DNA of 64,000 nucleotides, from NCBI RefSeq assembly GCF_000426045.1, contig NZ_AUEP01000003.1, positions 248,001 to 312,000 on the forward strand, in the 5' to 3' direction. Positions within the stretch are counted from its first letter, which is position 1; each line of letters starts with the position of its first letter. This document shows, piece by piece, positions 1 to 64,000 of the stretch. The stretch comes from Marmoricola sp. URHB0036 (GTDB lineage Bacteria > Actinomycetota > Actinomycetes > Propionibacteriales > Nocardioidaceae). Both the position numbers and the translations under genes were made by a program. The notes under the pieces are model-generated. The model was not told where the DNA came from, did no database searches, and saw only the letters and a list, made by a program, of their open reading frames with translations.

Positions 1-1017
1 CGTCCCCGCGACGGTGGTGGCTACGACGTCACGATCAAGTTCACCAAGGCCCGCCGCAGCACCGCCCGCTCGACGAAGACGATCACGGCTGAGCAGGTGG
101 TGTTCGCGGCCGCTGCGATCGGCACCCAGAAGCTGCTCCACCGGATGAAGGCCGAGGGTCATCTGCCCGGCCTGTCCGACCGCCTCGGCTACCTCTCCCG
201 CACCAACTCCGAGTCGATCAGCGGCGCCATCGCCCCGGACCGGTCGATCGACTACAGCTACGGCATTGCGATCACCTCCTCCTTCCACCCCGACGCCGAC
301 ACCCACGTCGAGCCGGTGCGCTACGGCAAGGGCAGCAACGTGATGGCGCTGCTCCAGACCGTGCTCACCGACGGCGACGGCCCCGAGCCGCGGTGGCAGA
401 CCTGGCTGAAGGAGATGTGGCGCGAGCGAAAGAACGTCGCCGACCTCTACGACCTCAAGCACTGGTCGGAGCGCACCGTCGTCGCGCTGGTGATGCAGAC
501 CCTCGACAACTCCATCACGACGTACCCCAAGCGCATCCCGGGCACGAAGAAGTGGCGTCTCACGTCCAGGCAGGGCCACGGCCAGCCGAACCCGACGTGG
601 ATCCCGGTCGCCAACAAGGTGGTCCGCAAGATGGCCACGATCATGGGCGGTACGGCGGGCGCGTCGATCGGCGAGCCGTTCAACATGCCGATGACCGCGC
701 ACTTCATCGGCGGCTGCGCGATCGGCACCTCTCCGGCCGACGGTGTGGTCGACCCCTACCAGCGCGTCTACGGGCACCCCGGCCTGCACGTCGCGGACGG
801 CTCGGCGATCTCGGCCAACCTCGGCGTGAACCCGTCCCTGACCATCACCGCCCAGGCCGAGCGCGCGATGGCCCTGTGGCCCAACAAGGGCGAGCCCGAC
901 CCCAGGCCGCCCGTCGGGTCGGCGTACCAGCCCGTGCCGCCGGTCCCCCCGAACCACCCGGTGGTCCCCGAGTCCGCTCCCGGCGCGCTGCGGCTTCCGA
1001 TCGTCAGCGTCAGCTAG
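1..1017 (+). CDS. choD: ChoD-like GMC family FAD-dependent oxidoreductase (C-terminal part)
   Basis: The gene is already open at base 1, so its N-terminal FAD-binding Rossmann part lies outside the window and 338 residues are visible. The C-terminal GMC signature is clear: HFIGGCAIG followed by LHVADGSAISANLGVNPS and then ITAQAERAM, the stretch that carries the catalytic His and the FAD-contacting end of the fold. The match is to the mycobacterial ChoD branch (putative cholesterol/sterol oxidase), which also sits close to gua genes there; here guaA follows. The substrate is not proven by sequence. The tail after residue 300 is Pro-rich. Confidence 0.85.
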   Translation, partial: RPRDGGGYDVTIKFTKARRSTARSTKTITAEQVVFAAAAIGTQKLLHRMKAEGHLPGLSDRLGYLSRTNSESISGAIAPDRSIDYSYGIAITSSFHPDADTHVEPVRYGKGSNVMALLQTVLTDGDGPEPRWQTWLKEMWRERKNVADLYDLKHWSERTVVALVMQTLDNSITTYPKRIPGTKKWRLTSRQGHGQPNPTWIPVANKVVRKMATIMGGTAGASIGEPFNMPMTAHFIGGCAIGTSPADGVVDPYQRVYGHPGLHVADGSAISANLGVNPSLTITAQAERAMALWPNKGEPDPRPPVGSAYQPVPPVPPNHPVVPESAPGALRLPIVSVS

Positions 1018-1021
1018 GGGC

Positions 1022-1120
1022 GGCGGTTTCCCCGGGCGCCCGGGGAAACTGGACCCGGAAGGGGAAAGCAACGCCCCTCCGCCTCCAGAATTGCCCGCCC
1101 GGCCGCCTGAATTGTCGGTG
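1022..1120 (+). repeat. Dispersed palindromic repeat, unit 1
   Basis: This unit opens with a perfect 24-bp palindrome at 1026-1049 (arm GTTTCCCCGGGC). About 55 nt later it ends in a motif at 1104-1118 (CGCCTGAATTGTCGG) related to the ends of units 2 and 3. The block GCCTCCAGAAT at 1081-1091 recurs at 26092-26102 in unit 3. It lies in the spacer before guaA, directly upstream of a second unit. No ORF runs through it. Confidence 0.75.
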
Positions 1121-1130
1121 TGGAGCTGGG

Positions 1131-1230
1131 GCCGGGTTTCCCCGGACGTCCGGGGAAACTGTGGGCTGGCAGGCAATGCTCTGCCCGCCAGCCCTGGGAA
1201 CTGCCTGCCATCCCCACCCGATTTGTCGGT
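1131..1230 (+). repeat. Dispersed palindromic repeat, unit 2
   Basis: This unit has a perfect 24-bp palindrome at 1136-1159 whose core is GGACGTCC instead of GGGCGCCC, so both arms changed together. It ends with CACCCGATTTGTCGG at 1215-1229. A second inverted repeat, GGGCTGGC / GCCAGCCC, lies between the two. It is in tandem with unit 1 at a spacing of about 110 nt. Confidence 0.75.
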
Positions 1231-1261
1231 ACGACGCCCGGCCGGCGATGTCCCGGACGCA

Positions 1262-1300
1262 CGACGACCCCCGGTCCACCACCAGAGCCGGGGGTCGTCG
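1262..1300. terminator. Strong hairpin, 13-bp perfect stem
   Basis: CGACGACCCCCGG (1262-1274) pairs perfectly with 1288-1300 across a 13-nt loop. It is likely the terminator for the choD-like transcript. No T-tract follows, which is usual in high-GC actinobacteria. Confidence 0.7.
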
Positions 1301-1322
1301 CCTGTTCGCTCCTGTGAACGAG

Positions 1323-1361
1323 CCAGGGCCCGGCCGGGGAGGGAGGGAGGCCGGGCCCTGG
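1323..1361. terminator. Second strong hairpin before guaA
   Basis: CCAGGGCCCGGCC (1323-1335) pairs perfectly with 1349-1361 around a purine-rich 13-nt loop. It follows the first hairpin by 22 nt. It is either a back-up terminator or, being only about 170 nt before the guaA start, part of the guaA leader. Confidence 0.6.
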
Positions 1362-1533
1362 GGAGTTCGCTGAGGCGAACCGGTTCGAGATCCGGCCTGG
1401 GAGGGAGCACTAGCACCGGATCTGACCGACCAACGACGGGTCCCGGGGCGGGTTATGGCGACCTGGAGAAAATCTCACGGAAAGTTTCTGGCAGACTCGG
1501 GGCACATTCGAAGCCCCGCTGAAAGGGCCCAAC

Positions 1534-3105
1534 TTGACCGACCACGACCTCGTCCTCGTCGTCGACTTCGGAGCCCAGTACGCCCAGCTGATCGCCCGTC
1601 GCGTGCGCGAGGCCAAGGTGTACTCCGAGATCGTCCCGCACTCGATGCCGGTCGAGGAGATGCTGGCCCGCAAGCCGGCAGCGATCGTGCTCTCGGGCGG
1701 TCCTTCGTCGGTCTACTCCCCGGGCGCCCCGGCGGTCGACGGCTCGTTGTTCGAGGCCGGCGTACCCGTCTTCGGCATGTGCTACGGCTTCCAGGCGATG
1801 GCCCTGAAGATGGGCGGCGAGGTGGCGCGCACGGGCATCTCCGAGTTCGGCCGTACGCCGGTGCGGGTGACCAACCCCGGCACCCTCCTCGCCGACATCC
1901 CGGGCGAGCACCGGGTCTGGATGTCGCACGGCGACTCGGTCCAGCAGGCTCCGGATGGCTTCGAGGTCCTCGCCTCCACCGTGGCCACCCCGGTCGCCGC
2001 CTTCGAGGACGTCGAGCGTCGCCTGGCCGGTGTCCAGTGGCACCCCGAGGTGATGCACACCGAGCACGGCCAGCAGGTGCTCGAGCACTTCCTCTGGAAC
2101 ATCGCCGGCTGCCGTCCCACATGGACCATGGTCAACATCGTCGAGGAGCAGATCGACCGCATCCGTGAGCAGATCGGCGACTCCGGCCGCGCGATCTGCG
2201 GGCTGTCCGGTGGCGTCGACTCGGCGGTCGCCGCGGCCGTCGTACAACGCGCGATCGGGGACCGCCTCACCTGCGTCTTCGTCGACCACGGCCTGCTGCG
2301 CAAGGGCGAGGCCGAGCAGGTCGAGCGCGACTTCGTCGCCGCCACCGGCGTCGACCTGCACGTCGTCGACGCCCAGAAGCGCTTCCTCGACGCACTGGCC
2401 GGCGTGAGCGACCCCGAGGAGAAGCGCAAGATCATCGGGCGCGAGTTCATCCGGGTCTTCGAGGCGGCCGAGGCCGACGTGCTCCAGAAGGCGGCGGTCG
2501 AGGAGGGCCAGAAGGTCGCGTTCCTCGTCCAGGGGACGCTCTACCCCGACGTCGTCGAGTCCGGCGGGGGAGCGGGCGCCTCCAACATCAAGTCCCACCA
2601 CAACGTCGGCGGCCTGCCCGACGACCTCGAGTTCGAGCTGGTCGAACCGCTGCGCACCCTGTTCAAGGACGAGGTGCGTCTCGTCGGCGAACAGCTCGGC
2701 CTGCCGGCCGAGATCGTCTGGCGGCACCCGTTCCCCGGCCCCGGCCTCGGTATCCGCATCATCGGTGAGGTCACCCGCGAACGCCTCGACATCCTCCGCG
2801 AGGCCGACGCCATCGCCCGCGAGGAGCTCACCCGCGCCGGCCTCGACCGCGACATCTGGCAGTTCCCCGTCGTGCTCCTGGCCGAGGTGCGCTCCGTCGG
2901 GGTGCAGGGCGACGGACGCACCTACGGCCATCCAGTCGTGCTCCGCCCGGTCACCTCCGAGGACGCCATGACCGCCGACTGGGCGCGCCTGCCGTACGAC
3001 GTGCTCGAGACCATCTCGACGCGCATCACCAACGAGGTCCGCGAGATCAACCGAGTGACCGTCGACATCACCAGCAAGCCACCCGGCACCATCGAGTGGG
3101 AGTGA
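1534..3105 (+). CDS. guaA: GMP synthase (glutamine-hydrolysing)
   Basis: It converts XMP to GMP in the cytosol, using ATP and ammonia from glutamine. The 523 residues are the normal family length. The N-terminal class I amidotransferase has its nucleophile at Cys83 (FGMCYG) and the triad partners His170 and Glu172 in QWHPE. The ATP pyrophosphatase P-loop is SGGVDS at 225-230. The C-terminal dimerisation domain ends in the standard KPPGTIEWE. The start is TTG, preceded by GAAAGGG at a good spacing; no in-frame ATG or GTG gives a better N-terminus. A hairpin follows the stop. Confidence 0.97.
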
Positions 3106-3115
3106 CCCACCCCGG

Positions 3116-3136
3116 CTGACTCCGACCGGGAGTCAG
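3116..3136 (+). terminator. Terminator hairpin of guaA
   Basis: CTGACTCC (3116-3123) pairs with GGAGTCAG (3129-3136) across a 5-nt loop, starting 11 nt after the guaA stop codon. Confidence 0.7.
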
Positions 3137-3158
3137 TGCACGCTCCTAGAGTTGGGTC

Positions 3159-3695
3159 GTGACCAGCGAGGGGCCTCCTTCGTCGGGGGCGCAGCGTTCG
3201 TCGAGGCTTCCCCGGCTGCACCCGACCGCGTTCACGATCGCGATCGTGGCGTTGGTGCTCTCCACGCTTGGTCTGCTCGTCTCGATCGTGCAGACCAACA
3301 TCGCCCGTGAGGACGCCAAGGCGGCCCGGGACACCTCCACCAAGATGGTGGAGGGCCTGGCCCGCAAGGTGTTCCTCGACGCGGGGTTCGACGCGGTCAC
3401 CGTGTCCAACATCGGCACCCTGCCGATCCACGACGTGACCCTCTACCGCACGGACGCCCGGGGCAAGCCGACGGCCGTCTACGAGTTCGAGCGGTCGCTG
3501 CCCGGCTGCTCCGCGTTGCGCTGGGACGGGCCGGTCCGCGAGCACCTCGCGGTCGGCTTCCGGGTCGTCAACGAGGGGCTGTGGCTGCTCTCGGACCTGA
3601 CCGGGCTGCACCGGGAGAGCAGCGTCCCGATCTCGGTCGTCCAGTCGCCCCAGCAGTGGAGCCTGACCACCTCGTCCATCGTCCTGTGTTCGTGA
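3159..3695 (+). CDS. Membrane-anchored protein of unknown function
   Basis: A 178-residue protein with a short basic/Pro N-terminus and one hydrophobic helix at about residues 24-45. A short charged stretch follows (NIAREDAKAARDTS), then a beta-rich domain of about 110 residues with no family I recognise. The topology suggests a cytoplasmic N-terminus and a soluble extracytoplasmic domain. The GTG start is probably leaderless: TAGAGT at 3147-3152 ends 6 nt before it and no ribosome binding site is visible. It stands alone between guaA and a P450. Confidence 0.7.
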   Translation: MTSEGPPSSGAQRSSRLPRLHPTAFTIAIVALVLSTLGLLVSIVQTNIAREDAKAARDTSTKMVEGLARKVFLDAGFDAVTVSNIGTLPIHDVTLYRTDARGKPTAVYEFERSLPGCSALRWDGPVREHLAVGFRVVNEGLWLLSDLTGLHRESSVPISVVQSPQQWSLTTSSIVLCS

Positions 3696-3793
3696 CGGGC
3701 GATCTCAGGACCCGCCCGGGGGTGTCCCTGATACCGGCGTACGCAGGGGCTTCGTAGACTTTGCCCAGCGCAGCATCCAGCGAGGGGAACGCG

Positions 3794-5065
3794 ATGAGCC
3801 TGGTCAGCACGGTCAAGAAGGTGGTCCGGGACCGCCTGATCGCGCGCGCCGGGGGGATCGACCTCACCCGGCTCGACAAGGTGCCGGACTCGTTGTCCTG
3901 GCCCCTGCAGCGCGACGGGATGGCGCCCAACCAGCGGATCGCCGACGTGCGCGACCGGGAGCCGGTGCACAAGCTCACCACCTTCCTCGGCCTCGAGGTG
4001 TGGGTGGTGACCGGGGACGCCGAGGCGCGAGAGGTCCTGCGCGACACCACGTCGTACTCCACCGACATCCGCCCCTACATGGGCAAGAGCGGCTCGGCGA
4101 CCGATGGCGACATCGGGGGCCTGGGCTTCACCGACCCTCCCGACCACACCCGGCTGCGCGCCCTGCTCACCCCCGAGTTCACGATGCGCCGCCTCGAGCG
4201 GCTGCGTCCCGGCATCCAGGCCATCGTGGACCGGCAGATCGACGAGATCGTCGAGGCCGCCCAGCACTCCGACACCGTCGACCTCGTGCCGACCTTCGCC
4301 TTCCCGATCCCGTTCCTGGTGATCTGCGACCTGCTCGGCCTGCCCGACGAGAAGCGCGAGACGTTCAGCAAGCTCGCCACCGCCCGTTTCGACGTCACCG
4401 GTGGCGGCATGGGCACGGTCGGGGCCATCGGCGGCTCGCGGGAGTTCCTGCTCGCCGAGGCCGCCCGCCAGCGCACGGACCCCGGCCCCGGGCTCATCGG
4501 CCAGATCATCCGCGAGCACGGCGACGAGATCAGCGACTGGGAGCTCGGAGGACTGGCCGACGGGGTCTTCACAGGCGGCCTGGAGACGAGTGCCTCGATG
4601 CTGGCGCTCGGCACCGCCGTGCTCCTGGAGAACCGCGAGCTGTGGAACCGGTTGATCGCCGACTCCACGAGCGCGGTCCCGATCGTCGACGAGCTGCTCC
4701 GGATGCTCTCCGTGGTCCAGGTCTCCTTCCCGCGCTTCGCCAAGGACGACGTCGTCGTGGCCGGCCAGGCGATCTCGAAGGGCGCCGTGGTGCTGGTCTC
4801 GCTGCCTGCCGCCAACCGCGACCCGCGCGCGAGCGCCGGCGACGAGATGGACCTGACCCGCGCGTCCGGCTCCCACCTCGCCTTCGGCTACGGCTTCCAC
4901 CGGTGCGTCGGCGCCGAGCTGGCCCGGATGGAGCTGCGGATGGCGTTCCCGACGCTGGCCGCGCGCTTCCCGGAGATGGCGCTGGCCGTGCCGAGCGAGG
5001 AGCTCGAATACCGCGCGTTGAGCCTGGTGTACGGCGTCGAGTCGGTCCCGGTCACGCTCCGCTGA
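3794..5065 (+). CDS. Cytochrome P450
   Basis: A soluble bacterial class I P450 of 423 residues, which would need ferredoxin and reductase partners not encoded here. The heme loop is FGYGFHRCVG with the thiolate ligand at about Cys371. The I-helix oxygen-binding stretch reads GGLETS rather than the usual AGxDTT, and the K-helix ExxR is ELLR. The ATG at 3794 follows GAGGGG by 7 nt; the frame stays open 11 codons further upstream but without a better site. The gene looks monocistronic and the substrate cannot be read from sequence. Confidence 0.92.
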   Translation: MSLVSTVKKVVRDRLIARAGGIDLTRLDKVPDSLSWPLQRDGMAPNQRIADVRDREPVHKLTTFLGLEVWVVTGDAEAREVLRDTTSYSTDIRPYMGKSGSATDGDIGGLGFTDPPDHTRLRALLTPEFTMRRLERLRPGIQAIVDRQIDEIVEAAQHSDTVDLVPTFAFPIPFLVICDLLGLPDEKRETFSKLATARFDVTGGGMGTVGAIGGSREFLLAEAARQRTDPGPGLIGQIIREHGDEISDWELGGLADGVFTGGLETSASMLALGTAVLLENRELWNRLIADSTSAVPIVDELLRMLSVVQVSFPRFAKDDVVVAGQAISKGAVVLVSLPAANRDPRASAGDEMDLTRASGSHLAFGYGFHRCVGAELARMELRMAFPTLAARFPEMALAVPSEELEYRALSLVYGVESVPVTLR

Positions 5066-5098
5066 CGCGGGGACCCGCTTTCCGCGCGCTCCGGACTA

Positions 5099-5176
5099 GA
5101 CAACCTGATAACAGATCGGGATTTGTTGTCTGCCCCTACTAGACCCGCGATGTGGTCCTCGTTACGTTGGCGCAAC
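5099..5176. promoter_or_regulatory. Candidate operators of the sugar-import operon
   Basis: Two inverted repeats precede the importer operon: GACAAC (5099-5104) with GTTGTC (5125-5130), and GTTGgcgCAAC (5166-5176). Both share the GTTG/CAAC half-site type. They differ from the element in front of xylB. Binding by the ROK regulator at 8582 is an inference. Confidence 0.4.
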
Positions 5177-5257
5177 CAACTATTTACCTCCCAGACCCAC
5201 GACGGTAACGCGTCGGTGTGGGGCGGTGCCCTCGAAAGAGAAAAGGAGGCGATCTGC

Positions 5258-6346
5258 GTGAAGCGGATGCCTGCAGTACTGGTTGCCGGCGCGTTGGGGC
5301 TCTCCCTGAGCCTCGCGGCCTGCGGCAGCAGTAACGATGACAATGGCGGCGGAGGCGGCGGTTCCAAGACCTCCGAAGCCAAGGTCGGCGTGATCCTCCC
5401 TGACACCGAGTCCTCGGTGCGCTGGGAGACCGCGGACCGTCCGGCTCTCGAGGCGGCCTTCAAGTCGGCCGGCGTCAAGTACGACATCCAGAACGCGCAG
5501 AACGATGCCGACAAGATGGCGCAGATCGCGGACTCGATGATCGCCAGCGGCGTCACCGTGCTCGCCATCGTCAACCTCGACAACGCCTCGGGTGCCGCCA
5601 TCGAGCAGAAGGCCAAGGAGCAGGGCGTCGCGACGATCGACTACGACCGCCTGACCCTCGGCGGCTCGGCGCAGTACTACGTCTCGTTCGACAACACGAA
5701 GGTCGGCCAGCTCCAGGGCGAGGGCCTGCAGAACTGCCTCGGCAAGGACAAGAAGGCCAACATCGTCTTCCTCGACGGTTCGCCCGACGACTCCAACGCG
5801 ACCGCGTTCGCCAAGGGCGCGCACACCGTGCTCGACGCGAACAAGAACTACACCAAGGTCGCCGAGCAGGCTGTCCCGAAGTGGGACAACAAGACCGCCG
5901 GCACGATCTTCGAGCAGATGTACACCCAGCAGAAGGGCAAGATCGACGGCGTGCTCGCGGCCAACGACGGCCTGGGTGGCGCGGCGATCGCGATCCTCGA
6001 CAAGAACAAGGTCGCCGGCAAGGTCCCGGTGACCGGTCAGGACGCCACGGTCGAGGGCCTGCAGAACATCCTTGCCGGCACGCAGTGCATGTCGGTCTAC
6101 AAGTCCGCGAAGCTGGAGGCAGGAGCGTTGGCGAAGCTGGCCATCGGCCTGACCAAGGGTGAGAAGGGCGAGACCAACGGCACGGTGAAGGACACCGAGG
6201 GCAACCGTGATGTCCCGTCGATCCTGCTCGACCCGGTCGCGGTGACGAAGGACAACGTCAAGGCCGTGATCGACGACGGTGGCCAGAAGGCCGCTGACGT
6301 CTGCAAGGGCTTCGAGAAGCAGTGCGCAGCGGCAGGGATCTCCTGA
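5258..6346 (+). CDS. xylF: Sugar ABC transporter substrate-binding lipoprotein (XylF type)
   Basis: The extracytoplasmic receptor of a sugar importer, 362 residues. The signal peptide ends in a lipobox (SLAAC, lipidated at Cys22), followed by a Gly-rich linker and a two-lobe periplasmic-binding fold. The DNTKVGQLQGEG region is typical of D-xylose-binding XylF. The GTG start follows an ideal AAAGGAGG. The open frame extends 45 codons upstream, but that part is non-signal-like and rejected. A hairpin separates it from the ATPase gene. Xylose specificity is inferred from the family and from xylA/xylB nearby. Confidence 0.85.
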   Translation: MKRMPAVLVAGALGLSLSLAACGSSNDDNGGGGGGSKTSEAKVGVILPDTESSVRWETADRPALEAAFKSAGVKYDIQNAQNDADKMAQIADSMIASGVTVLAIVNLDNASGAAIEQKAKEQGVATIDYDRLTLGGSAQYYVSFDNTKVGQLQGEGLQNCLGKDKKANIVFLDGSPDDSNATAFAKGAHTVLDANKNYTKVAEQAVPKWDNKTAGTIFEQMYTQQKGKIDGVLAANDGLGGAAIAILDKNKVAGKVPVTGQDATVEGLQNILAGTQCMSVYKSAKLEAGALAKLAIGLTKGEKGETNGTVKDTEGNRDVPSILLDPVAVTKDNVKAVIDDGGQKAADVCKGFEKQCAAAGIS

Positions 6347-6360
6347 TCCCTCTCTGACAC

Positions 6361-6398
6361 GGCGGGACCGGTGCATGACACCTGGCACCGGTCCCGCC
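6361..6398 (+). terminator. Intra-operon hairpin after the binding-protein gene
   Basis: GGCGGGACCGGTGC (6361-6374) pairs perfectly with 6385-6398 around a 10-nt loop. It starts 15 nt after the stop of the binding protein and lies 98 nt before the ATPase gene. This is a common way to hold binding-protein mRNA above that of the membrane components. Confidence 0.75.
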
Positions 6399-6496
6399 GT
6401 TGCACCACCTGATCAGCCCGCAGCATGATCATCTGAGAACGATCCTCACCAGCCCCTGACCGCCCTGCGACGGTCCCATCCCCCGGGAGGCGCCCG

Positions 6497-7276
6497 ATGA
6501 CTGAACCCCTGCTCGAACTACGTGGAGTCGACAAGAGCTTCGGACCGGTCCAGGTTCTGCACGGCGTGAACCTCAAGGTCTACCCGGGTCAGGTCACCGC
6601 ACTGGTCGGGGACAACGGCGCCGGAAAGTCCACGCTCGTCAAGACGGTCGCGGGGATCTACCACGCGGACGCCGGTGAGTTCTTCTTCGAGGGCAAGCCG
6701 GTCACCTTCAACGGTCCCAAGGACGCGGCCTCCCTGGGCATCGAGGTCGTCTACCAGGACCTCGCGCTGTGCGACAACCTCGACATCGTCCAGAACATGT
6801 TCCTGGGCCGGGAGGCCAAGACGCCCACGCGCCTGCTCGACGAGCTCACCATGGAGGACCGCGCGCGCCAGACGCTGGCGTCGCTGTCGGTGCGCACGGT
6901 GAAGTCGGTGCGCCAGAGCGTCGCCTCCCTCTCCGGTGGCCAGCGCCAGACCGTGGCCATCGCCAAGGCGGTCCTGTGGAACTCCCGCGTCGTGCTGCTC
7001 GACGAGCCGACCGCGGCCCTCGGCGTCGCGCAGACCCGGCAGGTGCTCGATCTCGTCCGGCGCCTGGCCGACCAGGGCCTCGGCGTCGTGCTCATCTCGC
7101 ACAACATGAACGACGTCTTCGAGGTCTCCGACCGCATCACCGCGCTCTTCCTCGGTCGCGTCGCGGCCGACCTGAAGACCAGCGATACCAACAACAGCCA
7201 GATCGTCGAGCTGATCACGTCCGGACGCTCGGGAAGCATCGGCATCTCCGCGGCCACCGCCAACGAGTCGGCCTGA
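6497..7276 (+). CDS. xylG: Sugar ABC transporter ATP-binding protein (XylG type, single domain)
   Basis: The cytoplasmic ATPase of the importer, 259 residues. The Walker A is GDNGAGKST at 38-46, the signature is LSGGQRQ and the Walker B is VVLLDEPTAAL, with the switch His in LISHN. Only one ABC module is present, unlike the duplicated XylG/RbsA of E. coli, so it should act as a homodimer as in FrcA-type systems. ATG start after GGGAGG. It is followed 10 nt later by the permease gene. Confidence 0.9.
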   Translation: MTEPLLELRGVDKSFGPVQVLHGVNLKVYPGQVTALVGDNGAGKSTLVKTVAGIYHADAGEFFFEGKPVTFNGPKDAASLGIEVVYQDLALCDNLDIVQNMFLGREAKTPTRLLDELTMEDRARQTLASLSVRTVKSVRQSVASLSGGQRQTVAIAKAVLWNSRVVLLDEPTAALGVAQTRQVLDLVRRLADQGLGVVLISHNMNDVFEVSDRITALFLGRVAADLKTSDTNNSQIVELITSGRSGSIGISAATANESA

Positions 7277-7286
7277 GGAGACAGAC

Positions 7287-8579
7287 ATGACCGACGAGAC
7301 GAAGACCCCCGCCCCCACCTCCGCCAGTCCGAGCCTGGCCGCCTCCGACTTCTCCGGCGACAGCGCGAACCTCACCCTCGGCGAGTCCCTCCGGGCCTAC
7401 GTCGACCGCGTCCGTGGCGGCGACATGGGCGCCCTCCCGGCCATTGGTGGCCTGGTCGTCCTGTTCATCGTCTTTTCTTCGCTGCGGCCCGACACCTTCA
7501 CCGGCGCGCTCAACGTCGCCAACCTGCTGGTGCAGGCCTCCTCGATCTCCATCCTCGCGATGGGCCTGATCCCGGTACTCCTACTCGGCGACATCGACCT
7601 GTCCGCCGGTGTCGCCGGTGGTCTCTCGGCCGGCTTCACGGCCGTCGCGATCGTGCGCCACGGGGACGGCTGGGTCCTCGCCGTGCTGATCGGCATGGCC
7701 GTAGGGGCGGTGATCGGCCTGGCCATCGGACTGTTGGTCGCCAAGCTCGGCATCCCGTCCTTCGTTGTCACCCTCGCCTTCTTCCTCGGCCTGCAAGGGG
7801 CCACGCTGAAGCTGATCGGTCAGGGCGGCACCGTGCCTGTGCGCAACGACGTGCTGCGCGGCATCACGATCAAGTCGATGCCGGTCGTCACCGGCTGGAT
7901 CGTGGTCATCGCCCTCCTGGCGATCTACGCCGGCCTGCTGTTCTGGCGGCAGCGGCGACTGGCCGCCAAGGACCTGCACCGTCCGCCGACCTCGCTGGTG
8001 GCTCTCAAGTTCGGCGCACTCGCGGTGATCCTGCTCGGCATGACGGCCTTCCTGAGCAAGAACCGCGCCCCGAACCCCCTGATCTTCACCATCGAGGGCA
8101 TCCCGTACGCCGTGTTCCTCGTCGGTGCGCTGATGATCTTCTGGACGTTCATCTTCGGCCGCACGGGCTACGGCCGGCACATCTACGCGATCGGCGGCAA
8201 CACCGAGGCGGCGCGTCGCGCCGGCATCAGCGTCGACGTGCTGAGGATCTCCACCTTTGTGATCTGCTCCACGATGGCGGCCATCAGCGGGATCGTGAGC
8301 TCGTCCTACACCGGCAACGTCTCTCCCGGGTCCGGGGGCGGCAACACCCTGCTGTACGCCGTGGGTGCTGCGGTCATCGGTGGCACCAGCCTCTTCGGCG
8401 GCAAGGGCAACATCCGTGACGGCGTGATCGGTGGTCTGGTGATCGCGACCATCGACAACGGGCTCGGCCTGCTCAACCAGGCGGCCTACATCAACTTCAT
8501 CATCACAGGCGCCGTGCTGCTGCTGGCCGCGTCGGTCGACGCCATCTCGCGTCGCCGCCGTTCCGCGACAGGAACCTAG
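7287..8579 (+). CDS. xylH: Sugar ABC transporter permease (XylH type)
   Basis: The membrane channel of the importer, 430 residues and about ten hydrophobic segments after a 50-residue hydrophilic N-terminus. It shows the BPD_transp_2 features of ribose/xylose permeases, such as LLGDIDLSAG near the N-terminal third and AIGGNTEAARRAGI in the cytoplasmic loop. GAGGAG precedes the ATG. It is the last transporter gene, and the ROK regulator starts 3 nt after its stop codon. Confidence 0.92.
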   Translation: MTDETKTPAPTSASPSLAASDFSGDSANLTLGESLRAYVDRVRGGDMGALPAIGGLVVLFIVFSSLRPDTFTGALNVANLLVQASSISILAMGLIPVLLLGDIDLSAGVAGGLSAGFTAVAIVRHGDGWVLAVLIGMAVGAVIGLAIGLLVAKLGIPSFVVTLAFFLGLQGATLKLIGQGGTVPVRNDVLRGITIKSMPVVTGWIVVIALLAIYAGLLFWRQRRLAAKDLHRPPTSLVALKFGALAVILLGMTAFLSKNRAPNPLIFTIEGIPYAVFLVGALMIFWTFIFGRTGYGRHIYAIGGNTEAARRAGISVDVLRISTFVICSTMAAISGIVSSSYTGNVSPGSGGGNTLLYAVGAAVIGGTSLFGGKGNIRDGVIGGLVIATIDNGLGLLNQAAYINFIITGAVLLLAASVDAISRRRRSATGT

Positions 8580-8581
8580 CC

Positions 8582-9817
8582 GTGGCCGACCGTCGTCGGC
8601 GTGGCACGGGCACCAACCAGGAAGCGGTACGTCGACACAACCTGGCGACCCTCCTGGGGCATGTACACCGGTCGGGTGGGGTCTCGCGAGCCCAGCTGAC
8701 CGAGCTGATGGGCCTGAACCGGTCGACGATCGCCGACCTGGTCCGCGAGCTCGAGGACCTCGAGGTCGTCACCCAGTCCACTCCTGAGGCGGGAACCATC
8801 CAGCGCGTCGGTGCCGGGCGACCGAGCATCGACGTCAAGCCGGCCGCCGATTCCGTGTTCGTGCTCGCAGCCGAGCTCGGTGTCGACACCATGGACGTCG
8901 CCCGGGTCGGGCTCGGCGGCCAGCCGCTGGACCGGATGTCGGCCACCACGCCGACCAACCGCGACCCCGACGCGCTCGTCGACACGTTGGTGGACATGCT
9001 GCGGGCGATGCTGAAGACGGCCGACGACCGGTCGCGGCTGGTCGGCATCGGGATGGCAGTCCCGGGCGTGGTCACCGACAGCGCCGGCCTGGTGCGGTTC
9101 GCGCCCAACCTCGGGTGGACCGACGTGGCGCTCACCTCGGTGCTGGAGAGCCGCATCGGTCGACGGGTGCCGGTGCACATCGGCAACGACGCCGAGCTCG
9201 GCGCCCTCGCGGAGCACACGCGGGGCGCCGCGCGACACATGAACAACCTGATCTACATGTCCTGCGACGTCGGCGTCGGAGGGGGAGTGATCGTCGCCGG
9301 GGCGCCGATGATGGGCGCGAGCGGGTACGCCGGCGAGATCGGCCACCAGGTCTTCAACCCCAACGGCCAGACCTGCCGGTGCGGCAACGTCGGCTGCTGG
9401 GAGACCGAGATCGGCTCCCACGCCGTGGCCGAGGCCGTCGGCTGCCCCTCCAGCGAGATGCACCGGCTGGCGGAGTACCTCCAGCCCGACAGCGAGCCTC
9501 CGGCACGCCTGCGGGCGCTGGGCCATTCGCTCGGCCTGGGCCTCGGCGGCCTCGTGAACGTGTTCAACCCGGAGATGATCATCCTCGGCGGCGTGCTGCG
9601 GTGGGTGTTCCCACTCGTGCGGGAGGACGTGCTGGAGGCGTTGAGCGAGTGGGCCCTCGCCGCCCCGGCCGAGCAGGCCCAGATCGTGCTGCCGGCCCTC
9701 GGTGGCGACTCCTCGATCATCGGTGCCGCCGAGCTCGGCTTCACCGACGTGCTGCACGACCCGGTCGAGGTCCTGGCCGCTTCCACCGGCGCCACCGCCA
9801 CCATCATCGGGGCCTGA
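8582..9817 (+). CDS. ROK family transcriptional regulator (importer-linked)
   Basis: A 411-residue repressor-type ROK protein. The N-terminal winged helix (residues about 10-70, GGVSRAQLTELMGLNRSTIADLV) is followed by a sugar-kinase-like fold with the zinc motif CRCGNVGCWE near residues 265-274. The GTG start lies 2 nt after the permease gene, so it is the fourth gene of the import operon and probably senses the imported sugar. Its stop is 2 nt from the stop of a second, convergent ROK gene. Confidence 0.9.
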   Translation: MADRRRRGTGTNQEAVRRHNLATLLGHVHRSGGVSRAQLTELMGLNRSTIADLVRELEDLEVVTQSTPEAGTIQRVGAGRPSIDVKPAADSVFVLAAELGVDTMDVARVGLGGQPLDRMSATTPTNRDPDALVDTLVDMLRAMLKTADDRSRLVGIGMAVPGVVTDSAGLVRFAPNLGWTDVALTSVLESRIGRRVPVHIGNDAELGALAEHTRGAARHMNNLIYMSCDVGVGGGVIVAGAPMMGASGYAGEIGHQVFNPNGQTCRCGNVGCWETEIGSHAVAEAVGCPSSEMHRLAEYLQPDSEPPARLRALGHSLGLGLGGLVNVFNPEMIILGGVLRWVFPLVREDVLEALSEWALAAPAEQAQIVLPALGGDSSIIGAAELGFTDVLHDPVEVLAASTGATATIIGA

Positions 9818-9819
9818 AC

Positions 9820-10986
9820 CTAGATCAGGGTCCGCCGCCCGGCGTAGACGTCGTCGAGGGCGTCGACCGCGGCCCCCACCGAAGCCGCGTGCAGGCCCAG
9901 GGTGCTCAGCGCGACGGTGCAGCCCGGTCCGGTGAAGCCGCGGGCCAGCGCCTCCTCGACCGCCGGCACCAGCACCTCGCCGAGCGGCACGAAGGACCCG
10001 CCGAGCACGATCATCGCCGGGTCGAGGGTGGCCGCGAGCTGCGCGACGCCCCTGGCCAGGGAGGCGCCGATCTCGGCGATGGCGGGCAAGGTGTCGGGCG
10101 CCTTGACCACGCGCTCGGCGTACGACACGGGGTCCTCGCCCGGCTCGAGCGGGATCCCGGTCGCGCGGACCAGGGCGCGCAGCCCGACCTTGGCCTCCCA
10201 GCAGCCGGTGCGGCCGCAGGCACACGCGTGGCGTTCGTCGCCGACCCGTTGGTGGCCGACCTCCCCGGCCAGGCCACGCGAGCCGCGGACGATCTGGCCG
10301 CCGCTGACGATGCCGGCGCCCAGGCCGACGGTGCCGGTGAGGTAGACGAAGTCGTTGACGCCGGCTGCCACCCCGTGCAGGCTCTCGGCCCGGGCCGCAC
10401 AGTTGGCGTCGTTGTCGACCGCGACCGGGACCCGGTCGCCGAGCTCGGCCGACAACGCACCGGCGAGGTCGAGGTCGACCCAGCCGAGGTTGGGGGCCTC
10501 GACCACCCGCCCGCGCGTGCGGTCGATCAGTCCGGGGACGGCGACGGTGAGTCCGAGCAGGGTGGTTCCGCCGGCCTCGAGGCGGGCGACCTCGTCGCGC
10601 ACCAGCCGGAGCACGTCCGCCAGCTGCGGACCGTCGCCTCCCACCGGCCGCTCCTCGAAGGAGAGCTCGCGGCCGGCCAGGTCGACGGTCGTGGTGGCGA
10701 CGTAGTCGACGTTGACCTCGAGACCCAGCGCGACCAGGGACTCACCCGCCAGCACCACCGGGGTGCTCGGCCGGCCGCGGCCCGTGGACTCCGAGGCGCG
10801 CTCGGAGACGGCCCCGACCTGCTGGAGCTGGCCGATGATCGTGCCCACCGTCGCCTTGGCCAGCCCGGAGCGCCGGGCCAGGTCGGACCGGCTGAGCGCG
10901 CCCGAGTCGCGCAGCAGCCGCATCACCACGGCGGTGTTGCGTCGGCGTACCTCGTCGGTCGCCGACGGACCGGCGTCGACGGGCAC
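9820..10986 (-). CDS. xylR: ROK family transcriptional regulator (XylR type)
   Basis: A 388-residue ROK regulator: N-terminal winged helix (SRSDLARRSGLAKATVGTII), then a ROK domain with CACGRTGCWE for zinc. The GTG start lies 2 nt beyond the xylA stop codon, so it is the third gene of the xylB-xylA operon. The likely role is xylose-responsive repression of that operon. It is clearly diverged from the convergent ROK gene and is not a recent duplicate. The symbol is assigned from context. Confidence 0.85.
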   Translation of the reverse strand: MPVDAGPSATDEVRRRNTAVVMRLLRDSGALSRSDLARRSGLAKATVGTIIGQLQQVGAVSERASESTGRGRPSTPVVLAGESLVALGLEVNVDYVATTTVDLAGRELSFEERPVGGDGPQLADVLRLVRDEVARLEAGGTTLLGLTVAVPGLIDRTRGRVVEAPNLGWVDLDLAGALSAELGDRVPVAVDNDANCAARAESLHGVAAGVNDFVYLTGTVGLGAGIVSGGQIVRGSRGLAGEVGHQRVGDERHACACGRTGCWEAKVGLRALVRATGIPLEPGEDPVSYAERVVKAPDTLPAIAEIGASLARGVAQLAATLDPAMIVLGGSFVPLGEVLVPAVEEALARGFTGPGCTVALSTLGLHAASVGAAVDALDDVYAGRRTLI

Positions 10987-10988
10987 GG

Positions 10989-12152
10989 TCAGGAGCGGAG
11001 CCCGTAGAGGTGCTCGAGCGCGAGCTGGTCGAGGCGCTCGAAGGCCATCCCGCGGGCACCGATGGCGTCGACGTCGGGGTTGGGGGCGGCCTCCAGGTCG
11101 GCCCAGCCCTCACCCTCGGCCAGCGTGGGTACGGCGAGCTCGGGCAGCTTGGCCTCCTCGAGGGCGGCCTGCACCTCGGGGTCGGCCCGGAAGGCACGTG
11201 CCTTCTCGCGCAGGATCAGGTAGTTGCGCATGCAGGCCTCGGCCGCCACCCAGACACCTTCGTCGTCCTCGGTGCGAGGAGTCTTGTAGTCGAAGTGCAC
11301 CGGGCCGTCGTACCCGCCGGCGAGCAGGGTGTCCACGACCCAGAACGCGCCCCGCACGTTGCCGGCGCCGAAGCGCAGGTCCTGGTCGTACTTCGGACCG
11401 CTCTGCCCGTTGAGGTCGATGTGGAAGAGCTTGCCCTGCCACAGCGCCTGGGCGTAGCCGGCCGCGGCGTTGAGCCCGGCCATCTCCTCGTGACCGATCT
11501 CGGGGTTGATGCCGACCAGCTCGGGACGGTCGAGGGTCTCGATGAAGGCCATGGCGTGCCCGGCCGTGGGCAGGATGATGTCGCCGCGCGGCTCGTTGGG
11601 CTTGGGCTCGATCGCGAACCGGATGTCGTAGCCGCGGTCGGTGACGAACTCACCGAGCAGGTTGAAGGCCTCCTGGTAGCGGTCGAGCGCGGTGGCGATG
11701 TCCTTGGCGGCACCGGACTCGGCGCCCTCGCGGCCACCCCACGCGACGTAGATCTTGGCGCCGAGCTCGGCGGCGAGGTCGATGTTGCGCATGACCTTCT
11801 TGATCGCGTAGCGGCGCACCTCGCGGTTGTTGGAGGTGAAGCCACCGTCCTTGAAGACCGGGTGCGTGAACAGGTTGGTGGTGGCGGTGGTGACGACCAG
11901 GCCGGTGTCGGCCAGCACCTTGCGGAACGAGTCCAGGATCTTGTCGCGCTCGGCGTCGGAGGCGCCGAACGGCACCACGTCGTCGTCGTGGAAGTTGATG
12001 CCGTAGGCGCCGATCTCGGCCAGCTTCTCGACGGCCCGGATCGGGTCCATCGGTGGCCGCGTGGGCTCGCCGAACGGGTCACGTCCGGGGTACTGCACGG
12101 TCCAGATGCCGAAGGAGAACTTGTCCTCGGGGGTGGGCTTGAGCTCGGTCAT
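10989..12152 (-). CDS. xylA: Xylose isomerase
   Basis: Interconverts D-xylose and D-xylulose in the cytosol with two divalent metals. The 387 residues match the class I Streptomyces type. Visible active-site parts are [11 protein letters not shown] (catalytic His/Asp), [10 protein letters not shown] (metal Glu and Lys), [13 protein letters not shown] (Glu/His) and the DLNGQ strand. The ATG at 12152 is preceded by GGAAGG at good spacing; the frame stays open 45 codons further up over low-complexity sequence, which I reject. It lies between xylB (20 nt upstream) and the ROK gene. Confidence 0.97.
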
Positions 12153-12172
12153 GTCGGTGCCTTCCTGCTGTT

Positions 12173-13579
12173 TCAGTTCGAGGTACGGGGGGTCCAGTCG
12201 GTGGTGCGTTCGCGGAGCAGTGCGTAGTCGTCGCGCAGGCCGGGGATGGTCGGACCGGTCGGGAGCTCCGTGGCGGGCACCGACCACTGCGGCGGGGCGT
12301 CCTCGCCGGAGAGCACCCAGGCCGCCTGGCGAGCAGCGCCGAGAGCGACGTACTCGGCAGGCTCGGGGAGCACGATGGGGGCGTCGAGGACGAGCGGCGC
12401 CAGGGCGAGTACGGCGGGGTTGCGCGCCGCCCCACCGATCAGCAGCAATCGACCGGGGCGACGGCCCGAGACCTCGGCCAGCGCGTCGACGGCATCCGCC
12501 AGGCTGAACAGCAGGCCCTCGACGTGGGCCCGGGCCAGGTCGGCGCGGGTGCTGGCCGAGGTCAGACCGTGCAGGGTGCCGGCGGCATCGGGTCGCCTCG
12601 GCGTACGTTCGCCGTCGAGGTAGGGGAGCAGCGTCAGTCCACGGGCGCCGGGCTCGGATGCCAGGGCCAGCTCGGCGAGACCGTCGTGGTCGACATCGAG
12701 CAGGTGTGCGCCCAGCTCGAGGATCAGGGCCGCGTTGATGGTGCAGGCCAGCGGCAGGAACTGCCCGGTCGCGTCGGCGAAGCCGGAGATGGCGCCCGTC
12801 CCGTCGGCGATCGGTTCGGCGGTCACCATCGAGGCGACGCCCGAGGTCCCGATGGAGAGGGCGACGTCGCCCTCGCCGAGGCCGAGGCCCAGGGCGGCCG
12901 CCATGTTGTCGCCGGTGCCCGGCGCGATCACGGTGCCGCCGTGGTGGCCGACGACTTCCTGGGCACGTGCGATGCGGGGGAGTCGGACGTTGCGGCCCAG
13001 CGCCTCCTTGACCAGGTCGGGCAGGTAGTCGTCGTCGGTCGGGGACCAGTAGCCGGTGCCGGATGCGTCACCGCGGTCGGTGGTGGGCTCGGAGCCACGA
13101 CCGGCGAGCTGCCAGGTGAGGTAGTCGTGGGGGAGCATCACGTCGCGGATCCGTGCGACGGCGTCGGGCTCGTGGTCACGCATCCAGCGCAGCTTGGTGA
13201 TCGTGTACGACGCGTTGAACACGCTGCCGGTCAGCTCGGCACACCGGTCGGGGCCGCCCAGCTCGTCGACGAGGTCGGCGGCCGCACCGGCACTCCGGAC
13301 GTCGTTCCACAACAGTGCGTCGTGGACCGGGTCACCGTGCTCGTCGAGCGCCACCATCCCGTGCTGCTGGCCGCCCACGGCGACGGCGTCGGCCCGGTCG
13401 AGCAGCCCGTCGGTCGCTTCGTCCAGGGCGCTCAGCCAGGCGGTGGGGTCGACCGCGGTGCCGGACGGGTGAGCGGCTCGGCGCTGGTCGACGACGCGTC
13501 CGTCGGAGGCGTCCACCAGCACGGCCTTGGTGGCCTGAGTGGAGGAGTCGATGCCGAGGACGAGGGGTGAGCCGGCCAT
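12173..13579 (-). CDS. xylB: Xylulokinase
   Basis: Phosphorylates D-xylulose to xylulose 5-phosphate for the pentose phosphate pathway. A 468-residue FGGY-type kinase with the N-terminal phosphate loop [16 protein letters not shown], the catalytic Asp region in ALLWNDVRS, and the C-terminal ATP site [10 protein letters not shown]. It is the first gene of the xylB-xylA-ROK operon, with a promoter and operator-like repeat immediately upstream. Confidence 0.95.
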
Positions 13580-13586
13580 GGCCTTA

Positions 13587-13614
13587 ATTTATACGACACT
13601 TGAACTAAGTCAAG
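13587..13614 (-). promoter_or_regulatory. xylB promoter with operator-like repeat
   Basis: Read on the minus strand: CTTGAC (13614-13609) as a -35-like box, then an AT-rich TATAAATT block (13592-13585) ending 6 nt before the xylB start. The imperfect palindrome CTTGACTTAGTTCAAG (13614-13599) covers the -35 region, a likely site for the operon's own ROK repressor. Confidence 0.5.
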
Positions 13615-13625
13615 GGCTGATCGGG

Positions 13626-16160
13626 TCAACGGCGCCCGTACGTCGTCGTACGCTCGACGACCGGGCGGCCGATCCCGCTGCCGATCTCGACCAGCTCCTC
13701 CACGGTCTTGGCCGACCCGTGCTCGGAACCGGCCATCCGGGAGATCGTCTCCTCCATCAGGGTGCCGCCGAGGTCGTTGGCGCCTGCCTCGAGCATCGCG
13801 CGGGTGCCGTCGATGCCGAGCTTGACCCAGCTGGTCTGGATGTTGTCGATCCGGCCGTGCAGCATGATCCGTGCCAACGCGTGCACGGCGAGGTTGTCGC
13901 GCAGGGTGGGCCCGGGGCGGGCCACGCCGGCGAGGTAGATCGGCGCCGAGTGGTGGACGAAGGGCAGCGGCACGAACTCGGTGAAGCCACCGGTCTCGTC
14001 CTGGATCCTCGACAGCACCCTGAGGTGGTTGACCCAGTGGCGCGGGTTGTCGACGTGGCCGTACATCATCGTCGAGCTCGACCGCACCCCCACCTTGTGT
14101 GCCGTGGAGACGATCTCGATCCAGGTACGCGTGGGCAGCTTGCCCTTGGTCAGCACCCAGCGGACGTCGTCGTCGAGGATCTCCGCGGCGGTGCCGGGGA
14201 TGGTGTCGAGCCCGGACTCGCGGGCCTTGATCAGGAAGTCCTCGAAGGACAGGCCGGTGCGGCTGGAGCCGTTGACGATCTCCATCGGCGAGAAGGCGTG
14301 CACGTGCATCTGCGGCACGCGGGTCTTCACGGCGGCGGCGAGGTCGAAGTACGCCGTGCCGGGCAGCTCGGGGTCGATGCCGCCTTGCATGCACACCTCG
14401 CTGGCGCCGAGGTTCCAGGCTTCCTCGGCCCGGTCGGCGACCTGGTCCAGGGAGAGCGAATAGGCGTCGGCGTCGGTGCGGCGCTGGGCGAAGGCACAGA
14501 ACCGGCAGCCGACGTAGCAGACGTTGGTGAAGTTGATGTTGCGGTTGACGACGTAGGTCACGTCGTCGCCCACGGTCTCCCTGCGCAGGTCGTCGGCGAG
14601 CAGGCAGACCTGCTCCAGCAGCTCGCCCTCTGCGGTCATCAGGGTCAGCGCGTGCTCGTCGCTCAGGTTCCCCGGGTCCTGCTCGGCCGCCTTCAGGGCT
14701 GCAGAACCGGATAGTCCAGAACGAACGGCCGCTGCCGCGGCGTCTGCGAGCGGCTTTTCGTTCTGGACTATCCCTTCCTTGAGCGAGTCCCAGTTGCCGT
14801 AGACGTTGTCGAAGTCGGAGCGGCGGTCGTCGGTGCGGCCTCCTCCTGGTCCTTCCTGGTCGATGGCGGTGTGCAGGTCGGTGCGGCCCACCGACGCAAA
14901 GCCGCCGTCGGGCTCCTGCCAGGGCAGGCCGGCAGGGCGTACGCCGGGACGCACCAGGCCGTCGTCGTCGGCCAGGGCGGCGACGTGGCCGGAGACGCGG
15001 GGGTCGATCCACGGCTCGCCGGCGACGACGTACTCCGGGTGCACGGTCAGCCGGGCGCGGAGCTCGAAGCCGGACTGCTCGGTGACCGAGCGCAGCCGCT
15101 CCAGGGAGGGCCAGGGGCGCTCGGGGTTCACGTGGTCGGGGGTCAGTGGCGAGACGCCGCCCCAGTCGTCGATGCCGGCGCCGAGCAGGGCGCGGCACTC
15201 GTCGAGGTCGACCAGGTTGGGCGGCGCCTGGAGCCGCACCCTGGGTCCGAGCACGATCCGGGAGACGGCGATCGTGGCGAGGTACTCCTCGAGCCCGAGG
15301 TCGTCGACGTGCCGCATCGCCGTGTCGGGCTTGGCGCGGAAGTTCTGGATGATCACTTCCTGCACGTGGCCGTACTGGCGGGCCACCCGGCGCAGCTCGA
15401 AGATCGACTCGGCGCGCTCGGTGAGGTTCTCGCCGATGCCGATCAGCAGGCCGGTGGTGAACGGCACCGAGAGGCGGCCGGCGTCCTCGAGCACGCGCAC
15501 CCGGACGTTGGGGTCCTTGTCGGGCGAGCCGTGGTGGGCCTCGCCCTTGGTCTCGTAGAGCCGGCGCGAGGTGGTCTCGAGCATCATCCCCATCGAGGGG
15601 GAGACCGGCTTGAGCCGGTTCATCTCCTCCCACGACATCACGCCGGGGTTGAGGTGCGGCAGCAGGCCGGTCTCCTCGAGCACCCGGATCGCCATGGCGC
15701 GGAGGTAGGCGAGCGTCGAGTCGTAGCCCTCGGCGTGCAGCCACTCCTCGGCCTCGGGCCAGCGATCCTCCGGGCGGTCGCCCAGCGTGAGCAGTGCCTC
15801 GGTGCAGCCGAGCTCGGCGCCCTGGCGGGCGATGTCGAGGATCTCGTCGGGGGAGAGGTACGGCGCCCGGCCCTCGCGGGCGGCGTGACCAGGAGTCTCG
15901 ACGAACGTGCAGTAGTGGCAGCGGTCCCGGCACAGTCGCGTGACCGGGATGAACACCTTCGGGGAGTACGTCACCACGCCGGGACGACCGGCACCGGCGA
16001 GCCCGGCGTCGCGGACCCGCGCGGCGACCGCGGACAGCCTGGTCAGGTCCTCGCCTCGGGCGGCGAGCAGCACCGTGGCCTCGGCGGGATCGAGCGCCGC
16101 GCCGCGTTCGGCGCGCGCCAGCGCACGACGGGTCTGCTGGGGAGTGGGCTCGTCAGTCAT
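13626..16160 (-). CDS. fbiC: 7,8-didemethyl-8-hydroxy-5-deazariboflavin (FO) synthase, CofG-CofH fusion
   Basis: Makes FO, the deazaflavin chromophore of coenzyme F420, from tyrosine and a flavin-pathway intermediate. It fuses two radical SAM enzymes: the CofG half has the cluster motif CRDRCHYC near residue 70 and the CofH half has CYVGCRFC near residue 545. Length of about 844 residues is normal. The ATG at 16160 fits a leaderless start (TAGCCT at 16169-16174); an in-frame GTG at 16166 is the alternative. The interdomain linker carries a coding 17-bp inverted repeat, reported separately. An LLM-type F420 user lies two genes away. Confidence 0.96.
14709..14773. repeat. 17-bp perfect inverted repeat inside the fbiC linker
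   Basis: Arms 14709-14725 (GGATAGTCCAGAACGAA) and 14757-14773 are exact reverse complements around a 31-nt loop. The whole 65-bp block stays in frame and encodes residues of about 463-484, between the CofG and CofH halves. It looks like a palindromic element inserted into coding sequence. Confidence 0.7.
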
Positions 16161-16166
16161 CGGCAC

Positions 16167-16970
16167 TCAGGCTATCCGTGGGTAGGAGCGAGGCAGCGGC
16201 ACGTCCATCTCGGCCAGCACCGTCCGGAGAACGTCGGGGCGGTTGGTGATCATCCCGTCGACCCCGAACTCGACGAGCCGGCGCATGGAGTCGGCGGCAT
16301 CGACGGTGTACGGCAGCACCCGCAGGCCCGCCTCGTGGGCCTCCGCGACCATGGCATGGGTGAGGATCGTGTGACTGGGTGAGATGGCGTCGAAACCGAG
16401 GTAGCTCACGGCGGCGGGCACGCTGTCGTGGAAGTCGTCGATGTCGATGCCGGCGAGCCAGGGCGAGGCGCCGGGTCGGTCGACCTCGAGGTAGTCGGTG
16501 TTGGTGAGCGCGTTCAGGGACAGCTCCGTCGCCGCGGCGCGGACGAGCCGCAGCACGGCCCAGTCGAAGCTCTGGATCGAGGCACGGTGCAGCATTCCGG
16601 CGTCGCGCAGCACCTCGAGGATGGTGTCGACGAAGCGCTCCCGAGGCGCGTTCTCGTCGGGGTGGAGCACGTCGAACTTGGTCTCGACGTTGAGTCCGAC
16701 CTCGTCGGCTCGCTGGTGCTCGAGCAGCTCGACCAGCTCGTGCAGGGTGGCGATCGGGGCCAGCTCCGCCAGGGTGTGTACGGCGATCAGCCGGCCGGCG
16801 TACGTGCGCTCATGACTGAGCACGGGTACGCCGTCGGCCGTGATGTGCACGTCGCACTCCAGGGTGCTGACCCCGATCCGCAGCGAGTTCGCGCAGGCCT
16901 CGATCGTGTTCTCGGGGGCGAGGCCGGCGCCACCGCGGTGGGCCTGCAGGTCGAAGGTCAGCTGACCCAT
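16167..16970 (-). CDS. Glycerophosphodiester phosphodiesterase
   Basis: Hydrolyses glycerophosphodiesters to glycerol 3-phosphate and an alcohol. A 267-residue GDPD TIM barrel with the N-terminal HRGG...PENT motif, the metal Glu/Asp pair in ECDVHI, the LSHE segment and a VETKF strand. No signal peptide, so it is cytosolic. It overlaps the upstream LLM gene by 13 nt and ends 7 nt before the fbiC start, so the LLM and GDPD genes form one transcription unit. Confidence 0.92.
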   Translation of the reverse strand: MGQLTFDLQAHRGGAGLAPENTIEACANSLRIGVSTLECDVHITADGVPVLSHERTYAGRLIAVHTLAELAPIATLHELVELLEHQRADEVGLNVETKFDVLHPDENAPRERFVDTILEVLRDAGMLHRASIQSFDWAVLRLVRAAATELSLNALTNTDYLEVDRPGASPWLAGIDIDDFHDSVPAAVSYLGFDAISPSHTILTHAMVAEAHEAGLRVLPYTVDAADSMRRLVEFGVDGMITNRPDVLRTVLAEMDVPLPRSYPRIA

Positions 16971-17989
16971 TCCTTCAGCTGGCGCACCAGCGCCGGGTTG
17001 TCGTCGCTAGCCGGGGCGATCTGGAGGTTGGTCACGCCCGCCTCACGAAAGGCCTCGATGCGCTCCTTGACGTAGGACTCCGGCCCGACGAGGTTGGCCT
17101 GCTCGAGCATCTCGAGCGGCACCGCGGCCTCGGCCTCCTTCTTCTTGCCGTCGAGGTAGAGGTCCTGGATCTCCTTGGCCTCCTTCTCGTAGCCGTACTG
17201 GCAGGCGAGGTCGTTGTAGAAGTTCTTGCCGCGCGCCCCCATGCCGCCGATGTAGAGGGCGAAGAACGGCCGCGCGAAGTCGAGCAGTCCCTTGACGTCG
17301 TCACCGACCGCCACCATGCCCCCGGCTGCGATCTCGAGCGGCGCGAGGTCGGCGGAGCGCTTGGCGCCGCCCGCGGCGAGTGCCTCGCCCCAGACCCGGT
17401 CGGCCCCCTCGGGGGTGAAGAGGAACGGCAGCCAGCCGTCGGCGTACTCCGCCGTCCCCTCGACGGACTTCTGTCCGAGGGCGGCGATGTAGATCGGCAC
17501 GCTGTCGCGCTCGGGGTGGGTGAGCATCTTCAGCGGCTTGCCCAGACCGGTCCCCTCGTCCGCGGGGAGCGGGAGGGTGAAGCTCTTGCCCTGGAACTCG
17601 AGCTTCTCGCGCCGCATCGCGGCCCGGATGATCTCGATGGCCTCCCGGGTACGGCCCAGCGGCCTGGAATAGGACATGCCGTGCCAGCCCTCGACCACCT
17701 GCGGACCGGAGGCGCCGAGCCCGAGGATCGCCCGGCCGCCGGAGACGTTGTCGAGCCCGGCCGCGGTCTGCGCGAGCAACGCCGGCGTGCGGGAGTAGAC
17801 GTTGAGGATCGCCGACCCGATCTCGATGGTCTCGGTCTTGGCGGCGAGGTAGCCCATCAGCGTGGGCGAGTCGAAGCCGTAGGCCTCGGCCACCCAGACG
17901 GTGTCCAGCCCGGCCTGCTCGAGCGCGGCCACCTGGTCGGCGGCGTCGCGGGGGTTGCCGTTGTACATCAGGGCCGTGGAGAGCTTCAT
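16958..17989 (-). CDS. LLM class oxidoreductase, probably F420-dependent
   Basis: A 343-residue luciferase-like TIM barrel. Features typical of the F420-binding branch are VWVAEAYGFD early, SAILNVYSRTPALLAQTAAGLDNVS and a GLGASGPQVVEGWHG segment. It is probably a dehydrogenase or reductase of an unknown substrate using F420, whose precursor synthase is encoded two genes downstream. Its ATG lies inside a 39-bp inverted repeat, which may control initiation. The GDPD gene overlaps its 3' end. Confidence 0.88.
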   Translation of the reverse strand: MKLSTALMYNGNPRDAADQVAALEQAGLDTVWVAEAYGFDSPTLMGYLAAKTETIEIGSAILNVYSRTPALLAQTAAGLDNVSGGRAILGLGASGPQVVEGWHGMSYSRPLGRTREAIEIIRAAMRREKLEFQGKSFTLPLPADEGTGLGKPLKMLTHPERDSVPIYIAALGQKSVEGTAEYADGWLPFLFTPEGADRVWGEALAAGGAKRSADLAPLEIAAGGMVAVGDDVKGLLDFARPFFALYIGGMGARGKNFYNDLACQYGYEKEAKEIQDLYLDGKKKEAEAAVPLEMLEQANLVGPESYVKERIEAFREAGVTNLQIAPASDDNPALVRQLKEWVS

Positions 17990-18022
17990 GACCGTGACAG
18001 TAATGGTGTCACGATCATGAAG
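17984..18022. promoter_or_regulatory. Inverted repeat embracing the LLM start codon
   Basis: Arms 17984-17999 (CTTCATGACCGTGACA) and 18007-18022 are inverted with one mismatch around a 7-nt centre. The left arm contains the LLM start codon (17987-17989). It could be an operator or an mRNA hairpin that hides the start. Confidence 0.65.
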
Positions 18023-18034
18023 CCACTCCGGGCA

Positions 18035-20140
18035 CTAGACCGGGACGCCTTCGCGGTGGGTGGGCGGGAGCTCGGTCTCCGAGATGTGGTTCTCACCGCG
18101 GTCGAGCTTGCTCGGCCACCAGATCTTGCTGCCGAGGTCGAGGTTGATCGCGGTCACCAGCACCGAGCGGATGATGATCGTGTCGATCAGCACCCCCAGG
18201 GCGACGGTGAAACCGAGCTCGACGAGGAACACCAGTGGCAGCGAGGCGAGGATGCCGAAGGTCGCCGCCAGCACCAGCCCGGCCGAGGTGATCACCCCGC
18301 CCGTGGCAGCCAGACCGACGAGGGAGCCCTCGCGGGTGCCGCGGACGGCGGTCTCCTCCCGGACCCGGGTCATCAGGAAGATGTTGTAGTCGATGCCCAG
18401 GGAGACCAGGAAGACGAACACGAACAACGGATAGCTCGGGTCGACCGCGGGGTAGTCGAAGACGTACTTGAACGCGAGCGCCCCCAGTCCGATGGCGGTG
18501 CCGAACGACAGCACCACGGTGCCGATCAGGATCAGCGGCGCGGTGAGCGCACGCAGCAGCAGCATCAGGATCAGCAGCACCACGATCAGGGTGACCGGGA
18601 TGATCACCTTGGAGTCGCGAGTGTTGGCCTTGAGCATGTCGTCGAGGATCGCCGAGGTGCCGCTCACGAGCGCATCGGCGCCGTCCACCGCATGGACCTT
18701 CGAGCGGACCGTGTCGACCGTGTCGAAGGCGGCGTTGGTGGTCGAGTCGACGGTCAGGTTGGCGGTGATGAAGGCGACGCCGTCCTTGACGACCGGCTTG
18801 CTCGGGTCCTCCAGGTTCTTGATCCCGGTCATCGCGCTGGCGACGTCGTCGGCCTTGTCGGCGTTGGCCACGACCATCACCGGCGTCGAGTTGTCGGCCA
18901 GGCCGTGGGCCGTCAGCACGTTCTGCCCCTTCACCGAGTCGAACTGCTTGGTGTAGGAGTCCTCGGTGGAGAGACCGTTGGTGTTCAGGGTGAGTACGCC
19001 GAGGACGCAGACGCCCAGCGCGAGCGTGGTCATGATCCAGACCTGGCGCGGACGGGGCCGGATGAACGCACCGACGCGGGCCCAGATGCCGTGGCTGGTC
19101 GGCTCGTCGGAGCCGAAGGCGGGGCGCTTCGGCCAGAACATCCAGCGGCCGAAGATGACCAGGAGCGCCGGCAGCAGGGTGATCATCGACAGCAGCGTGA
19201 CCGCGATGCCGATGGCGCACACCGGCCCGAGGCCGGCGGTGGAGTTCATGTCGGCCAGGGTGAGGCAGAGCATGCCGACGATGACGGTGCTCGCGCTGGC
19301 GATGATCGCCGGCGTGGCGCGGTGCAGCGCGAAGGCCATCGCCTCGTGCCGGTCGTCGTGACGACGGAGCTCTTCTCGATATCTCGCGACCAGGAGCAAG
19401 GCGTAGTCGGTGCCGGCACCGATCACCAGGATCGACACGATGGCCTGGCTCTGCCCGTTGACGGTGAGGTCGGCGTACTTGGCCAGGAAGTAGATCAGGC
19501 CGAGCGAGGACGCCAGTGCCACCACGACGGAGAAGATCGGCAGGATCCAGAGAATCGGGCTGCGGTAGGTGAACAGGAGCAGCACGATCACCACGAGCAG
19601 GGCGGCGAGGAGCAGGGTGCTGTCGAGACCTGCGAAGGCCTCCGCGGAGTCGATCGCCTGGCCGCCAGAGCCCGCGAGCAGCACGGTGCCGCCGTCGATC
19701 TTGGCGATCTTGTGGATGTCGTCGCCGATGTCGGGCATCTTGTTCCACCCGTCGGACCCGACGTTGAAGGTCACGACGGTCTGGGCGGCTCGACCGTCCT
19801 CGGACGGGATCGGGCCGATCACCTTGCCGTCGACGTACTTCATGTCCTGGAGCTGGGCGGCTTGGTCCTTCATCGTCACGAGGTCAGTGGGCGTGAACCC
19901 GGTCTTCTTCTCGTAGACAACGGTGGTCGGGATCGCGTTGGGGTCCTGGAAGGGCTTCATCTTCTCCAGGGCCTGGGTCGACTCGGCGTTGCCGGGGAGC
20001 CACGACGAGGCCTCGTTGTTCTGGACCTCGGTGAGCTTGCCGGCGAAGCTGCCGAGGCCCATCAACGCGATGATCCAGAAGGCGAGCACGAACCACTTGG
20101 TGACGCGACCGGTCAGCTTGCCGGCGATCTGACGATGCAT
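18035..20140 (-). CDS. MMPL family RND-type transporter
   Basis: A 701-residue inner-membrane transporter of the MmpL/YdfJ class with two similar halves. Each half has one helix, a large extracytoplasmic domain and a cluster of five to six helices. The DYALLLV (first half) and DYNIFLM (second half) segments carry the proton-relay Asp-Tyr pairs of the family. The ATG at 20140 has GGAG 9 nt upstream; a GTG at 20161 is the alternative. The substrate may be a lipid or drug. It lies 45 nt upstream of the LLM gene on the same strand. Confidence 0.9.
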   Translation of the reverse strand: MHRQIAGKLTGRVTKWFVLAFWIIALMGLGSFAGKLTEVQNNEASSWLPGNAESTQALEKMKPFQDPNAIPTTVVYEKKTGFTPTDLVTMKDQAAQLQDMKYVDGKVIGPIPSEDGRAAQTVVTFNVGSDGWNKMPDIGDDIHKIAKIDGGTVLLAGSGGQAIDSAEAFAGLDSTLLLAALLVVIVLLLFTYRSPILWILPIFSVVVALASSLGLIYFLAKYADLTVNGQSQAIVSILVIGAGTDYALLLVARYREELRRHDDRHEAMAFALHRATPAIIASASTVIVGMLCLTLADMNSTAGLGPVCAIGIAVTLLSMITLLPALLVIFGRWMFWPKRPAFGSDEPTSHGIWARVGAFIRPRPRQVWIMTTLALGVCVLGVLTLNTNGLSTEDSYTKQFDSVKGQNVLTAHGLADNSTPVMVVANADKADDVASAMTGIKNLEDPSKPVVKDGVAFITANLTVDSTTNAAFDTVDTVRSKVHAVDGADALVSGTSAILDDMLKANTRDSKVIIPVTLIVVLLILMLLLRALTAPLILIGTVVLSFGTAIGLGALAFKYVFDYPAVDPSYPLFVFVFLVSLGIDYNIFLMTRVREETAVRGTREGSLVGLAATGGVITSAGLVLAATFGILASLPLVFLVELGFTVALGVLIDTIIIRSVLVTAINLDLGSKIWWPSKLDRGENHISETELPPTHREGVPV

Positions 20141-20332
20141 GGGGGTCACTCCATCAGCCACGCGCCCCTGGGCGCTATCGGGTTTTGCCCTGAGACAGAC
20201 CCCGAGAACGATGGGAACTCATCGCTGCCCGCCTCACCAAGAAGACAGAATCTAGCCCGCAGGTGTGACAGTTTCGCCGACCTTTTTCGAAGCGGTTGAC
20301 CCCCGCAACGAGGCTGGCGGTGCGAAGCGGGA

Positions 20333-20869
20333 TCAGCGGGCCAGATCGGGCACGATCTCGGCACCAGGAAGCTCGCCGAGCAGTCGTCCCGGCACGAACA
20401 GCTTCGACCCACGGATCCCGCTGCCGATGATCGCGAGGTCGATCTCGGTGGCGGCCGTGTCGACCAGCACGCGCCACTCGGCGGGCAGACCCAGCGGCGT
20501 GATGCCGCCGTACTCCATGCCGGTCTCCGCAACCGCGCGGTCGTGGTCGAGGAAGGAGCACTTGCGCACGTCGAGGACCTTGCGGACCACGGTGTTCACG
20601 TCGGCCCGGGTGTCGGCGCGTACGACGCACGCGGCGATCCGCTCGTCGCCGTCGCGCTTGCCCATCACCACGACGCAGTTGGCACCGGCGTCCAGCGGGC
20701 AGTCGTAGCGCTCGCTCATCGCGGCGGTGTCCGCGAACTCCGGATCGATCGCCGCGACGAGGACCTCGGCGGCGTGGTTCCAGGTCTCGAGGGCGGCGCG
20801 CACCGGCGCGCCGAGCAGGTCGGGATGGTCGAGTGCGGGTTGGAGCGTCAGGGTGCCGATCGTCTGCAT
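20333..20869 (-). CDS. YbaK/EbsC-family putative aminoacyl-tRNA deacylase
   Basis: A 178-residue single-domain protein of the YbaK/ProXp superfamily, which hydrolyses mischarged aminoacyl-tRNAs in trans. The family-typical TGMEYGGITPLGLP stretch is present near the C-terminal third, as is the ANCVVVMGKRDGDERIAACVV strand pair carrying the conserved region of the pocket. The ATG at 20869 is probably leaderless (TACGGT 7 nt upstream); an upstream extension to 20902 is less likely. It is divergent from the next GDPD gene. Confidence 0.82.
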   Translation of the reverse strand: MQTIGTLTLQPALDHPDLLGAPVRAALETWNHAAEVLVAAIDPEFADTAAMSERYDCPLDAGANCVVVMGKRDGDERIAACVVRADTRADVNTVVRKVLDVRKCSFLDHDRAVAETGMEYGGITPLGLPAEWRVLVDTAATEIDLAIIGSGIRGSKLFVPGRLLGELPGAEIVPDLAR

Positions 20870-20940
20870 GACGACCACCGTAGGTGCTGCGTTCGAGCCC
20901 ACTTCACCGTCCCGTCACCCGAGCCGACGACGGTGGAGGC

Positions 20941-21909
20941 GTGACTGGACCACTCGTCATCGGACACCGCGGTGCCAGCGGCCACCGACCGGAGCACACG
21001 GCCCTCGCCTACCAGCTCGCCTGGCGCAGCGGCGCCGACTCGGTCGAGCCCGACGTGGTGTGCACCCGCGACGGCATCCTGGTCTGCCGCCACGATCTCG
21101 ACCTCGCCCCGACGACGGACGTCGCCACGCGTCCGGAGTTTGCGTCCAAGCGACGCACGATGGAGGTCGACGGCGAGGTCGTGGACGGCTGGTTCGTGCA
21201 GGACTTCTTCCTCGAGGAGCTCAAGGAGCTGCGGGCGCGTGAGCGCTGGCCGAAGAAGCGTCCTGGCAGTGCGATGTACGACGACCTCCTGCCGGTGCTC
21301 ACCCTGGAGGAGCTGCTCGACCTGCGTGAGCAGGAGTCGGCCCGGGCAGGCCGCCCGCTCGGTGTGCACATCGAGATCAAGCACGCTGCGCTCTTCCGCG
21401 ACCTGCGGATGCCGCTGCACGAGTCGCTCGTCGCGATCCTCCGCGAGCGGCGCCTGGACTCCTCGCTCGGTCCGGTCAGCGTGATGTCCTTCGAGGCCGA
21501 GGTGCTCAAGCAGCTGCGTCGTGACCTCCAGGTCGAGATGGTCCAGCTCGTCGACGAGCACGACTCCGTGCGGTTCCGGCGGATGCAGAAGATCGGTGGC
21601 TACGCCTCGGCGGTCGGGCTCAGCAAGCACCTGGTGCTGCCTCGTGACGCCGCGGGCAACGTCGGCGAACCAGGTCCCGGTGTGCAGGCATCGTTTCGGG
21701 CCGGGCTCGACGTACTGGTGTGGACGCTGCGCAGCGAGAACTCGCACCTGCCCGCCAACCTGCGCAGTGGCGGTCCGGCCCGCGAGCACGGCGACGCGGC
21801 CACCGAGGTGTCTCGTCTGCTCGACCTCGGGGTCGACGGCCTGGTCACCGACTTCCCCGAGGTGGCCGCTTCGGTGCGCGCAGACAGGGTCGGCGCGATC
21901 GCGCTGTAG
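20941..21909 (+). CDS. Glycerophosphodiester phosphodiesterase (second copy)
   Basis: A 322-residue GDPD-family TIM barrel. HRGASGHRPEHT gives the N-terminal motif, VEPDVV the metal Glu/Asp pair, HDLDL the next catalytic His and HIEIKH the following strand. It is longer than the copy at 16167, with an inserted segment (about residues 70-110) seen in the periplasmic GlpQ-like branch, but no signal peptide. The GTG start follows GGTGGAGG. It ends 6 nt from the convergent sigma factor gene. Confidence 0.9.
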   Translation: MTGPLVIGHRGASGHRPEHTALAYQLAWRSGADSVEPDVVCTRDGILVCRHDLDLAPTTDVATRPEFASKRRTMEVDGEVVDGWFVQDFFLEELKELRARERWPKKRPGSAMYDDLLPVLTLEELLDLREQESARAGRPLGVHIEIKHAALFRDLRMPLHESLVAILRERRLDSSLGPVSVMSFEAEVLKQLRRDLQVEMVQLVDEHDSVRFRRMQKIGGYASAVGLSKHLVLPRDAAGNVGEPGPGVQASFRAGLDVLVWTLRSENSHLPANLRSGGPAREHGDAATEVSRLLDLGVDGLVTDFPEVAASVRADRVGAIAL

Positions 21910-21915
21910 CCGGGC

Positions 21916-22725
21916 TCAGCGGTCGCCGACGGGGACGTCGCCGACGCCCGAGCGCAGCTGCGCCAGGATCCTGGTCAGCAGCCGCGACACCTGCATCTGG
22001 GTCACGCCGATGCGCTCGGCGATCTCGCGTTGGGTGAGCCCCTCGTAGAAGCGCATCGACAGGATCTGCCGGTCGCGCTCGCCGAGCCGGCGCAGCACCG
22101 GTCGCAGGATCACCCGCGCCTCGGAGGCTTCGTGGTCGGTGTCCTCACCGGGAAGCAGGTCGCCCAGCGTGGTGCTGCCGTCAGCACCGACGGTGTGGTC
22201 GAGGGAGGCCGGGACGAAGCACCCGTCGCTGGCGAGGGCCTCGATCACCGACTCGGTGCACTCCTCGAGGTGGTCGGCGATCTCGACGGGCTGGGGCGAC
22301 CGGCCGAGCCGGTAGGACAGCTCGCTCTCGGCGGCGTTGATCCGCGACTGCAGCTCCTGGATCCGGCGCGGAGGACGGATCATCCAGCCGTGGTCGCGGA
22401 AGTGCTTGCGCAGCTCGCCGCGGATGGTCGGTACGGCGTAGGAGAGGAAGTCGTGACCGCTGCTCACGTCGTACCCGCGTGCGGCCTTGGTCAGCGCGAG
22501 CGCCGCCACCTGCCGCAGGTCGTCCAGCGGGATGCCGCGGGACCGGTAGCGAGCCGCCTCGGCGTGGGCGAGGTCGACGTGCAGCACGATCACGCTCTCG
22601 AGCAGTCGCGCCCGCTCCTCGGCCGAGGAGGTCGCCGCGGCCTGGAGGAACAGGTCTCGGGTGTGCTCGTTGCGTTCTTGACGGGAAGGGCGCTGGGATC
22701 TCTCGGAGTGGACGACTGCTGTCAT
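21916..22725 (-). CDS. RNA polymerase sigma factor, SigB/SigF (group 3) type
   Basis: A 269-residue alternative sigma factor with regions 2, 3 and 4 and no region 1.1. Region 2 includes PLDDLRQVAALALTKAARGY and region 4 the helix-turn-helix LTQREIAERIGVTQMQVSRL. This branch normally drives general stress or sporulation-like programmes and is controlled by an anti-sigma factor, but no anti-sigma or antagonist gene is adjacent. The ATG start has a modest GGTGAG upstream. Confidence 0.9.
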   Translation of the reverse strand: MTAVVHSERSQRPSRQERNEHTRDLFLQAAATSSAEERARLLESVIVLHVDLAHAEAARYRSRGIPLDDLRQVAALALTKAARGYDVSSGHDFLSYAVPTIRGELRKHFRDHGWMIRPPRRIQELQSRINAAESELSYRLGRSPQPVEIADHLEECTESVIEALASDGCFVPASLDHTVGADGSTTLGDLLPGEDTDHEASEARVILRPVLRRLGERDRQILSMRFYEGLTQREIAERIGVTQMQVSRLLTRILAQLRSGVGDVPVGDR

Positions 22726-22829
22726 GGCTCACCGACCTGGCACGGACTCCATGGTGCGGAGTCAGAGGGTCGCGAGTGCCGCTCAGGCGACACCCAGGCG
22801 CCAGGTCGTTGTCTTCAACGAGACACCCG

Positions 22830-22878
22830 CCGCCCAGACGGGCGACGCGTTTCGCCCACCTTAGCCCTTTCTGGGCGG
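22830..22878 (-). terminator. Nested hairpins downstream of the acyl-CoA ligase gene
   Basis: CCGCCCAG (22830-22837) pairs with CTGGGCGG (22871-22878), enclosing a second pair GGGCGA (22840-22845) / TCGCCC (22852-22857). It lies between the end of the acyl-CoA ligase gene and the sigma factor gene on the same strand, so it probably terminates the fatty-acid operon. Confidence 0.6.
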
Positions 22879-22973
22879 GCTACAAGTGTGCACCGAGCCG
22901 GGAGTCGCCGCGAACGCCTCAACCGGGCGTCGCCGCAACCCCCCGATTCTGGTCCCCGCGCCGCCGACCTGGC

Positions 22974-24827
22974 TCACGCGTACAGCGCCTCCAGCGCCTC
23001 CGCGTAGTTGCTGTGCACGACGCGACGCTTGAGCTTGAGGGTGGGGGTGAGCTCGGCCGACTCGGCGGTCCACTCGACCGGCAGCAGCGTCCACTTCTTG
23101 ACCTGCTCAGGACGGGAGAGCCGGTCGTTCGCCGTGTGCACGGCCTGTTCGACCATGCCGAGGATCTCCGGCTGCTGCGCGAGGTCGGCCAGGCCGTCGT
23201 AGGCAACCCCGAGCTTGCCTGCGACCACCGGAGCGACATCCGGGTCGAGGGTGAGGATCGCGACGACGTACGGCTTGCCCTCGCCGTAGGCCAGCGCGTG
23301 CCCGACGAGAGGGCTCTCCCTGAGGAGGTTCTCGATGTTGGACGGCGCGATGTTCTTGCCCGAGGAGGTGATGATCATCTCCTTCTTGCGGTCCACCACC
23401 TTCAGGAAGCCGTCGTCGTCGAGCTCGCCGATGTCACCGGTGTGCACCCAGCGGTCGTCGTCGATCAGCTCGGCGCTCGCCACAGGGTTCTTGTGGTAGC
23501 CGCTCGTGTTCACCGGTCCGCGGGTCAGGATCTCGCCGTCGTCGGCGATCGCGATCTCGATGCCGGGCTGGGCGCGACCGACGGTGCCGAGCCGGAAGCT
23601 GTGCGGGCCGCACGCCGTGACCGAGCCGGTGGTCTCGGTCATCCCGTAGATGTCGTAGATGGACAGGCCCAGGCCGGCGAAGAACCGGGCGGTCTCGATC
23701 GGCATCGGCGCGGACGCGCTGCCGGCCCAGGTGACGCGGTCGAGTCCGAGCATGGCCTTCATCGGACCGAGCACCGCGGCGTGCACGGCGTCGAACCTCT
23801 GCTGGAGGTCGGGGCTGGTCTCGTGACCGGTCTGCAGCGACTCGACGTACTCCAGGCCGACGGCCATCGCGTCGGCGACCGCCTTCTTCTTCGCCTCGTC
23901 GGTCTCCATCGCGAGCAGGCCGCCCATACCGGTCTGGATCTTCTCCCAGACGCGGGGTACGCCGAAGAACCGGGTCGGCCTGACCTCGCCGAGCGCGCCG
24001 ACCAGCTGGGCCGGGTCGCCGATCAGGTGGACGTGGGCGCCGTCGACCTGCGGGATGTAGATGCCGAGCACCCGCTCCGCGATGTGCGCGAAGGGGAGGT
24101 AGGAGACACCGATGTTCTCGCCCTCGAGCGCGGCCGTGCGGTTGCTGCTCTCGACCTCGAACAGCACGTTGTGGTGGGTGATCACCACTCCCTTGGGATG
24201 GCCGGTCGTGCCGGAGGTGTAGAGGATGGTCGCCGGGTGGTCGGGATCGATGGCCCGCCAGCGTTGGTCGACCTCGGCGGCGTGCTCCTCCCTCTTCGAA
24301 CGGCCCAGCGCCAGCAGCTCGTCCCAGGTGATCGCCCCCTCGGGCTTGTCGTCGGCATCGATCGTCACGAGGTGCTCGATGACGCCGGTGGCAATCGCGT
24401 CGGTCCAGCGGTCGACGTGGTCAGCGGTCTCGAGCACGACCACGCCCGGGGCGGAGTGCTCGGCGACGTACGCCACCTGGCTGCGGGAGAGGGTGTTGTA
24501 GATCGACATCGAGGTCGCGCCCGCGTGCATGGCGCCGATGTCGGCCAGCACGTGCTCGAGCCGGTTGGTGGCCATGATCGCGATCCGGTCGCCGGGCTGC
24601 ACGCCGAGCTCGACGAAGGCGGCGGCGAGGTCGAGGCCCTGCTCACGCACCTCGTGCCAGGACAGCGTGCGCCAGCCGGCGCCCTCGATGCCGATCTTGT
24701 CGGAGAACGCGGGGGAGTCACCGAGCTCGTGCACCGTGTCGGCGAAGGCGTCGGCGATGCTGCGTCCCTCGATCAGCGCCTCGATCTGCTGGCGCTCGGC
24801 GAGCACGTCGGACGGCACGGTGGTCAC
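22974..24827 (-). CDS. Long-chain acyl-CoA synthetase (AMP-binding)
   Basis: Activates fatty acids to acyl-CoA through an acyl-adenylate. The 617 residues carry the ANL-superfamily P-loop YTSGTTGHPKGV, the A5 motif YGMTETTG, HTGDIGELDDDGFLKVVDR and the C-terminal lid lysine region. The GTG start overlaps the acyl-CoA dehydrogenase stop by 4 nt (GTGA), so the two are translationally coupled. The pair points to beta-oxidation or lipid remodelling under the divergent MerR regulator. Confidence 0.94.
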   Translation of the reverse strand: MTTVPSDVLAERQQIEALIEGRSIADAFADTVHELGDSPAFSDKIGIEGAGWRTLSWHEVREQGLDLAAAFVELGVQPGDRIAIMATNRLEHVLADIGAMHAGATSMSIYNTLSRSQVAYVAEHSAPGVVVLETADHVDRWTDAIATGVIEHLVTIDADDKPEGAITWDELLALGRSKREEHAAEVDQRWRAIDPDHPATILYTSGTTGHPKGVVITHHNVLFEVESSNRTAALEGENIGVSYLPFAHIAERVLGIYIPQVDGAHVHLIGDPAQLVGALGEVRPTRFFGVPRVWEKIQTGMGGLLAMETDEAKKKAVADAMAVGLEYVESLQTGHETSPDLQQRFDAVHAAVLGPMKAMLGLDRVTWAGSASAPMPIETARFFAGLGLSIYDIYGMTETTGSVTACGPHSFRLGTVGRAQPGIEIAIADDGEILTRGPVNTSGYHKNPVASAELIDDDRWVHTGDIGELDDDGFLKVVDRKKEMIITSSGKNIAPSNIENLLRESPLVGHALAYGEGKPYVVAILTLDPDVAPVVAGKLGVAYDGLADLAQQPEILGMVEQAVHTANDRLSRPEQVKKWTLLPVEWTAESAELTPTLKLKRRVVHSNYAEALEALYA

Positions 24828-25963
24828 AACCCGAGGCTACGACCGATGATCTCCTTCTGGATCTCGGTCGTGCCGCCGTAGATGGTGGAGATGCGGCTGT
24901 CGAGATAGGCCTTGGCGATGGGAAACTCCATCATGTAGCCGTAGCCGCCGTGGAGCTGCACGCCCTGGTTGACCAGCTTGTTCTGCAGCTCGGTGCACCA
25001 CCACTTCGCCATCGAGGCGTCGACCGCAGTGAGCTTGCCGTCGAGGTGCTTGCTCAGGCACTCGTTGATGAACGCACGTGCGACCCGGACCTCGGTCGCC
25101 ATCTCGGCGATCAGGAAGCGGTTGTGCTGGAACTTGCCGATCGGCTTGCCGAACGCCTCACGGGTCTTGGCGTAGTCGAGGCACATCTCGACGACGGCCT
25201 CGGCGGCGGCGACCGCCTGGGCGGCGATGATCAGCCGCTCCTGGGGCAGGTTCATCATCAGGTAGATGAAGCCCTTGCCCTCCTCGCCGAGGAGGTTCTC
25301 CTTGGGCACGACGACGTCGGTGAACGAGAGCTCCGCGGTGTCCTGCGCGTGCAGGCCGATCTTGTCGAGGTTGCGGCCGCGCTCGAATCCGTCCATGCCG
25401 CGCTCGACCACGAGCAGGCTGATGCCCTTGTGGCCGGCCTCGGGGTCGGTGCGCGCGACCACGATCACGAGGTCGGCGAGGATGCCGTTGGAGATGAAGG
25501 TCTTGGAGCCGTTGAGCAGGTAGTGGTCGCCCTTGTCGACGGCGGTGGTGCGCACGCCCTGGAGGTCGCTGCCCGCGCCGGGCTCGGTCATCGCGATCGC
25601 GGTGATGGTCTCGCCGGAGACGGTGCCCGGGAGCCAGCGCTGCTTCTGCTCGTCGGTGCCGAGGCTGGTCAGGTAGGGAACGATGATGTCGGTGTGCACC
25701 GAGAAGCCGGGGCCGCTCACACCCGCCCGGGTCTGCTCCTCGGAGACGATCACGTTGTAGCGGAAGTCGTCGACCCCCGGACCGCCGTACTCCTCCGGGA
25801 CGTCGAAGCAGAGCAGCCCCGCCTCGCCCGCCTTGACCCACAGCTCCCGAGGCACGATCCCGTCCTGCTCCCACTGGTCGTGGTGGGGGACGACCTCGCG
25901 CTCGTAGAACGTGCGCGCGGTCTTGCGGAAGTCCTCGTGCTCGGAGGTGTAGAGGTCGGGCAT
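24824..25963 (-). CDS. Acyl-CoA dehydrogenase
   Basis: FAD-dependent alpha,beta-dehydrogenation of an acyl-CoA, 379 residues. It shows the family N-terminal helical domain, the flavin/substrate motif AMTEPGAGSDLQG, the GSKTFISNG strand and the C-terminal GGYGYMMEFPIAKAYLDSR and YGGTTEIQKEIIGR segments. The ATG at 25963 is preceded by GAAGGGAC. It is the first gene of a two-gene operon with the acyl-CoA ligase. The promoter region carries an ACTGTTACAG box shared with the MerR gene. Confidence 0.94.
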   Translation of the reverse strand: MPDLYTSEHEDFRKTARTFYEREVVPHHDQWEQDGIVPRELWVKAGEAGLLCFDVPEEYGGPGVDDFRYNVIVSEEQTRAGVSGPGFSVHTDIIVPYLTSLGTDEQKQRWLPGTVSGETITAIAMTEPGAGSDLQGVRTTAVDKGDHYLLNGSKTFISNGILADLVIVVARTDPEAGHKGISLLVVERGMDGFERGRNLDKIGLHAQDTAELSFTDVVVPKENLLGEEGKGFIYLMMNLPQERLIIAAQAVAAAEAVVEMCLDYAKTREAFGKPIGKFQHNRFLIAEMATEVRVARAFINECLSKHLDGKLTAVDASMAKWWCTELQNKLVNQGVQLHGGYGYMMEFPIAKAYLDSRISTIYGGTTEIQKEIIGRSLGL

Positions 25964-25985
25964 GGGTGTCCCTTCGGGGTGACGG

Positions 25986-26016
25986 TGACAGGGCAACTGT
26001 TACAGCAAGCCTGTCA
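25986..26016. promoter_or_regulatory. Operator region of the acyl-CoA dehydrogenase operon
   Basis: An inverted pair TGACAGG (25986-25992) / CCTGTCA (26010-26016) flanks the box ACTGTTACAG (25996-26005). The same ten bases occur in front of the divergent MerR gene at 26207-26216, so one regulator probably binds both. Confidence 0.6.
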
Positions 26017-26030
26017 GAGTTCAAGGTGGG

Positions 26031-26130
26031 AGGCGGTTTCCCCGGGCGCCCGGGGAAACTGTTGCCGGGAGGGTGATACTTCGGCCGACCGCCTCCAGAA
26101 TCACCCGCCAGCCCCACCCGACTTGTCGCT
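26031..26130 (+). repeat. Dispersed palindromic repeat, unit 3
   Basis: The 24-bp palindrome at 26036-26059 is identical to that of unit 1, 25 kb away. The GCCTCCAGAAT block recurs at 26092-26102 and the unit ends in CACCCGACTTGTCGC at 26115-26129. GGGTGAT (26072-26078) pairs with ATCACCC (26100-26106), a second stem whose sequence differs between copies. It sits between the two regulatory boxes of the divergent operon pair. Confidence 0.75.
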
Positions 26131-26206
26131 CCGCCCTCGAGGCGCACGACGCCGTACGCCGTCACCCGCCGCGCGAACCCGATGGCAGGAGCAATGTGCC
26201 AGTCCT

Positions 26207-26217
26207 ACTGTTACAGT
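26207..26217. promoter_or_regulatory. Operator box of the MerR regulator gene
   Basis: ACTGTTACAGT is an 11-nt odd palindrome 30 nt before the MerR start codon. Ten of its bases recur in the divergent acyl-CoA dehydrogenase promoter. Confidence 0.55.
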
Positions 26218-26246
26218 CACGAATCTCAGCTGAGAGGTGGGACGAC

Positions 26247-26993
26247 GTGAGCGTCGAGCGCGATCTGGGGCCGGACGACGAGCTCTACACCGTCGACGAG
26301 CTCGCGGCTGCCACCGGCATGACCGTGCGCACCACGCGCTACTACGCCGGGCTCGGGCTGCTGCCCGCGCCGACCCGGCGCGGCCGGATGGCCTACTACA
26401 CGCCGGCGCACCGGGCCCGGCTGGAGCTGATCCGCGGTCTCCAGGACCATGGGTTCACGCTGGCGGCGATCGAGAAGTACCTCGCCCGCGTGCCCGACGA
26501 CGCCAGCGTCGAGGACCTCGCGCTGCAGCGCGCGATGCTCACCTCGTGGGGAGCCGGCAGGCGCGAGTCGATGACCCGCCGCCAGCTCGAGACCCGCGCT
26601 CGTCGCAAGCTCGACGACGACGAGATCCAGCGACTGGTGAACATCTACGCGATCCGGGTGGAGGGCGACCGCTACGAGCCGCTGCCCTCCTTCGACGTGG
26701 CCCTCAAGCTCTACGAGCTCGACATCCCGGTCGACTCCATGGAGGAGGCCGCGCAGGCGATCAACCGCCACATGGACCTGCTCGCCGACGAGCTCACCCA
26801 CATCCTGCGCACCCGGGTGCTCGCCCCGTTCCGTGGCCAGGAGCACAGCGAAGCCGACAAGGCCGCCTTCGAGCAGACGATGTCGCGACTGCGACAGCTG
26901 ACGCTCGAGGCGGTCGTTGCCGGCTTCCAGCGGGCGGCCAACGAGGTCATCACCCGCTCGCTCTCCGAGTCCTCGCCCCAGACGGGGACCTGA
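26247..26993 (+). CDS. MerR family transcriptional regulator
   Basis: A 248-residue regulator. The N-terminal MerR winged helix is at about residues 12-80 (YTVDELAAATGMTVRTTRYYAGLGL), followed by an unusually long all-alpha ligand or dimerisation domain with no Cys cluster. It is therefore not a metal sensor of the MerR/CueR kind; actinobacterial members of this layout are found beside fatty-acid genes. The GTG start follows GAGAGGTGG. It is divergent from the acyl-CoA dehydrogenase/ligase operon, and its own promoter carries the same box, implying autoregulation. Confidence 0.9.
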   Translation: MSVERDLGPDDELYTVDELAAATGMTVRTTRYYAGLGLLPAPTRRGRMAYYTPAHRARLELIRGLQDHGFTLAAIEKYLARVPDDASVEDLALQRAMLTSWGAGRRESMTRRQLETRARRKLDDDEIQRLVNIYAIRVEGDRYEPLPSFDVALKLYELDIPVDSMEEAAQAINRHMDLLADELTHILRTRVLAPFRGQEHSEADKAAFEQTMSRLRQLTLEAVVAGFQRAANEVITRSLSESSPQTGT

Positions 26994-27013
26994 CCCCGGC
27001 TCGTTCCGGGGTC
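26992..27013. terminator. Bidirectional terminator between MerR and PspC genes
   Basis: GACCCCGG (26992-26999) pairs with CCGGGGTC (27006-27013) across a 6-nt loop. It overlaps the stop codons of both convergent genes. Confidence 0.7.
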
Positions 27014-27350
27014 ACTCCTTCGGCATCACGGCCCACGCCACGATGTAGGCGATGATCGCGGCCGGGAAGGTGAAGACCGCGAGCAGCACGGCCAGCACCC
27101 GTACCAGGGTGGGGTCCAGCCCGAAGTAGCGGGCCAGCCCGCCGCAGACGCCGCTGATCGGGGCGTCCCACGAGGTGCGGGTCAGCCGGCGGTACGGCGG
27201 AGGCGGGTACTGCCCCTGGTAGTAGCCCGGTGTCTGGCCCTGAGCCTGACCCGGCGGTGGGGGCTGGGTCTGCGCCTGCTGGTGAGTCTGCTGGTCGGTC
27301 GACTGGTCAGTCGACTGGTCGGTCGGCTGGTTGGTCTGCTGCTCGGTCAT
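27012..27350 (-). CDS. Small PspC-domain membrane protein
   Basis: A 112-residue protein. The first 55 residues are a Gln/Thr/Pro-rich low-complexity tail with QSTDQ repeats and PPPP tracts, followed by one PspC domain (WDAPISGVCGGLARYFGLD, then a hydrophobic hairpin). It is probably an inner-membrane envelope-stress component. Its ATG overlaps the stop of the upstream membrane-protein gene by 4 nt. It is the last gene of a three-gene minus-strand operon. Confidence 0.85.
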   Translation of the reverse strand: MTEQQTNQPTDQSTDQSTDQQTHQQAQTQPPPPGQAQGQTPGYYQGQYPPPPYRRLTRTSWDAPISGVCGGLARYFGLDPTLVRVLAVLLAVFTFPAAIIAYIVAWAVMPKE

Positions 27351-27709
27351 CGGATCTCCTCGGTGGGCTCGTCGCCGTCGTCGCCGTCGTCGGCGACGTC
27401 GGTGGTCGGGTAGCTCGGCTCGGCGTACTCGGCGTACTCGGCGGTGCTGTCGTGGCTCTCGGGTGAGTACGTCGCCGGGATGTCGCGGCGGCGGCGGTTG
27501 CGGCCGTTGGCAAGGCTCGCGGCCAGGCCGACGACGCCGGCGAGGATGAGCACCGCGGGGCCGAGGACGGCCAGGTGCTCGCCACTGATCGCGTCGCTGG
27601 CGCCCAGGGCCCAGATGCCGGCGACGCCGAGGAAGAGCAATCCGAACACGAGGTGCGGGACCTTCACACTGCGGTCGGCAGGGGGCTGGTTGTAGGTGGG
27701 GTCGGACAT
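27347..27709 (-). CDS. Two-helix membrane protein of the PspC cluster
   Basis: A 120-residue protein of no named family that I recognise. A short N-terminus leads into two hydrophobic helices (about residues 17-37 and 45-66), a basic NGRNRRRR stop-transfer segment and a 45-residue acidic cytoplasmic tail with YAEYAEPSYP and many Asp/Glu. The paired Tyr motifs are notable but of unknown meaning. It lies between two PspC genes and is translationally coupled to the downstream one. Confidence 0.75.
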   Translation of the reverse strand: MSDPTYNQPPADRSVKVPHLVFGLLFLGVAGIWALGASDAISGEHLAVLGPAVLILAGVVGLAASLANGRNRRRRDIPATYSPESHDSTAEYAEYAEPSYPTTDVADDGDDGDEPTEEIR

Positions 27710-27736
27710 GGTGGTTCTCCTTCGGAAGAGCTGTGG

Positions 27737-29083
27737 TCAGGGCCGGTCGACGGTGATCTGGCCGGCGCGGGCGTCGAGGTTGAGGGTGATGGTGGGAGCG
27801 CTCGGGTCGGTCGACCCGGTGATGGTCCGCATCAGCGACTGGTCGAATCCGCTGCGCTCGGACCCGGCGACGTTGATGTCGCCGGCGAAGTGCATGTCGG
27901 CGTCGACGATGGCGTTCACACCGCGCGGCAGCGTCACGTCGATCTCACCCGCGTTCAGGTGGACGTCGATCTCCCGACCGTCGAGGGCCGCGACGTCACG
28001 GACCCGGGAGAGGTCGAGGGTGATCTGGCCGTTCGGGACGCTGTAGGTGTCCTGCACGCCGATCGAGCTGACCGGGGCCACCCTCATGGTCTCGCCGCCG
28101 GTCTGCCAGTCGGTCGAGGCCTCCACCGCACTGGTCGCACCCAGGCCGAGGCTGGCGAAGATGCCGAGCGCGATCAGGCCGCCGGGACGACCGACGAAGG
28201 CGCCGACCAGGAGCATCACCGCCGTGATGGCGACGGCCAGGGCGACGTACGCCGAGGGGTCGATCGAGTCGTTGACGTCGAAGATGCCGAGCGTCCCGAG
28301 CGCGATCGCGATCAGCGCGAGTGTCGGCCAGAACAGCACCATCCCGGTGCGCCGCGGCCGCGGCGGCGGGAGGTACGCCGGGGGAGGCGGCGGCATCCAG
28401 GCCGGCGGCGGCTGGTTGCCGCGGTAGTCGTAGCCGGTCTGGTAGCGGGCCGTGGGGTAGGGATCGGTCTGCGTGTCGGTGGTGCTCATGGTCGTTCCTT
28501 CCTGCGGAGCAGAGGTCGGGGCATAGGTGGGCGTGGCCGCAGCGGTGGCAGGGGGAGCAGTGCCCCAGGGCGGCGGCGGGGGCGGCGCGTTGCGGCGGCG
28601 CTGGTCGCGCGTCGCGAAGATGGCGACCACGACCACCGCGATCACCAGGAGCGGGAAGGGGAAGCCCCAGCCCCAGCCGTGGTTGAAGAACGGAGTGCCG
28701 AACACGATCATCAGGGCGATCGCGCCGGTCGCGATCAGCACGACCTTGAGGACCTCCGAGTTCATCGCGATCGGGGCGTCCTTCTCCCCGTCCTCGGGGA
28801 CGAACAGCCAGACGACGCCGTACACCAGGATCCCGGCGCCACCGAAGAAGGTGAGCACGACGAGCAGCACCCGGATGACGGTCGGGTCGATGTCGAAGTG
28901 ACGACCCAGACCTCCGGCCACACCGGCGATGTAGCGGTCGGTGCGGCTGCGGCGAAGACGGTTGACGTCGCGCATCTGCTGGCCGCTGACGCGGGGACCC
29001 TGGTTGGGTGCGTCGGCGGTGCCGGTGGCGTTGCCCTGCTGGGGGCCACCGGGGGTGTCTCTGGGCTCGTTCATGTCATCCAT
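27737..29083 (-). CDS. Large PspC-domain protein with LiaF-like C-terminal domain
   Basis: A 448-residue membrane protein. The PspC domain lies at about 48-100 (RYIAGVAGGLGRHFDID plus helix hairpin), followed by further hydrophobic helices, a long Pro-rich linker with PPPPPP tracts, more helices near residues 250-320 and a soluble beta-rich end (GREIDVHLNAGEIDVTLPRG). That end resembles LiaF/DUF2154-type adhesin domains of envelope-stress sensing systems. It starts 116 nt from, and divergent to, the PspC histidine kinase. An in-frame ATG 9 nt downstream could be used instead. Confidence 0.85.
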   Translation of the reverse strand: MDDMNEPRDTPGGPQQGNATGTADAPNQGPRVSGQQMRDVNRLRRSRTDRYIAGVAGGLGRHFDIDPTVIRVLLVVLTFFGGAGILVYGVVWLFVPEDGEKDAPIAMNSEVLKVVLIATGAIALMIVFGTPFFNHGWGWGFPFPLLVIAVVVVAIFATRDQRRRNAPPPPPPWGTAPPATAAATPTYAPTSAPQEGTTMSTTDTQTDPYPTARYQTGYDYRGNQPPPAWMPPPPPAYLPPPRPRRTGMVLFWPTLALIAIALGTLGIFDVNDSIDPSAYVALAVAITAVMLLVGAFVGRPGGLIALGIFASLGLGATSAVEASTDWQTGGETMRVAPVSSIGVQDTYSVPNGQITLDLSRVRDVAALDGREIDVHLNAGEIDVTLPRGVNAIVDADMHFAGDINVAGSERSGFDQSLMRTITGSTDPSAPTITLNLDARAGQITVDRP

Positions 29084-29199
29084 CGTGTCCGCCCGCGCGG
29101 TCAGGCGGTATCGGGGAGAGTCCTGATATCTGGGGCCTTTCGTCTGAGGGTGTTCACCTGATGTGGGCTCAGGGGCCCGGGTGACACGATGTGCAGGTC

Positions 29200-30489
29200 A
29201 TGAACCCGACTGCTTCCCCGTCGTACGCACCTCGACGTGCCTACCGGTCCACCGACGACCGGTGGCTCGGCGGTGTCGCGTCCGGGCTGGCCCAGCACCT
29301 CGGGCTGCCGGCGTTGTGGGTGCGCATCGGCCTATTGGCGCTGGTCGCCTTCGGCGGCTTCGGTGCGGTGCTGTACGCCGGCCTCTGGATGTTCATGCCG
29401 ACCCAACGGCACACCACCCCGCAGGCACCCGGCCTGGACGCGGCCAGTCGTCAGGGCAAGCGGGGCGGCCGTCGAGAGCGCCGGCTGGCCGACTACGGAC
29501 CGCTCGTCGCGGTCGGCGCGATCGCGATCGGCGTACTCCTGCTCGTGACGCTGGCCACCGGCCAGAGCCTCTCCTTCGGGCCGCTGCTGCTGGCCGGTGC
29601 CGGTGTGGCCGTGCTGTGGTGGCAGGCCGACGAGGCGCAGCGGCAGCGGTGGCTGGACCCGTCGCGACGGATGAACCCGTTGCGCGCGATCGTCGGTGGC
29701 GGAGGCTGGAAGGCCTGGCTGCGGATCGTCGCCGGCCTGATGCTGCTGATCGGCGCGATCGTGCTGTTCTCCTTGCGATCGGGAAGCCTCAGCGTCGCGC
29801 TCAACGTCGGCCTGGCCGCGGCCTTCGGGATCCTCGGCCTCGGCTTCATGGTCGGGCCGTGGCTGCTGCGCCTGTCCTCCGACCTCAGCGAGGAGCGCGA
29901 GGCCCGGGTGCGTTCGGAGGAACGCGCTGACGTCGCCGCCCACCTCCACGACTCGGTGCTGCAGACCCTGGCGCTGATCCAGCGCTCGGCCGGTGACCCG
30001 GCCACCGTCACGCGGCTGGCCCGCGCGCAGGAGCGTGACCTCCGGTCGTGGCTGTTCGACTCCTCGGCCGAAGGACCGGCCACCCTCGCGGCCGCCCTGC
30101 GCGCCGTCGCGGCCGAGGTCGAGGACGCGCACGGCGTGCACGTCGAGGTCGTCTGCGTCGGCGACGCCCCGGTGTCCGAGGAGGACCGCCCGCTCGTGCT
30201 GGCGACCCGCGAGGCGATCACCAACGCGGCCAAGCACTCCGGGGTCAGCACGGTCGACGTCTACGCCGAGGCCACCCCGAGCGGAGTCGAGGTGTTCGTA
30301 CGCGATCGGGGCACCGGCTTCGACGCCGAACACGTCGCCGACGACCGCCAGGGGATCCGGGGCAGCATCGTCGGGCGCATGGAGCGCCACGGCGGTACCG
30401 GCACGGTCCGCAGCGTCCCGGGGGAGGGCACCGAGGTCCGGCTCTCCCTCCCCACACGTGTCAACCGACCCAAGGAGACCACCCCATGA
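29200..30489 (+). CDS. PspC-domain sensor histidine kinase (NarL/LiaS type)
   Basis: A 429-residue membrane kinase. The N-terminal PspC domain (about 15-70, DRWLGGVASGLAQHLGLP) is followed by three to five hydrophobic segments, then HisKA_3 with the phospho-acceptor in AAHLHDSVLQTL (His250) and an HATPase_c domain (REAITNAAKHSG N-box, DRGTGFD G-box). There is no classical sensor domain, so the PspC and membrane helices must sense envelope state. The ATG at 29200 is chosen over a GTG 9 nt upstream. Its stop overlaps the response regulator start (ATGA). Confidence 0.93.
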   Translation: MNPTASPSYAPRRAYRSTDDRWLGGVASGLAQHLGLPALWVRIGLLALVAFGGFGAVLYAGLWMFMPTQRHTTPQAPGLDAASRQGKRGGRRERRLADYGPLVAVGAIAIGVLLLVTLATGQSLSFGPLLLAGAGVAVLWWQADEAQRQRWLDPSRRMNPLRAIVGGGGWKAWLRIVAGLMLLIGAIVLFSLRSGSLSVALNVGLAAAFGILGLGFMVGPWLLRLSSDLSEEREARVRSEERADVAAHLHDSVLQTLALIQRSAGDPATVTRLARAQERDLRSWLFDSSAEGPATLAAALRAVAAEVEDAHGVHVEVVCVGDAPVSEEDRPLVLATREAITNAAKHSGVSTVDVYAEATPSGVEVFVRDRGTGFDAEHVADDRQGIRGSIVGRMERHGGTGTVRSVPGEGTEVRLSLPTRVNRPKETTP

Positions 30490-31127
30490 GCCCCCGAACC
30501 GTCGTCATCGTCGACGACCACGCCATGTTCCGCACCGGGGTGCGTTCCGAGCTCGGCACCGCCGTCAACGTGCTCGCCGAGGCGGCCGACGTGGACCAGG
30601 CCGTGCAGGCTGTCATCTCCCACCAGCCCGAGGTCGTGCTGCTCGACGTACACCTCCCCGGCGGAGGCGGCGCCGAGGTGATGCGCCGTACGACGGGAAA
30701 GGCGGGGAACACCCGCTTCCTGGCCCTCTCGGTCTCCGACGCCGCCGAGGACGTGATCGGCACCATCCGCGCCGGCGCCCGCGGCTACGTCACCAAGACC
30801 ATCACCGGCCCCGAGCTGGTCGCCGCGATCGAGCGCGTGGCCCAGGGCGACGCCGTGTTCTCCCCGCGCCTGGCCGGCTTCGTCCTCGACGCCTTCGCCG
30901 GCACCATCGAGGTCGCCGCCGTCGACGAGGATCTCGACCGCCTCACCGAGCGCGAGCGCGAGGTGATGCGCCTCATCGCCCGCGGCTACTCCTACAAGGA
31001 GGTCGGCGCCGAGCTGTTCATCTCGATCAAGACCGTCGAGACCCACATGTCATCGGTACTCCGCAAGCTCCAGCTCTCCTCACGCCACGAGCTCACCCGG
31101 TGGGCCACGGACCGCCGCCTGCTCTGA
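30486..31127 (+). CDS. LuxR/NarL-family response regulator
   Basis: A 213-residue partner of the preceding kinase: receiver domain with the phospho-acceptor at Asp54 (VVLLDVHLP) and acidic pair DD at 10-11, then a LuxR-type HTH (LTEREREVMRLIARGYSYKEV...TVETHMSSVLRKL). The ATG overlaps the kinase stop by 4 nt. The pair likely controls the divergent PspC operon and/or its own expression, by analogy with LiaRS/VraSR. Confidence 0.95.
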   Translation: MSPRTVVIVDDHAMFRTGVRSELGTAVNVLAEAADVDQAVQAVISHQPEVVLLDVHLPGGGGAEVMRRTTGKAGNTRFLALSVSDAAEDVIGTIRAGARGYVTKTITGPELVAAIERVAQGDAVFSPRLAGFVLDAFAGTIEVAAVDEDLDRLTEREREVMRLIARGYSYKEVGAELFISIKTVETHMSSVLRKLQLSSRHELTRWATDRRLL

Positions 31128-31180
31128 AGCAGATCGAATTCGGCTTGATCCGATCGGCCCCACATCTGGATAATCATCGA

Positions 31181-31957
31181 GTGTTGTTCCATCGGTACGT
31201 CGCCCTTGGAGATTCCCAGACCGAGGGGATGAACGATCTCGACGCACACGGGGGCATCCGTGGGTGGGCGGACCGGTTTGCCGTGTACCTGGCCGAGCGC
31301 AACCCGGACCTGCTGTACGCGAACCTTGCCATCAGGGGCCGCCGGACGAGGCGGATCCGTGCTGACCAGCTGGAGCCGGCGCTCGGGCTGAACCCCGATC
31401 TGGCCAGTGTCATGGCGGGCGCGAACGACGTGTTGGGCTCGTTCGACCTGGAAGAGACGATGACCGACCTGGAGGACATGTACGCCGCGTTGCGCGGCAT
31501 CGGCGCCACTGTCATCGGCTGCACGTTCCCGGACCCAGGTGCCAGCTTCAGCATCGCGCGGCGCCTGACGCCGCGGGTGCGCGCGCTCAATGCCGCCATC
31601 CGGGACGCGGCCGCCCGTCACGGTGTGGTGCTCGTCGACTTCGAGGCCTACCCGGCGGTCAACGACCCCCGTTGGTGGACCCACGACCGGCTGCATCTCA
31701 ACACGGCCGGGCACACCCGTCTCGCCGTCGCGTTCGCCGACGTGCTCGGCGTACGCCCGGACCCGTCGTGGCAGGAGTCGTTGCCGCCGCTGTCGCCGCG
31801 CGCGTGGTGGCGAAGCAGCGTCGAGGATGCCGAGTGGCTCGCTCGTTTCTGGGTGCCGTGGTTCGTGCGACACGTCCGAGGTCGCTCGACCGGTGACAAC
31901 CGCCTGCCCAAGCGCCCCGCCCTCGAACCCGTGGCCCAGATCGTCGATCCGTCTTAG
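31181..31957 (+). CDS. SGNH/GDSL-family hydrolase
   Basis: A 258-residue esterase or lipase-like protein: block I VALGDSQTEG with the nucleophile Ser12, block II Gly in a LAIRGRR stretch, block III GAND and block V DRLHLNTAGH with the catalytic Asp and His. No signal peptide, so it is probably cytosolic. The GTG start fits a leaderless transcript, with GATAAT at 31169-31174 six nt upstream. The frame is open far upstream through the kinase and regulator genes, which is only a GC-rich shadow. A C-terminal extension of about 60 residues is unassigned. Confidence 0.88.
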   Translation: MLFHRYVALGDSQTEGMNDLDAHGGIRGWADRFAVYLAERNPDLLYANLAIRGRRTRRIRADQLEPALGLNPDLASVMAGANDVLGSFDLEETMTDLEDMYAALRGIGATVIGCTFPDPGASFSIARRLTPRVRALNAAIRDAAARHGVVLVDFEAYPAVNDPRWWTHDRLHLNTAGHTRLAVAFADVLGVRPDPSWQESLPPLSPRAWWRSSVEDAEWLARFWVPWFVRHVRGRSTGDNRLPKRPALEPVAQIVDPS

Positions 31958-32173
31958 CCGTAGGGCAGGTCGCCATTGCTCAGTCGTGCCGCGCTGGATG
32001 CGTCTTTCGCCGAGCATCGGGTACTGAGTTGGCTGCGTGTCCGTCGAGTCTCTCCTTCGGGTGAGACACGCTCACGCCCGCGGGTGCGAGCACGGCGGGC
32101 ACGCCCCACGTCTCACCACCCTCGTCATGCCGATGAACGAAGCGTGTGCGCAGTCGACGCATGAGTCGAGCAG

Positions 32174-32473
32174 TCAGGAAGCGCTGTCCTGTGGATCAGC
32201 GACCGCCCGAGGAACTCGGACCGATGGTCCCTTCCGCGGTTGAGTTCGCAGTCCCCTCACACAGCGCGTCGCCACCAGCTCTTGAGCGATCTCATAGACC
32301 TTGCGCCTGTGATCTGATGCGAGCCGGACCAGCGTGCGGAACGCCGCGTCGGCATCGATCTCGTAGCGCTCCATCACGATGCCAGTGGCCTGCCCCAGCA
32401 CGGTGCGGTGCTCCAAGGCCACCAACAGGTGAGCGATGCGCTCGTCAGCCTCGGCGGGATCCTGCTCCTCCAC
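32174..32473 (-). CDS. Small ANTAR-domain protein
   Basis: A 99-residue protein that is almost all ANTAR domain (ALEHRTVLGQATGIVMERYE, then ALDHRRKVYEIA-like helix), the RNA-binding output that causes transcription antitermination. No GAF or receiver domain is attached. I chose the GTG at 32473 because TATATT (32480-32485) ends exactly 6 nt before it, a leaderless arrangement; a TTG at 32521 would add 16 residues. An orphan receiver gene lies 83 nt upstream on the same strand and could form a split two-component antiterminator with it. Confidence 0.8.
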   Translation of the reverse strand: MEEQDPAEADERIAHLLVALEHRTVLGQATGIVMERYEIDADAAFRTLVRLASDHRRKVYEIAQELVATRCVRGLRTQPRKGPSVRVPRAVADPQDSAS

Positions 32474-32556
32474 AGTAGAAATATATGACGTGGAGCGACC
32501 AGCGACACTGCGGGTTTGCAACGGCCTTTGCCACCCCGACCGGTACCTGAGAGCAC

Positions 32557-33003
32557 CTAGTCCAGGGGGGTGGGTGCACCTCGACCCGTGCTGGCACGTT
32601 CGCGGCGTTCGAGCTGGACCTCCACGACCTCGCGAAGCGTCGCGACGAACTCCTCGACCGCGCCGCCTTTGCGGATGTACCCATGGGCTCGATGCTCCAC
32701 CGCACTCGGCGCGGCCGCAGTTTCCGCAATCCCGCTGAGCATGACGACGATGGACTCCGGTGAGTCGTGCCGGGCCTGGCGCAGCACCTGCAGCCCATCC
32801 ATCTCCGGCATGGCGATGTCGAGCAGAACCACGTCGGGTTGATGCTCGTGGATCACCTGCAGGGCTTCCTCGCCGTTGGCCGCTTCCGCGACGACTTCGA
32901 AGTCGTGCTGACGTTCGAGCGCCAAGCGGTACACGAGTCGGATGTCCTCGGAGTCATCGACGATCACCACCCGGTGAGCGACCGTGCCCTCGGTTGGGTC
33001 CAT
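32557..33003 (-). CDS. Single-domain response regulator (orphan receiver)
   Basis: A 148-residue receiver with the acidic pair DD (16-17), phospho-acceptor Asp62 (VVLLDIAMP), the switch Ser in MLSG and the conserved Lys in YIRKGG. It ends about 20 residues after the fold, with no output domain. No kinase gene is adjacent. The ATG at 33003 follows GAGGTG. The start could be placed far upstream in an open frame, but only this one gives a normal receiver N-terminus. Confidence 0.88.
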   Translation of the reverse strand: MDPTEGTVAHRVVIVDDSEDIRLVYRLALERQHDFEVVAEAANGEEALQVIHEHQPDVVLLDIAMPEMDGLQVLRQARHDSPESIVVMLSGIAETAAAPSAVEHRAHGYIRKGGAVEEFVATLREVVEVQLERRERASTGRGAPTPLD

Positions 33004-33314
33004 CCGTGCACCTCGTGTCCGGTTCGTACGGGGTCCGGGACGTGTACCCGGATCAGGTGCCGATATGTCCGACTCACGTGGTGGGTGAGGCTTGGGACGT
33101 CCGCACTCATCCACAACATAGAGGCTCGACTTGTGGGGCACCAGACGACAGGAGTCCGCGGTCCCTCGCAGTCGGGGCGCGCGTGCTCCTGGCCCCGAAG
33201 AGCGGTGCCGGGGGCTGCGTCTCGGGAAACCCGACCGTCGCAAACGGGAACATCGGGCGCATGGGATTCCTTGGGGCAGGAGAGACATTCCTCGATTCAA
33301 CCAAGGGAGACCGC
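33004..33314. other. Intergenic spacer, 311 nt
   Basis: A divergent promoter region between the orphan receiver (minus) and the aldo/keto reductase (plus). It is visibly less GC-rich than its neighbours. I see no ORF with plausible codon use, no strong inverted repeat and no RNA gene in it. Confidence 0.5.
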
Positions 33315-34175
33315 GTGACCGAGAATCTTGCTGCCCCGTCCGGCACCTTCGAGCTGGGCGGTGACCTGCCCGTCGTACGTCTCGGCTACGGCACCATGCA
33401 GCTGCCCGGGGAGGGCGTCTGGGGTCCGCCGCGGGACCACGACGAGGCACTTCGGGTGCTGCGCAGGGCGGTCGAGATCGGGATCACCTTCTTCGACACC
33501 GCTGACTCCTACGGTCCCTATGTCGCGGAAGACCTGCTGCGCGAGGCCCTGCACCCGTACGCCGACGACGTGGTCGTCGCGACCAAGGCCGGCCTGACCC
33601 GCCAAGGTCCGGGCCTGTGGACCCCGCTGGGGCAGCCGGCGTACCTGCGCCAGGAGGTCGAGCTGAGCCTGCGCCGTCTCGGCCTGGACCGCATCGACCT
33701 GTTCCAGCTGCACCGCATCGACCCGGCGTACCCGGTGGCCGACCAGGTCGGCGAGCTCAAGCAGCTCCAGGACGAGGGCAAGATCCGCCACATCGGGCTC
33801 TCCGAGGTCAGCGTCGAGGACCTCCAAGAGGCCCAGAAGACGGCCGAGATCGTGTCGGTGCAGAACCTCTACAACCTCGCCAACCGCGACGCCGAGGAGC
33901 TCCTCGACCACTGCACCAGGGAGAACATCGGCTTCATCCCGTGGTTCCCGCTGGCCACCGGCGAGCTCTCCAGCGCCGACGGTCCCCTGGCCGCGGCCGC
34001 CAAGGAGCACGACGCCACCCCGTCACAGCTGGCGCTCGCGTGGCTGCTGAAGCGGTCGCCCGTCATGCTCCCGATCCCGGGCACCTCGAGCGTCGACCAC
34101 CTCGACTCCAACACCGCCGCGGCGGCGATCGAGCTGACCGACGCGGAGTTCGAGGCGCTCAGCTCGGCTGCGTGA
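33315..34175 (+). CDS. Aldo/keto reductase
   Basis: A 286-residue NADPH-dependent (alpha/beta)8 oxidoreductase. The catalytic tetrad is visible: Asp and Tyr in FDTADSYGP, Lys in VVATKAG and His in FQLHRID. The C-terminal PIPGTSSVDHLDSN loop binds the cofactor phosphate. The GTG start follows AAGGGAGA. It is monocistronic, with a hairpin after the stop. Confidence 0.94.
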   Translation: MTENLAAPSGTFELGGDLPVVRLGYGTMQLPGEGVWGPPRDHDEALRVLRRAVEIGITFFDTADSYGPYVAEDLLREALHPYADDVVVATKAGLTRQGPGLWTPLGQPAYLRQEVELSLRRLGLDRIDLFQLHRIDPAYPVADQVGELKQLQDEGKIRHIGLSEVSVEDLQEAQKTAEIVSVQNLYNLANRDAEELLDHCTRENIGFIPWFPLATGELSSADGPLAAAAKEHDATPSQLALAWLLKRSPVMLPIPGTSSVDHLDSNTAAAAIELTDAEFEALSSAA

Positions 34176-34192
34176 ACCGCCGACAGCTCTCG

Positions 34193-34209
34193 GGCTGACC
34201 GGTTCAGCC
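34193..34209 (+). terminator. Hairpin after the aldo/keto reductase gene
   Basis: GGCTGA (34193-34198) pairs with TCAGCC (34204-34209) across a 5-nt loop, 18 nt after the stop codon. Confidence 0.5.
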
Positions 34210-34320
34210 GCCGAGGGAGCCGACCGCACGGGCGACCAGCAGCAGGGAGACCAGCAGCGCGGCGGTTGCCGGCGTGTCTTCGAAGTGCGGCGGGTCTCCC
34301 CAGCCTCCTAGGCTCGATCC

Positions 34321-34791
34321 ATGACTGTGCATCCCAGCGAGGCCACCAACCCTGACGCATCGAGGTACGTCGAGCTCACGCGCCAGGGCAAAGCCCGTTA
34401 CGTCGCGACCAACCGCCGAGGCGGGTCCATCGAGGTCGGCGAGGGCGACGACGCTGCCTTCACGCCGGTCGAGCTCCTACTCTCTGCCCTCGCGGCGTGC
34501 ACTGCGATGGATGTCGACTACATCGTTGGCAAGCGCGCCGAGGCCGAGTCGGGCCGGCTCAGCTCCAGCGCTCGCAAGGTCCGCGATGGCGCAGGCAACC
34601 ACCTCGTCGACATCGAGGTCGTTCTTGACCTGCGCTATCCCGAGGACGCAGGGGGTGACGCCGCCCGGAGCATCCTCCCGATAGCGCTCGAGCGGTCCAA
34701 CGATCGGCTCTGTACGGTCGGCCGGACAGTGCAGCTCGGCACCCCGGTCCTGGTCACCCTGGCGCGGCCATCCGAACTCTCCGACGACTGA
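34321..34791 (+). CDS. OsmC/Ohr-family protein
   Basis: A 156-residue peroxiredoxin-like protein of the OsmC superfamily, which reduces organic hydroperoxides with a Cys pair. The peroxidatic Cys is in LLSALAACTAMDV (about residue 60) and the resolving Cys in NDRLCTVG (about residue 121). The start is leaderless-like: TAGGCT at 34309-34314 ends 6 nt before the ATG. It probably contributes to peroxide or thiol stress handling. Confidence 0.9.
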   Translation: MTVHPSEATNPDASRYVELTRQGKARYVATNRRGGSIEVGEGDDAAFTPVELLLSALAACTAMDVDYIVGKRAEAESGRLSSSARKVRDGAGNHLVDIEVVLDLRYPEDAGGDAARSILPIALERSNDRLCTVGRTVQLGTPVLVTLARPSELSDD

Positions 34792-34957
34792 GCACGTTGT
34801 CGGGCTTCATGAGTGGCAGCGCCGCGGCCGCCCTTCGATATGGCGCTCGGGTGAGCGAGATCGGGTCATCTCGAAAAAAGTTCTGCTGAAGTGTCGTATC
34901 CGGTGCTCGCCGTTCGTGGTGGGTCCAAGGAACATACCCACACAGAGGAGAACCAAG

Positions 34958-35530
34958 ATGCGCACCCTGATCGTCACCGCCTTCGTCTCGCTCGACGGCG
35001 TCATGGAAGCACCCGGCGGCGAGCCCGGCTATAGGAACAGCGGCTGGACCTTCAAGGACATCAAGCACGTGGATGAGTCCTACGAGATCAAGGGCCGCGA
35101 GCAGGAAGAGGCAGCAGCCATGATGATCGGCCGGGTCAGCTACGAGGCGTTCTCCCCGGTCTGGCCGGACCTCGACTACTTCGCCGGCTACAAGGCCATG
35201 CCGAAGTACGTGGTCTCCACAACCCTCCAGGAGTCCGATCTGGTGACGAACTGGGGCGACGTCCACATCCTGCGTTCCACCGACGACGTGGCCGCACTCA
35301 AGGAGACCGAGGGGGGACCGATCATCATCCACGGCAGCGCCCGGCTCGGCGCCAACCTTGCAGACGTCGGCTTGGTCGACCGCTACAACTTGCTCGTCTT
35401 CCCGACCCTGCTCGGTGCCGGCAAGCGGCTGTTCAGCAGCACCGACAAGGACAAGCAGATGCTGACCGTGGTCGAGAGCGAGTCATACTCCAACGGCCTG
35501 CACAAGCTCGTGTACGACGTCGTCAGGTGA
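34958..35530 (+). CDS. Dihydrofolate reductase-family protein (RibD C-terminal type)
   Basis: A 190-residue NADPH reductase fold of the RibD_C/YwjB group, not a housekeeping FolA. It begins MRTLIVTAFVSLDGVMEAPG and contains MMIGRVSYEAF and the late IIIHGSARLGANL cofactor loop. The ATG at 34958 follows GAGGAG at 8 nt. The substrate is unknown; such genes are common single-gene accessory reductases in actinobacteria. Confidence 0.88.
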   Translation: MRTLIVTAFVSLDGVMEAPGGEPGYRNSGWTFKDIKHVDESYEIKGREQEEAAAMMIGRVSYEAFSPVWPDLDYFAGYKAMPKYVVSTTLQESDLVTNWGDVHILRSTDDVAALKETEGGPIIIHGSARLGANLADVGLVDRYNLLVFPTLLGAGKRLFSSTDKDKQMLTVVESESYSNGLHKLVYDVVR

Positions 35531-35550
35531 ACCCAGCAGAAGCAGGGCGA

Positions 35551-36030
35551 TCACGAACGCTTGTCTTCGTCACGCGATGGAGCCGGCGACGAGGACGAGG
35601 CGACGATGCGGGCCAACAGCGCGCGGAGCTGGCGTGCTTCCGTGGAGGACAGATCGGCTAGCAGCTCGCGCTCGGCCCGGTCGCTGGCGGCTTTGGCGTC
35701 CTTGAGCGCCCGCCGGCCTGCGCTGGTGAGGACGACGACATTGCGGCGGCGGTCTGCCGGGTCCGGTTGCCGCGACAGCAGGCCCTTGCCCTCCAGCCCG
35801 TCGAGGAGCCCGACCATCGTCGTTCGATCGACCCCGAGGCGACCTGCCGCCTGCTGCTGCGACTCGGGCTCCCGGCCGTCCAGGAGAAGCAGGACCGAGA
35901 GCTCGCGGACGTTCACGGCACCGCGCGCCAGGTGCACGCTGTGCAGCTCCTCCAGCTCGAAGAACGCGTGCTTGAGCAGGTACCCAAGCCGTGCGCGCAG
36001 CTGCGGTCCGGGTCCGTCGTCGCTGTCCAC
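35551..36030 (-). CDS. MarR family transcriptional regulator
   Basis: A 159-residue winged-helix regulator. The recognition region is QQQAAGRLGVDRTTMVGLLDGLE and the wing is RQPDPADRRRNVVVLT, flanked by dimerisation helices. The GTG start has TACGCT (36037-36042) 6 nt upstream and is likely leaderless. It is divergent from an epimerase gene, with an almost perfect palindrome between them, the usual MarR autoregulation layout. Confidence 0.92.
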   Translation of the reverse strand: MDSDDGPGPQLRARLGYLLKHAFFELEELHSVHLARGAVNVRELSVLLLLDGREPESQQQAAGRLGVDRTTMVGLLDGLEGKGLLSRQPDPADRRRNVVVLTSAGRRALKDAKAASDRAERELLADLSSTEARQLRALLARIVASSSSPAPSRDEDKRS

Positions 36031-36050
36031 ACCGGAAGCGTACTGCTACG

Positions 36051-36077
36051 CTGATCGTCAGTAGGCCTGACAATCAG
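36051..36077. promoter_or_regulatory. Likely MarR operator
   Basis: CTGATCGTCA (36051-36060) and TGACAATCAG (36068-36077) form a 10-bp inverted repeat with one mismatch, 7-nt centre, between the divergent MarR and epimerase genes. Confidence 0.7.
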
Positions 36078-36091
36078 TGAAAGGGATGATC

Positions 36092-36910
36092 ATGAGCACT
36101 GTGCTGATCACTGGCACCACCGGACTCGTCGGCTCGCGGCTGCTACCCCGGCTGATCGCCGACGGGCACGACTGCCGGGCCTTGGTTCGCAGCGACCGGC
36201 CGGTGCGGGCCGATGCCACGCCCGTGCGGGCAGACCTGGACGATCCGAACAGCCTCGTAGCAGCGGTCCAGGGAGTCGACGCGGTGGTGCACCTCGCTGC
36301 GCTCTTCCGCACCGACGATGAGGACGCGATCTGGAGAGCCAACCTCGACGGCACGCGCAACCTCATCGACGCCGTCACAGCCCATGCTCCTCGCGCTCGA
36401 TTCGTGATGGCCAGCACCGGCAACGTCTACGACCAGGACCAAGCCCGACCCGGCCGGGAGAGCGACACCTGCAGCCCCACAGCGGCCTACCCAGCCAGCA
36501 AGGTGGCCGCCGAGGCACTGCTCCGCGCCAGCGGCCTGACCTGGTCGGTGCTGCGGCTGCCGTTCGTGTACGGCGATGGTGACGGGCATCTGGCTTCGAT
36601 GCCTGCCCTGGCGACCCGGTTCGGCCTCCATCCCGCGCACACCTACTCCGTCGCCCACCACCGCGACGTGGCGGTCGCTGTGCGTCTGGCGCTCAGTGGA
36701 GCGCTCGACGGCCACATCGCGAATGTGACCGACGACGCCCCCGTCACGGTCTTCGACATGGCCCGCCTCGCCGGCACACCGATCGACGGATCTGCACAAC
36801 CCCTGGCCAACCCCTGGGCCGGGCGCATGGACTCCTCCTTCCTGCGAGGGCTGGGGTTCCGACCCTCGGTCCCGACGATCTGGGAGGCAGCCGCCGACGA
36901 GATCCTCTGA
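36092..36910 (+). CDS. NAD-dependent epimerase/dehydratase family protein
   Basis: A 272-residue extended short-chain dehydrogenase: N-terminal GTTGLVGSRL dinucleotide motif, the DAVVHLAAL strand, a Ser/Thr-rich MASTGNVYD stretch, and AYPASKVAAE in place of the usual YxxxK (the Tyr and Lys are spaced three apart). AAAGGG precedes the ATG at 36092; an ATG two codons upstream is also possible. It is probably repressed by the divergent MarR. Substrate unknown. Confidence 0.88.
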   Translation: MSTVLITGTTGLVGSRLLPRLIADGHDCRALVRSDRPVRADATPVRADLDDPNSLVAAVQGVDAVVHLAALFRTDDEDAIWRANLDGTRNLIDAVTAHAPRARFVMASTGNVYDQDQARPGRESDTCSPTAAYPASKVAAEALLRASGLTWSVLRLPFVYGDGDGHLASMPALATRFGLHPAHTYSVAHHRDVAVAVRLALSGALDGHIANVTDDAPVTVFDMARLAGTPIDGSAQPLANPWAGRMDSSFLRGLGFRPSVPTIWEAAADEIL

Positions 36911-37057
36911 CCGCCCGACAGGCGTTCAGCCCGGCCAGGACGTGGCGCGCACGGCTTTCGGTGTTGTCCGACATGCCTGGCTCGATGGGGTTACCGTCAA
37001 GCACAGCTCAGAAGCCCTGGCGGAGCGCGTCCGGGGCCACGATTCGGGGGACTCCTG

Positions 37058-37225
37058 TTGAAGAACAATCCGGCAGGCTGGTACCGAAACCTCGACGATC
37101 GGCGACAGCACGGTTACTGGGATGGCGACGACTGGGTTGATCCCCATGACCTGGCGCCACCCGGTGACGCTCCCGAAGACCCCCCGGAGAACGTGGTCGA
37201 CGACGAAAGCACGAATGCTCCGTGA
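37058..37225 (+). CDS. DUF2510 mini-protein
   Basis: A 55-residue ORF starting at TTG, 6 nt after GGGGGA. The N-terminal half is a clear DUF2510 motif, PAGWYRNLDDRRQHGYWDGD followed by DW. DUF2510 usually caps the N-terminus of actinobacterial membrane proteins. Here it stands alone with an acidic, Pro-rich tail and no helix. It could be a genuine small protein or the remnant of a longer one that lost its membrane part. Confidence 0.6.
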   Translation: MKNNPAGWYRNLDDRRQHGYWDGDDWVDPHDLAPPGDAPEDPPENVVDDESTNAP

Positions 37226-37257
37226 GGTAGCCCCTCTCGCCTCGAGTCCGCTACAGC

Positions 37258-37668
37258 TCAGTTGATGATCTCGCCACGCTCATCGGCGAGGATCGCCGCC
37301 AGCCGGTCGCGCCAGGCCTGGAGGGCCTCGGGGGTGAGCCGGGTCCAGTCGGTCACCTCGTCGACGACCCGGAGCGGGTGCTGGCTGCGGTAGGACCTGG
37401 TGGGGTTGCCGGGGAACTTCTTGTCGGTCACGTTCGGGTCGTTCTCGAAGGCGCCTGTCGGTTCGACGGCGTACACCCGTGGAGCACCGTCGCCCGCGGC
37501 GAGCTCCGCGGCGAGGCCGGCCCCGTCGACCAGCGCGGTGAAGTAGATGTGGTTCATCACGACCTCGGGCCGGTAGTTCGACCGGTTGCCTGCCGTGAGG
37601 AGATCGCCCACCCGAAGATCGGCCTTGGTGCCGTGGAAGAACGGTCCCTCGTCCAGCACGTCGCTCAC
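37258..37668 (-). CDS. arr: Rifamycin ADP-ribosyltransferase
   Basis: Inactivates rifamycins by transferring ADP-ribose from NAD to the C23 hydroxyl. The 136 residues match the compact Arr family: FFHGTKADLRVGDLL with the NAD-binding His, NHIYFTALVDGAGLAAELA, YAVEPTGAFENDPNVTDKKF and NPTRSYRS. The GTG at 37668 is chosen because TAGGCT (37675-37680) ends 6 nt upstream (leaderless); a GTG two codons earlier abuts that hexamer. It lies 31 nt downstream of an ECF sigma gene on the same strand, with its own promoter. Confidence 0.93.
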   Translation of the reverse strand: MSDVLDEGPFFHGTKADLRVGDLLTAGNRSNYRPEVVMNHIYFTALVDGAGLAAELAAGDGAPRVYAVEPTGAFENDPNVTDKKFPGNPTRSYRSQHPLRVVDEVTDWTRLTPEALQAWRDRLAAILADERGEIIN

Positions 37669-37699
37669 CGCCACAGCCTACGGGGACACCAACGCTGGA

Positions 37700-38992
37700 T
37701 CAGGTCGGCTTGGACGCGCGCGCCAGGTTCAGTTCGGCCCGACGGTGCAGGAGGGCGCGCTCGCTCTCGTTCCTGGTGCGCGCGGCCGCCTCCGTGAACG
37801 ACTGGCTTGCCTGCCCGTGCAGCCCGGCCCGCTCGAGGAGGTCTCCGTGCACGCTCGCCACGAGGGAGGAGTCACCGAGCTCGCCTGCGTCGATCCCCTC
37901 CAGTACGGCGAGCCCGGCATCGGGACCGAAGGCCCGTCCATGTGCCACGGCCCGGTTCACCTCGACGACCGGGCCCGGCGCGGCGTCGGCCAGGACGTCG
38001 TACAGGGCTGCGATCCGGCGCCAGTTCGTGTCCTCGGCACGCGCGGCACGGGCGTGCTGGGAGGCGATCGAGGCCTGCAAGAAGTACTTCCCGACCGGCT
38101 TCCCGCGCGCGGCCAGCTGCTCGGCCTGCGTCAAGGCGGCCAGCCCGCGCCGGATCAGCAGCTGGTCCCAACGCGTCCGGTCCTGCGCCTCCAGCAGGAC
38201 CGGTGCACCGTGCTCGTCGAGCCGGGCGGCCATGCGCGAGCCCTGGATCTCCAGCAGCGCCTGAAGTCCGAGCACCTCCGGGTCCTCGGGGGCGAGGGCG
38301 GCGAGCATGCGCGCGAGCCTCATCGCCTCGCTCGCCAGGTCGGGACGCATCCAGTCCTCACCAGCGGTGGCGGTGTAGCCCTCGTTGAAGATCAGGTAGA
38401 TCACGGCCATCACGTCGTCGAGGCGTCGCGTCCGATCCGGCCCGGAGGGCAGCTCGAACTCGGGGTGAGCGGCCGACAGCGTCTTCTTGGCTCGCGAGAT
38501 GCGCTGCCCCATGGCGGACTCGGAGGTCAGGAACCCGCGGGCGATCTCGGCGGTGGTGAGCCCCCCGACCAGGCGCAGCGTCAGTGCCGCCCGGGACTCG
38601 GCGGTCAGGGACGGGTGGCAGGACAGGAAGATGAGCCGCAGGACGTCGTCCTCGATGTAGTCGACCTGGCTGTCGAGGTCTGGCATCTCGTCCTCCTCCC
38701 CGCCACGCGCATGTGCCACCTCGGCGACCTTGCGGCGCAGGGTGTCGGAGCGTCGGAAGTGGTCGATGCCGCGTCGTTTCGCGGTGGTCATCAGCCACGC
38801 GCCCGGATTCTCGGGTACGCCGGTGGAGGGCCACTGCTCGAGCGCCGCCACGAGTGCGTCCTGCGCCAGGTCCTCGGCGAGGTCCAGATCCCGGGTCATC
38901 CGGGTGAGAGCGCCGACGAGGCGGGCCGACTCGGCCCGCCACGCGGCGTAGACGGCCTCGATCGGGCCGCTCGGTCTCGTCTCTGCCGGCAC
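37700..38992 (-). CDS. ECF42-type RNA polymerase sigma factor with C-terminal extension
   Basis: A 430-residue sigma factor. The N-terminal sigma-2 (DLDLAEDLAQDALVAALEQW) and sigma-4 (GLTTAEIARGFLTSESAMGQ) regions fill the first 175 residues. The remaining 250 form the DUF6596/TPR-like extension typical of ECF42, which takes the place of an anti-sigma factor. These sigmas are almost always next to DGPF/YciI proteins, and one lies 23 nt upstream. Its targets are probably that gene and itself. Confidence 0.92.
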   Translation of the reverse strand: MPAETRPSGPIEAVYAAWRAESARLVGALTRMTRDLDLAEDLAQDALVAALEQWPSTGVPENPGAWLMTTAKRRGIDHFRRSDTLRRKVAEVAHARGGEEDEMPDLDSQVDYIEDDVLRLIFLSCHPSLTAESRAALTLRLVGGLTTAEIARGFLTSESAMGQRISRAKKTLSAAHPEFELPSGPDRTRRLDDVMAVIYLIFNEGYTATAGEDWMRPDLASEAMRLARMLAALAPEDPEVLGLQALLEIQGSRMAARLDEHGAPVLLEAQDRTRWDQLLIRRGLAALTQAEQLAARGKPVGKYFLQASIASQHARAARAEDTNWRRIAALYDVLADAAPGPVVEVNRAVAHGRAFGPDAGLAVLEGIDAGELGDSSLVASVHGDLLERAGLHGQASQSFTEAAARTRNESERALLHRRAELNLARASKPT

Positions 38993-39015
38993 CAGGCCAG
39001 CGTAGTGAGACCTGT

Positions 39016-39390
39016 TCAGTCGCCAGGGGCCTCGGGGCCGTCGGAGATCTGGCGCAGGGTCGAGATCACGGTGACCTCGGGCCAGTACTTCGCGTGCAGC
39101 GCGGCGAACTCCTGCTGGTCGGCCACGGCGTCCTCGAGGGTGTCGTACTGCATGATGGCCCAGCCGCCGACGACCTCCTTGGCCTCGGCGTACGGTCCGT
39201 CGACCCGGCTGACCTCGCCCTTGCGGACCACGAAGTTGACGGCGTCCTCGGTCCCGTAGAGACCGCCGCCGTCGAGGAACACACCCTTCTCGGCCTGTCC
39301 GGCGATGTAGGTGTCCATCGCCTCGAACAGCTCCTTGGGCGGCGTACCGACGCCCTCTTCCATCCTCACGAATCCCATGAAACGCGGCAT
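39016..39390 (-). CDS. DGPF/YciI-family protein linked to ECF42
   Basis: A 124-residue ferredoxin-like fold protein. The family signature appears as VDGPYAEAKEVVGGW, with Tyr in the place of the usual Phe of DGPF. The ATG at 39390 follows AGGAG. It is the first gene of a pair with the ECF42 sigma factor and is the usual target and partner of that sigma group; its biochemical role is not known. Confidence 0.9.
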   Translation of the reverse strand: MPRFMGFVRMEEGVGTPPKELFEAMDTYIAGQAEKGVFLDGGGLYGTEDAVNFVVRKGEVSRVDGPYAEAKEVVGGWAIMQYDTLEDAVADQQEFAALHAKYWPEVTVISTLRQISDGPEAPGD

Positions 39391-39487
39391 CTCGATCACT
39401 CCTACTGGTTGCCGGTGGCTTGCTTGTCGCACGTACGTCGAACGGCGGCCGGGTGTTTCGACATCGGCCCTCGAACTTTCTTCGCCG

Positions 39488-40234
39488 TCACCCCGGGGGG
39501 AGCGCCGACCGATCGTTCAGGTGCCGGACGAAGAACCTGGCCGCGTCCTCACCTGCGAACTGTGGCACGCCCGTGTGACCGCCCAGGTTGGCCTGGAGCG
39601 TCTTCTCGCGGGAGCCGAAGGCGTCGAACAGGTCCAGTGCCAGCTGGCGGTCGTTTCCTTCGTCGTCCCACTGCAGCAGGACGTGTAGCGGGGTCGTCAC
39701 CTGACGGGCTTCGTCGAACATGACCCGGGGGACGAAGCTGCCGGCGAAGAGGCCGGCGGCCACGATGCGGGGTTCGACGAGCGCCAGCCGGACACCGATG
39801 GCGATCACGCCGCCCGAGTACGCGACCGGCCCGCGGATCTCTGGCAGTGCCAGCAGCGCGTCGAGGGCGGTCCGCCATTCCGGCACCGCTCGCTCGACCA
39901 GTGGGAGGACCAAGCGGTCGACGATCTCGTCGACCGGCTCTCCGGCCGCCATCGCCCGGCGCAGATCTGCTCGTGCCTGGTCGGCGTCGGCTGACCGGGG
40001 GCGGTCACCGCTCCCGGGGAGCTCGATGGTGGCAGCAGCGAAGCCGTCGGCCGCGGAGCGTCGGGCTCGCGCCGCCAGCCGGGGGTACATCTGGCGTAGT
40101 CCGCCAGGGTGCCCCAGCAGGATCAGCGGCGCTGGTGCCGATGGGGGAGTCCACAGGATTCCGGGGATGTCGCCGAGGGTGAACTCACGTTCGAGGATGC
40201 CGTCATCGAGGCGGCTTTCGGTGATGAAGTGCAT
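39488..40234 (-). CDS. Alpha/beta hydrolase (dienelactone hydrolase-like)
   Basis: A 248-residue alpha/beta hydrolase. The oxyanion region is LLGHPGGLRQM, the nucleophile Ser is in VAYSGGV, a candidate acid is in QWDDEG and the base His is in LGGHTGVP. The nucleophile elbow lacks the first Gly of GxSxG. The ATG at 40234 follows GAAAGG. The usual substrates of such proteins are small esters or lactones. A 16-codon ORF with a strong ribosome binding site precedes it by 47 nt. Confidence 0.85.
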   Translation of the reverse strand: MHFITESRLDDGILEREFTLGDIPGILWTPPSAPAPLILLGHPGGLRQMYPRLAARARRSAADGFAAATIELPGSGDRPRSADADQARADLRRAMAAGEPVDEIVDRLVLPLVERAVPEWRTALDALLALPEIRGPVAYSGGVIAIGVRLALVEPRIVAAGLFAGSFVPRVMFDEARQVTTPLHVLLQWDDEGNDRQLALDLFDAFGSREKTLQANLGGHTGVPQFAGEDAARFFVRHLNDRSALPPG

Positions 40235-40281
40235 GGTCGTGCCTTTCGGGAGTGCTCGTGTGTACGGCGCTCCCGGACGAC

Positions 40282-40332
40282 CTACCGCCCGACCGTGGCT
40301 CCGCAGAGGAGCACCCACGTCGAATCGTTCAC
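40282..40332 (-). CDS. Possible leader peptide (16 codons)
   Basis: A GTG-initiated ORF, MNDSTWVLLCGATVGR, preceded by the ideal ribosome binding site AGGAGGTG at 6-nt spacing. It ends 47 nt before the hydrolase gene. It could be a translated leader controlling that gene, or the remnant of a longer gene. No terminator-like structure is obvious between the two. Confidence 0.3.
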   Translation of the reverse strand: MNDSTWVLLCGATVGR

Positions 40333-40453
40333 GGGTACCACCTCCTCGCTGTCGTGCACGGGCTCGAGAAGACTAGCAACGCTCGTCGCGGTCCGGGTGG
40401 GTTGTCTCGCAGCGTGCGGTGAGTCAGGTCGTCGGACAGGATCTGAGGTTCCG

Positions 40454-40837
40454 TCAGCGTCCCGTGAGGAGCAGGGCCAGCTGCGACTCGATCTGCTGGA
40501 CCGACACTTCTTCGAGGGGCTGATCGAAGGCCCAGCGGTGACCGGATGGGTCCAGGACCTCCCCGGTGCGCACGCCCCAGAACGCATTCCAGACCTCGAC
40601 GCTGACCGTCGCCCCGGCCCCCAGAGCTGTGGCCATGGCCGCGACGGCGTCCTCGACCGTCAGCCGGTAGGCGCCCACCGACGTACCGTTCATCGACGGG
40701 GTCGCCAGGCCGGTTCCGGGGAGCGGTTCGGCCAGGGCGACAGGCAGTCCACGCACGTCGAGATCGACGGTCGCGATGGTTCCGTCCGGCAATCGGAGGA
40801 TGCGGGTGACGCTGGCGCCCCGTGCCTCTTGGTACCG
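40454..40837 (-). pseudogene. VOC (glyoxalase-like) gene missing its 5' end
   Basis: About 128 residues of a PhnB-like VOC protein can be read: GASVTRILRLPDGTI, TPSMNGTSVGAYRLTVEDAV, WNAFWGVRTGEVLDPSGHRW and a standard C-terminus. The family's N-terminal strand and helix, with the start codon, are absent. Upstream the frame runs into the neighbouring DUF4440 gene in another frame. No ATG, GTG or TTG with a ribosome site opens this frame at a sensible place, so it is probably not translated as a normal protein. Confidence 0.65.
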
Positions 40838-41199
40838 ACTTCGGTCCCCTGGTGGTAGAGCGCACGCCAGTCGCCGTTGACCAGTTGCCAGATCGTGGCG
40901 CGACGCGAGGTTCGGTCGCGCTGTCGGAGGCGGTAGGTGACGAGGTAGGTGTCGGCGCTCAGGGGCCGGCAGGCGAAGTCGTCGGTGGACCACTCGTCCG
41001 GAGCCGCCACGGCGTAGCGCGTTTCCAGGGTCGACCAGACGAACGCTCGGTCATAGCGCGCCCCGGAGGCGCCGACCTCCCAGAAGTCCTCGGTCGTCAT
41101 GGCCTCGAAGTCGGCCCGGCTCGTGCCTCTCTCGGTGCGGTGAAAGAGCGGTTCCAAAGCCTGCAGCTCGCTGGTCACGGCGACCAGGTCGTGGTCCAT
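40690..41199 (-). CDS. DUF4440/NTF2-like protein with out-of-frame tail
   Basis: A 169-residue ORF whose first 122 residues are a typical DUF4440 (NTF2-like) domain, ending in WRALYHQGTEV where members of this family stop. The last 47 residues are Ser/Pro/Arg-rich and are the VOC gene read in the wrong frame. A deletion or fusion thus removed the native stop. The start is well supported by GGGAGGAC before the ATG. The domain part may still fold and work. Confidence 0.75.
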   Translation of the reverse strand: MDHDLVAVTSELQALEPLFHRTERGTSRADFEAMTTEDFWEVGASGARYDRAFVWSTLETRYAVAAPDEWSTDDFACRPLSADTYLVTYRLRQRDRTSRRATIWQLVNGDWRALYHQGTEVGTKRHGAPASPASSDCRTEPSRPSISTCVDCLSPWPNRSPEPAWRPRR

Positions 41200-41343
41200 G
41201 GCGTCCTCCCTGTTCCGTCGTCGAGCACGGGCACCTTCATACCTCGATCTAGTCCACTCGCCGGCAATCGGACGCCGTGCTGGTGGTTCGCCGAGTGGCC
41301 ATCGATAGTGAAGCGGACCCCGCTCCTCACGAAGGGGGCTCTC

Positions 41344-42240
41344 ATGCCCGCTCGCAGCACGCTGTCCCGGTTCGCCGTCGTCACCGTCGGGGGAGTGCTG
41401 GCGGCGCTGACGCCTTGGTCGTCCGCTTCGGCTGCCGTGCAGTGCGGCGCAGTGCTGACCAGCAACACCACGCTGACCAGCAACCTGACCTGCGATGCGT
41501 CCGGCGACGGGCTGAGCATCGGCGCCGACGGCGTGACGCTGAACCTCAACGGGCACACCATCACCGGGCCCGGCGCCTATGCGACGCCGTACGCCGGAGT
41601 CCGGGCGGCCGGCCACACGAAGGTGCGGATCACCAACGGCAGGATCACCGGCTTCCAGTCTGCGGTCGTCCTCGACGAGTCGACCCTGGCCGTGGTGAGC
41701 AAGCTCAACGCCTACGGAAACGACCAGGGCATCAACCTCGCGGGAGGTGGCGGTCACGTCGTGGAGAAGAACGTGCTGCACGGCAACGGCCGCGACGCCG
41801 TCACCCTGGGCCTCAGCTCGCACAACCGGGTGCGGGGCAACGCGGTGGTCGGCAACACCTTCGGCATCTCGGTCACCGACGGCTCGACCGACAACGTGGT
41901 GGAGCTCAACGCGGTCAGCCGCAACGGCGACTTCGGCATCGCGGTCTTCGGGGAGGGTGCAGCCCGCAACCTCGTCCAGGCCAACGTCGTCGACCAGAGC
42001 ACCGGACAGGGCATCCAGGTCAACGCCGACGCGACCGACTCGCGCGTCGTCAAGAACTACGTCAGTCGCAGCGGGATCGACGGCATCCACGTCGACTCGG
42101 CGAGCACGACGATCACGCGGAACGACGCCCGGAAGAACACCGCACTCGGCATCAACGCGCCCGGGGCGATCGACGGTGGCGGCAACAAGGCCAAGGGCAA
42201 CGGCGACCCACTGCAGTGCGTGGGCGTGGCCTGCTCGTAG
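41344..42240 (+). CDS. Secreted right-handed beta-helix repeat protein
   Basis: A 298-residue exported protein. A Sec signal peptide of about 29 residues ending near ASA is followed by pectate-lyase-like parallel beta-helix turns rich in NxV/NxI steps (for example VVEKNVLHGNG, VRGNAVVGN, VELNAVSRNG, VQANVVDQS). A Cys lies near each end of the helix. No pectinase catalytic residues stand out, so it is probably a carbohydrate-binding or surface protein of the NosD/beta_helix type. ATG after GAAGGGGG. Confidence 0.85.
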   Translation: MPARSTLSRFAVVTVGGVLAALTPWSSASAAVQCGAVLTSNTTLTSNLTCDASGDGLSIGADGVTLNLNGHTITGPGAYATPYAGVRAAGHTKVRITNGRITGFQSAVVLDESTLAVVSKLNAYGNDQGINLAGGGGHVVEKNVLHGNGRDAVTLGLSSHNRVRGNAVVGNTFGISVTDGSTDNVVELNAVSRNGDFGIAVFGEGAARNLVQANVVDQSTGQGIQVNADATDSRVVKNYVSRSGIDGIHVDSASTTITRNDARKNTALGINAPGAIDGGGNKAKGNGDPLQCVGVACS

Positions 42241-42256
42241 GGCTCGCGCCTGACCT

Positions 42257-42655
42257 TCAGCTCGTGCGCGCTGCCCGCTGTCTGCTGGTGAGCCGGAGGA
42301 CGGCGCGCCACCCGAGCATGGTGAGCGCCAGGAACACCAGGGCGACGACGAGGAACCCGCCGGCGATGCCGCGTCCCGAGACGAGGCGCAGCACCATGCC
42401 GAGCACGTAGGTGACGGCCAGCACCAGCACACCTTCGGGCCAGGTCCGGGCCGTCGGTCGTCGGCGCAGGAGCACGCCAGCGTGCGCGAGTACGACGGAC
42501 AGCGCGAACGGCCAGACGATCGCGAGCACCACCCAGTCGGAGGTGCTCGACTCGTGGGTGGACTTGCCGGCCATCGCGAAGACCAGCACGCACACGAGAT
42601 CGGCGAGCAGGGGTACCAGCCGCCCAGCGGTGGGTCTTGACGCCTTCCCGGTCAC
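42257..42655 (-). CDS. DUF3054 family membrane protein
   Basis: A 132-residue integral membrane protein with four predicted helices. It matches the actinobacterial DUF3054 pattern (LLADLVCVLVFAMAGKSTHE, AIVWPFALSVVL, WPEGVLVLAVTYVLGMVLR, VFLALTMLGWRAV). Function unknown; often a stand-alone gene. It lies 34 nt downstream of the MFS gene on the same strand. Confidence 0.85.
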   Translation of the reverse strand: MTGKASRPTAGRLVPLLADLVCVLVFAMAGKSTHESSTSDWVVLAIVWPFALSVVLAHAGVLLRRRPTARTWPEGVLVLAVTYVLGMVLRLVSGRGIAGGFLVVALVFLALTMLGWRAVLRLTSRQRAARTS

Positions 42656-42689
42656 GCCGAGAAGGATCGCAGGACCGCGAGGCGACGCG

Positions 42690-44162
42690 TCAGACGGGTT
42701 CCTCGATGGCCGGTTCCTCGACGGTGCGGGAGTCGGTCAGGGTGCGCGCACCGAGTGCGGTGACGACACCCACGACGACCGCCAGCAGGGCGTAGGTGAT
42801 CCGCTCGCCGTGGAAGAACGACTCGACGAGGTCGCTGCTCCAGACCCCGGGCGGGAGCTGGGTGGTGACCAGCGCGGCGATGGCGGTGCCGATGACGGCG
42901 GTGCCGATGCTGGTGCCGACCTCCTGGGCCGTGTCGTTGAGCGCCGTACCGATGGAGGTGCGGTTGCTCGGCATCGCGTCGACGAGTGCGACCGCGCAGA
43001 TCGTCATGACGGTGCGCAGCCCGATGGTCATCAGCACCATGCAGACGGCGATGGCGGCGTACCCGTGGTCGACGCCCCAGGCGAGGCCCACGAGCGACGC
43101 GGACAGGAACCCGGCGCCGACCAGGCACGCGATGCGGTGGCCGAACCGGCGCGCGAGCCATTCCGAGAACGGGGACGCAGCGATCATCGTCACGATGATC
43201 GGCAGGTTGGCCAGGCCGGCCCGCACCGGGCTCCAGCCGTAGGCGTACTGGAAGTGGAGGATCAGCCCGAACATGACGCTGGCCATCGCGATGGCCGTGC
43301 CGATCTGGGCGATCGCGGCACCGCGGACGGTGCCGTTGGAGAAGAGGTCCAGGTCCAGCATGGGTGCGGCGCTGCGGCGTTCGTGCCAGACGAAGGCGAG
43401 GCCGGCCGCGATGGCGCCGATGATCGAGGTGATGGTGATCGCGGAGACCCACCCGTGCTGGACGCCGCTGGTCAGCGAGTAGCAGGCGAGGCCGATGGCG
43501 CTGATGCTGAGTACGGCGCCGGGCAGGTCGAGCGCGTCGTCGGTAAGGTCCTCGCGCCGGTCAGCCGGTACGCCGAGCCGTACGCCGATGCACGCGATCA
43601 GCGCGATCGGGGCGTTCACGACCAGCAACCACTCCCACCGCACGTGGGCCAGGGCGGTGCCACCCAGCAGCGGGCCGAGGACGAAGCCGGACATGCCCAC
43701 GACCATCATCACGGTGATCGCGCGCATGCGCAGCGCCTTGTCGTCGAAGAGGCGGAAGACCAGCGAGTTGGTGATCGGCGCCATGGCCGCGGCGGCGATG
43801 CCGAGTGCGGCTCGGAGGGCGATCAGCTCGCCGGCCGTGGTGACTGCGATGACGCAGAGGCTGAGCAGCCCGAAGACGGCAAGCCCGACCAGCAGCACCC
43901 GGCGGCGCCCGAGCCGGTCGGCCATCGAGCCGGCGGTCAGCAGCAGTCCGCCGAAGGTCAGCGAGTAGGCGCCGGTGACCCACTGCAGTGCCGTCGTACC
44001 GCTGCCGAGGTCGCGACCGATGGTCGGCAGGGCTATCGACAGCAACGTGTTGTCGACCATCTCGACGAAGAAGGCAAGACACAGGGCGGCAAGGGGGATC
44101 CAGGCCGCGCGCAGCGACGGGTAGGTACGCGACGGGACCGGAGTCGTGAGGGTGGTGGTGAT
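42690..44162 (-). CDS. MFS transporter, DHA2 (EmrB/QacA) family, apparent AUC start
   Basis: A 14-helix drug/proton antiporter with motif A-like GSMADRLGRRRVLLVG and motif C-like VVGMSGFVLGPLLGG. The first ATG, at 44060, would cut the first helix in half. The frame continues 34 codons upstream, completing helix 1 (PLAALCLAFFVEMVDNTLLS) and ending at an AGGAGG ribosome site (44168-44173) placed 5 nt before an ATC codon (44162-44160). No ATG, GTG or TTG exists in that stretch. I therefore annotate 490 residues from ATC; 44060 is the conventional alternative. Confidence 0.85.
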   Translation of the reverse strand: MTTTLTTPVPSRTYPSLRAAWIPLAALCLAFFVEMVDNTLLSIALPTIGRDLGSGTTALQWVTGAYSLTFGGLLLTAGSMADRLGRRRVLLVGLAVFGLLSLCVIAVTTAGELIALRAALGIAAAAMAPITNSLVFRLFDDKALRMRAITVMMVVGMSGFVLGPLLGGTALAHVRWEWLLVVNAPIALIACIGVRLGVPADRREDLTDDALDLPGAVLSISAIGLACYSLTSGVQHGWVSAITITSIIGAIAAGLAFVWHERRSAAPMLDLDLFSNGTVRGAAIAQIGTAIAMASVMFGLILHFQYAYGWSPVRAGLANLPIIVTMIAASPFSEWLARRFGHRIACLVGAGFLSASLVGLAWGVDHGYAAIAVCMVLMTIGLRTVMTICAVALVDAMPSNRTSIGTALNDTAQEVGTSIGTAVIGTAIAALVTTQLPPGVWSSDLVESFFHGERITYALLAVVVGVVTALGARTLTDSRTVEEPAIEEPV

Positions 44163-44238
44163 GGTGGCCTCCTAGGGACGGCGCCGAGTTCCGATCGACG
44201 CGTGAGCGACCCTAGGTAGCGTTGGCTTCACCCCGGTT

Positions 44239-44889
44239 TCACGAAGTTTCACCGGTCTCGCCGGCGACCTCGCGGGCCCAGCCACCGTGTTCGCGGCGAG
44301 CCCAGCGCAGCGGCACCCGGCCGCTCCGCATGCCGGCCATCGCGTAGGGGTCCTTGACCGCCATCACGATGTGGCCGACCACGAGCAGCCCGACGCCGAG
44401 GGCGAACCAGTCGTGCACGAAGGTGGCACCGCTGCGCCACGACAGCGGCGCGAGGTCGGTGAAGTACATGACCACGCCCGAGATCAGGAGCACGCCGATC
44501 GAGCCGGCCGAGAGAGCAGCGTTCAGCTTCTGTCCGGCGTTGAACTTGCCCACCTCGATCGTCCCGTCGCGGCGGGTGCGCGACCGCAGCCAGGCCCAGT
44601 CGCGGGAGGTGAACCGGTTGAGCCGGCGGGCGTCGTCACGGTAGGCCCGGCTGAGGATGCCGACGAGGAGGGGGACCGGCAGCGCGAACCCGGAGTAGAC
44701 GTGGATCTGCTCGACCAGGTAGCGGTGGCCGGCGATGACCGAGATCTGCCCGTTGTAGAGGACGGCCGCCGTCAGGATGCAGACGATCATCGGGATCGCG
44801 GTGAGCCAGTGCACCCACCGTGAGCTCCGGCTGAACCGGTCGATCGTCACTCCGGTCTCCGACGGGACGCTGGTCTCAGGTGCGCTCAT
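44239..44889 (-). CDS. Cytochrome b-type membrane subunit (b561/FdnI-like)
   Basis: A 216-residue di-heme membrane protein. It has four hydrophobic helices, with candidate heme ligands in RWVHWLT (helix 1), IHVYSGF (helix 2), FVHDWFALG and VVGHIVMA (later helices). It resembles the gamma subunit of formate dehydrogenase and related quinone-linked cytochromes. The ATG overlaps the upstream molybdoenzyme gene by 14 nt, so the two form a quinone-to-molybdenum enzyme pair, as in YedYZ-like systems. Confidence 0.88.
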   Translation of the reverse strand: MSAPETSVPSETGVTIDRFSRSSRWVHWLTAIPMIVCILTAAVLYNGQISVIAGHRYLVEQIHVYSGFALPVPLLVGILSRAYRDDARRLNRFTSRDWAWLRSRTRRDGTIEVGKFNAGQKLNAALSAGSIGVLLISGVVMYFTDLAPLSWRSGATFVHDWFALGVGLLVVGHIVMAVKDPYAMAGMRSGRVPLRWARREHGGWAREVAGETGETS

Positions 44890-45661
44890 CGCCGCTTCTC
44901 CCGTTCGACCGGCCGACGAAGCCGTCGACGTCGTACCCGCGGTGCTCCCAGTAGCCAGGGATCACCGTGTCGGTGACCTCGATGCCGGAGAGCCACTTGA
45001 CGCTCTTGTAGCCGTACATCGGTGCGACGTAGAGCCGCACCGGGCCACCGTGGTTGTGGGTGACGTCGCTGCCGAGCATCTTCGTGGCGACGAGGACGTC
45101 CGGCAGCCGTGCCTGGTCGAGGGTCAGGCTGTCGGTGTAGGTGCCGTCGAACGAGGTCAGCCTCAGTGCCCGGCCCGAGGCCTGTACGCCGGCTCGGTCG
45201 AGGATCGTCGACAACCGGACCCCGCTCCAGTGCACCTGCGGCACCCGCCACCCGGTCACGCACTGGAAGTCGCGGACCAGCTCGGTCTGCGGCATCGCCT
45301 GGAGGTCGGCCAACGTCAGGGTGCTCGGGTGGTCGACCAGGCCGCTGATCGAGAGGCGGTACGTCGCCGCGTCACGCGTCGGCGCGCCACCGGTCACGGA
45401 GTAGTAGCGGAAGGTGTTGCCGACGGGCAACAGCCCCGACAGCCCGGTCGGGTCGTGGAGCTGGACCGGCGCCAGCAGCGACGTCACCGCGTCCTGCGCG
45501 CGGGTGCCGGTGACGATCCCGAGGGTGCCGAGCCCCAGCAGGCCGATCACCACCCGCCGCCCCACCGGCCGTCCAGCGTCGGACTGGTCCGGCACGGCCT
45601 CGGGGGTGAGGCTCTCGCCCGGCACGGCCTGGCCAGGTCGGCGAGCCCACCAACGGCGCAT
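44876..45661 (-). CDS. Membrane-anchored molybdopterin oxidoreductase (sulfite oxidase/MsrP fold)
   Basis: A 261-residue SUOX-fold protein. One N-terminal hydrophobic segment (about 35-52) anchors or exports it, with no obvious twin-Arg motif except GRRVV. The molybdenum-ligating Cys is in DFQCVTGW, followed by WSGVRL, SFDGTYTDSL and HGGPVRLYVAPMYGYKSVKW, the pterin pocket. It is translationally coupled to a cytochrome b subunit. It probably reduces an oxidised envelope substrate such as methionine sulfoxide, which is an inference. Confidence 0.9.
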   Translation of the reverse strand: MRRWWARRPGQAVPGESLTPEAVPDQSDAGRPVGRRVVIGLLGLGTLGIVTGTRAQDAVTSLLAPVQLHDPTGLSGLLPVGNTFRYYSVTGGAPTRDAATYRLSISGLVDHPSTLTLADLQAMPQTELVRDFQCVTGWRVPQVHWSGVRLSTILDRAGVQASGRALRLTSFDGTYTDSLTLDQARLPDVLVATKMLGSDVTHNHGGPVRLYVAPMYGYKSVKWLSGIEVTDTVIPGYWEHRGYDVDGFVGRSNGRSGDERT

Positions 45662-45705
45662 GCCTCCAACGTAACCGGCTGGCCCAGCGGGGTAGCGTCG
45701 CTGGC

Positions 45706-45909
45706 ATGAGCCGCACCGTGTCGTTGGTCGTCGGAATCCTGCTCGCGTTGCTGGGACTCCTCTGGATCCTGCAGGGCCTCGACGTCATCGGCGGCTCCGG
45801 CATGAGCGGCCACGGGGTCTGGGCCGTGATCGGGGTCGTGGTCGGTGCGATCGGGGTCTTCCTGCTCGTCCGGACCCTGCGCACGCCGCCGGTTCGAGAC
45901 GACCTCTGA
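45706..45909 (+). CDS. Small two-helix membrane protein
   Basis: A 67-residue protein with two hydrophobic helices (about 4-28 and 37-57) joined by GGSGMSGHG. No family is assigned with confidence. A leaderless ATG start is supported by TAGCGT at 45693-45698. The Imm5-like gene begins 7 nt after its stop codon, so the two are co-transcribed. Confidence 0.75.
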   Translation: MSRTVSLVVGILLALLGLLWILQGLDVIGGSGMSGHGVWAVIGVVVGAIGVFLLVRTLRTPPVRDDL

Positions 45910-45916
45910 CCAGCCC

Positions 45917-46432
45917 GTGATCCTGCCGAAGGTCCGCGACCCCCGGCTCGTGACGATCCGCCGGGGTGGCACCCTCACCGATCCCGACCATCACCTGCTC
46001 GCGGTCTGGGCCGCCGCGTGCGCCGAGCACGTGCTGCACCTGTTCGAGACGGCGCAGCCCCATGATCCACGGCCGCGCGACGCCATCGAGGCGGCCCGCG
46101 CCTGGGTGCGTGGAGAGGTCCCGATGATGCAGGCTCGTGCCTCCGGCGGCCATGCCATGGGAGCGGCCAGGGACCTGCGCGGAGCCGCGCGGCACGCGGC
46201 GTACGCCGCGGGGCAGGCGGGTGCGGTCGCCCACGTCGCCGCGCACGACCTGGGCGCCGCCGCCTACGCGATCAAGGCGGCCCGAGCGTCGGTGCCGAAA
46301 GAGCAGAGCGAGTTGACGGGACGACGCGAGCGTCAGTGGCAGTGGGACCAGCTCCCCGAGGCGATCCGCGGTCTGGTGCTCGACGACCAGCGCCGTCGCG
46401 ACGACATCTGCTGGGGCGTCTTCACGTCCTGA
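45917..46432 (+). CDS. Imm5-like putative immunity protein
   Basis: A 171-residue, mainly alpha-helical protein with Ala-rich repeats (AARDLRGAARHAAYAAGQAGAVAH). The opening LPKVRDPRLVTIRRGGTLTD and the ending QWQWDQLPEAIRGLVLDDQ follow the pattern of the Imm5/Imm-5-like group predicted to be contact-toxin immunity proteins. No toxin or secretion gene is nearby, so an immunity role is doubtful here. The GTG start lies 7 nt after the small membrane-protein gene. Confidence 0.65.
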   Translation: MILPKVRDPRLVTIRRGGTLTDPDHHLLAVWAAACAEHVLHLFETAQPHDPRPRDAIEAARAWVRGEVPMMQARASGGHAMGAARDLRGAARHAAYAAGQAGAVAHVAAHDLGAAAYAIKAARASVPKEQSELTGRRERQWQWDQLPEAIRGLVLDDQRRRDDICWGVFTS

Positions 46433-46455
46433 CCACCGGCGGGCGCCGTGGCCGA

Positions 46456-47430
46456 CTACCCGGGCGGCAACAGGCTCGCCCACGGTGGTCGCCACGGTGG
46501 GGTGCGCTGGGCCATCTCCCAGGCGAGGTCCTCGAGCGCGGGGCCCTGGTTGCTGTGGCGGACCTGGTACCAGGACGGCCAGCTGTCGAAGGCCCGCTCG
46601 AAGCGGATCACGACTCCGTCGGAGGTGACGCGGGCGAACAGCCAGGCACCTGACTCCTCGCTGGCTTCCTCCCGGTGGAGGGTCCGCAGCACGTTGGTGA
46701 GCGACCGGACCACGGGCGTGGGCAGGCGGGTGTTCAGGGGCGAGGGGATCACCGTCCCGCGGACGGCCATCACGTCGTACTCGAAGGGGACGCCGGGCCC
46801 GCTCGCGCGCGACCACTGCACCAGGATCGGCGGGCGCTGCATCAGCTCGCGATCGATGTCGAGGGTGTCGCGCATCTGGTCGTGGATCTGGTCGCGCAGG
46901 CGTGACCACACCGAGCCGCGTGACGTGCGTGGCGCCGTCGCGGCTGCCAACCGGGCGATCTCGGCCGCCTCCTCGAGGTGCTCGCCGTGGGCGTACGCCG
47001 CCAGCTCGTCCGGCGTCAGCCGGCCCTCCCGGCCGAGGGCGACGATGCGGGGGTCGACGGTCAGCAACGGGCGCAGCAGGTGGACGGCGCCCTCGTCGAC
47101 ACCGAGGGCACTGCTGTCCCACTCGTCGTGCGCGTGCCAGGCGAAGAACGTCGGCCGGCGCTCCTCGGTGGCGTCGGACAGCGCCCAGTCGGGTGCACCG
47201 CGCCTGGCGTCCGGTGGCGAGTCGGGCGCGAGTGCCGATCGGCCCCAGAGCACCGATCGGGAGCCGTGGGTCCGCTGCATCCGGAGCCAGCCGTCGGCCG
47301 AGTCGAGGGTCAGCAGCAGCTGCTTGGCATGGAACCGGCAGGCGTCGTTGCCGACCGCCCGGTGAAGGGCCGCGAGCACCACCCAGGACCACCACAGGTC
47401 CTCGGCGTCCGGCAGGTCCTCGGGCTCCAC
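46456..47430 (-). CDS. Unknown cytosolic protein
   Basis: A 324-residue protein with no signal peptide or helices and no family I can name. It is Trp-rich near both ends (DLWWSWVV; RAFDSWPSWYQVRHSNQGPALEDLAWEMAQRTPPW). The C-terminal 100 residues have an alternating strand pattern reminiscent of SUKH/YezG-type immunity folds, a weak impression only. Its stop faces the Imm5-like gene (23 nt apart) and its start lies 16 nt downstream of the spermidine-synthase-like gene, with which it is probably co-transcribed. Confidence 0.65.
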   Translation of the reverse strand: MEPEDLPDAEDLWWSWVVLAALHRAVGNDACRFHAKQLLLTLDSADGWLRMQRTHGSRSVLWGRSALAPDSPPDARRGAPDWALSDATEERRPTFFAWHAHDEWDSSALGVDEGAVHLLRPLLTVDPRIVALGREGRLTPDELAAYAHGEHLEEAAEIARLAAATAPRTSRGSVWSRLRDQIHDQMRDTLDIDRELMQRPPILVQWSRASGPGVPFEYDVMAVRGTVIPSPLNTRLPTPVVRSLTNVLRTLHREEASEESGAWLFARVTSDGVVIRFERAFDSWPSWYQVRHSNQGPALEDLAWEMAQRTPPWRPPWASLLPPG

Positions 47431-47446
47431 CGGGACATTGTGCGGC

Positions 47447-48958
47447 CTACCTGTTGTCCTCGGCGACCTGGGCCAGGGAGGCGTCCACCAGCCATTCCAC
47501 CGGTGCGCGGTCGTCGGTGTAGACCGTTCCGCCGCGCAGTCCCGTCACCAGCCGACCGGCGACGGCGCTGGCCACGGTGCCCACCTCGGCCGGCATCGGG
47601 GCCGCCAGCAGCCGGTCGGTGGGGTCGCTGTCGTAGGTGGTGCCGAGGACCATGGTGTTGGTGTCGTCGACGGGGTCGCGCCACACCCGGTCGTCCCCGA
47701 AGGAGGCGCGCAGCGTGGCCGAGAGCACCTTCTCGAGACGGTCGGACTGCGCCGGGTGCCCGACGTTGATCGCGACGGTCCCGCCCGGGGTCAGGTGGTC
47801 CCTGACCGCGTCGAAGAACTCCCGCGTGGTCAGGTAGAACGGGATGTAGGGCTGACGGTAGGCGTCGACCAGGATCGCGTCGTACCTCGTGTGCTGGGCC
47901 TGCAGCCACGGCCTCGCGTCGGCGGTGTGGGTGGTGATCGAGCGGCCGCGCAGGTCGAACAGCTTGCGGCCGACCTCGGTGACGTCCGGGTCCAGCTCGA
48001 CGGCGTCGATCTTCACGTCGGGGAAGAAGTGCGCCATCGCGCGTGCCGTCGTACCGGCTGCGCTGCCCAGGATCGCCACGCGCTTCGGCGGGTGTGCCGC
48101 GGTGAAGGGCAGCACCAGCATGTCGTCCCAGTAGCCGCCGGTCAGCCACCGGCCGGGGCGGTAGATGGAGTGCACGGCCAGGCCCTCGTTGAGCTCGAGC
48201 AGGCGCTCGCCGTCGGACTCCTCGATGACGCGGGCGTACTGGTACTCGGTCTCGCGCTCCCAGATCACCTTGCCGGAGCTGGTGTCGGACTTCGTCGTAC
48301 CGACCGGGACCACGAGCAGGCCGGCGATGACGACGCTCACGACGACGCCCGGGACCCACTGGCGACCGAGGCCGGGTACGGCGACGAGGGCGAGCACGAG
48401 CGCGAACAGCAGGAACGTCCGGTGCGTGCCGACGACCGGGATCAGCAGCAGAGCGGCCAGGAAGGTGCCGGTCAGCGAGCCGATCGTGCCGATGGCGTAC
48501 AGCCGCCCGGCGACGCGTCCGGCGTCCTCGACCTGGTCGACCTTCAGGCGCACGGCGTACGGCGAGACCATGCCCAGCAGCAGCACGGGTACGGCGATCA
48601 GCACGCCGACGCCGAGCAGCGACCCGACGAACAACCCGCCCGAGAGCTTGTCGAACGCCGTGACCGACAGGTGCAGGAACGGGCCACTGACGAACGGCAC
48701 CAGGGCGAGCATCGCGGCCGCACACACCACGCACCACGAGAGCCTGCGCAGGGTCGGGTTGCGGTCGGCTAGCCGCCCGCCGAGGGCATATCCGATGGAC
48801 AACGCGACCAGCACCGTGGCGATGGTGTTGGCCCAGACGATCGTGCTCGCCCCGAACCACGGGGCCAGCAGGCGGGCGGCGGCGATCTCGGCACCGAGGC
48901 TGGCCATGCCGACGCAGAACACGACGATCTCGAGCAGCGGCGCACGTCTCGTCGTCAC
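47447..48958 (-). CDS. Fused MFS/spermidine synthase-like protein
   Basis: A 503-residue membrane protein: six to seven helices in the first 220 residues, then a Rossmann methyltransferase-like domain of the spermidine synthase family (VAILGSAAGTTARAM, VELDPDVTEVG). The aminopropyl-acceptor loop reads DAYRQPYIPFYL rather than the DxTDP of real spermidine synthases, so the reaction is uncertain. GTG start. It is the first gene of a likely pair with the unknown gene downstream. Confidence 0.88.
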   Translation of the reverse strand: MTTRRAPLLEIVVFCVGMASLGAEIAAARLLAPWFGASTIVWANTIATVLVALSIGYALGGRLADRNPTLRRLSWCVVCAAAMLALVPFVSGPFLHLSVTAFDKLSGGLFVGSLLGVGVLIAVPVLLLGMVSPYAVRLKVDQVEDAGRVAGRLYAIGTIGSLTGTFLAALLLIPVVGTHRTFLLFALVLALVAVPGLGRQWVPGVVVSVVIAGLLVVPVGTTKSDTSSGKVIWERETEYQYARVIEESDGERLLELNEGLAVHSIYRPGRWLTGGYWDDMLVLPFTAAHPPKRVAILGSAAGTTARAMAHFFPDVKIDAVELDPDVTEVGRKLFDLRGRSITTHTADARPWLQAQHTRYDAILVDAYRQPYIPFYLTTREFFDAVRDHLTPGGTVAINVGHPAQSDRLEKVLSATLRASFGDDRVWRDPVDDTNTMVLGTTYDSDPTDRLLAAPMPAEVGTVASAVAGRLVTGLRGGTVYTDDRAPVEWLVDASLAQVAEDNR

Positions 48959-49017
48959 GCGGGAAACCTACCGGCACTCCCATGGGGGCCGGTCGAGGCC
49001 GTACGTCGCGGCAGCGC

Positions 49018-49803
49018 TCAGCCGCCGAGCCGTGGCTGGCAGCGCGGGCACCAGTACGTCGGCCGCTCCTGGCCGGTAGGACCTTGGTCGGCCTTCGAGA
49101 TGCGCGTCCCGCAGCGCAGGCACGGCCCACGTCGTCCGTAGACCCAGAGCTGCTGCCCGCGACGGCTGTCGGCCGTCGTGATCCGGGTGACGCGGTCCTT
49201 GTTGGCCTCGAGCAGTCGCTTGGCCTTCTCGACGATGAGGGGCAGGTCGGGCACGGCTGCGACCGGCGTCAACGGGTCGACCCGGCCGAGGAAGCACAGC
49301 TCGGACTTGTACACGTTGCCGACGCCGGCCAGGTTGCGTTGCTCGAGCAGCGCATCGCCGATGGGGGCATCGGGACGGGCGCGCAGGTTGGCCAGCGCGA
49401 GGTCGGGGTCCCAGTCGGGGCCGAGCAGGTCGGGGCCGAGGTGGCCGACGAGCTCGTCCTCCTTCTCGGTGCGGACGAGGTCCATCACCACCGAGAAGCC
49501 CACCGCCTCGGTGGTCGGCGTACGCAGCACCACCCGGGCGGTGTGCGCCGGGCGTCGCCACCGGGATCCGACCGGGTGCACGGCCCAGTGGCCCTCCATC
49601 TTCAGGTGGGTGTGCAGCGTGACGCCGTTGTCGAACCGGGTGAGCAGGTGCTTCCCCCGCGAGACCGTCTCGGTGACCGTCGCGCCGGTGAGGTCCTTGG
49701 TCGCCAGTGACGGGATCCGGAAGTCGCTCTTCGTCAGCACCTGCCTCGAGAGTCCCGCGTCGAGCTGGCGGGCGGCGTGGTGGACGGTGTCACCCTCAGG
49801 CAC
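49018..49803 (-). CDS. nei2: Endonuclease VIII-like DNA glycosylase
   Basis: A base-excision repair glycosylase/lyase for oxidised pyrimidines, 261 residues. MPEGDTVH at the N-terminus (processed Pro2 nucleophile, Glu3) is typical of the actinobacterial Nei2 branch. A helix-two-turn-helix (AGVGNVYKSE) and a C-terminal zinc finger with CLRCGT and CPRC follow. The start overlaps the lhr stop by 8 nt, so it is co-translated with lhr. Confidence 0.94.
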   Translation of the reverse strand: MPEGDTVHHAARQLDAGLSRQVLTKSDFRIPSLATKDLTGATVTETVSRGKHLLTRFDNGVTLHTHLKMEGHWAVHPVGSRWRRPAHTARVVLRTPTTEAVGFSVVMDLVRTEKEDELVGHLGPDLLGPDWDPDLALANLRARPDAPIGDALLEQRNLAGVGNVYKSELCFLGRVDPLTPVAAVPDLPLIVEKAKRLLEANKDRVTRITTADSRRGQQLWVYGRRGPCLRCGTRISKADQGPTGQERPTYWCPRCQPRLGG

Positions 49804-52800
49804 GGAGGCGTAGTCCTCGAGGAGTGGCGATGAAGCCGGCCGACTCCATCGCGCGGCGGAGCACCTCGGAGTCCTGTCCGAGGATGCTGGCGCCGTCGGC
49901 CTTCTCGACGACGAGACGACCCAGCGCGCCTTCGCGTACGGCGCGCCCGAGCGCCTCGATGGCGGGGGCCAGGAGCTCCTCCTCCTCGGAGAAGGTGAGC
50001 AACGTCTTCCCGCCGCGCTCGACGTAGAGCGTCAGGGTGCCGTCGACCAGCACCACGATGGCGCCGGCCTTGCGACCGGGTCGATGGCCCGACTCCTGGG
50101 GTGGCCAGGGGAGCGCGGCACCGAACGGGTTGGCCGGGTCGGTCGCAGCGAGCGCGAGGGCGGTGGGCTTCTCCGGACGGTCGCTGTCGCGCAGGTGGGT
50201 GCGCAACCGGTCGATCGCACCGGCCGTGCCGAACTGGGCTGCGCCGAGTCCTTCGACGAAGTAGCCGCGGCGGCAGCGGCCGGTCTCCTCGAAGGCCGAG
50301 AGCACCTTGTAGGCGGCGGCGAACCCGCCCGGCGTACGTTCGCTCACCACCGCGCCGCGGGTCACCACACCGTGGCGCTCGAGCAGGCTCTCGGCCACCG
50401 CGTGGGCTCGCTTGGTGGGGTCGGGCTCCCGCTCGGGCAGCAGGAACCAGCGTCCGGCGACGTCGGGGGGAGCGGCGCGGAGGGCGGTGGTCGAGAGCCG
50501 CGGCCGGGCGCCGCGCACGCGGGCCGGTGCCCGCTTCAGCCGGTGAGCGCTGCGACCTCCGCGGGTGAGGGCGCGCAGCGGGGCCAGGGTGTCGTTGCCG
50601 ACGCGACCGTCCCAGGCGAGGTCCCACAACGCAGCGGACAGTGCCTTGTCGTCGCTGGTGCCGACGGTGGAGGCGAGCTGGCGGAAGAAGTAGGCACCGC
50701 CACCCTCGAGCGCGTCGAGCACCGCCTGGTGGTCGGGACCGAGCTCGAGGTCACCGTGGTCGGGCAGCGTGAGCGGTGCGGTGTCGGCGAGGTGCAGCGA
50801 GACCCAGCCGTCCGAGCCGGGCAGTCCGCCGTGGCCGGCCCACAGCACCTCGCCGGTGGCGGTGAGCTCGTCGAGCATCGCCGGGTGGTAGTCGCGGACC
50901 CGAGCGGGCAGCACGAGCGACTCCAGCGCCGAGGCCGGCGTGGCGCAACCGGCCAGCTGCTCGACGACCGTGGCCACGCCGTCGAGCCCGCGCAGGCCGC
51001 GCCCGCCTCCCGACACGACGTGCTGCCAGGCCGGGAGGAACCTGGCGAGGGCCACCGGCTCGACCGGTTCGACCTCGTGGCGGAGACGGGCCAGCGACCG
51101 GCGCCGCAGGGAGCGGAGCACCTCGGCGTCGCACCACTCGGCCCCGGCTCCCGACGGGCGGAACTCACCTTCGAGCACCCGGCCCTGCGCCGCGAGACGA
51201 GCCAGGGTCTGCTGGCAGACCGCGACGCCGAGGCCGAGCCGGTGGGCCACCTCGGAGGCGAGGAAGGGTCCGTGGGTGCGGGCGTAGCGGCCGACCAGGT
51301 CACCGAGCGGGTCGTCGACCGGTTCGGTGAAGGCGGCCGGCACGCCGGGCGGAACGGGTACGCCGAGCCCGTCGCGGAGGCGGGCGACGTCCTCGACGAC
51401 GGCCCACCGTTCGTGGCCACCCATCAGCACGGGTACGACGCGACGGGCGTCGACCAGCAGCGAGAGCCAGTCGGTCACCTGCCCGGGAGTGGTGCAGCGA
51501 GCCTGGACCTCCTCGGTCGACAGCGGACCCAGCAGCCGCAGGAGGTCGGCGATGCCCTCGCTGTCGCGAACCCGCCGGTCCTCGGCCAGCCGTTGGAGCT
51601 CGGACTCGACCTCGGCCAGCACGTCGGGATCGAGCAGCTCGCGCAGCTCGGCCCGGCCCAGGAGCTCGGCGAGCAGGCCCTGGTCGAGGGTGAGCGCAGC
51701 GGCCCGGCGCTCGGCGATGGGGGAGTCGCCCTCGTACATGAAGGCGGCGACGTAGCCGAACAGCAACGACTGCGCGAAGGGGGAGGGCCGCTGGGTGTTG
51801 ACGTCGACCAGACGCAGCCGACGCTCGGAGATGCGCTGGTGCAGCGCCACCAGCGAGGGCAGGTCGTAGACGTCCTGGAGCACCTCGCGGACCGTCTCCA
51901 GGATGATCGGGAACGACGGGTAGCGGGCCGCCACCTCGAGCAGCTGGGCCGAGCGCTGGCGCTGCTGCCACAGCGGGGCGCGCCGACCGGGGTCGCGGCG
52001 GGGCAGCAGCAGGGCCCGCGCGGCGCACTCGCGGAAGCGCGAGGCGAACAGGGCCGACCCGCCCACTTCGGTGGTGACGATCTGCTCGATCTCGTCGGGC
52101 TCGAAGGCGATCAGCTCGGCGCCGGGCGGGTCCTGGTCGGTTTCAGGAATCCGCAGCACGATGCCGTCGTCGGTGGCCATGGCAGCCGCGTCCACGCCGT
52201 ACCGCTCGCGCAGCCGGCCGTTGATGGCCAGGGCCCACGGGGCGTGGACCGGCGTGCCGTAGGGGGAATGTACGACGAGCCGCCAGTCGCCGAGCTCGTC
52301 ACGGAAGCGCTCGACGACCAGCTGCTGGTCGTGAGGCACGGCGTTGGTCGCCTCGCGCTGCTCCTCGATCAGCGAGACCAGGTTGTCGGCCGCCCACTCG
52401 TCGAGCCCGGCGGCTGTCGCCCGGGCGATCGCCTGCTCGCGGGGCATCGCGGCCACCTCGCGGGTGAAGGCGCCGATCGCCTCGCCCAGCTCGGCCGGTC
52501 GTCCGAGGGAGTCGCCGGTCCAGAAGGGCAGCCGGCCGGGCTGCCCCGGGGCGGGGGAGACCAGCACCCGGTCGTGGGTGATGTCCTCGATGCGCCAGCT
52601 GGTGGTGCCGAGGGTGAACACGTCGCCGACGCGTGACTCGTAGACCATCTCCTCGTCGAGCTCGCCGACCCGGGACTGCTTCTCCCCGACCAGGAAGACG
52701 CCGAACAGTCCGCGGTCGGGGATGGTGCCGCCGCTGGTGACGGCCAACCGCTGCGCACCGGGTCGTCCGGTCAGCTCACCGGAGACGCGGTCCCACACCA

Positions 52801-54322
52801 GGCGGGGCCGCAGCTCGGCGAACTCGTCGCTCGGGTAGCGCCCGGAGAGCAGGTCGAGCGTCGCGTCGTAGGCACTCCGGGGGAGCGACGTGAACGGCGC
52901 CGCGCGGCGTACGACGTCGAAGAGCTCGTCGGCGTCCCAGGTGTCCAGCGAGGTGGCGGCGACGATCTGCTGGGCGAGTACGTCGAGCGGGCTGGCCGGC
53001 ACGTGCAGCGCCTCGATCCCGCCGGTGCGCATCCGCTCGACGGTGACCGCCGACGGCACCAGATCGCCACGGTGCTTGGGGAAGAGCACCCCACGCGACA
53101 CCTCGCCGACGTGGTGGCCGGCACGACCGACCCGTTGCAGGGCACTCGCGACGGACGGCGGCGACTCGATCTGGATGACCAGGTCGACCGCACCCATGTC
53201 GATGCCGAGCTCGAGGCTGCTGGTCGCCACCACGCAGGGCAGCCGACCGCGCTTGAGGTCGTCCTCGATGATCGCGCGCTGCTCCTTGGACACCGAGCCG
53301 TGGTGGGCTCTCGCGACGAGGGGAGCCGCGCCGTTGGACTGGCCGGACTGGGCCATCATCTCGGCCGGCGTGCGGTCCTGTGGTCTCGACTGATCGCTCG
53401 CTTCGCTCGCTGCTCGACCACCGAGCTCAGCTCGCTCCGCTGCCAGCTCGTTGAGCCGTGCGGTCAGCCGCTCCGCGAGCCTCCTGGAGTTGGCGAAGAC
53501 GATGGTCGACTGGTGCTGCTCGATCAGGTCGAGCACGCGCTCCTCGACGTGTGGCCACAACGAGCCAGCGCGTGGACCGTCGTCGCCTTCCTCGCCGAGC
53601 TCGGTCATGTCCTCGACCGGGACGACGACCTTGAGGTCCCACTCCTTCTCCGAAGGCGGTGCCACGACTTCGACCGGAGCGGCACCGCCGAGGAAGCGGG
53701 CCACCTCGTCGATCGGACGCACGGTCGCGGACAGGCCGATGCGCTGGGCCGGCTTGTCGAGCAGGTCGTCGAGCCGCTCGAGCGAGACTGCGAGGTGGGC
53801 ACCGCGCTTGGTGCCGGCGACGGCGTGGACCTCGTCGACGATGACCGTCTCGACCCCGCGCAGCGCCTCACGGGCCTGCGAGGTGAGCATCAGGAACAGT
53901 GACTCGGGCGTGGTGATCAAGATGTCGGGCGGCGTCGTGTGGATCCGTCGACGGTCCTGGGGCGAGGTGTCGCCGGATCGCACGCCGACCCGGATCTCGG
54001 GGACCTCGACGCCGAGGCGCTCGGCGGTCTGCCGGATGCCGACGAGCGGGGCGCGCAGGTTGCGCTCGACGTCGACGGCGAGTGCCTTCAGGGGCGAGAC
54101 GTAGAGGACCCGGCACCGCTTCTTCTTCTCCGGCACGGGTTCGGTGGCCAGCCGGTCGATCGACCAGAGGAACGCCGACAGCGTCTTGCCGGAGCCGGTC
54201 GGGGCCACCACCAGGGCGTGCCGGCCGGCCGAGATGGCGTCCCACGCCCCGCTCTGGGGAGGGGTCGGCCGCGCGAAGGCGGCGGCGAACCACTCCTGCG
54301 TGGCCGGGCTGAACTGGTGCAC
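49796..54322 (-). CDS. lhr: Lhr family superfamily 2 helicase
   Basis: A 1508-residue 3'-5' DNA (and RNA:DNA) translocase in DNA repair, matching the length of mycobacterial Lhr. The N-terminal RecA pair carries APTGSGKT, the Walker B DEVH in VDEVHAVAG and HHGSVSKEQR plus QRVGRAGHHVG in the second domain. Winged-helix, beta-barrel and a long C-terminal domain follow. A REP-like palindromic element is embedded in frame at residues of about 301-314, in the segment just before HHGSVSKEQR. Overlaps nei2 at its 3' end. Confidence 0.96.
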   Translation of the reverse strand: MHQFSPATQEWFAAAFARPTPPQSGAWDAISAGRHALVVAPTGSGKTLSAFLWSIDRLATEPVPEKKKRCRVLYVSPLKALAVDVERNLRAPLVGIRQTAERLGVEVPEIRVGVRSGDTSPQDRRRIHTTPPDILITTPESLFLMLTSQAREALRGVETVIVDEVHAVAGTKRGAHLAVSLERLDDLLDKPAQRIGLSATVRPIDEVARFLGGAAPVEVVAPPSEKEWDLKVVVPVEDMTELGEEGDDGPRAGSLWPHVEERVLDLIEQHQSTIVFANSRRLAERLTARLNELAAERAELGGRAASEASDQSRPQDRTPAEMMAQSGQSNGAAPLVARAHHGSVSKEQRAIIEDDLKRGRLPCVVATSSLELGIDMGAVDLVIQIESPPSVASALQRVGRAGHHVGEVSRGVLFPKHRGDLVPSAVTVERMRTGGIEALHVPASPLDVLAQQIVAATSLDTWDADELFDVVRRAAPFTSLPRSAYDATLDLLSGRYPSDEFAELRPRLVWDRVSGELTGRPGAQRLAVTSGGTIPDRGLFGVFLVGEKQSRVGELDEEMVYESRVGDVFTLGTTSWRIEDITHDRVLVSPAPGQPGRLPFWTGDSLGRPAELGEAIGAFTREVAAMPREQAIARATAAGLDEWAADNLVSLIEEQREATNAVPHDQQLVVERFRDELGDWRLVVHSPYGTPVHAPWALAINGRLRERYGVDAAAMATDDGIVLRIPETDQDPPGAELIAFEPDEIEQIVTTEVGGSALFASRFRECAARALLLPRRDPGRRAPLWQQRQRSAQLLEVAARYPSFPIILETVREVLQDVYDLPSLVALHQRISERRLRLVDVNTQRPSPFAQSLLFGYVAAFMYEGDSPIAERRAAALTLDQGLLAELLGRAELRELLDPDVLAEVESELQRLAEDRRVRDSEGIADLLRLLGPLSTEEVQARCTTPGQVTDWLSLLVDARRVVPVLMGGHERWAVVEDVARLRDGLGVPVPPGVPAAFTEPVDDPLGDLVGRYARTHGPFLASEVAHRLGLGVAVCQQTLARLAAQGRVLEGEFRPSGAGAEWCDAEVLRSLRRRSLARLRHEVEPVEPVALARFLPAWQHVVSGGGRGLRGLDGVATVVEQLAGCATPASALESLVLPARVRDYHPAMLDELTATGEVLWAGHGGLPGSDGWVSLHLADTAPLTLPDHGDLELGPDHQAVLDALEGGGAYFFRQLASTVGTSDDKALSAALWDLAWDGRVGNDTLAPLRALTRGGRSAHRLKRAPARVRGARPRLSTTALRAAPPDVAGRWFLLPEREPDPTKRAHAVAESLLERHGVVTRGAVVSERTPGGFAAAYKVLSAFEETGRCRRGYFVEGLGAAQFGTAGAIDRLRTHLRDSDRPEKPTALALAATDPANPFGAALPWPPQESGHRPGRKAGAIVVLVDGTLTLYVERGGKTLLTFSEEEELLAPAIEALGRAVREGALGRLVVEKADGASILGQDSEVLRRAMESAGFIATPRGLRLRA
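53380..53421. repeat. REP-like element embedded in lhr
   Basis: GTGGTC (53380-53385) and GACCAC (53416-53421) bound a block with CGCTCG occurring twice. It stays in frame, encoding an Ala/Ser-rich loop (GGRAASEASDQS). Similar GGTCGAG...CGAGACC elements are, from memory, recurrent in Nocardioides and relatives. Confidence 0.5.
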
Positions 54323-54361
54323 TCAGACATCCTGCCTGACGGCACCGACAGGTCGGCCGGC

Positions 54362-54411
54362 CCAGGACGTCATACGTCCTGGTCGCCATGGCAGCCACTT
54401 CGTATGACGTC
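54362..54411. repeat. Overlapping inverted repeats at the end of the thiol operon
   Basis: CCAGGACGT (54362-54370) pairs with ACGTCCTGG (54374-54382), and GACGTCATACG (54366-54376) pairs alternatively with 54401-54411. They cover the stop codon of the hydrolase gene and probably act as its terminator, 40 nt before the lhr start. Confidence 0.55.
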
Positions 54412-55071
54412 CGAGAGGCGGGCCTGCGACACCAGCCACCCGAAGAGCGCGGGTCCCGTGGCATCCATCTCGGGGTGCCACTGGACGCCGACAGCCGGCC
54501 AGTGGGCTCCTTCCCACTCCAGCGCCTCGACGACCCCGTCGTCCGCGATGGCCGTGACCCGCCAGCCCGGCCCTGTGCGCACGACCGCCTGGTGGTGCAA
54601 CGAGCTCACACTCGTCCGCGTGCCGAGCAGCTCCTGGCACACGGAACCGGTGGACGTGCTGATGGCGTGCCCCTCGCCGGGGCACACGTGCGGTACGTCG
54701 GCCGCCAGAGTCCCCCCGTCCATCACGGCGAACACCTGCGCGCCCCGGCACACGCCCAGGGTCGGCGTCCCCTCCCGCCGAGCGGCCCTGGCGAGGTGGA
54801 TCTCGGCGTCGTCCCGCTCCCGGTCGACGTCCCTCGCGGCCGTGCCGACGCCGTAGAGCAAGGGGTCGAGATCACCACCTCCGGCCAGCACCAGCCCATC
54901 GAGCGCGTCGAGCGCGAGGTGGCCGGCTCCGGGCGGGAGGAGCACCGGTCGCCCGCCGGCGGCCGTCACGTGCTCGACGTACGACTGGGGGATCCCATGG
55001 ACGGCCAGGCGTCCGAACGGCCTGCTCACGACGTACGACGCTGCGGCGATCCCGATGAGTGGGTCGCTCAT
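54370..55071 (-). CDS. Class I glutamine amidotransferase-like gamma-glutamyl hydrolase (PuuD type)
   Basis: A 233-residue peptidase C26-like enzyme that cleaves gamma-glutamyl amide bonds. The nucleophile Cys is in LGVCRGAQV and the His/Glu pair in QWHPEMD; the oxyanion GGGDLDPLLYG stretch is as in PuuD. It is the last gene of a four-gene operon with glutamate-cysteine ligase, ATP-grasp and MAPEG genes, so the likely substrate is a gamma-glutamyl thiol peptide or its conjugate (inference). Its ATG overlaps the MAPEG stop by 1 nt or more (ATGA-type junction). Confidence 0.85.
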   Translation of the reverse strand: MSDPLIGIAAASYVVSRPFGRLAVHGIPQSYVEHVTAAGGRPVLLPPGAGHLALDALDGLVLAGGGDLDPLLYGVGTAARDVDRERDDAEIHLARAARREGTPTLGVCRGAQVFAVMDGGTLAADVPHVCPGEGHAISTSTGSVCQELLGTRTSVSSLHHQAVVRTGPGWRVTAIADDGVVEALEWEGAHWPAVGVQWHPEMDATGPALFGWLVSQARLSDVIRSGCHGDQDV

Positions 55072-55469
55072 CAGGTCGCCAGGACGACTGCCGTCACGGC
55101 AAGGGCGAGCCCGATGACGTAGGTGCCCATGGCGCCGATGTCGCGCAGCGGACCATGGGCGGCCATCGTCTCCGACCTGAGCATCCCGATCGCGTGGATG
55201 TAGCGTGCGAGGACGGCCGCCACGGCCAGCGCATCGACCCACCAGCCGTCGGACAGCGTCCCGCAGATGAGGAGAAGGACGCACAGCGTCGGGACGTACT
55301 CCGACGCGTTCCCGTGGGCACGGATGGCGATGAACATCCGGTCCGTGGGCTCGGTGGGCATCTGGTTGCCGGTCGCGCCGCGGACGGCCCGGTGTCGCGT
55401 CACGTTGGCGCCGAGCAGGAACAGCAACGCTCCGAGGAGCGCGACGCACGTGATCTGGAGTGTGTTCAT
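55071..55469 (-). CDS. MAPEG family membrane protein
   Basis: A 132-residue, four-helix protein of the MAPEG superfamily (microsomal glutathione transferase relatives, YecN-like branch). The signature RMFIAIRAHGNASEYVP includes the Arg, Asn and Glu residues that bind glutathione in the family. Being in one operon with apparent glutathione biosynthesis genes makes a thiol-transferase or peroxidase role at the membrane likely. The ATG overlaps the GshB-like stop by 4 nt. Confidence 0.9.
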   Translation of the reverse strand: MNTLQITCVALLGALLFLLGANVTRHRAVRGATGNQMPTEPTDRMFIAIRAHGNASEYVPTLCVLLLICGTLSDGWWVDALAVAAVLARYIHAIGMLRSETMAAHGPLRDIGAMGTYVIGLALAVTAVVLAT

Positions 55470-56440
55470 GAGAGGACCCTTTCTTCGGAGTGGTGGAGCA
55501 GACGGCGCATGATCACGCCGGACAGGTCGGTGCCCAGCAGGGCGTCCGTCTTGTGCATCCCGCCTGGGCAGGTGACGTTGGCCTCGATCAGGCGGCCGTC
55601 GATGACGTCCAGGCCGGCCAGGACGATGCCGAGACGCCGGAAGTGCGGCGCGAGCGTCGCTACGACGAGACGGTCGCGGTCGTCGGGACCGATCGCAGCC
55701 GCCGGAGGACCGATCCGGAAGTCGTCGAACGACGGGAACCGGTCGACCGCACCGACGATCTCGCCGTCCAGCACGAAGAGGCGCTTGTTGCCGCTGTCGA
55801 CGGAGGACAGGTACTCCTGAACGATCACGTGCCGGCGGCCGCGGCCCGTCGCGGACTCGACCAGCGAACGGGCGTTCCGGTCCTCGCGGCGCAGGAGCCA
55901 GACGTCGATCCCGGCGAACCCGTCGACCGGCTTGAGGACCGCGGTCCCGTGGAGCGCGGCGAACTCCAGCACCCGGTCGACCTCGGCGGTCACCAACGTC
56001 TCCGGGCACAGCTCGGCGAACCGAAGCACCCAGAGCTTCTCCTGCATCTCGCGCACGCCAGCGGCGCGGTTGACCACCTGCACGCCTGCGTCGTGGGCGA
56101 TGTCCAGCAGGTACGTCGTCCGCAGGTACCTGGGGTCCACCGGCGGGTCGAGACGCAGCAACGCCACCTGCACCTCGAGGGCGACGTCGACCACCCGCTG
56201 CTCGACCGCGTCGAACCACGGCGAGTCGACCAACCACCGGTGGTCACCGCTCGGCACCCGGGGGCGGACCTCGATGCGCCGTGCCCGGGCGAGCAGCCGG
56301 CCGGCGACCAGCGCGAGGTCCTCGGGGCCGCACACCCACACCGCCACGCCGGCATCCGTCGCGGCCGCCATCAGCCCGACGTTGCTGTCGATCCCGGCGT
56401 CGAGCCCCTCCAGGGGGTCAACGACGAACAGCGCGCTCAC
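55466..56440 (-). CDS. GshB-like glutathione synthetase (ATP-grasp)
   Basis: A 324-residue ATP-grasp ligase aligned in outline with prokaryotic GshB: an N-terminal VVDPLEGLDAGIDSNVGLM motif (GshB has DP-x-DS/T), LLRLDPPVDPRYLRTTYLLD, VVNRAAGVREMQEKLWVLRF, VLKPVDGFAG for ATP and EANVTCPGG near the end. GshB adds Gly to gamma-Glu-Cys. The GTG start overlaps the ligase stop by 4 nt. Gly as the acceptor is inferred; another amino acid is possible. Confidence 0.85.
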   Translation of the reverse strand: MSALFVVDPLEGLDAGIDSNVGLMAAATDAGVAVWVCGPEDLALVAGRLLARARRIEVRPRVPSGDHRWLVDSPWFDAVEQRVVDVALEVQVALLRLDPPVDPRYLRTTYLLDIAHDAGVQVVNRAAGVREMQEKLWVLRFAELCPETLVTAEVDRVLEFAALHGTAVLKPVDGFAGIDVWLLRREDRNARSLVESATGRGRRHVIVQEYLSSVDSGNKRLFVLDGEIVGAVDRFPSFDDFRIGPPAAAIGPDDRDRLVVATLAPHFRRLGIVLAGLDVIDGRLIEANVTCPGGMHKTDALLGTDLSGVIMRRLLHHSEERVLS

Positions 56441-57474
56441 GCCACACCGACCCGGGTCGGCACGGACCACTCGGCCAGGCTGAGCAGCGCCGAGGAGGTG
56501 TCGGCCAGTACCTCGGGAGCCAGGGCCGCCAGTTCCCAGCGTTCCGCCTGTCTCCGACCGTCGTCCAGCACGAGCCGGAGCGCGCGGCGACGTACCTCGT
56601 CGTCGTACAGCAGCCGGCTGAGCAGGGCCGCGAGCGGCACGACCACGTCGTCGGGCTGCACGTCGAGGAACCGCAGCTCCAGATAGCGGCCACGCGGACG
56701 CACCGGCGGGAAGAGCGTGGACACATGGTGGCGCACGGCCTGCTCGGTGACGCGGTGGGTCCGGGCCCACGACGAGAAAGATCCCCGCCACGAGTCCTCT
56801 CCGGGCATGGCGAACACAGCTGCCCCCGCAGCGAAGGCGGCGTAGTGCGCCACCGGATCGGCCTTCCGCAACAGCCGGTCGTCGTACGCCGTTCGAGACG
56901 GGTCCACGGAGAGCCAGGTAGCCAGCCGCGACGCCGGACCGGCGCTCCGTGCGAACGCCGCCGCCAGGAAGGGCGCGGCCGACAACGCCAGCAGCCACTG
57001 CTCGAGACCGGGGGCGCCGGGCCACCAGTCGAGGCACACCTGGGTCGAGGCCGTACGACGCATCATGCGCCGTCCCGCCGGCCCGATCCCGTCGAGGTGC
57101 CGCTCCATCTCCACGTAGCGGTGGCTGGCGAGCTGGCGTGGCACCGCGCGATCGTCGACCGGGTCCGCGCGGAGCTCGATGCCTGCCGCCCGGCAGTCCG
57201 CACGCAGCAGCTCGATCGTGGTCTGCCACCGGTCCGCCAGCTGGGGCACGGACGGCGAGCAGGGGAGGCTCAGCTCGACCTGACCGCCGGGTTCGAACCC
57301 CACCCAGCTCTCGTACGAGGACCCGCGGATCGCGCGACGCACTCGATCGATCGAGACGACGGAGCCGTCCGACACGTCCCGGGCCAGCAGCTCGTGCTCG
57401 ATGCCGGCGCGGACCGATCGGGACGCGCCGCCCTGGAAGAGGTCAGAGACTTCGCGGAGGAGAAGGTGGTGCAT
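56437..57474 (-). CDS. Glutamate-cysteine ligase (GCS2/EgtA-like)
   Basis: A 345-residue member of the glutamate-cysteine ligase superfamily, which forms gamma-Glu-Cys. Visible parts are GIEHELLARD (metal/ATP Glu), GFEPGGQVELSLP, MMRRTASTQVCLDW and the late RYLELRFLDVQP strand. It is closest to the EgtA branch, where the product feeds ergothioneine, but no egtB/C/D/E genes are here; a GshB-like gene follows instead. ATG after AAGGAG. First gene of the operon, transcribed from a promoter shared with a divergent MarR gene. Confidence 0.87.
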   Translation of the reverse strand: MHHLLLREVSDLFQGGASRSVRAGIEHELLARDVSDGSVVSIDRVRRAIRGSSYESWVGFEPGGQVELSLPCSPSVPQLADRWQTTIELLRADCRAAGIELRADPVDDRAVPRQLASHRYVEMERHLDGIGPAGRRMMRRTASTQVCLDWWPGAPGLEQWLLALSAAPFLAAAFARSAGPASRLATWLSVDPSRTAYDDRLLRKADPVAHYAAFAAGAAVFAMPGEDSWRGSFSSWARTHRVTEQAVRHHVSTLFPPVRPRGRYLELRFLDVQPDDVVVPLAALLSRLLYDDEVRRRALRLVLDDGRRQAERWELAALAPEVLADTSSALLSLAEWSVPTRVGVA

Positions 57475-57484
57475 GACGGGCTCC

Positions 57485-57527
57485 TTGGTAAAGTAAGGTC
57501 GCCTGTCTAAAATAGAAAGGTCACCTT
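57485..57527. promoter_or_regulatory. Overlapping divergent promoters with two MarR-type boxes
   Basis: Plus strand: TTGGTA (57485-57490), 17 nt, TAAAAT (57508-57513). Minus strand: TTGGTA (57531-57526) faces it. Two boxes, AAGGTCGCCTG (57495-57505) and AAGGTCACCTT (57517-57527, an odd palindrome), lie within the promoters and are spaced 22 nt apart, two helical turns. Confidence 0.7.
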
Positions 57528-57531
57528 ACCA

Positions 57532-57990
57532 ATGTCAAGAGAGATCCGCCCTCTGGGTCGTACGCCGCTGATCGGACTCGTGGAGAGGGCAGCCCGCGGG
57601 CTGGGCTCGGACATGATCACCACCGCCCGGGAGCGCGGCTTCACCGAGCTGCGGCTGGCCCATGGCACCGTCTTCGGCAACCTGCCGGGCGAGGGGGCAC
57701 GCGTCACCGAGATGGCTGCCCAGGCCGGCATCACCAAGCAGTCGATGGGCGAGGTCGTCCGTGAGCTGGTGGAGCTCGGGATCTGTGACATGGAGCCGGA
57801 CCCGAACGACCGCCGGGCCAAGATCGTCACCTACACCGAGTACGGCCACCGGGTGGCGGCGGACGGCTTCGGCCACCTTCAACAGGTGGAGCGCCGGCTG
57901 GCGCGCACCTTCGGTGAGGACTACGAGACGGCCCGTCGGGTCCTCGAGTGGGTGATCGAGGAGTATCCGCGCAACGCGGCGGCTCAGTGA
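57532..57990 (+). CDS. MarR family regulator of the thiol operon
   Basis: A 152-residue winged-helix regulator: ARVTEMAAQAGITKQSMGEVVRELV is the HTH and EPDPNDRRAKIVTYT the wing. It contains a Cys in LGICDME next to the wing, which could be redox-active. Divergent from the glutamate-cysteine ligase operon, with two AAGGTC boxes in the shared promoter, so it likely represses both directions. A short hairpin CAGGTgctACCTG follows it. Confidence 0.92.
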   Translation: MSREIRPLGRTPLIGLVERAARGLGSDMITTARERGFTELRLAHGTVFGNLPGEGARVTEMAAQAGITKQSMGEVVRELVELGICDMEPDPNDRRAKIVTYTEYGHRVAADGFGHLQQVERRLARTFGEDYETARRVLEWVIEEYPRNAAAQ

Positions 57991-57995
57991 GTGGG

Positions 57996-58021
57996 CCGAC
58001 AAATCAGGTGCTACCTGTCGG
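57996..58021. terminator. Hairpin between MarR and ABC genes; carries the repeat-end motif
   Basis: CAGGT (58005-58009) pairs with ACCTG (58013-58017), inside CCGACA...TGTCGG. Read on the minus strand, 58010-57996 is CACCTGATTTGTCGG, 14 of 15 bases identical to the end of repeat unit 2. Confidence 0.55.
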
Positions 58022-58045
58022 ACTCGGCGTCTAGGGTCGACAACC

Positions 58046-58993
58046 GTGACCGATGCCGCCGAACCGATGATCCGGGCCGTCGACCTGCGCAAGTCGTTCG
58101 TCAGCAAGCAGGGCACCGTCGAGGCGGTGAAGGGCATCAGTGTCGAGGTGCGGCGGGGCGAGTCGTTCGGGTTCCTCGGCCCCAACGGTGCCGGCAAGTC
58201 CTCGACGATGCGGATGGTCGCGGCCGTCTCCCCGATCACCAGTGGTGAGCTGCGCATCCTGGGCATGGACCCGGCGAAGGACGGTCCCGGCATCCGGGCG
58301 CGCATCGGGGTCTGCCCCCAGGAGGACACCCTCGACACCGAGCTCAACGTCGCCGACAACCTCTACGTCTACGGCCGCTACTTCGGACTCCCGCGCGCCG
58401 ACGTGCGCACCCGCGTCGAGGAGCTGCTCGAGTTCGTCCAGCTCACCGAGAAGGCCAAGGCCAAGGTCGAGGACCTCTCCGGCGGCATGAAGCGGCGCCT
58501 CACCATCGCGCGCTCGCTGATCAACCGTCCCGACATGCTGCTGCTCGACGAGCCGACCACGGGCCTGGACCCCCAAGCCCGCCACGTCGTCTGGGACCGG
58601 CTGTTCCGGCTCAAGCAGCAGGGAGTCACCATCGTGCTGACGACCCACTACATGGACGAGGCCGAGCAGCTGTGCGACCGACTCGTGGTGATGGACAAGG
58701 GCCTGATCGTCGCCGAGGGCTCCCCGCTCGAGCTGATCCGGGCCTGGTCGACGCGCGAGGTGGCCGAGCTCCGGTTCGGCGTCGGCGAGCACGAAGCCCT
58801 GGCCGCCAAGGTGGCAGACCTCGCCGAGCGGGTCGAGGTGCTGCCCGACCGGCTGCTGCTCTACACCTCCGACGGCGAGGAGACGCTCGCCAAGGTGCAC
58901 GAGCGCGGCCTGGCCCCGGCCGTCTCGCTCGTACGCCGCTCCACCCTGGAGGACGTCTTTCTCCGCCTCACCGGCCGCACGCTGGTCGACTGA
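58046..58993 (+). CDS. ABC-2 exporter ATP-binding protein (DrrA type)
   Basis: A 315-residue ATPase: Walker A GPNGAGKSS, signature LSGGMKRR, Walker B LLLDEPTTGLDP and the H-loop TTHYMDEAEQL. The C-terminal 90-residue extension is typical of DrrA/NodI exporters. The GTG start is probably leaderless (TAGGGT at 58032-58037). It powers the two permeases that follow with TGATG overlaps. The substrate may be a drug, lipid or polyketide; none is encoded nearby. Confidence 0.94.
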   Translation: MTDAAEPMIRAVDLRKSFVSKQGTVEAVKGISVEVRRGESFGFLGPNGAGKSSTMRMVAAVSPITSGELRILGMDPAKDGPGIRARIGVCPQEDTLDTELNVADNLYVYGRYFGLPRADVRTRVEELLEFVQLTEKAKAKVEDLSGGMKRRLTIARSLINRPDMLLLDEPTTGLDPQARHVVWDRLFRLKQQGVTIVLTTHYMDEAEQLCDRLVVMDKGLIVAEGSPLELIRAWSTREVAELRFGVGEHEALAAKVADLAERVEVLPDRLLLYTSDGEETLAKVHERGLAPAVSLVRRSTLEDVFLRLTGRTLVD

Positions 58994-59823
58994 TGGCCAC
59001 GACCGACACCGCCACCGGCACGACACCGTCGTCGGCACCGAGGAGCCCGTTGGCCGGCGCCGTCCGGATGGCCGACTACTGGGCCACCGTCTACCGCCGC
59101 ACGTGGAAGGGCAGCGTCATCTCGTCCTTCGTGACGCCGCTGCTCTACATCGTCGCGATGGGGGTGTTCCTCGGTGGCTTCATCCAGGACGACCCCGCCA
59201 AGCTCGAGGGCGCGACCAGCTACCTCGCCTTCGTCGCGCCGGGCATGCTCGCGGCGCAGGCGATGACGGTCGTCTTCGGTGAGGTCACCTATCCCGTCAT
59301 GTCGATGATCAAGTGGCAACGCACCTTCTACGGCATGATCGCCTCGCCGCTCAACATCGCCGACGTCGTGCTCGCCCATCTCGGCTTCGTGCTGTTCCGC
59401 GTCGGCACCGTGTGCGCGGTCTTCACCCTGGTGATGGCCCCGTTCGGGGTCTTCGAGTCGTGGTGGGGGGTGCTGCTTTCCTTCCCGGTGCAGCTCCTGA
59501 TCGGGCTCGCCTTCGCCGCCCCGCTCTACGCCATCACTGCCGCCATGCGCAGCGAGAGCGGCTTCAGCCTCATCTTCCGGCTCGGGATGATCCCGCTCTT
59601 CCTGTTCTCCGGGGCCTTCTTCCCGATCTCCAACCTCGGCCCGGTGATGGAGTGGTTGGCCCGGCTGACGCCGCTGTGGCACGGCGTGGACCTGACCCGG
59701 ATGTTGGTCCTCGGCACGGTCGACTGGTCGACCGCGGCGATCCACGTCGTCTACCTGGTGACGTGTGCCGTGGTCGGCTACCTGCTCGCCGTACGCACGC
59801 TGGAGAAGAGGCTGATCGACTGA
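58993..59823 (+). CDS. ABC-2 exporter permease 1
   Basis: A 276-residue, six-helix ABC-2 type permease with the conserved family tail PLWHGVDLTRML. The ATG overlaps the ATPase stop (ATGA) and the TGA-ATG junction at its own end is shared with permease 2, so the three genes are translated as a block. It pairs with permease 2 as a heterodimeric channel. Confidence 0.92.
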   Translation: MATTDTATGTTPSSAPRSPLAGAVRMADYWATVYRRTWKGSVISSFVTPLLYIVAMGVFLGGFIQDDPAKLEGATSYLAFVAPGMLAAQAMTVVFGEVTYPVMSMIKWQRTFYGMIASPLNIADVVLAHLGFVLFRVGTVCAVFTLVMAPFGVFESWWGVLLSFPVQLLIGLAFAAPLYAITAAMRSESGFSLIFRLGMIPLFLFSGAFFPISNLGPVMEWLARLTPLWHGVDLTRMLVLGTVDWSTAAIHVVYLVTCAVVGYLLAVRTLEKRLID

Positions 59824-60635
59824 TGGCCCTCCTCAACCAGGCGATCGGCCGCTCCGCGGGAGCCCAGCTCGGGGCCGGCGAGGCCACCGGCCTGCTGCTC
59901 CACCGCAACTACCTCGCCTACCGCTCGGCCTGGTGGATCTTCGTCACCGGGTTCCTCGAGCCGGTCTTCTACCTGTTCTCGATCGGCATCGGGGTCGGGC
60001 AGCTGGTCACCGGCTTCGAGTTCCACGGCCAGACGATCCCCTACGCCGAGTTCGTGGCGCCCGGCATGCTCGCCGCGTCCGCCATGAACGGCTCGCTGCT
60101 CGACTCGACGTTCAACTTCTTCTTCAAGCTGAAGTACAACAAGCTCTTCGACCAGATGCTGGCCACGCCCCTGACCACGAGCGACATCGCGCGAGGCGAG
60201 CTGAGCTGGTCGCTGCTGCGCGGCGGCATCTACTCCGCGGCCTTCCTCGTGGTGATGGTGGCGATGGGACTGGTGCACTCGTGGTGGGCGGTCCTCGCGC
60301 TGCCGGCAGCCCTGCTCATCGGGTTGGCCTTCGGCGGCGCCTGCATGGCGCTGACGACCTACATGCGCTCCTGGCAGGACTTCGAGTACGTCACCCTCGC
60401 CACCCTGCCGCTGTTCCTGTTCTCCGCGACCTTCTTCCCGCTGAGCGCCTTCCCGGCCGCGGTGCAGTGGGTGGTGCAGGTGACCCCGCTCTACCGCGGC
60501 GTCGTGCTGGTGCGCGAGCTCTGCACCGGTGTGGTCACGTGGGAGTCGACGGTGTCGGTGGTCTACCTCGTCGCGATGGGGCTGGTCGGCCTCGTCATCG
60601 TCGGTCGCCGGCTGGACAAGCTGCTGCTGAGCTGA
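59823..60635 (+). CDS. ABC-2 exporter permease 2
   Basis: A 270-residue permease paralogous to the preceding one, with six helices, FLEPVFYLFSIGIGVG in the first membrane region and TPLYRGVVLVRELC near the end. Its ATG shares bases with the stop of permease 1. Ends 18 nt before the MTA phosphorylase gene. Confidence 0.92.
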   Translation: MALLNQAIGRSAGAQLGAGEATGLLLHRNYLAYRSAWWIFVTGFLEPVFYLFSIGIGVGQLVTGFEFHGQTIPYAEFVAPGMLAASAMNGSLLDSTFNFFFKLKYNKLFDQMLATPLTTSDIARGELSWSLLRGGIYSAAFLVVMVAMGLVHSWWAVLALPAALLIGLAFGGACMALTTYMRSWQDFEYVTLATLPLFLFSATFFPLSAFPAAVQWVVQVTPLYRGVVLVRELCTGVVTWESTVSVVYLVAMGLVGLVIVGRRLDKLLLS

Positions 60636-60653
60636 CCGGGCAGACTGGCGCCC

Positions 60654-61487
60654 ATGGCTGACCGGTCCGACCCTCACCCGCGCATCGCCGTCATCGGTGG
60701 CAGCGGCTTCTACGAGTTCCTCGACAGTCCCTCCACGGTCGCGGTGAGCACGCCGTACGGCGATCCCTCGGCGCCGATCGCCGTGGGTGACGTCGAGGGC
60801 CGCAGCGTTGCGTTCCTGCCGCGGCACGGCCCGGGCCACGAGTTCCCACCACACCGGATCAACTACCGCGCCAACCTCTGGGCCCTGCGCAGCCTGGGCG
60901 TCGAGCAGGTCCTTGCGCCGTGCGCCGTGGGCGGCCTGCAGCCCACCACCCAGCCCGGCACGCTGGTCGTGCCCGACCAGCTCGTCGACCGCACCACCGG
61001 CCGGGTGCAGACCTACGTCGACCGCGGCGCCGCGCACGCCCCGTTCGCCGATCCCTACTGCCCCGACCTGCGTGCCGCGCTGGTGACCGCCGCCGGTGCC
61101 GACGTCCTCGACACCGGCACCATGGTCGTCATCGAGGGCCCTCGCTTCTCCACCCGGGCCGAGTCGCAGAGCTACGCCAGCGCCGGCTGGACCGTGGTCA
61201 ACATGACCGGCCACCCCGAAGCCGTGCTCGCCCGCGAGCTCGGACTCTGCTACGCCACCATCGCCCTGGTCACCGACGTCGATGCCGGCGTGAGCAAGGA
61301 GGAGTCGGTCGACCAGGCCACGGTGTTCGCGCTCTTCGAGAAGCACATCGGCCGGCTCAAGGGCCTGTTGGCCGACGTGGTGGCGGGGCTCGACGGAGTC
61401 GGCGACTGCGGCTGCGCCAGCTGGCTCGACGACGTCACGCTGCCCTTCGAGCTGCCCGGGCCCGGCGTCAGCTCACCAGCTCGTTGA
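60654..61487 (+). CDS. mtnP: S-methyl-5'-thioadenosine phosphorylase
   Basis: Phosphorolysis of MTA to adenine and methylthioribose 1-phosphate (methionine salvage), 277 residues. It is a PNP/MTAP family class 2 phosphorylase: IGGSGFYEF phosphate loop, PRHGPGHEFPPHRINYRANL, ALGV-type core, VIEGPRFSTRAES and NMTGHPEAVLARELGLCY. The TGHPEA segment favours MTA over purine nucleosides. ATG start with a weak ribosome site. The last 20 nt overlap the convergent membrane-protein gene. Confidence 0.93.
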   Translation: MADRSDPHPRIAVIGGSGFYEFLDSPSTVAVSTPYGDPSAPIAVGDVEGRSVAFLPRHGPGHEFPPHRINYRANLWALRSLGVEQVLAPCAVGGLQPTTQPGTLVVPDQLVDRTTGRVQTYVDRGAAHAPFADPYCPDLRAALVTAAGADVLDTGTMVVIEGPRFSTRAESQSYASAGWTVVNMTGHPEAVLARELGLCYATIALVTDVDAGVSKEESVDQATVFALFEKHIGRLKGLLADVVAGLDGVGDCGCASWLDDVTLPFELPGPGVSSPAR

Positions 61488-61815
61488 CGACCAGTCCGAC
61501 CGCGGCGATGACGACTGCTCCCGATGCCAGCATGGTCGGCAGCCGCGTGAACGGCGGCCGGGCGATGCGGGGGATGAGCGCGAGGATCGCTGCTGCGACG
61601 CAGAGGATGCCGGCCACCGCGGCCACCACGGTGGCGACGCTCGGCTCGGACGCCTCCTTCGTCGAGTTGCCACCGACCGTGAAGCAGACACCGGAGGCGA
61701 CGGCAGCCGCGACGATCGCCGGCCACGGGGTCACCTGCCGCGACCGCACGAGCAGCACGGCGACGGCCAGCAGCACGACGGCCAGCACCACCACCACGAC
61801 CGGACCAAGGCTCAC
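61468..61815 (-). CDS. Four-helix membrane protein of unknown function
   Basis: A 115-residue, strongly hydrophobic protein with about four helices and short loops (SRQVTPWP, GNSTKEASEPS, RIARPPFTR). No family recognised. The GTG at 61815 follows GGAAGGAG by 6 nt; the frame stays open six codons upstream over that site. Its 3' end overlaps the MTA phosphorylase gene tail-to-tail. Confidence 0.75.
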   Translation of the reverse strand: MSLGPVVVVVLAVVLLAVAVLLVRSRQVTPWPAIVAAAVASGVCFTVGGNSTKEASEPSVATVVAAVAGILCVAAAILALIPRIARPPFTRLPTMLASGAVVIAAVGLVVNELVS

Positions 61816-61923
61816 GTCCGACTCCTTCCGCACGGGGCTGCCTACGGTCTACACGATCCCGCGCGCCCGGGACGCCCGGATCCGGCAGATGAGCCTCTGG
61901 ACCGGCCGGGCACAATTGCCGTC

Positions 61924-62478
61924 GTGAGCATCGAGCCGGACACCAAGGACTGGACCTGGGTCATCGAGGAGCCGTGCCGGCAGTGCGGCTTCGACCCCGG
62001 GGGCGTCTCCCGCGGTGACATCCCCGACCTGGTCCACAAGAACACCCGCGGCTGGTACGACGTGCTGGCCGATCCCGACTTCGCCGTACGCCCTGCTCCG
62101 CACGTGTGGTCACGGCTCGAGTACGCCTGCCACGTCCGTGACGTGCACGAGCTGTTCGCGCGCCGGGTGCGGCTCATGCTCGACCAGGACGACCCGACGT
62201 TCGACAACTGGGACCAGGACGCGACCGCGGTCGAGCAGGCCTACGACCTCCAGGACCCGGCCGAGGTCGGTGTCGAGCTGGTGGAGCGTGCGGCCGAGGT
62301 CGCAGCGGTCTACGCGGCAGTCGAGGACGACCAGTGGCAGCGCACCGGGCGCCGGAGCAACGGGTCGCTCTTCACCGTCGAGACGATGGGCGTCTACCAC
62401 TTGCACGACGTCGTCCACCACCTGTGGGACGTCTCCAGGAGCGCGGAGCCGTCGGCCGTTCCGGCGGGGGACCTGTGA
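61924..62478 (+). CDS. DinB-superfamily (mycothiol-dependent isomerase-like) protein
   Basis: A 184-residue four-helix-bundle protein of the DinB/MDMPI type. The metal-ligand His pattern is visible in EYACHVRDVHELF and in VYHLHDVVHHLWD. In actinobacteria this fold often uses mycothiol as a cofactor, but that cannot be read from the sequence. GTG start. The DUF3046 gene overlaps its stop by 4 nt (GTGA). Confidence 0.82.
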   Translation: MSIEPDTKDWTWVIEEPCRQCGFDPGGVSRGDIPDLVHKNTRGWYDVLADPDFAVRPAPHVWSRLEYACHVRDVHELFARRVRLMLDQDDPTFDNWDQDATAVEQAYDLQDPAEVGVELVERAAEVAAVYAAVEDDQWQRTGRRSNGSLFTVETMGVYHLHDVVHHLWDVSRSAEPSAVPAGDL

Positions 62479-62669
62479 GGCACACCGAGTTCTGGGCCCG
62501 GATGGAGAACGCGCTCGGTCCGCCGTACGCCCGCTCCTGGGCCGAGCAGCACGTGCTCCGCGAGCTCGGCGGGCGCACCGTCCTCGAGGCCCTCGCCGCG
62601 GGGGAGGACCCGAAGGTGGTCTGGCTAGCGGTGTGGGCCGAGCTCGGGCTCCCCGCGCGAGAGCGCTGA
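62475..62669 (+). CDS. DUF3046 family protein
   Basis: A 64-residue actinobacterial protein. The family pattern is clear: TEFWARMENALG, SWAEQHVLRELGGRTVLEAL and DPKVVWLAVWAELGLP. Often found near recA/recX, which are not present here. GTG start inside the previous stop (GTGA), so it is coupled to the DinB-like gene. Function unknown. Confidence 0.88.
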   Translation: MRHTEFWARMENALGPPYARSWAEQHVLRELGGRTVLEALAAGEDPKVVWLAVWAELGLPARER

Positions 62670-62777
62670 TTTCGCCTTCTCGTCACCCAACCGTGACGTC
62701 CTGGGGGTGCCGTCTGCACGCACCGGCGTACTAGCCTGCCGGGGTTCGACTCGGAGAACGACACTCGGGAGCACCCC

Positions 62778-64000
62778 ATGCACACCACCCCTCGGCGCCT
62801 CGTCGGCGTCCTGGCCGCCGGGGCCTGCGCCCTCGCCCCACTCGTGCTGCTGGCCGGCACCAGCCCGGCCGACGCGGTCAACCGCCACCGGCCGCACCAC
62901 CCGAAGCCGCACCACCACCACAGCTCGCTGATGCCCATCCAGCTGCTGAGCTTCAACGACTTCCACGGCAACCTCGAGCCCCCGGCCGGGTCGTCGGGCC
63001 GCAACGTGGTCGACCACAAGATCGACCCCGCGACCGGCAAGCCGGTCGACGTGACCAACGACGCCGGAGGGGCGGCGTACCTCGCCACGCACCTCGCCCA
63101 GGCCCGCAAGGGGCACCGCAACTCCCTGACCGTGGCGGCCGGCGACATCATCGGCGCCTCGCCGCTGCTGTCCGCCGCCTTCCACGACGAGCCGACCATC
63201 GAGTCGATGAACAAGCTGGGCCTCGACGTCACCGCGGTCGGCAACCACGAGTTCGACGAGGGCTACAAGGAGCTCCAGCGGATGGCCCACGGCGGGTGCA
63301 TCGCCGACGGCCCGAACGGCGCCAACAACCAGAACTCCTGCCCCGACCACACCTTCAAGGGCGCGAAGTTCGACTACCTGGCAGCGAACGTGAAGTACGC
63401 CGGGACCGACCAGACCATCCTGCCGTCGTACTCCATCAAGAACGTGCACGGCGCGAAGATCGGCTTCATCGGGATGACCCTCAAGGACACCCCGAGCATC
63501 GTGACCGCCAGCGGTGTCGCCGGTCTGGAGTTCTCCGACGAGGTGCAGACCGCCAACATGCTGGTCCCCGTGCTCAAGCGCAGAGGCGTGAACGCGATCG
63601 TGGTGCTGATCCACCAGGGCGGCGTACCGGACAAGCAGAAGTGGACCGACCCCGCCACCGGCACGACGTACGACGTGAACCCGAACTTCGACTACACCTG
63701 TGGCAAGGGCGGCACCCTCGCCGCCTCCTCGCCGATCCTGCCGATCGCCGCCAACCTCGACCCGGCCATCGACATGGTGGTCAGCGGGCACACCCACCAG
63801 CCCTACGTCTGCCAGGTCAAGGACCCGGTCGGCCGTCCCCGGCTGCTGACCTCGGCCTCCTCGTTCGGTCGGCTGTTCACCGAGACCGACCTGCTCTACA
63901 ACCGCCGCACCCACGACATCGTGCGTGGCTCGGTCAAGGGCGCCAACGTCCAGGTCAGCCGCGACGTGACGCCGGACCCGGCGCAGACCTCGCTGATCGA
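62778..64000 (+). CDS. Secreted 5'-nucleotidase/metallophosphatase (N-terminal part)
   Basis: The gene runs off the window end with 407 residues visible. A Sec signal peptide (about 1-33, ending near SPADA) and a His/Pro-rich linker (HHPKPHHHHSS, possibly metal-binding) are followed by a calcineurin-like metallophosphatase domain: FNDFHGNLEP, AGDIIGASP, GNHEFDEG, LIHQGG and SGHTHQPY, the dinuclear metal set of UshA. A C-terminal 5'-nucleotidase domain is expected beyond the edge. It hydrolyses extracellular nucleotides or sugar nucleotides. Confidence 0.93.
   Translation, partial: MHTTPRRLVGVLAAGACALAPLVLLAGTSPADAVNRHRPHHPKPHHHHSSLMPIQLLSFNDFHGNLEPPAGSSGRNVVDHKIDPATGKPVDVTNDAGGAAYLATHLAQARKGHRNSLTVAAGDIIGASPLLSAAFHDEPTIESMNKLGLDVTAVGNHEFDEGYKELQRMAHGGCIADGPNGANNQNSCPDHTFKGAKFDYLAANVKYAGTDQTILPSYSIKNVHGAKIGFIGMTLKDTPSIVTASGVAGLEFSDEVQTANMLVPVLKRRGVNAIVVLIHQGGVPDKQKWTDPATGTTYDVNPNFDYTCGKGGTLAASSPILPIAANLDPAIDMVVSGHTHQPYVCQVKDPVGRPRLLTSASSFGRLFTETDLLYNRRTHDIVRGSVKGANVQVSRDVTPDPAQTSLI

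What the first reader, a model, noticed from the sequence alone, without database searches (positions are those of the whole stretch)
54370..57990. Four-gene glutathione-like operon with MarR control in an actinobacterium
Seen: a GCS2/EgtA-like ligase, a GshB-like ATP-grasp enzyme, a MAPEG protein and a PuuD-type gamma-glutamyl hydrolase, each overlapping the next by about 4 nt, divergent from a MarR gene. Known: actinobacteria normally use mycothiol; GshA/GshB pairs are rare there, one case being isoprene-degrading Rhodococcus. Inference: the operon makes a gamma-Glu-Cys-X thiol, uses it at the membrane through MAPEG and recycles or clears conjugates with the hydrolase. A make/use/recycle cassette under one repressor is, as far as I know, not described as a unit. 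Gly as X is unproven.
Basis: partly seen in the sequence, partly recalled or inferred. Interest (0 to 1): 0.75.

Follow-up and report, generated by a model that had tools for sequence, protein, structure and literature searches.

The report
Lidless glutathione-like thiol operon in actinobacteria
A soil actinobacterium that carries mycothiol and ergothioneine genes also has a switchable gene set that looks built to make and use a third, glutathione-like molecule at its membrane, with a ligase so altered that the product may not be ordinary glutathione.

Summary
The operon is real and conserved. GCS2 ligase, GshB-type ATP-grasp, MAPEG and Peptidase_C26 genes lie at 57474-54370 (minus strand; overlaps 4, 4 and 1 nt), divergent from a MarR gene. 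The core is MarR/GCS2/GshB/MAPEG: 32 of 32 close loci from named genomes have it (Nocardioides, Kribbella, relatives). The hydrolase is an accessory (12 of those 32). All 45 distinct marR-gcs2 intergenic regions hold two AGG-N3-CCTT sites and TTGACA. In 341 genomes of the window's family, MAPEG over cut-off occurs in 24, each beside a GshB of this type, known in 25. The genome also has mshC and an egtA-egtB pair elsewhere, so this is a different pathway. New point: this GshB has lost the catalytic lid that the other 57 GshBs compared here keep (50 of 107 are lidless) and forms its own clade; its GCS2 partner also forms a clade apart from EgtA and styrene/isoprene-type GshA. Best reading: a MarR-repressed third-thiol cassette making gamma-Glu-Cys-X for a membrane transferase/peroxidase. 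Whether X is glycine is open and now looks doubtful. "Make and use" is supported; "recycle" is optional and unproven. No thiol was measured.

The parts
56437..57474 (-). GCS2-family gamma-glutamyl ligase (GshA-like), first gene
   Evidence: PF04107 65.5 bits; EgtA model 128 bits against cut-off 371; AlphaFold model nearest plant glutamate-cysteine ligase 2gwc, TM 0.81; own clade in tree
55466..56440 (-). GshB-type ATP-grasp ligase without the lid loop (DFRIGPP in place of RxN...G), GTG start
   Evidence: PF02955/PF02951; TIGR01380 254 bits, below cut-off 299; loop loss; model nearest E. coli GshB 1gsa, TM 0.85
55071..55469 (-). MAPEG protein (membrane glutathione transferase/peroxidase family), with RAHGNASEY
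   Evidence: PF01124 66.5 bits; RxxxNxxEY in 49 of 49 distinct module MAPEGs; only MAPEG match in this genome
54370..55071 (-). Peptidase_C26 (PuuD/GATase-1 type) hydrolase, accessory
   Evidence: PF07722 169 bits; Cys108, His199, Glu201 invariant in 11 aligned; CRG and GVQWHPE in 16 of 16
57532..57990 (+). MarR-family regulator, divergent
   Evidence: PF01047 26.8 bits, cut-off 24.6; homologue next to the module in 32 of 32 loci
57495..57526 (.). Two predicted MarR operators, AAGG-N3-CCT (57495-57504 and 57517-57526)
   Evidence: alignment of 19 intergenic regions; one match in this genome, but the reversed control pattern also has one; double site in 45 of 45 distinct intergenic regions
57509..57538 (-). 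Predicted promoter of the operon: -35 TTGACA (57538-57533), 18 nt, TATTTT; operator 57517-57526 lies between them, operator 57495-57504 downstream
   Evidence: read; TTGACA in 45 of 45 intergenic regions; promoter role inferred

Best explanation
An inducible third-thiol cassette. The GCS2 ligase joins glutamate (gamma-carboxyl) to cysteine (inferred), and the lidless GshB-type ligase adds an amine-bearing acceptor X to give a glutathione-like gamma-Glu-Cys-X (inferred; X may be something other than glycine). The MAPEG protein uses that thiol at the membrane to conjugate or reduce lipophilic electrophiles or lipid peroxides (inferred from family and motif). Where present, the C26 hydrolase removes the gamma-glutamyl group from the thiol or its conjugates (inferred, least certain). 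The divergent MarR binds the two AGG-N3-CCTT sites at the operon promoter and its own gene, and represses until an inducer, probably the toxic substrate, releases it (sites shown by conservation; binding and induction inferred). The cell also has mshC and egtA-egtB, so this thiol is probably extra, not the main redox buffer.
For: Core conserved in 19 of 20 fetched loci and 32 of 32 named loci. More distant relatives keep the content with other orders: GCS2-GshB-MAPEG in L185 and L186; GshB-MAPEG-GCS2-C26 in L187; GshB-MAPEG-GCS2 in L189. MAPEG over cut-off in 24 of 341 family genomes, all 24 beside a lidless GshB, known in 25. Of 14 control genomes MAPEG hits only E. coli, Caulobacter and Synechococcus, which I know as glutathione makers. 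RxxxNxxEY, recalled as the glutathione-site motif of LTC4 synthase/MGST, in 49 of 49 MAPEGs. GshB model nearest 1gsa, GCS2 model nearest plant GCL. mshC 599 bits; EgtA beside EgtB elsewhere. Double operator in 45 of 45 regions. Cyanobacterial MAPEG Sll1147 protects against lipid peroxidation (PMC6798054, passages).
Against: No thiol was measured. GshB misses the curated glutathione-synthase cut-offs (253.9 against 299; 254.5 against 272) and lacks the lid; a different ligase reaction is possible. Module GCS2s have Cys (49) or Ala (2) where most EgtA/GshA have Asn (51 of 51), but of 23 EgtA/GshA rows 3 also have Cys and 2 Ser, so this decides nothing. The MAPEG profile found no solved MAPEG by sequence, and the motif's role is recalled, not tested. 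One of the 25 lidless genomes (G122, L188) has no MAPEG. The genome also has a marginal soluble-GST hit (25.6 bits, cut-off 25) and one just under it (24.5). In this genome the reversed operator pattern also matches once.
Confidence: 0.62

Rival explanations
1. It makes plain glutathione (X = glycine); the lid loss is a tolerated quirk, and the module is simply a compact glutathione plus MAPEG detoxification operon.
For: GshB domains and fold are those of glutathione synthetase; MAPEG GSTs use glutathione (PMC10295655, passages); D278, E286 and N288, which I recall as the metal-site residues, are invariant.
Against: Lid motif RxN absent in 50 module GshBs and present in the other 57 of 107 compared; NVTSPT..RE replaced by NVTCPGG..K.DALLG; four genomes (G223, G225, G226, G248) keep a separate canonical GshB as well, which is odd if both make glutathione.
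Confidence: 0.3
2. It is a biosynthetic, not a detoxifying, module: MAPEG attaches the thiol to a lipophilic intermediate and the C26 hydrolase trims gamma-Glu, as plant GGP1 does in glucosinolate and camalexin synthesis, yielding a Cys-type sulfur metabolite.
For: C26 has an intact Cys-His-Glu set and occurs with the module even in the rearranged L187; plant GGP1/GGP3 process glutathione conjugates (PMC11449216, passages); an MFS-type gene abuts the MAPEG gene in L185.
Against: No further biosynthetic family was shared between Kribbella and Nocardioides loci in the components listed (34 loci; components in at least 4 loci, first 40 considered); C26 is missing in most Kribbella loci.
Confidence: 0.15
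3. A gamma-glutamylation pathway of another amine, not a thiol pathway (PuuA/PuuD-like logic).
For: The hydrolase profile matches PuuD-type and related probable amidotransferases (3fij, 7d4r, 6vtv); the GCS2 model also resembles glutamine synthetases, weakly (TM 0.35-0.42).
Against: GshB-type N and C domains; near-obligate pairing with MAPEG.
Confidence: 0.08

Closest known systems
GshA/GshB pairs of isoprene and styrene degraders (Rhodococcus AD45, Gordonia CWB2, Nocardioides WS12)
   Same: Two-step gamma-Glu-Cys-X synthesis genes in actinobacteria; a MarR gene in the cluster (PMC4676930, PMC7355492 and PMC8552685, passages; L118)
   Different: The Gordonia pair (L118, the only one of these I could examine) has a canonical lidded GshB, a divergently transcribed GshA within the EgtA branch, soluble GSTs, an FAD-dependent oxidoreductase and no MAPEG found; here the GshB is lidless and both ligases are separate clades with MAPEG
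E. coli glutathione synthetase GshB (1gsa)
   Same: Fold (TM 0.85), ATP-grasp core
   Different: Lid QGGETRGNLAAGG reduced to a hairpin, NVTSPTCIRE changed; 28% identity
EgtA of ergothioneine synthesis
   Same: GCS2 family
   Different: 128 bits against a cut-off of 371; own genome has EgtA (400 bits) beside EgtB; separate clade
Synechocystis MAPEG Sll1147 / microsomal GST
   Same: MAPEG family (PMC6798054, passages)
   Different: Here the MAPEG gene is tied to its own ligase genes; substrate unknown
Plant GGP1 / bacterial PuuD
   Same: Class I GATase-type gamma-glutamyl hydrolase (GGP1 class recalled; PuuD 6vtv)
   Different: NCBI PuuD model 65 bits against cut-off 266; substrate untested

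Membership tests
Bacterial glutathione synthase (GshB) | NCBIfam equivalog cut-offs (TIGR01380 299; PRK05246 272) | tested here: not met
   253.9 and 254.5 bits; canonical L009 and L118 score 355 and 349 on TIGR01380
Bacterial glutathione synthase (GshB) | Lid loop with RxN[ILMV] | tested here: not met
   absent in 50 module proteins, present in the other 57 of 107
Bacterial glutathione synthase (GshB) | Fold of 1gsa | tested here: met
   TM 0.85
Bacterial glutathione synthase (GshB) | Glycine as acceptor | not testable with these tools
   needs enzyme assay
EgtA | TIGR03444 cut-off and place in egt cluster | tested here: not met
   128 of 371 bits; the genome's EgtA-EgtB pair lies on contig C13
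EgtA | Clusters with EgtA in a tree | tested here: not met
   27 module GCS2s are one side of a branch, SH-aLRT 96
MAPEG | PF01124 above gathering score | tested here: met
   66.5 against 23.4 bits
MAPEG | RxxxNxxEY glutathione-site residues (motif recalled from LTC4S/MGST) | tested here: met
   49 of 49 distinct; that it binds this thiol is untested
PuuD gamma-glutamyl-GABA hydrolase | NF008471 cut-off | tested here: not met
   65 of 266 bits
Peptidase C26 | PF07722 and catalytic Cys-His-Glu | tested here: met
   169 bits
MarR repressor | PF01047 and conserved palindrome-like sites between divergent genes | tested here: met
   26.8 of 24.6 bits; 45 of 45
MarR repressor | Binding to these sites and repression | not testable with these tools
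   needs footprint and expression data
Isoprene/styrene glutathione cluster | Canonical GshB with soluble GST and disulfide reductase genes alongside | tested here: not met
   GshB lidless, other clade; such neighbours not among families shared by 34 module loci

The most novel reading that the evidence does not exclude
The lidless GshB-type ligase adds a bulky or unusual amine (not glycine) to gamma-Glu-Cys, so the module makes a hitherto undescribed low-molecular-weight thiol of Propionibacteriales, dedicated to one membrane MAPEG enzyme and induced on demand beside mycothiol and ergothioneine.
Probability: 0.4. Interest if true: 0.82.

Novelty: new variant of a known kind. Interest (0 to 1): 0.62.

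Why it matters
Actinobacteria are held to rely mainly on mycothiol, with glutathione rare and mostly tied to unusual carbon sources such as isoprene or styrene (PMC8552685, passages). A conserved operon in Nocardioides and Kribbella that pairs a lidless glutathione-synthetase relative with MAPEG would add a second, independent glutathione-type system, probably inducible, and possibly a new thiol. It also gives a natural case of a GshB without the loop that is replaced by glycines in the 1glv structure, a direct test of what that lid does for acceptor choice.

Tried and rejected
Membership in EgtA or in the isoprene/styrene glutathione type was tested and rejected by scores, genome context and trees. 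The GCS2 change from Asn to Cys/Ala in the QVN motif first looked diagnostic, but 3 of 23 EgtA/GshA rows also have Cys and 2 have Ser, so I do not use it. Symmetry of the operators' inner triplets: 20 of 45 and 26 of 45 symmetric against shuffled means of 14.6 and 16.2 (highest of 2000 shuffles 23 and 26); at best weak support. The operator pattern alone is not a marker: 71 of 341 genomes match; by eye the matches outside the module and L125 look like GC-rich chance or other repeats, and the reversed control also matches once in this genome. The MAPEG profile against solved structures gave no real match.

Rows dropped. GshB comparison: 157 rows, 107 kept; 10 dropped as shorter than 270 aa (among them L116, the Euzebyaceae fragment that looks lidless), the rest as identical or duplicate copies. 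GshB tree: 57 rows intended, 5 not in the set, 52 used. Intergenic regions: 93 loci, 48 duplicates, 45 distinct, none lost by the length filter. In the GCS2 tree the row L095, which I labelled EgtA, is in fact near a GshB gene and groups with the canonical GshAs, and L116 is a long branch. Both trees used the quick method (SH-aLRT, no bootstrap).
Full report
WHAT IS THERE. The window lies in a 4.83 Mb genome (G000). On the minus strand four genes follow each other: GCS2 (57474-56437), GshB type (56440-55466), MAPEG (55469-55071), Peptidase_C26 (55071-54370), with overlaps of 4, 4 and 1 nt; MarR (57532-57990) is divergent.

CONSERVATION. Of 20 GshB loci fetched from the same family, 19 have divergent MarR and GCS2-GshB-MAPEG; the twentieth (L044) is a canonical GshB. 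The MarR-GCS2 spacing is 54-58 nt in these 19 and 57 nt here. In the genome-contig scan 55 loci encode a relative. All 32 at 57% identity or more (L063-L094: Nocardioides, many Kribbella, an Aeromicrobium MAG, Pimelobacter simplex, two Propionibacteriales MAGs and a record named Streptomyces sp. SID13031) have the core, L091's MAPEG being cut at a contig end. Of the other 23, 22 are at 45% or less and L116 (a Euzebyaceae fragment, 54% over its best segment) has GCS2 and a partial, lidless-looking GshB; none of the 23 shows a MAPEG or MarR match, though several contigs are short. The two sets (19 and 32) overlap in organisms. C26 follows in 11 of the 19 and 12 of the 32 loci; in L054 (same contig as L069) and L090 it is split between frames, while one Kribbella-like genome (G360; L167, L192) has it in one piece. 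Among 34 loci (L062-L094 and the window) the components listed that join Kribbella and Nocardioides loci are the core, antisense frames within it, and C26 (12 loci); other components stay within one of the two groups (components in at least 4 loci, first 40 considered).

DISTRIBUTION. In 391 genomes drawn from the order, 46 match the GshB profile at 1e-60: 41 score 489 bits or more (14 in the window's family, 27 in one other genus, which I take to be Kribbella), two score 346 and 334 (G353, G559), three score 289, 278 and 241 (G209, G122, G312). In 396 genomes drawn from the phylum, at 1e-40, the own genome has it and two others reach about 141 bits and are canonical. The five intermediate genomes all carry a lidless GshB; four have MAPEG: GCS2-GshB-MAPEG (L185, L186), GshB-MAPEG-GCS2-C26 (L187), GshB-MAPEG-GCS2 (L189); L188 is GshB-GCS2. 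None of the five stretches shows a MarR match. A large AAA_16 protein gene lies near in L185 (with a LuxR-type domain) and L187, and an MFS gene abuts MAPEG in L185.

MAPEG COUPLING. In 341 genomes of the family MAPEG passes its cut-off in 24 (one more, G071, is below it). I looked at all 24: each MAPEG is beside a lidless GshB. Lidless GshB is known in 25 of the 341 (the 24 and G122, which has no MAPEG). Thirteen stronger GshB matches were not fetched; all have a longer domain match (522-534 nt) than the lidless ones (495-507 nt), so I take them for canonical. Weaker matches (under 70 bits) were not examined. Four of the 25 (G223, G225, G226, G248) also have a canonical GshB (L012, L009, L011, L013).

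THE LIGASES. GshB here scores below the curated glutathione-synthase cut-offs. Against 1gsa its lid QGGETRGNLAAGG is missing; the PDB entry 1glv, whose sequence has this loop replaced by glycines, is the engineered counterpart (that such mutants are impaired is recalled). Of 107 distinct GshB proteins, 57 have RxN[ILMV] and none of these has MAPEG in the fetched stretch (often only 1.5 kb of flank); 50 have DFR[IV][GD], and 49 of them have MAPEG. The model (pLDDT 86) has a plain hairpin there (strands 227-237 and 240-249). With loop and second-motif columns left out, lidless GshBs are one side of a branch (SH-aLRT 96; 23 against 29 rows). Module GCS2s are likewise one side of a branch (96, 27 rows), while the five canonical GshAs fall inside a branch with 17 of the 19 rows labelled EgtA. 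The GCS2 model is nearest plant glutamate-cysteine ligase 2gwc (TM 0.81).

OTHER THIOLS. mshC is present (599 bits, cut-off 485), and EgtA (400 bits, cut-off 371) lies directly before EgtB (386 bits, cut-off 360) on another contig. mshA, mshB and mshD were not searched.

CONTROL. All 45 distinct intergenic regions (from 93 loci) have TTGACA, then 5-7 nt to AGG-N3-CCTT, and a second such site about two helix turns on. On the operon strand the first site sits between -35 and -10, the second downstream: a repressor layout (inference). In this genome the double pattern occurs once, but so does the reversed control pattern; the weight lies on the conservation. One further MarR homologue with the same operator (L125, genome G042) faces a DUF427 gene instead.

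MECHANISM AND STATUS. Shown: gene order, conservation, conserved sites, coupling of MAPEG to lidless GshB, lid loss, separate phylogeny, presence of mshC and egtA-egtB. Inferred: substrates, product, membrane use, repression and induction. The cyanobacterial MAPEG Sll1147 guards against lipid peroxidation (PMC6798054, passages), the nearest functional guide. The hydrolase fits a GGP1-like role (PMC11449216, passages), but many module loci lack it.

NOVELTY. Library searches listed no paper that, from titles and abstract starts, describes this operon; I read passages of six papers and no paper whole. The library lacks most subscription journals, including Johnson 2009; Lienkamp 2020 on glutathione in Actinobacteria was seen only as a citation and not looked up. 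Prior notice cannot be excluded.

Noticed in passing
window 54367-54411: A palindromic stretch (arms GACGTCATACG/CGTATGACGTC, read) at the 3' end of the C26 gene has at least 24 further matches in the genome, in both directions and sometimes overlapping or paired (40 of 557 candidates were scored): a REP-like dispersed element that encodes the hydrolase's last residues.
   Followed up: no
L125 1037-2329 (genome G042): A MarR homologue (49% identical) with the same double operator faces a DUF427 gene instead of the thiol operon.
   Followed up: partly
L009-L012: A second, canonical GshB with a divergent EgtA-related GshA in Nocardioidaceae; three of these four genomes also hold the lidless module.
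   Followed up: partly
L014-L038: A separate 346-aa GshB-like family in the same family of bacteria; the members printed have NVFSPGG in place of NVTSPT. Function unknown.
   Followed up: no
L185 4398-5591: An MFS_3-type gene directly after MAPEG in a distant version of the module.
   Followed up: no
L063 6930-7613: About 680 nt separate the GshB and MAPEG matches in this Kribbella locus (also L170); content not examined.
   Followed up: no
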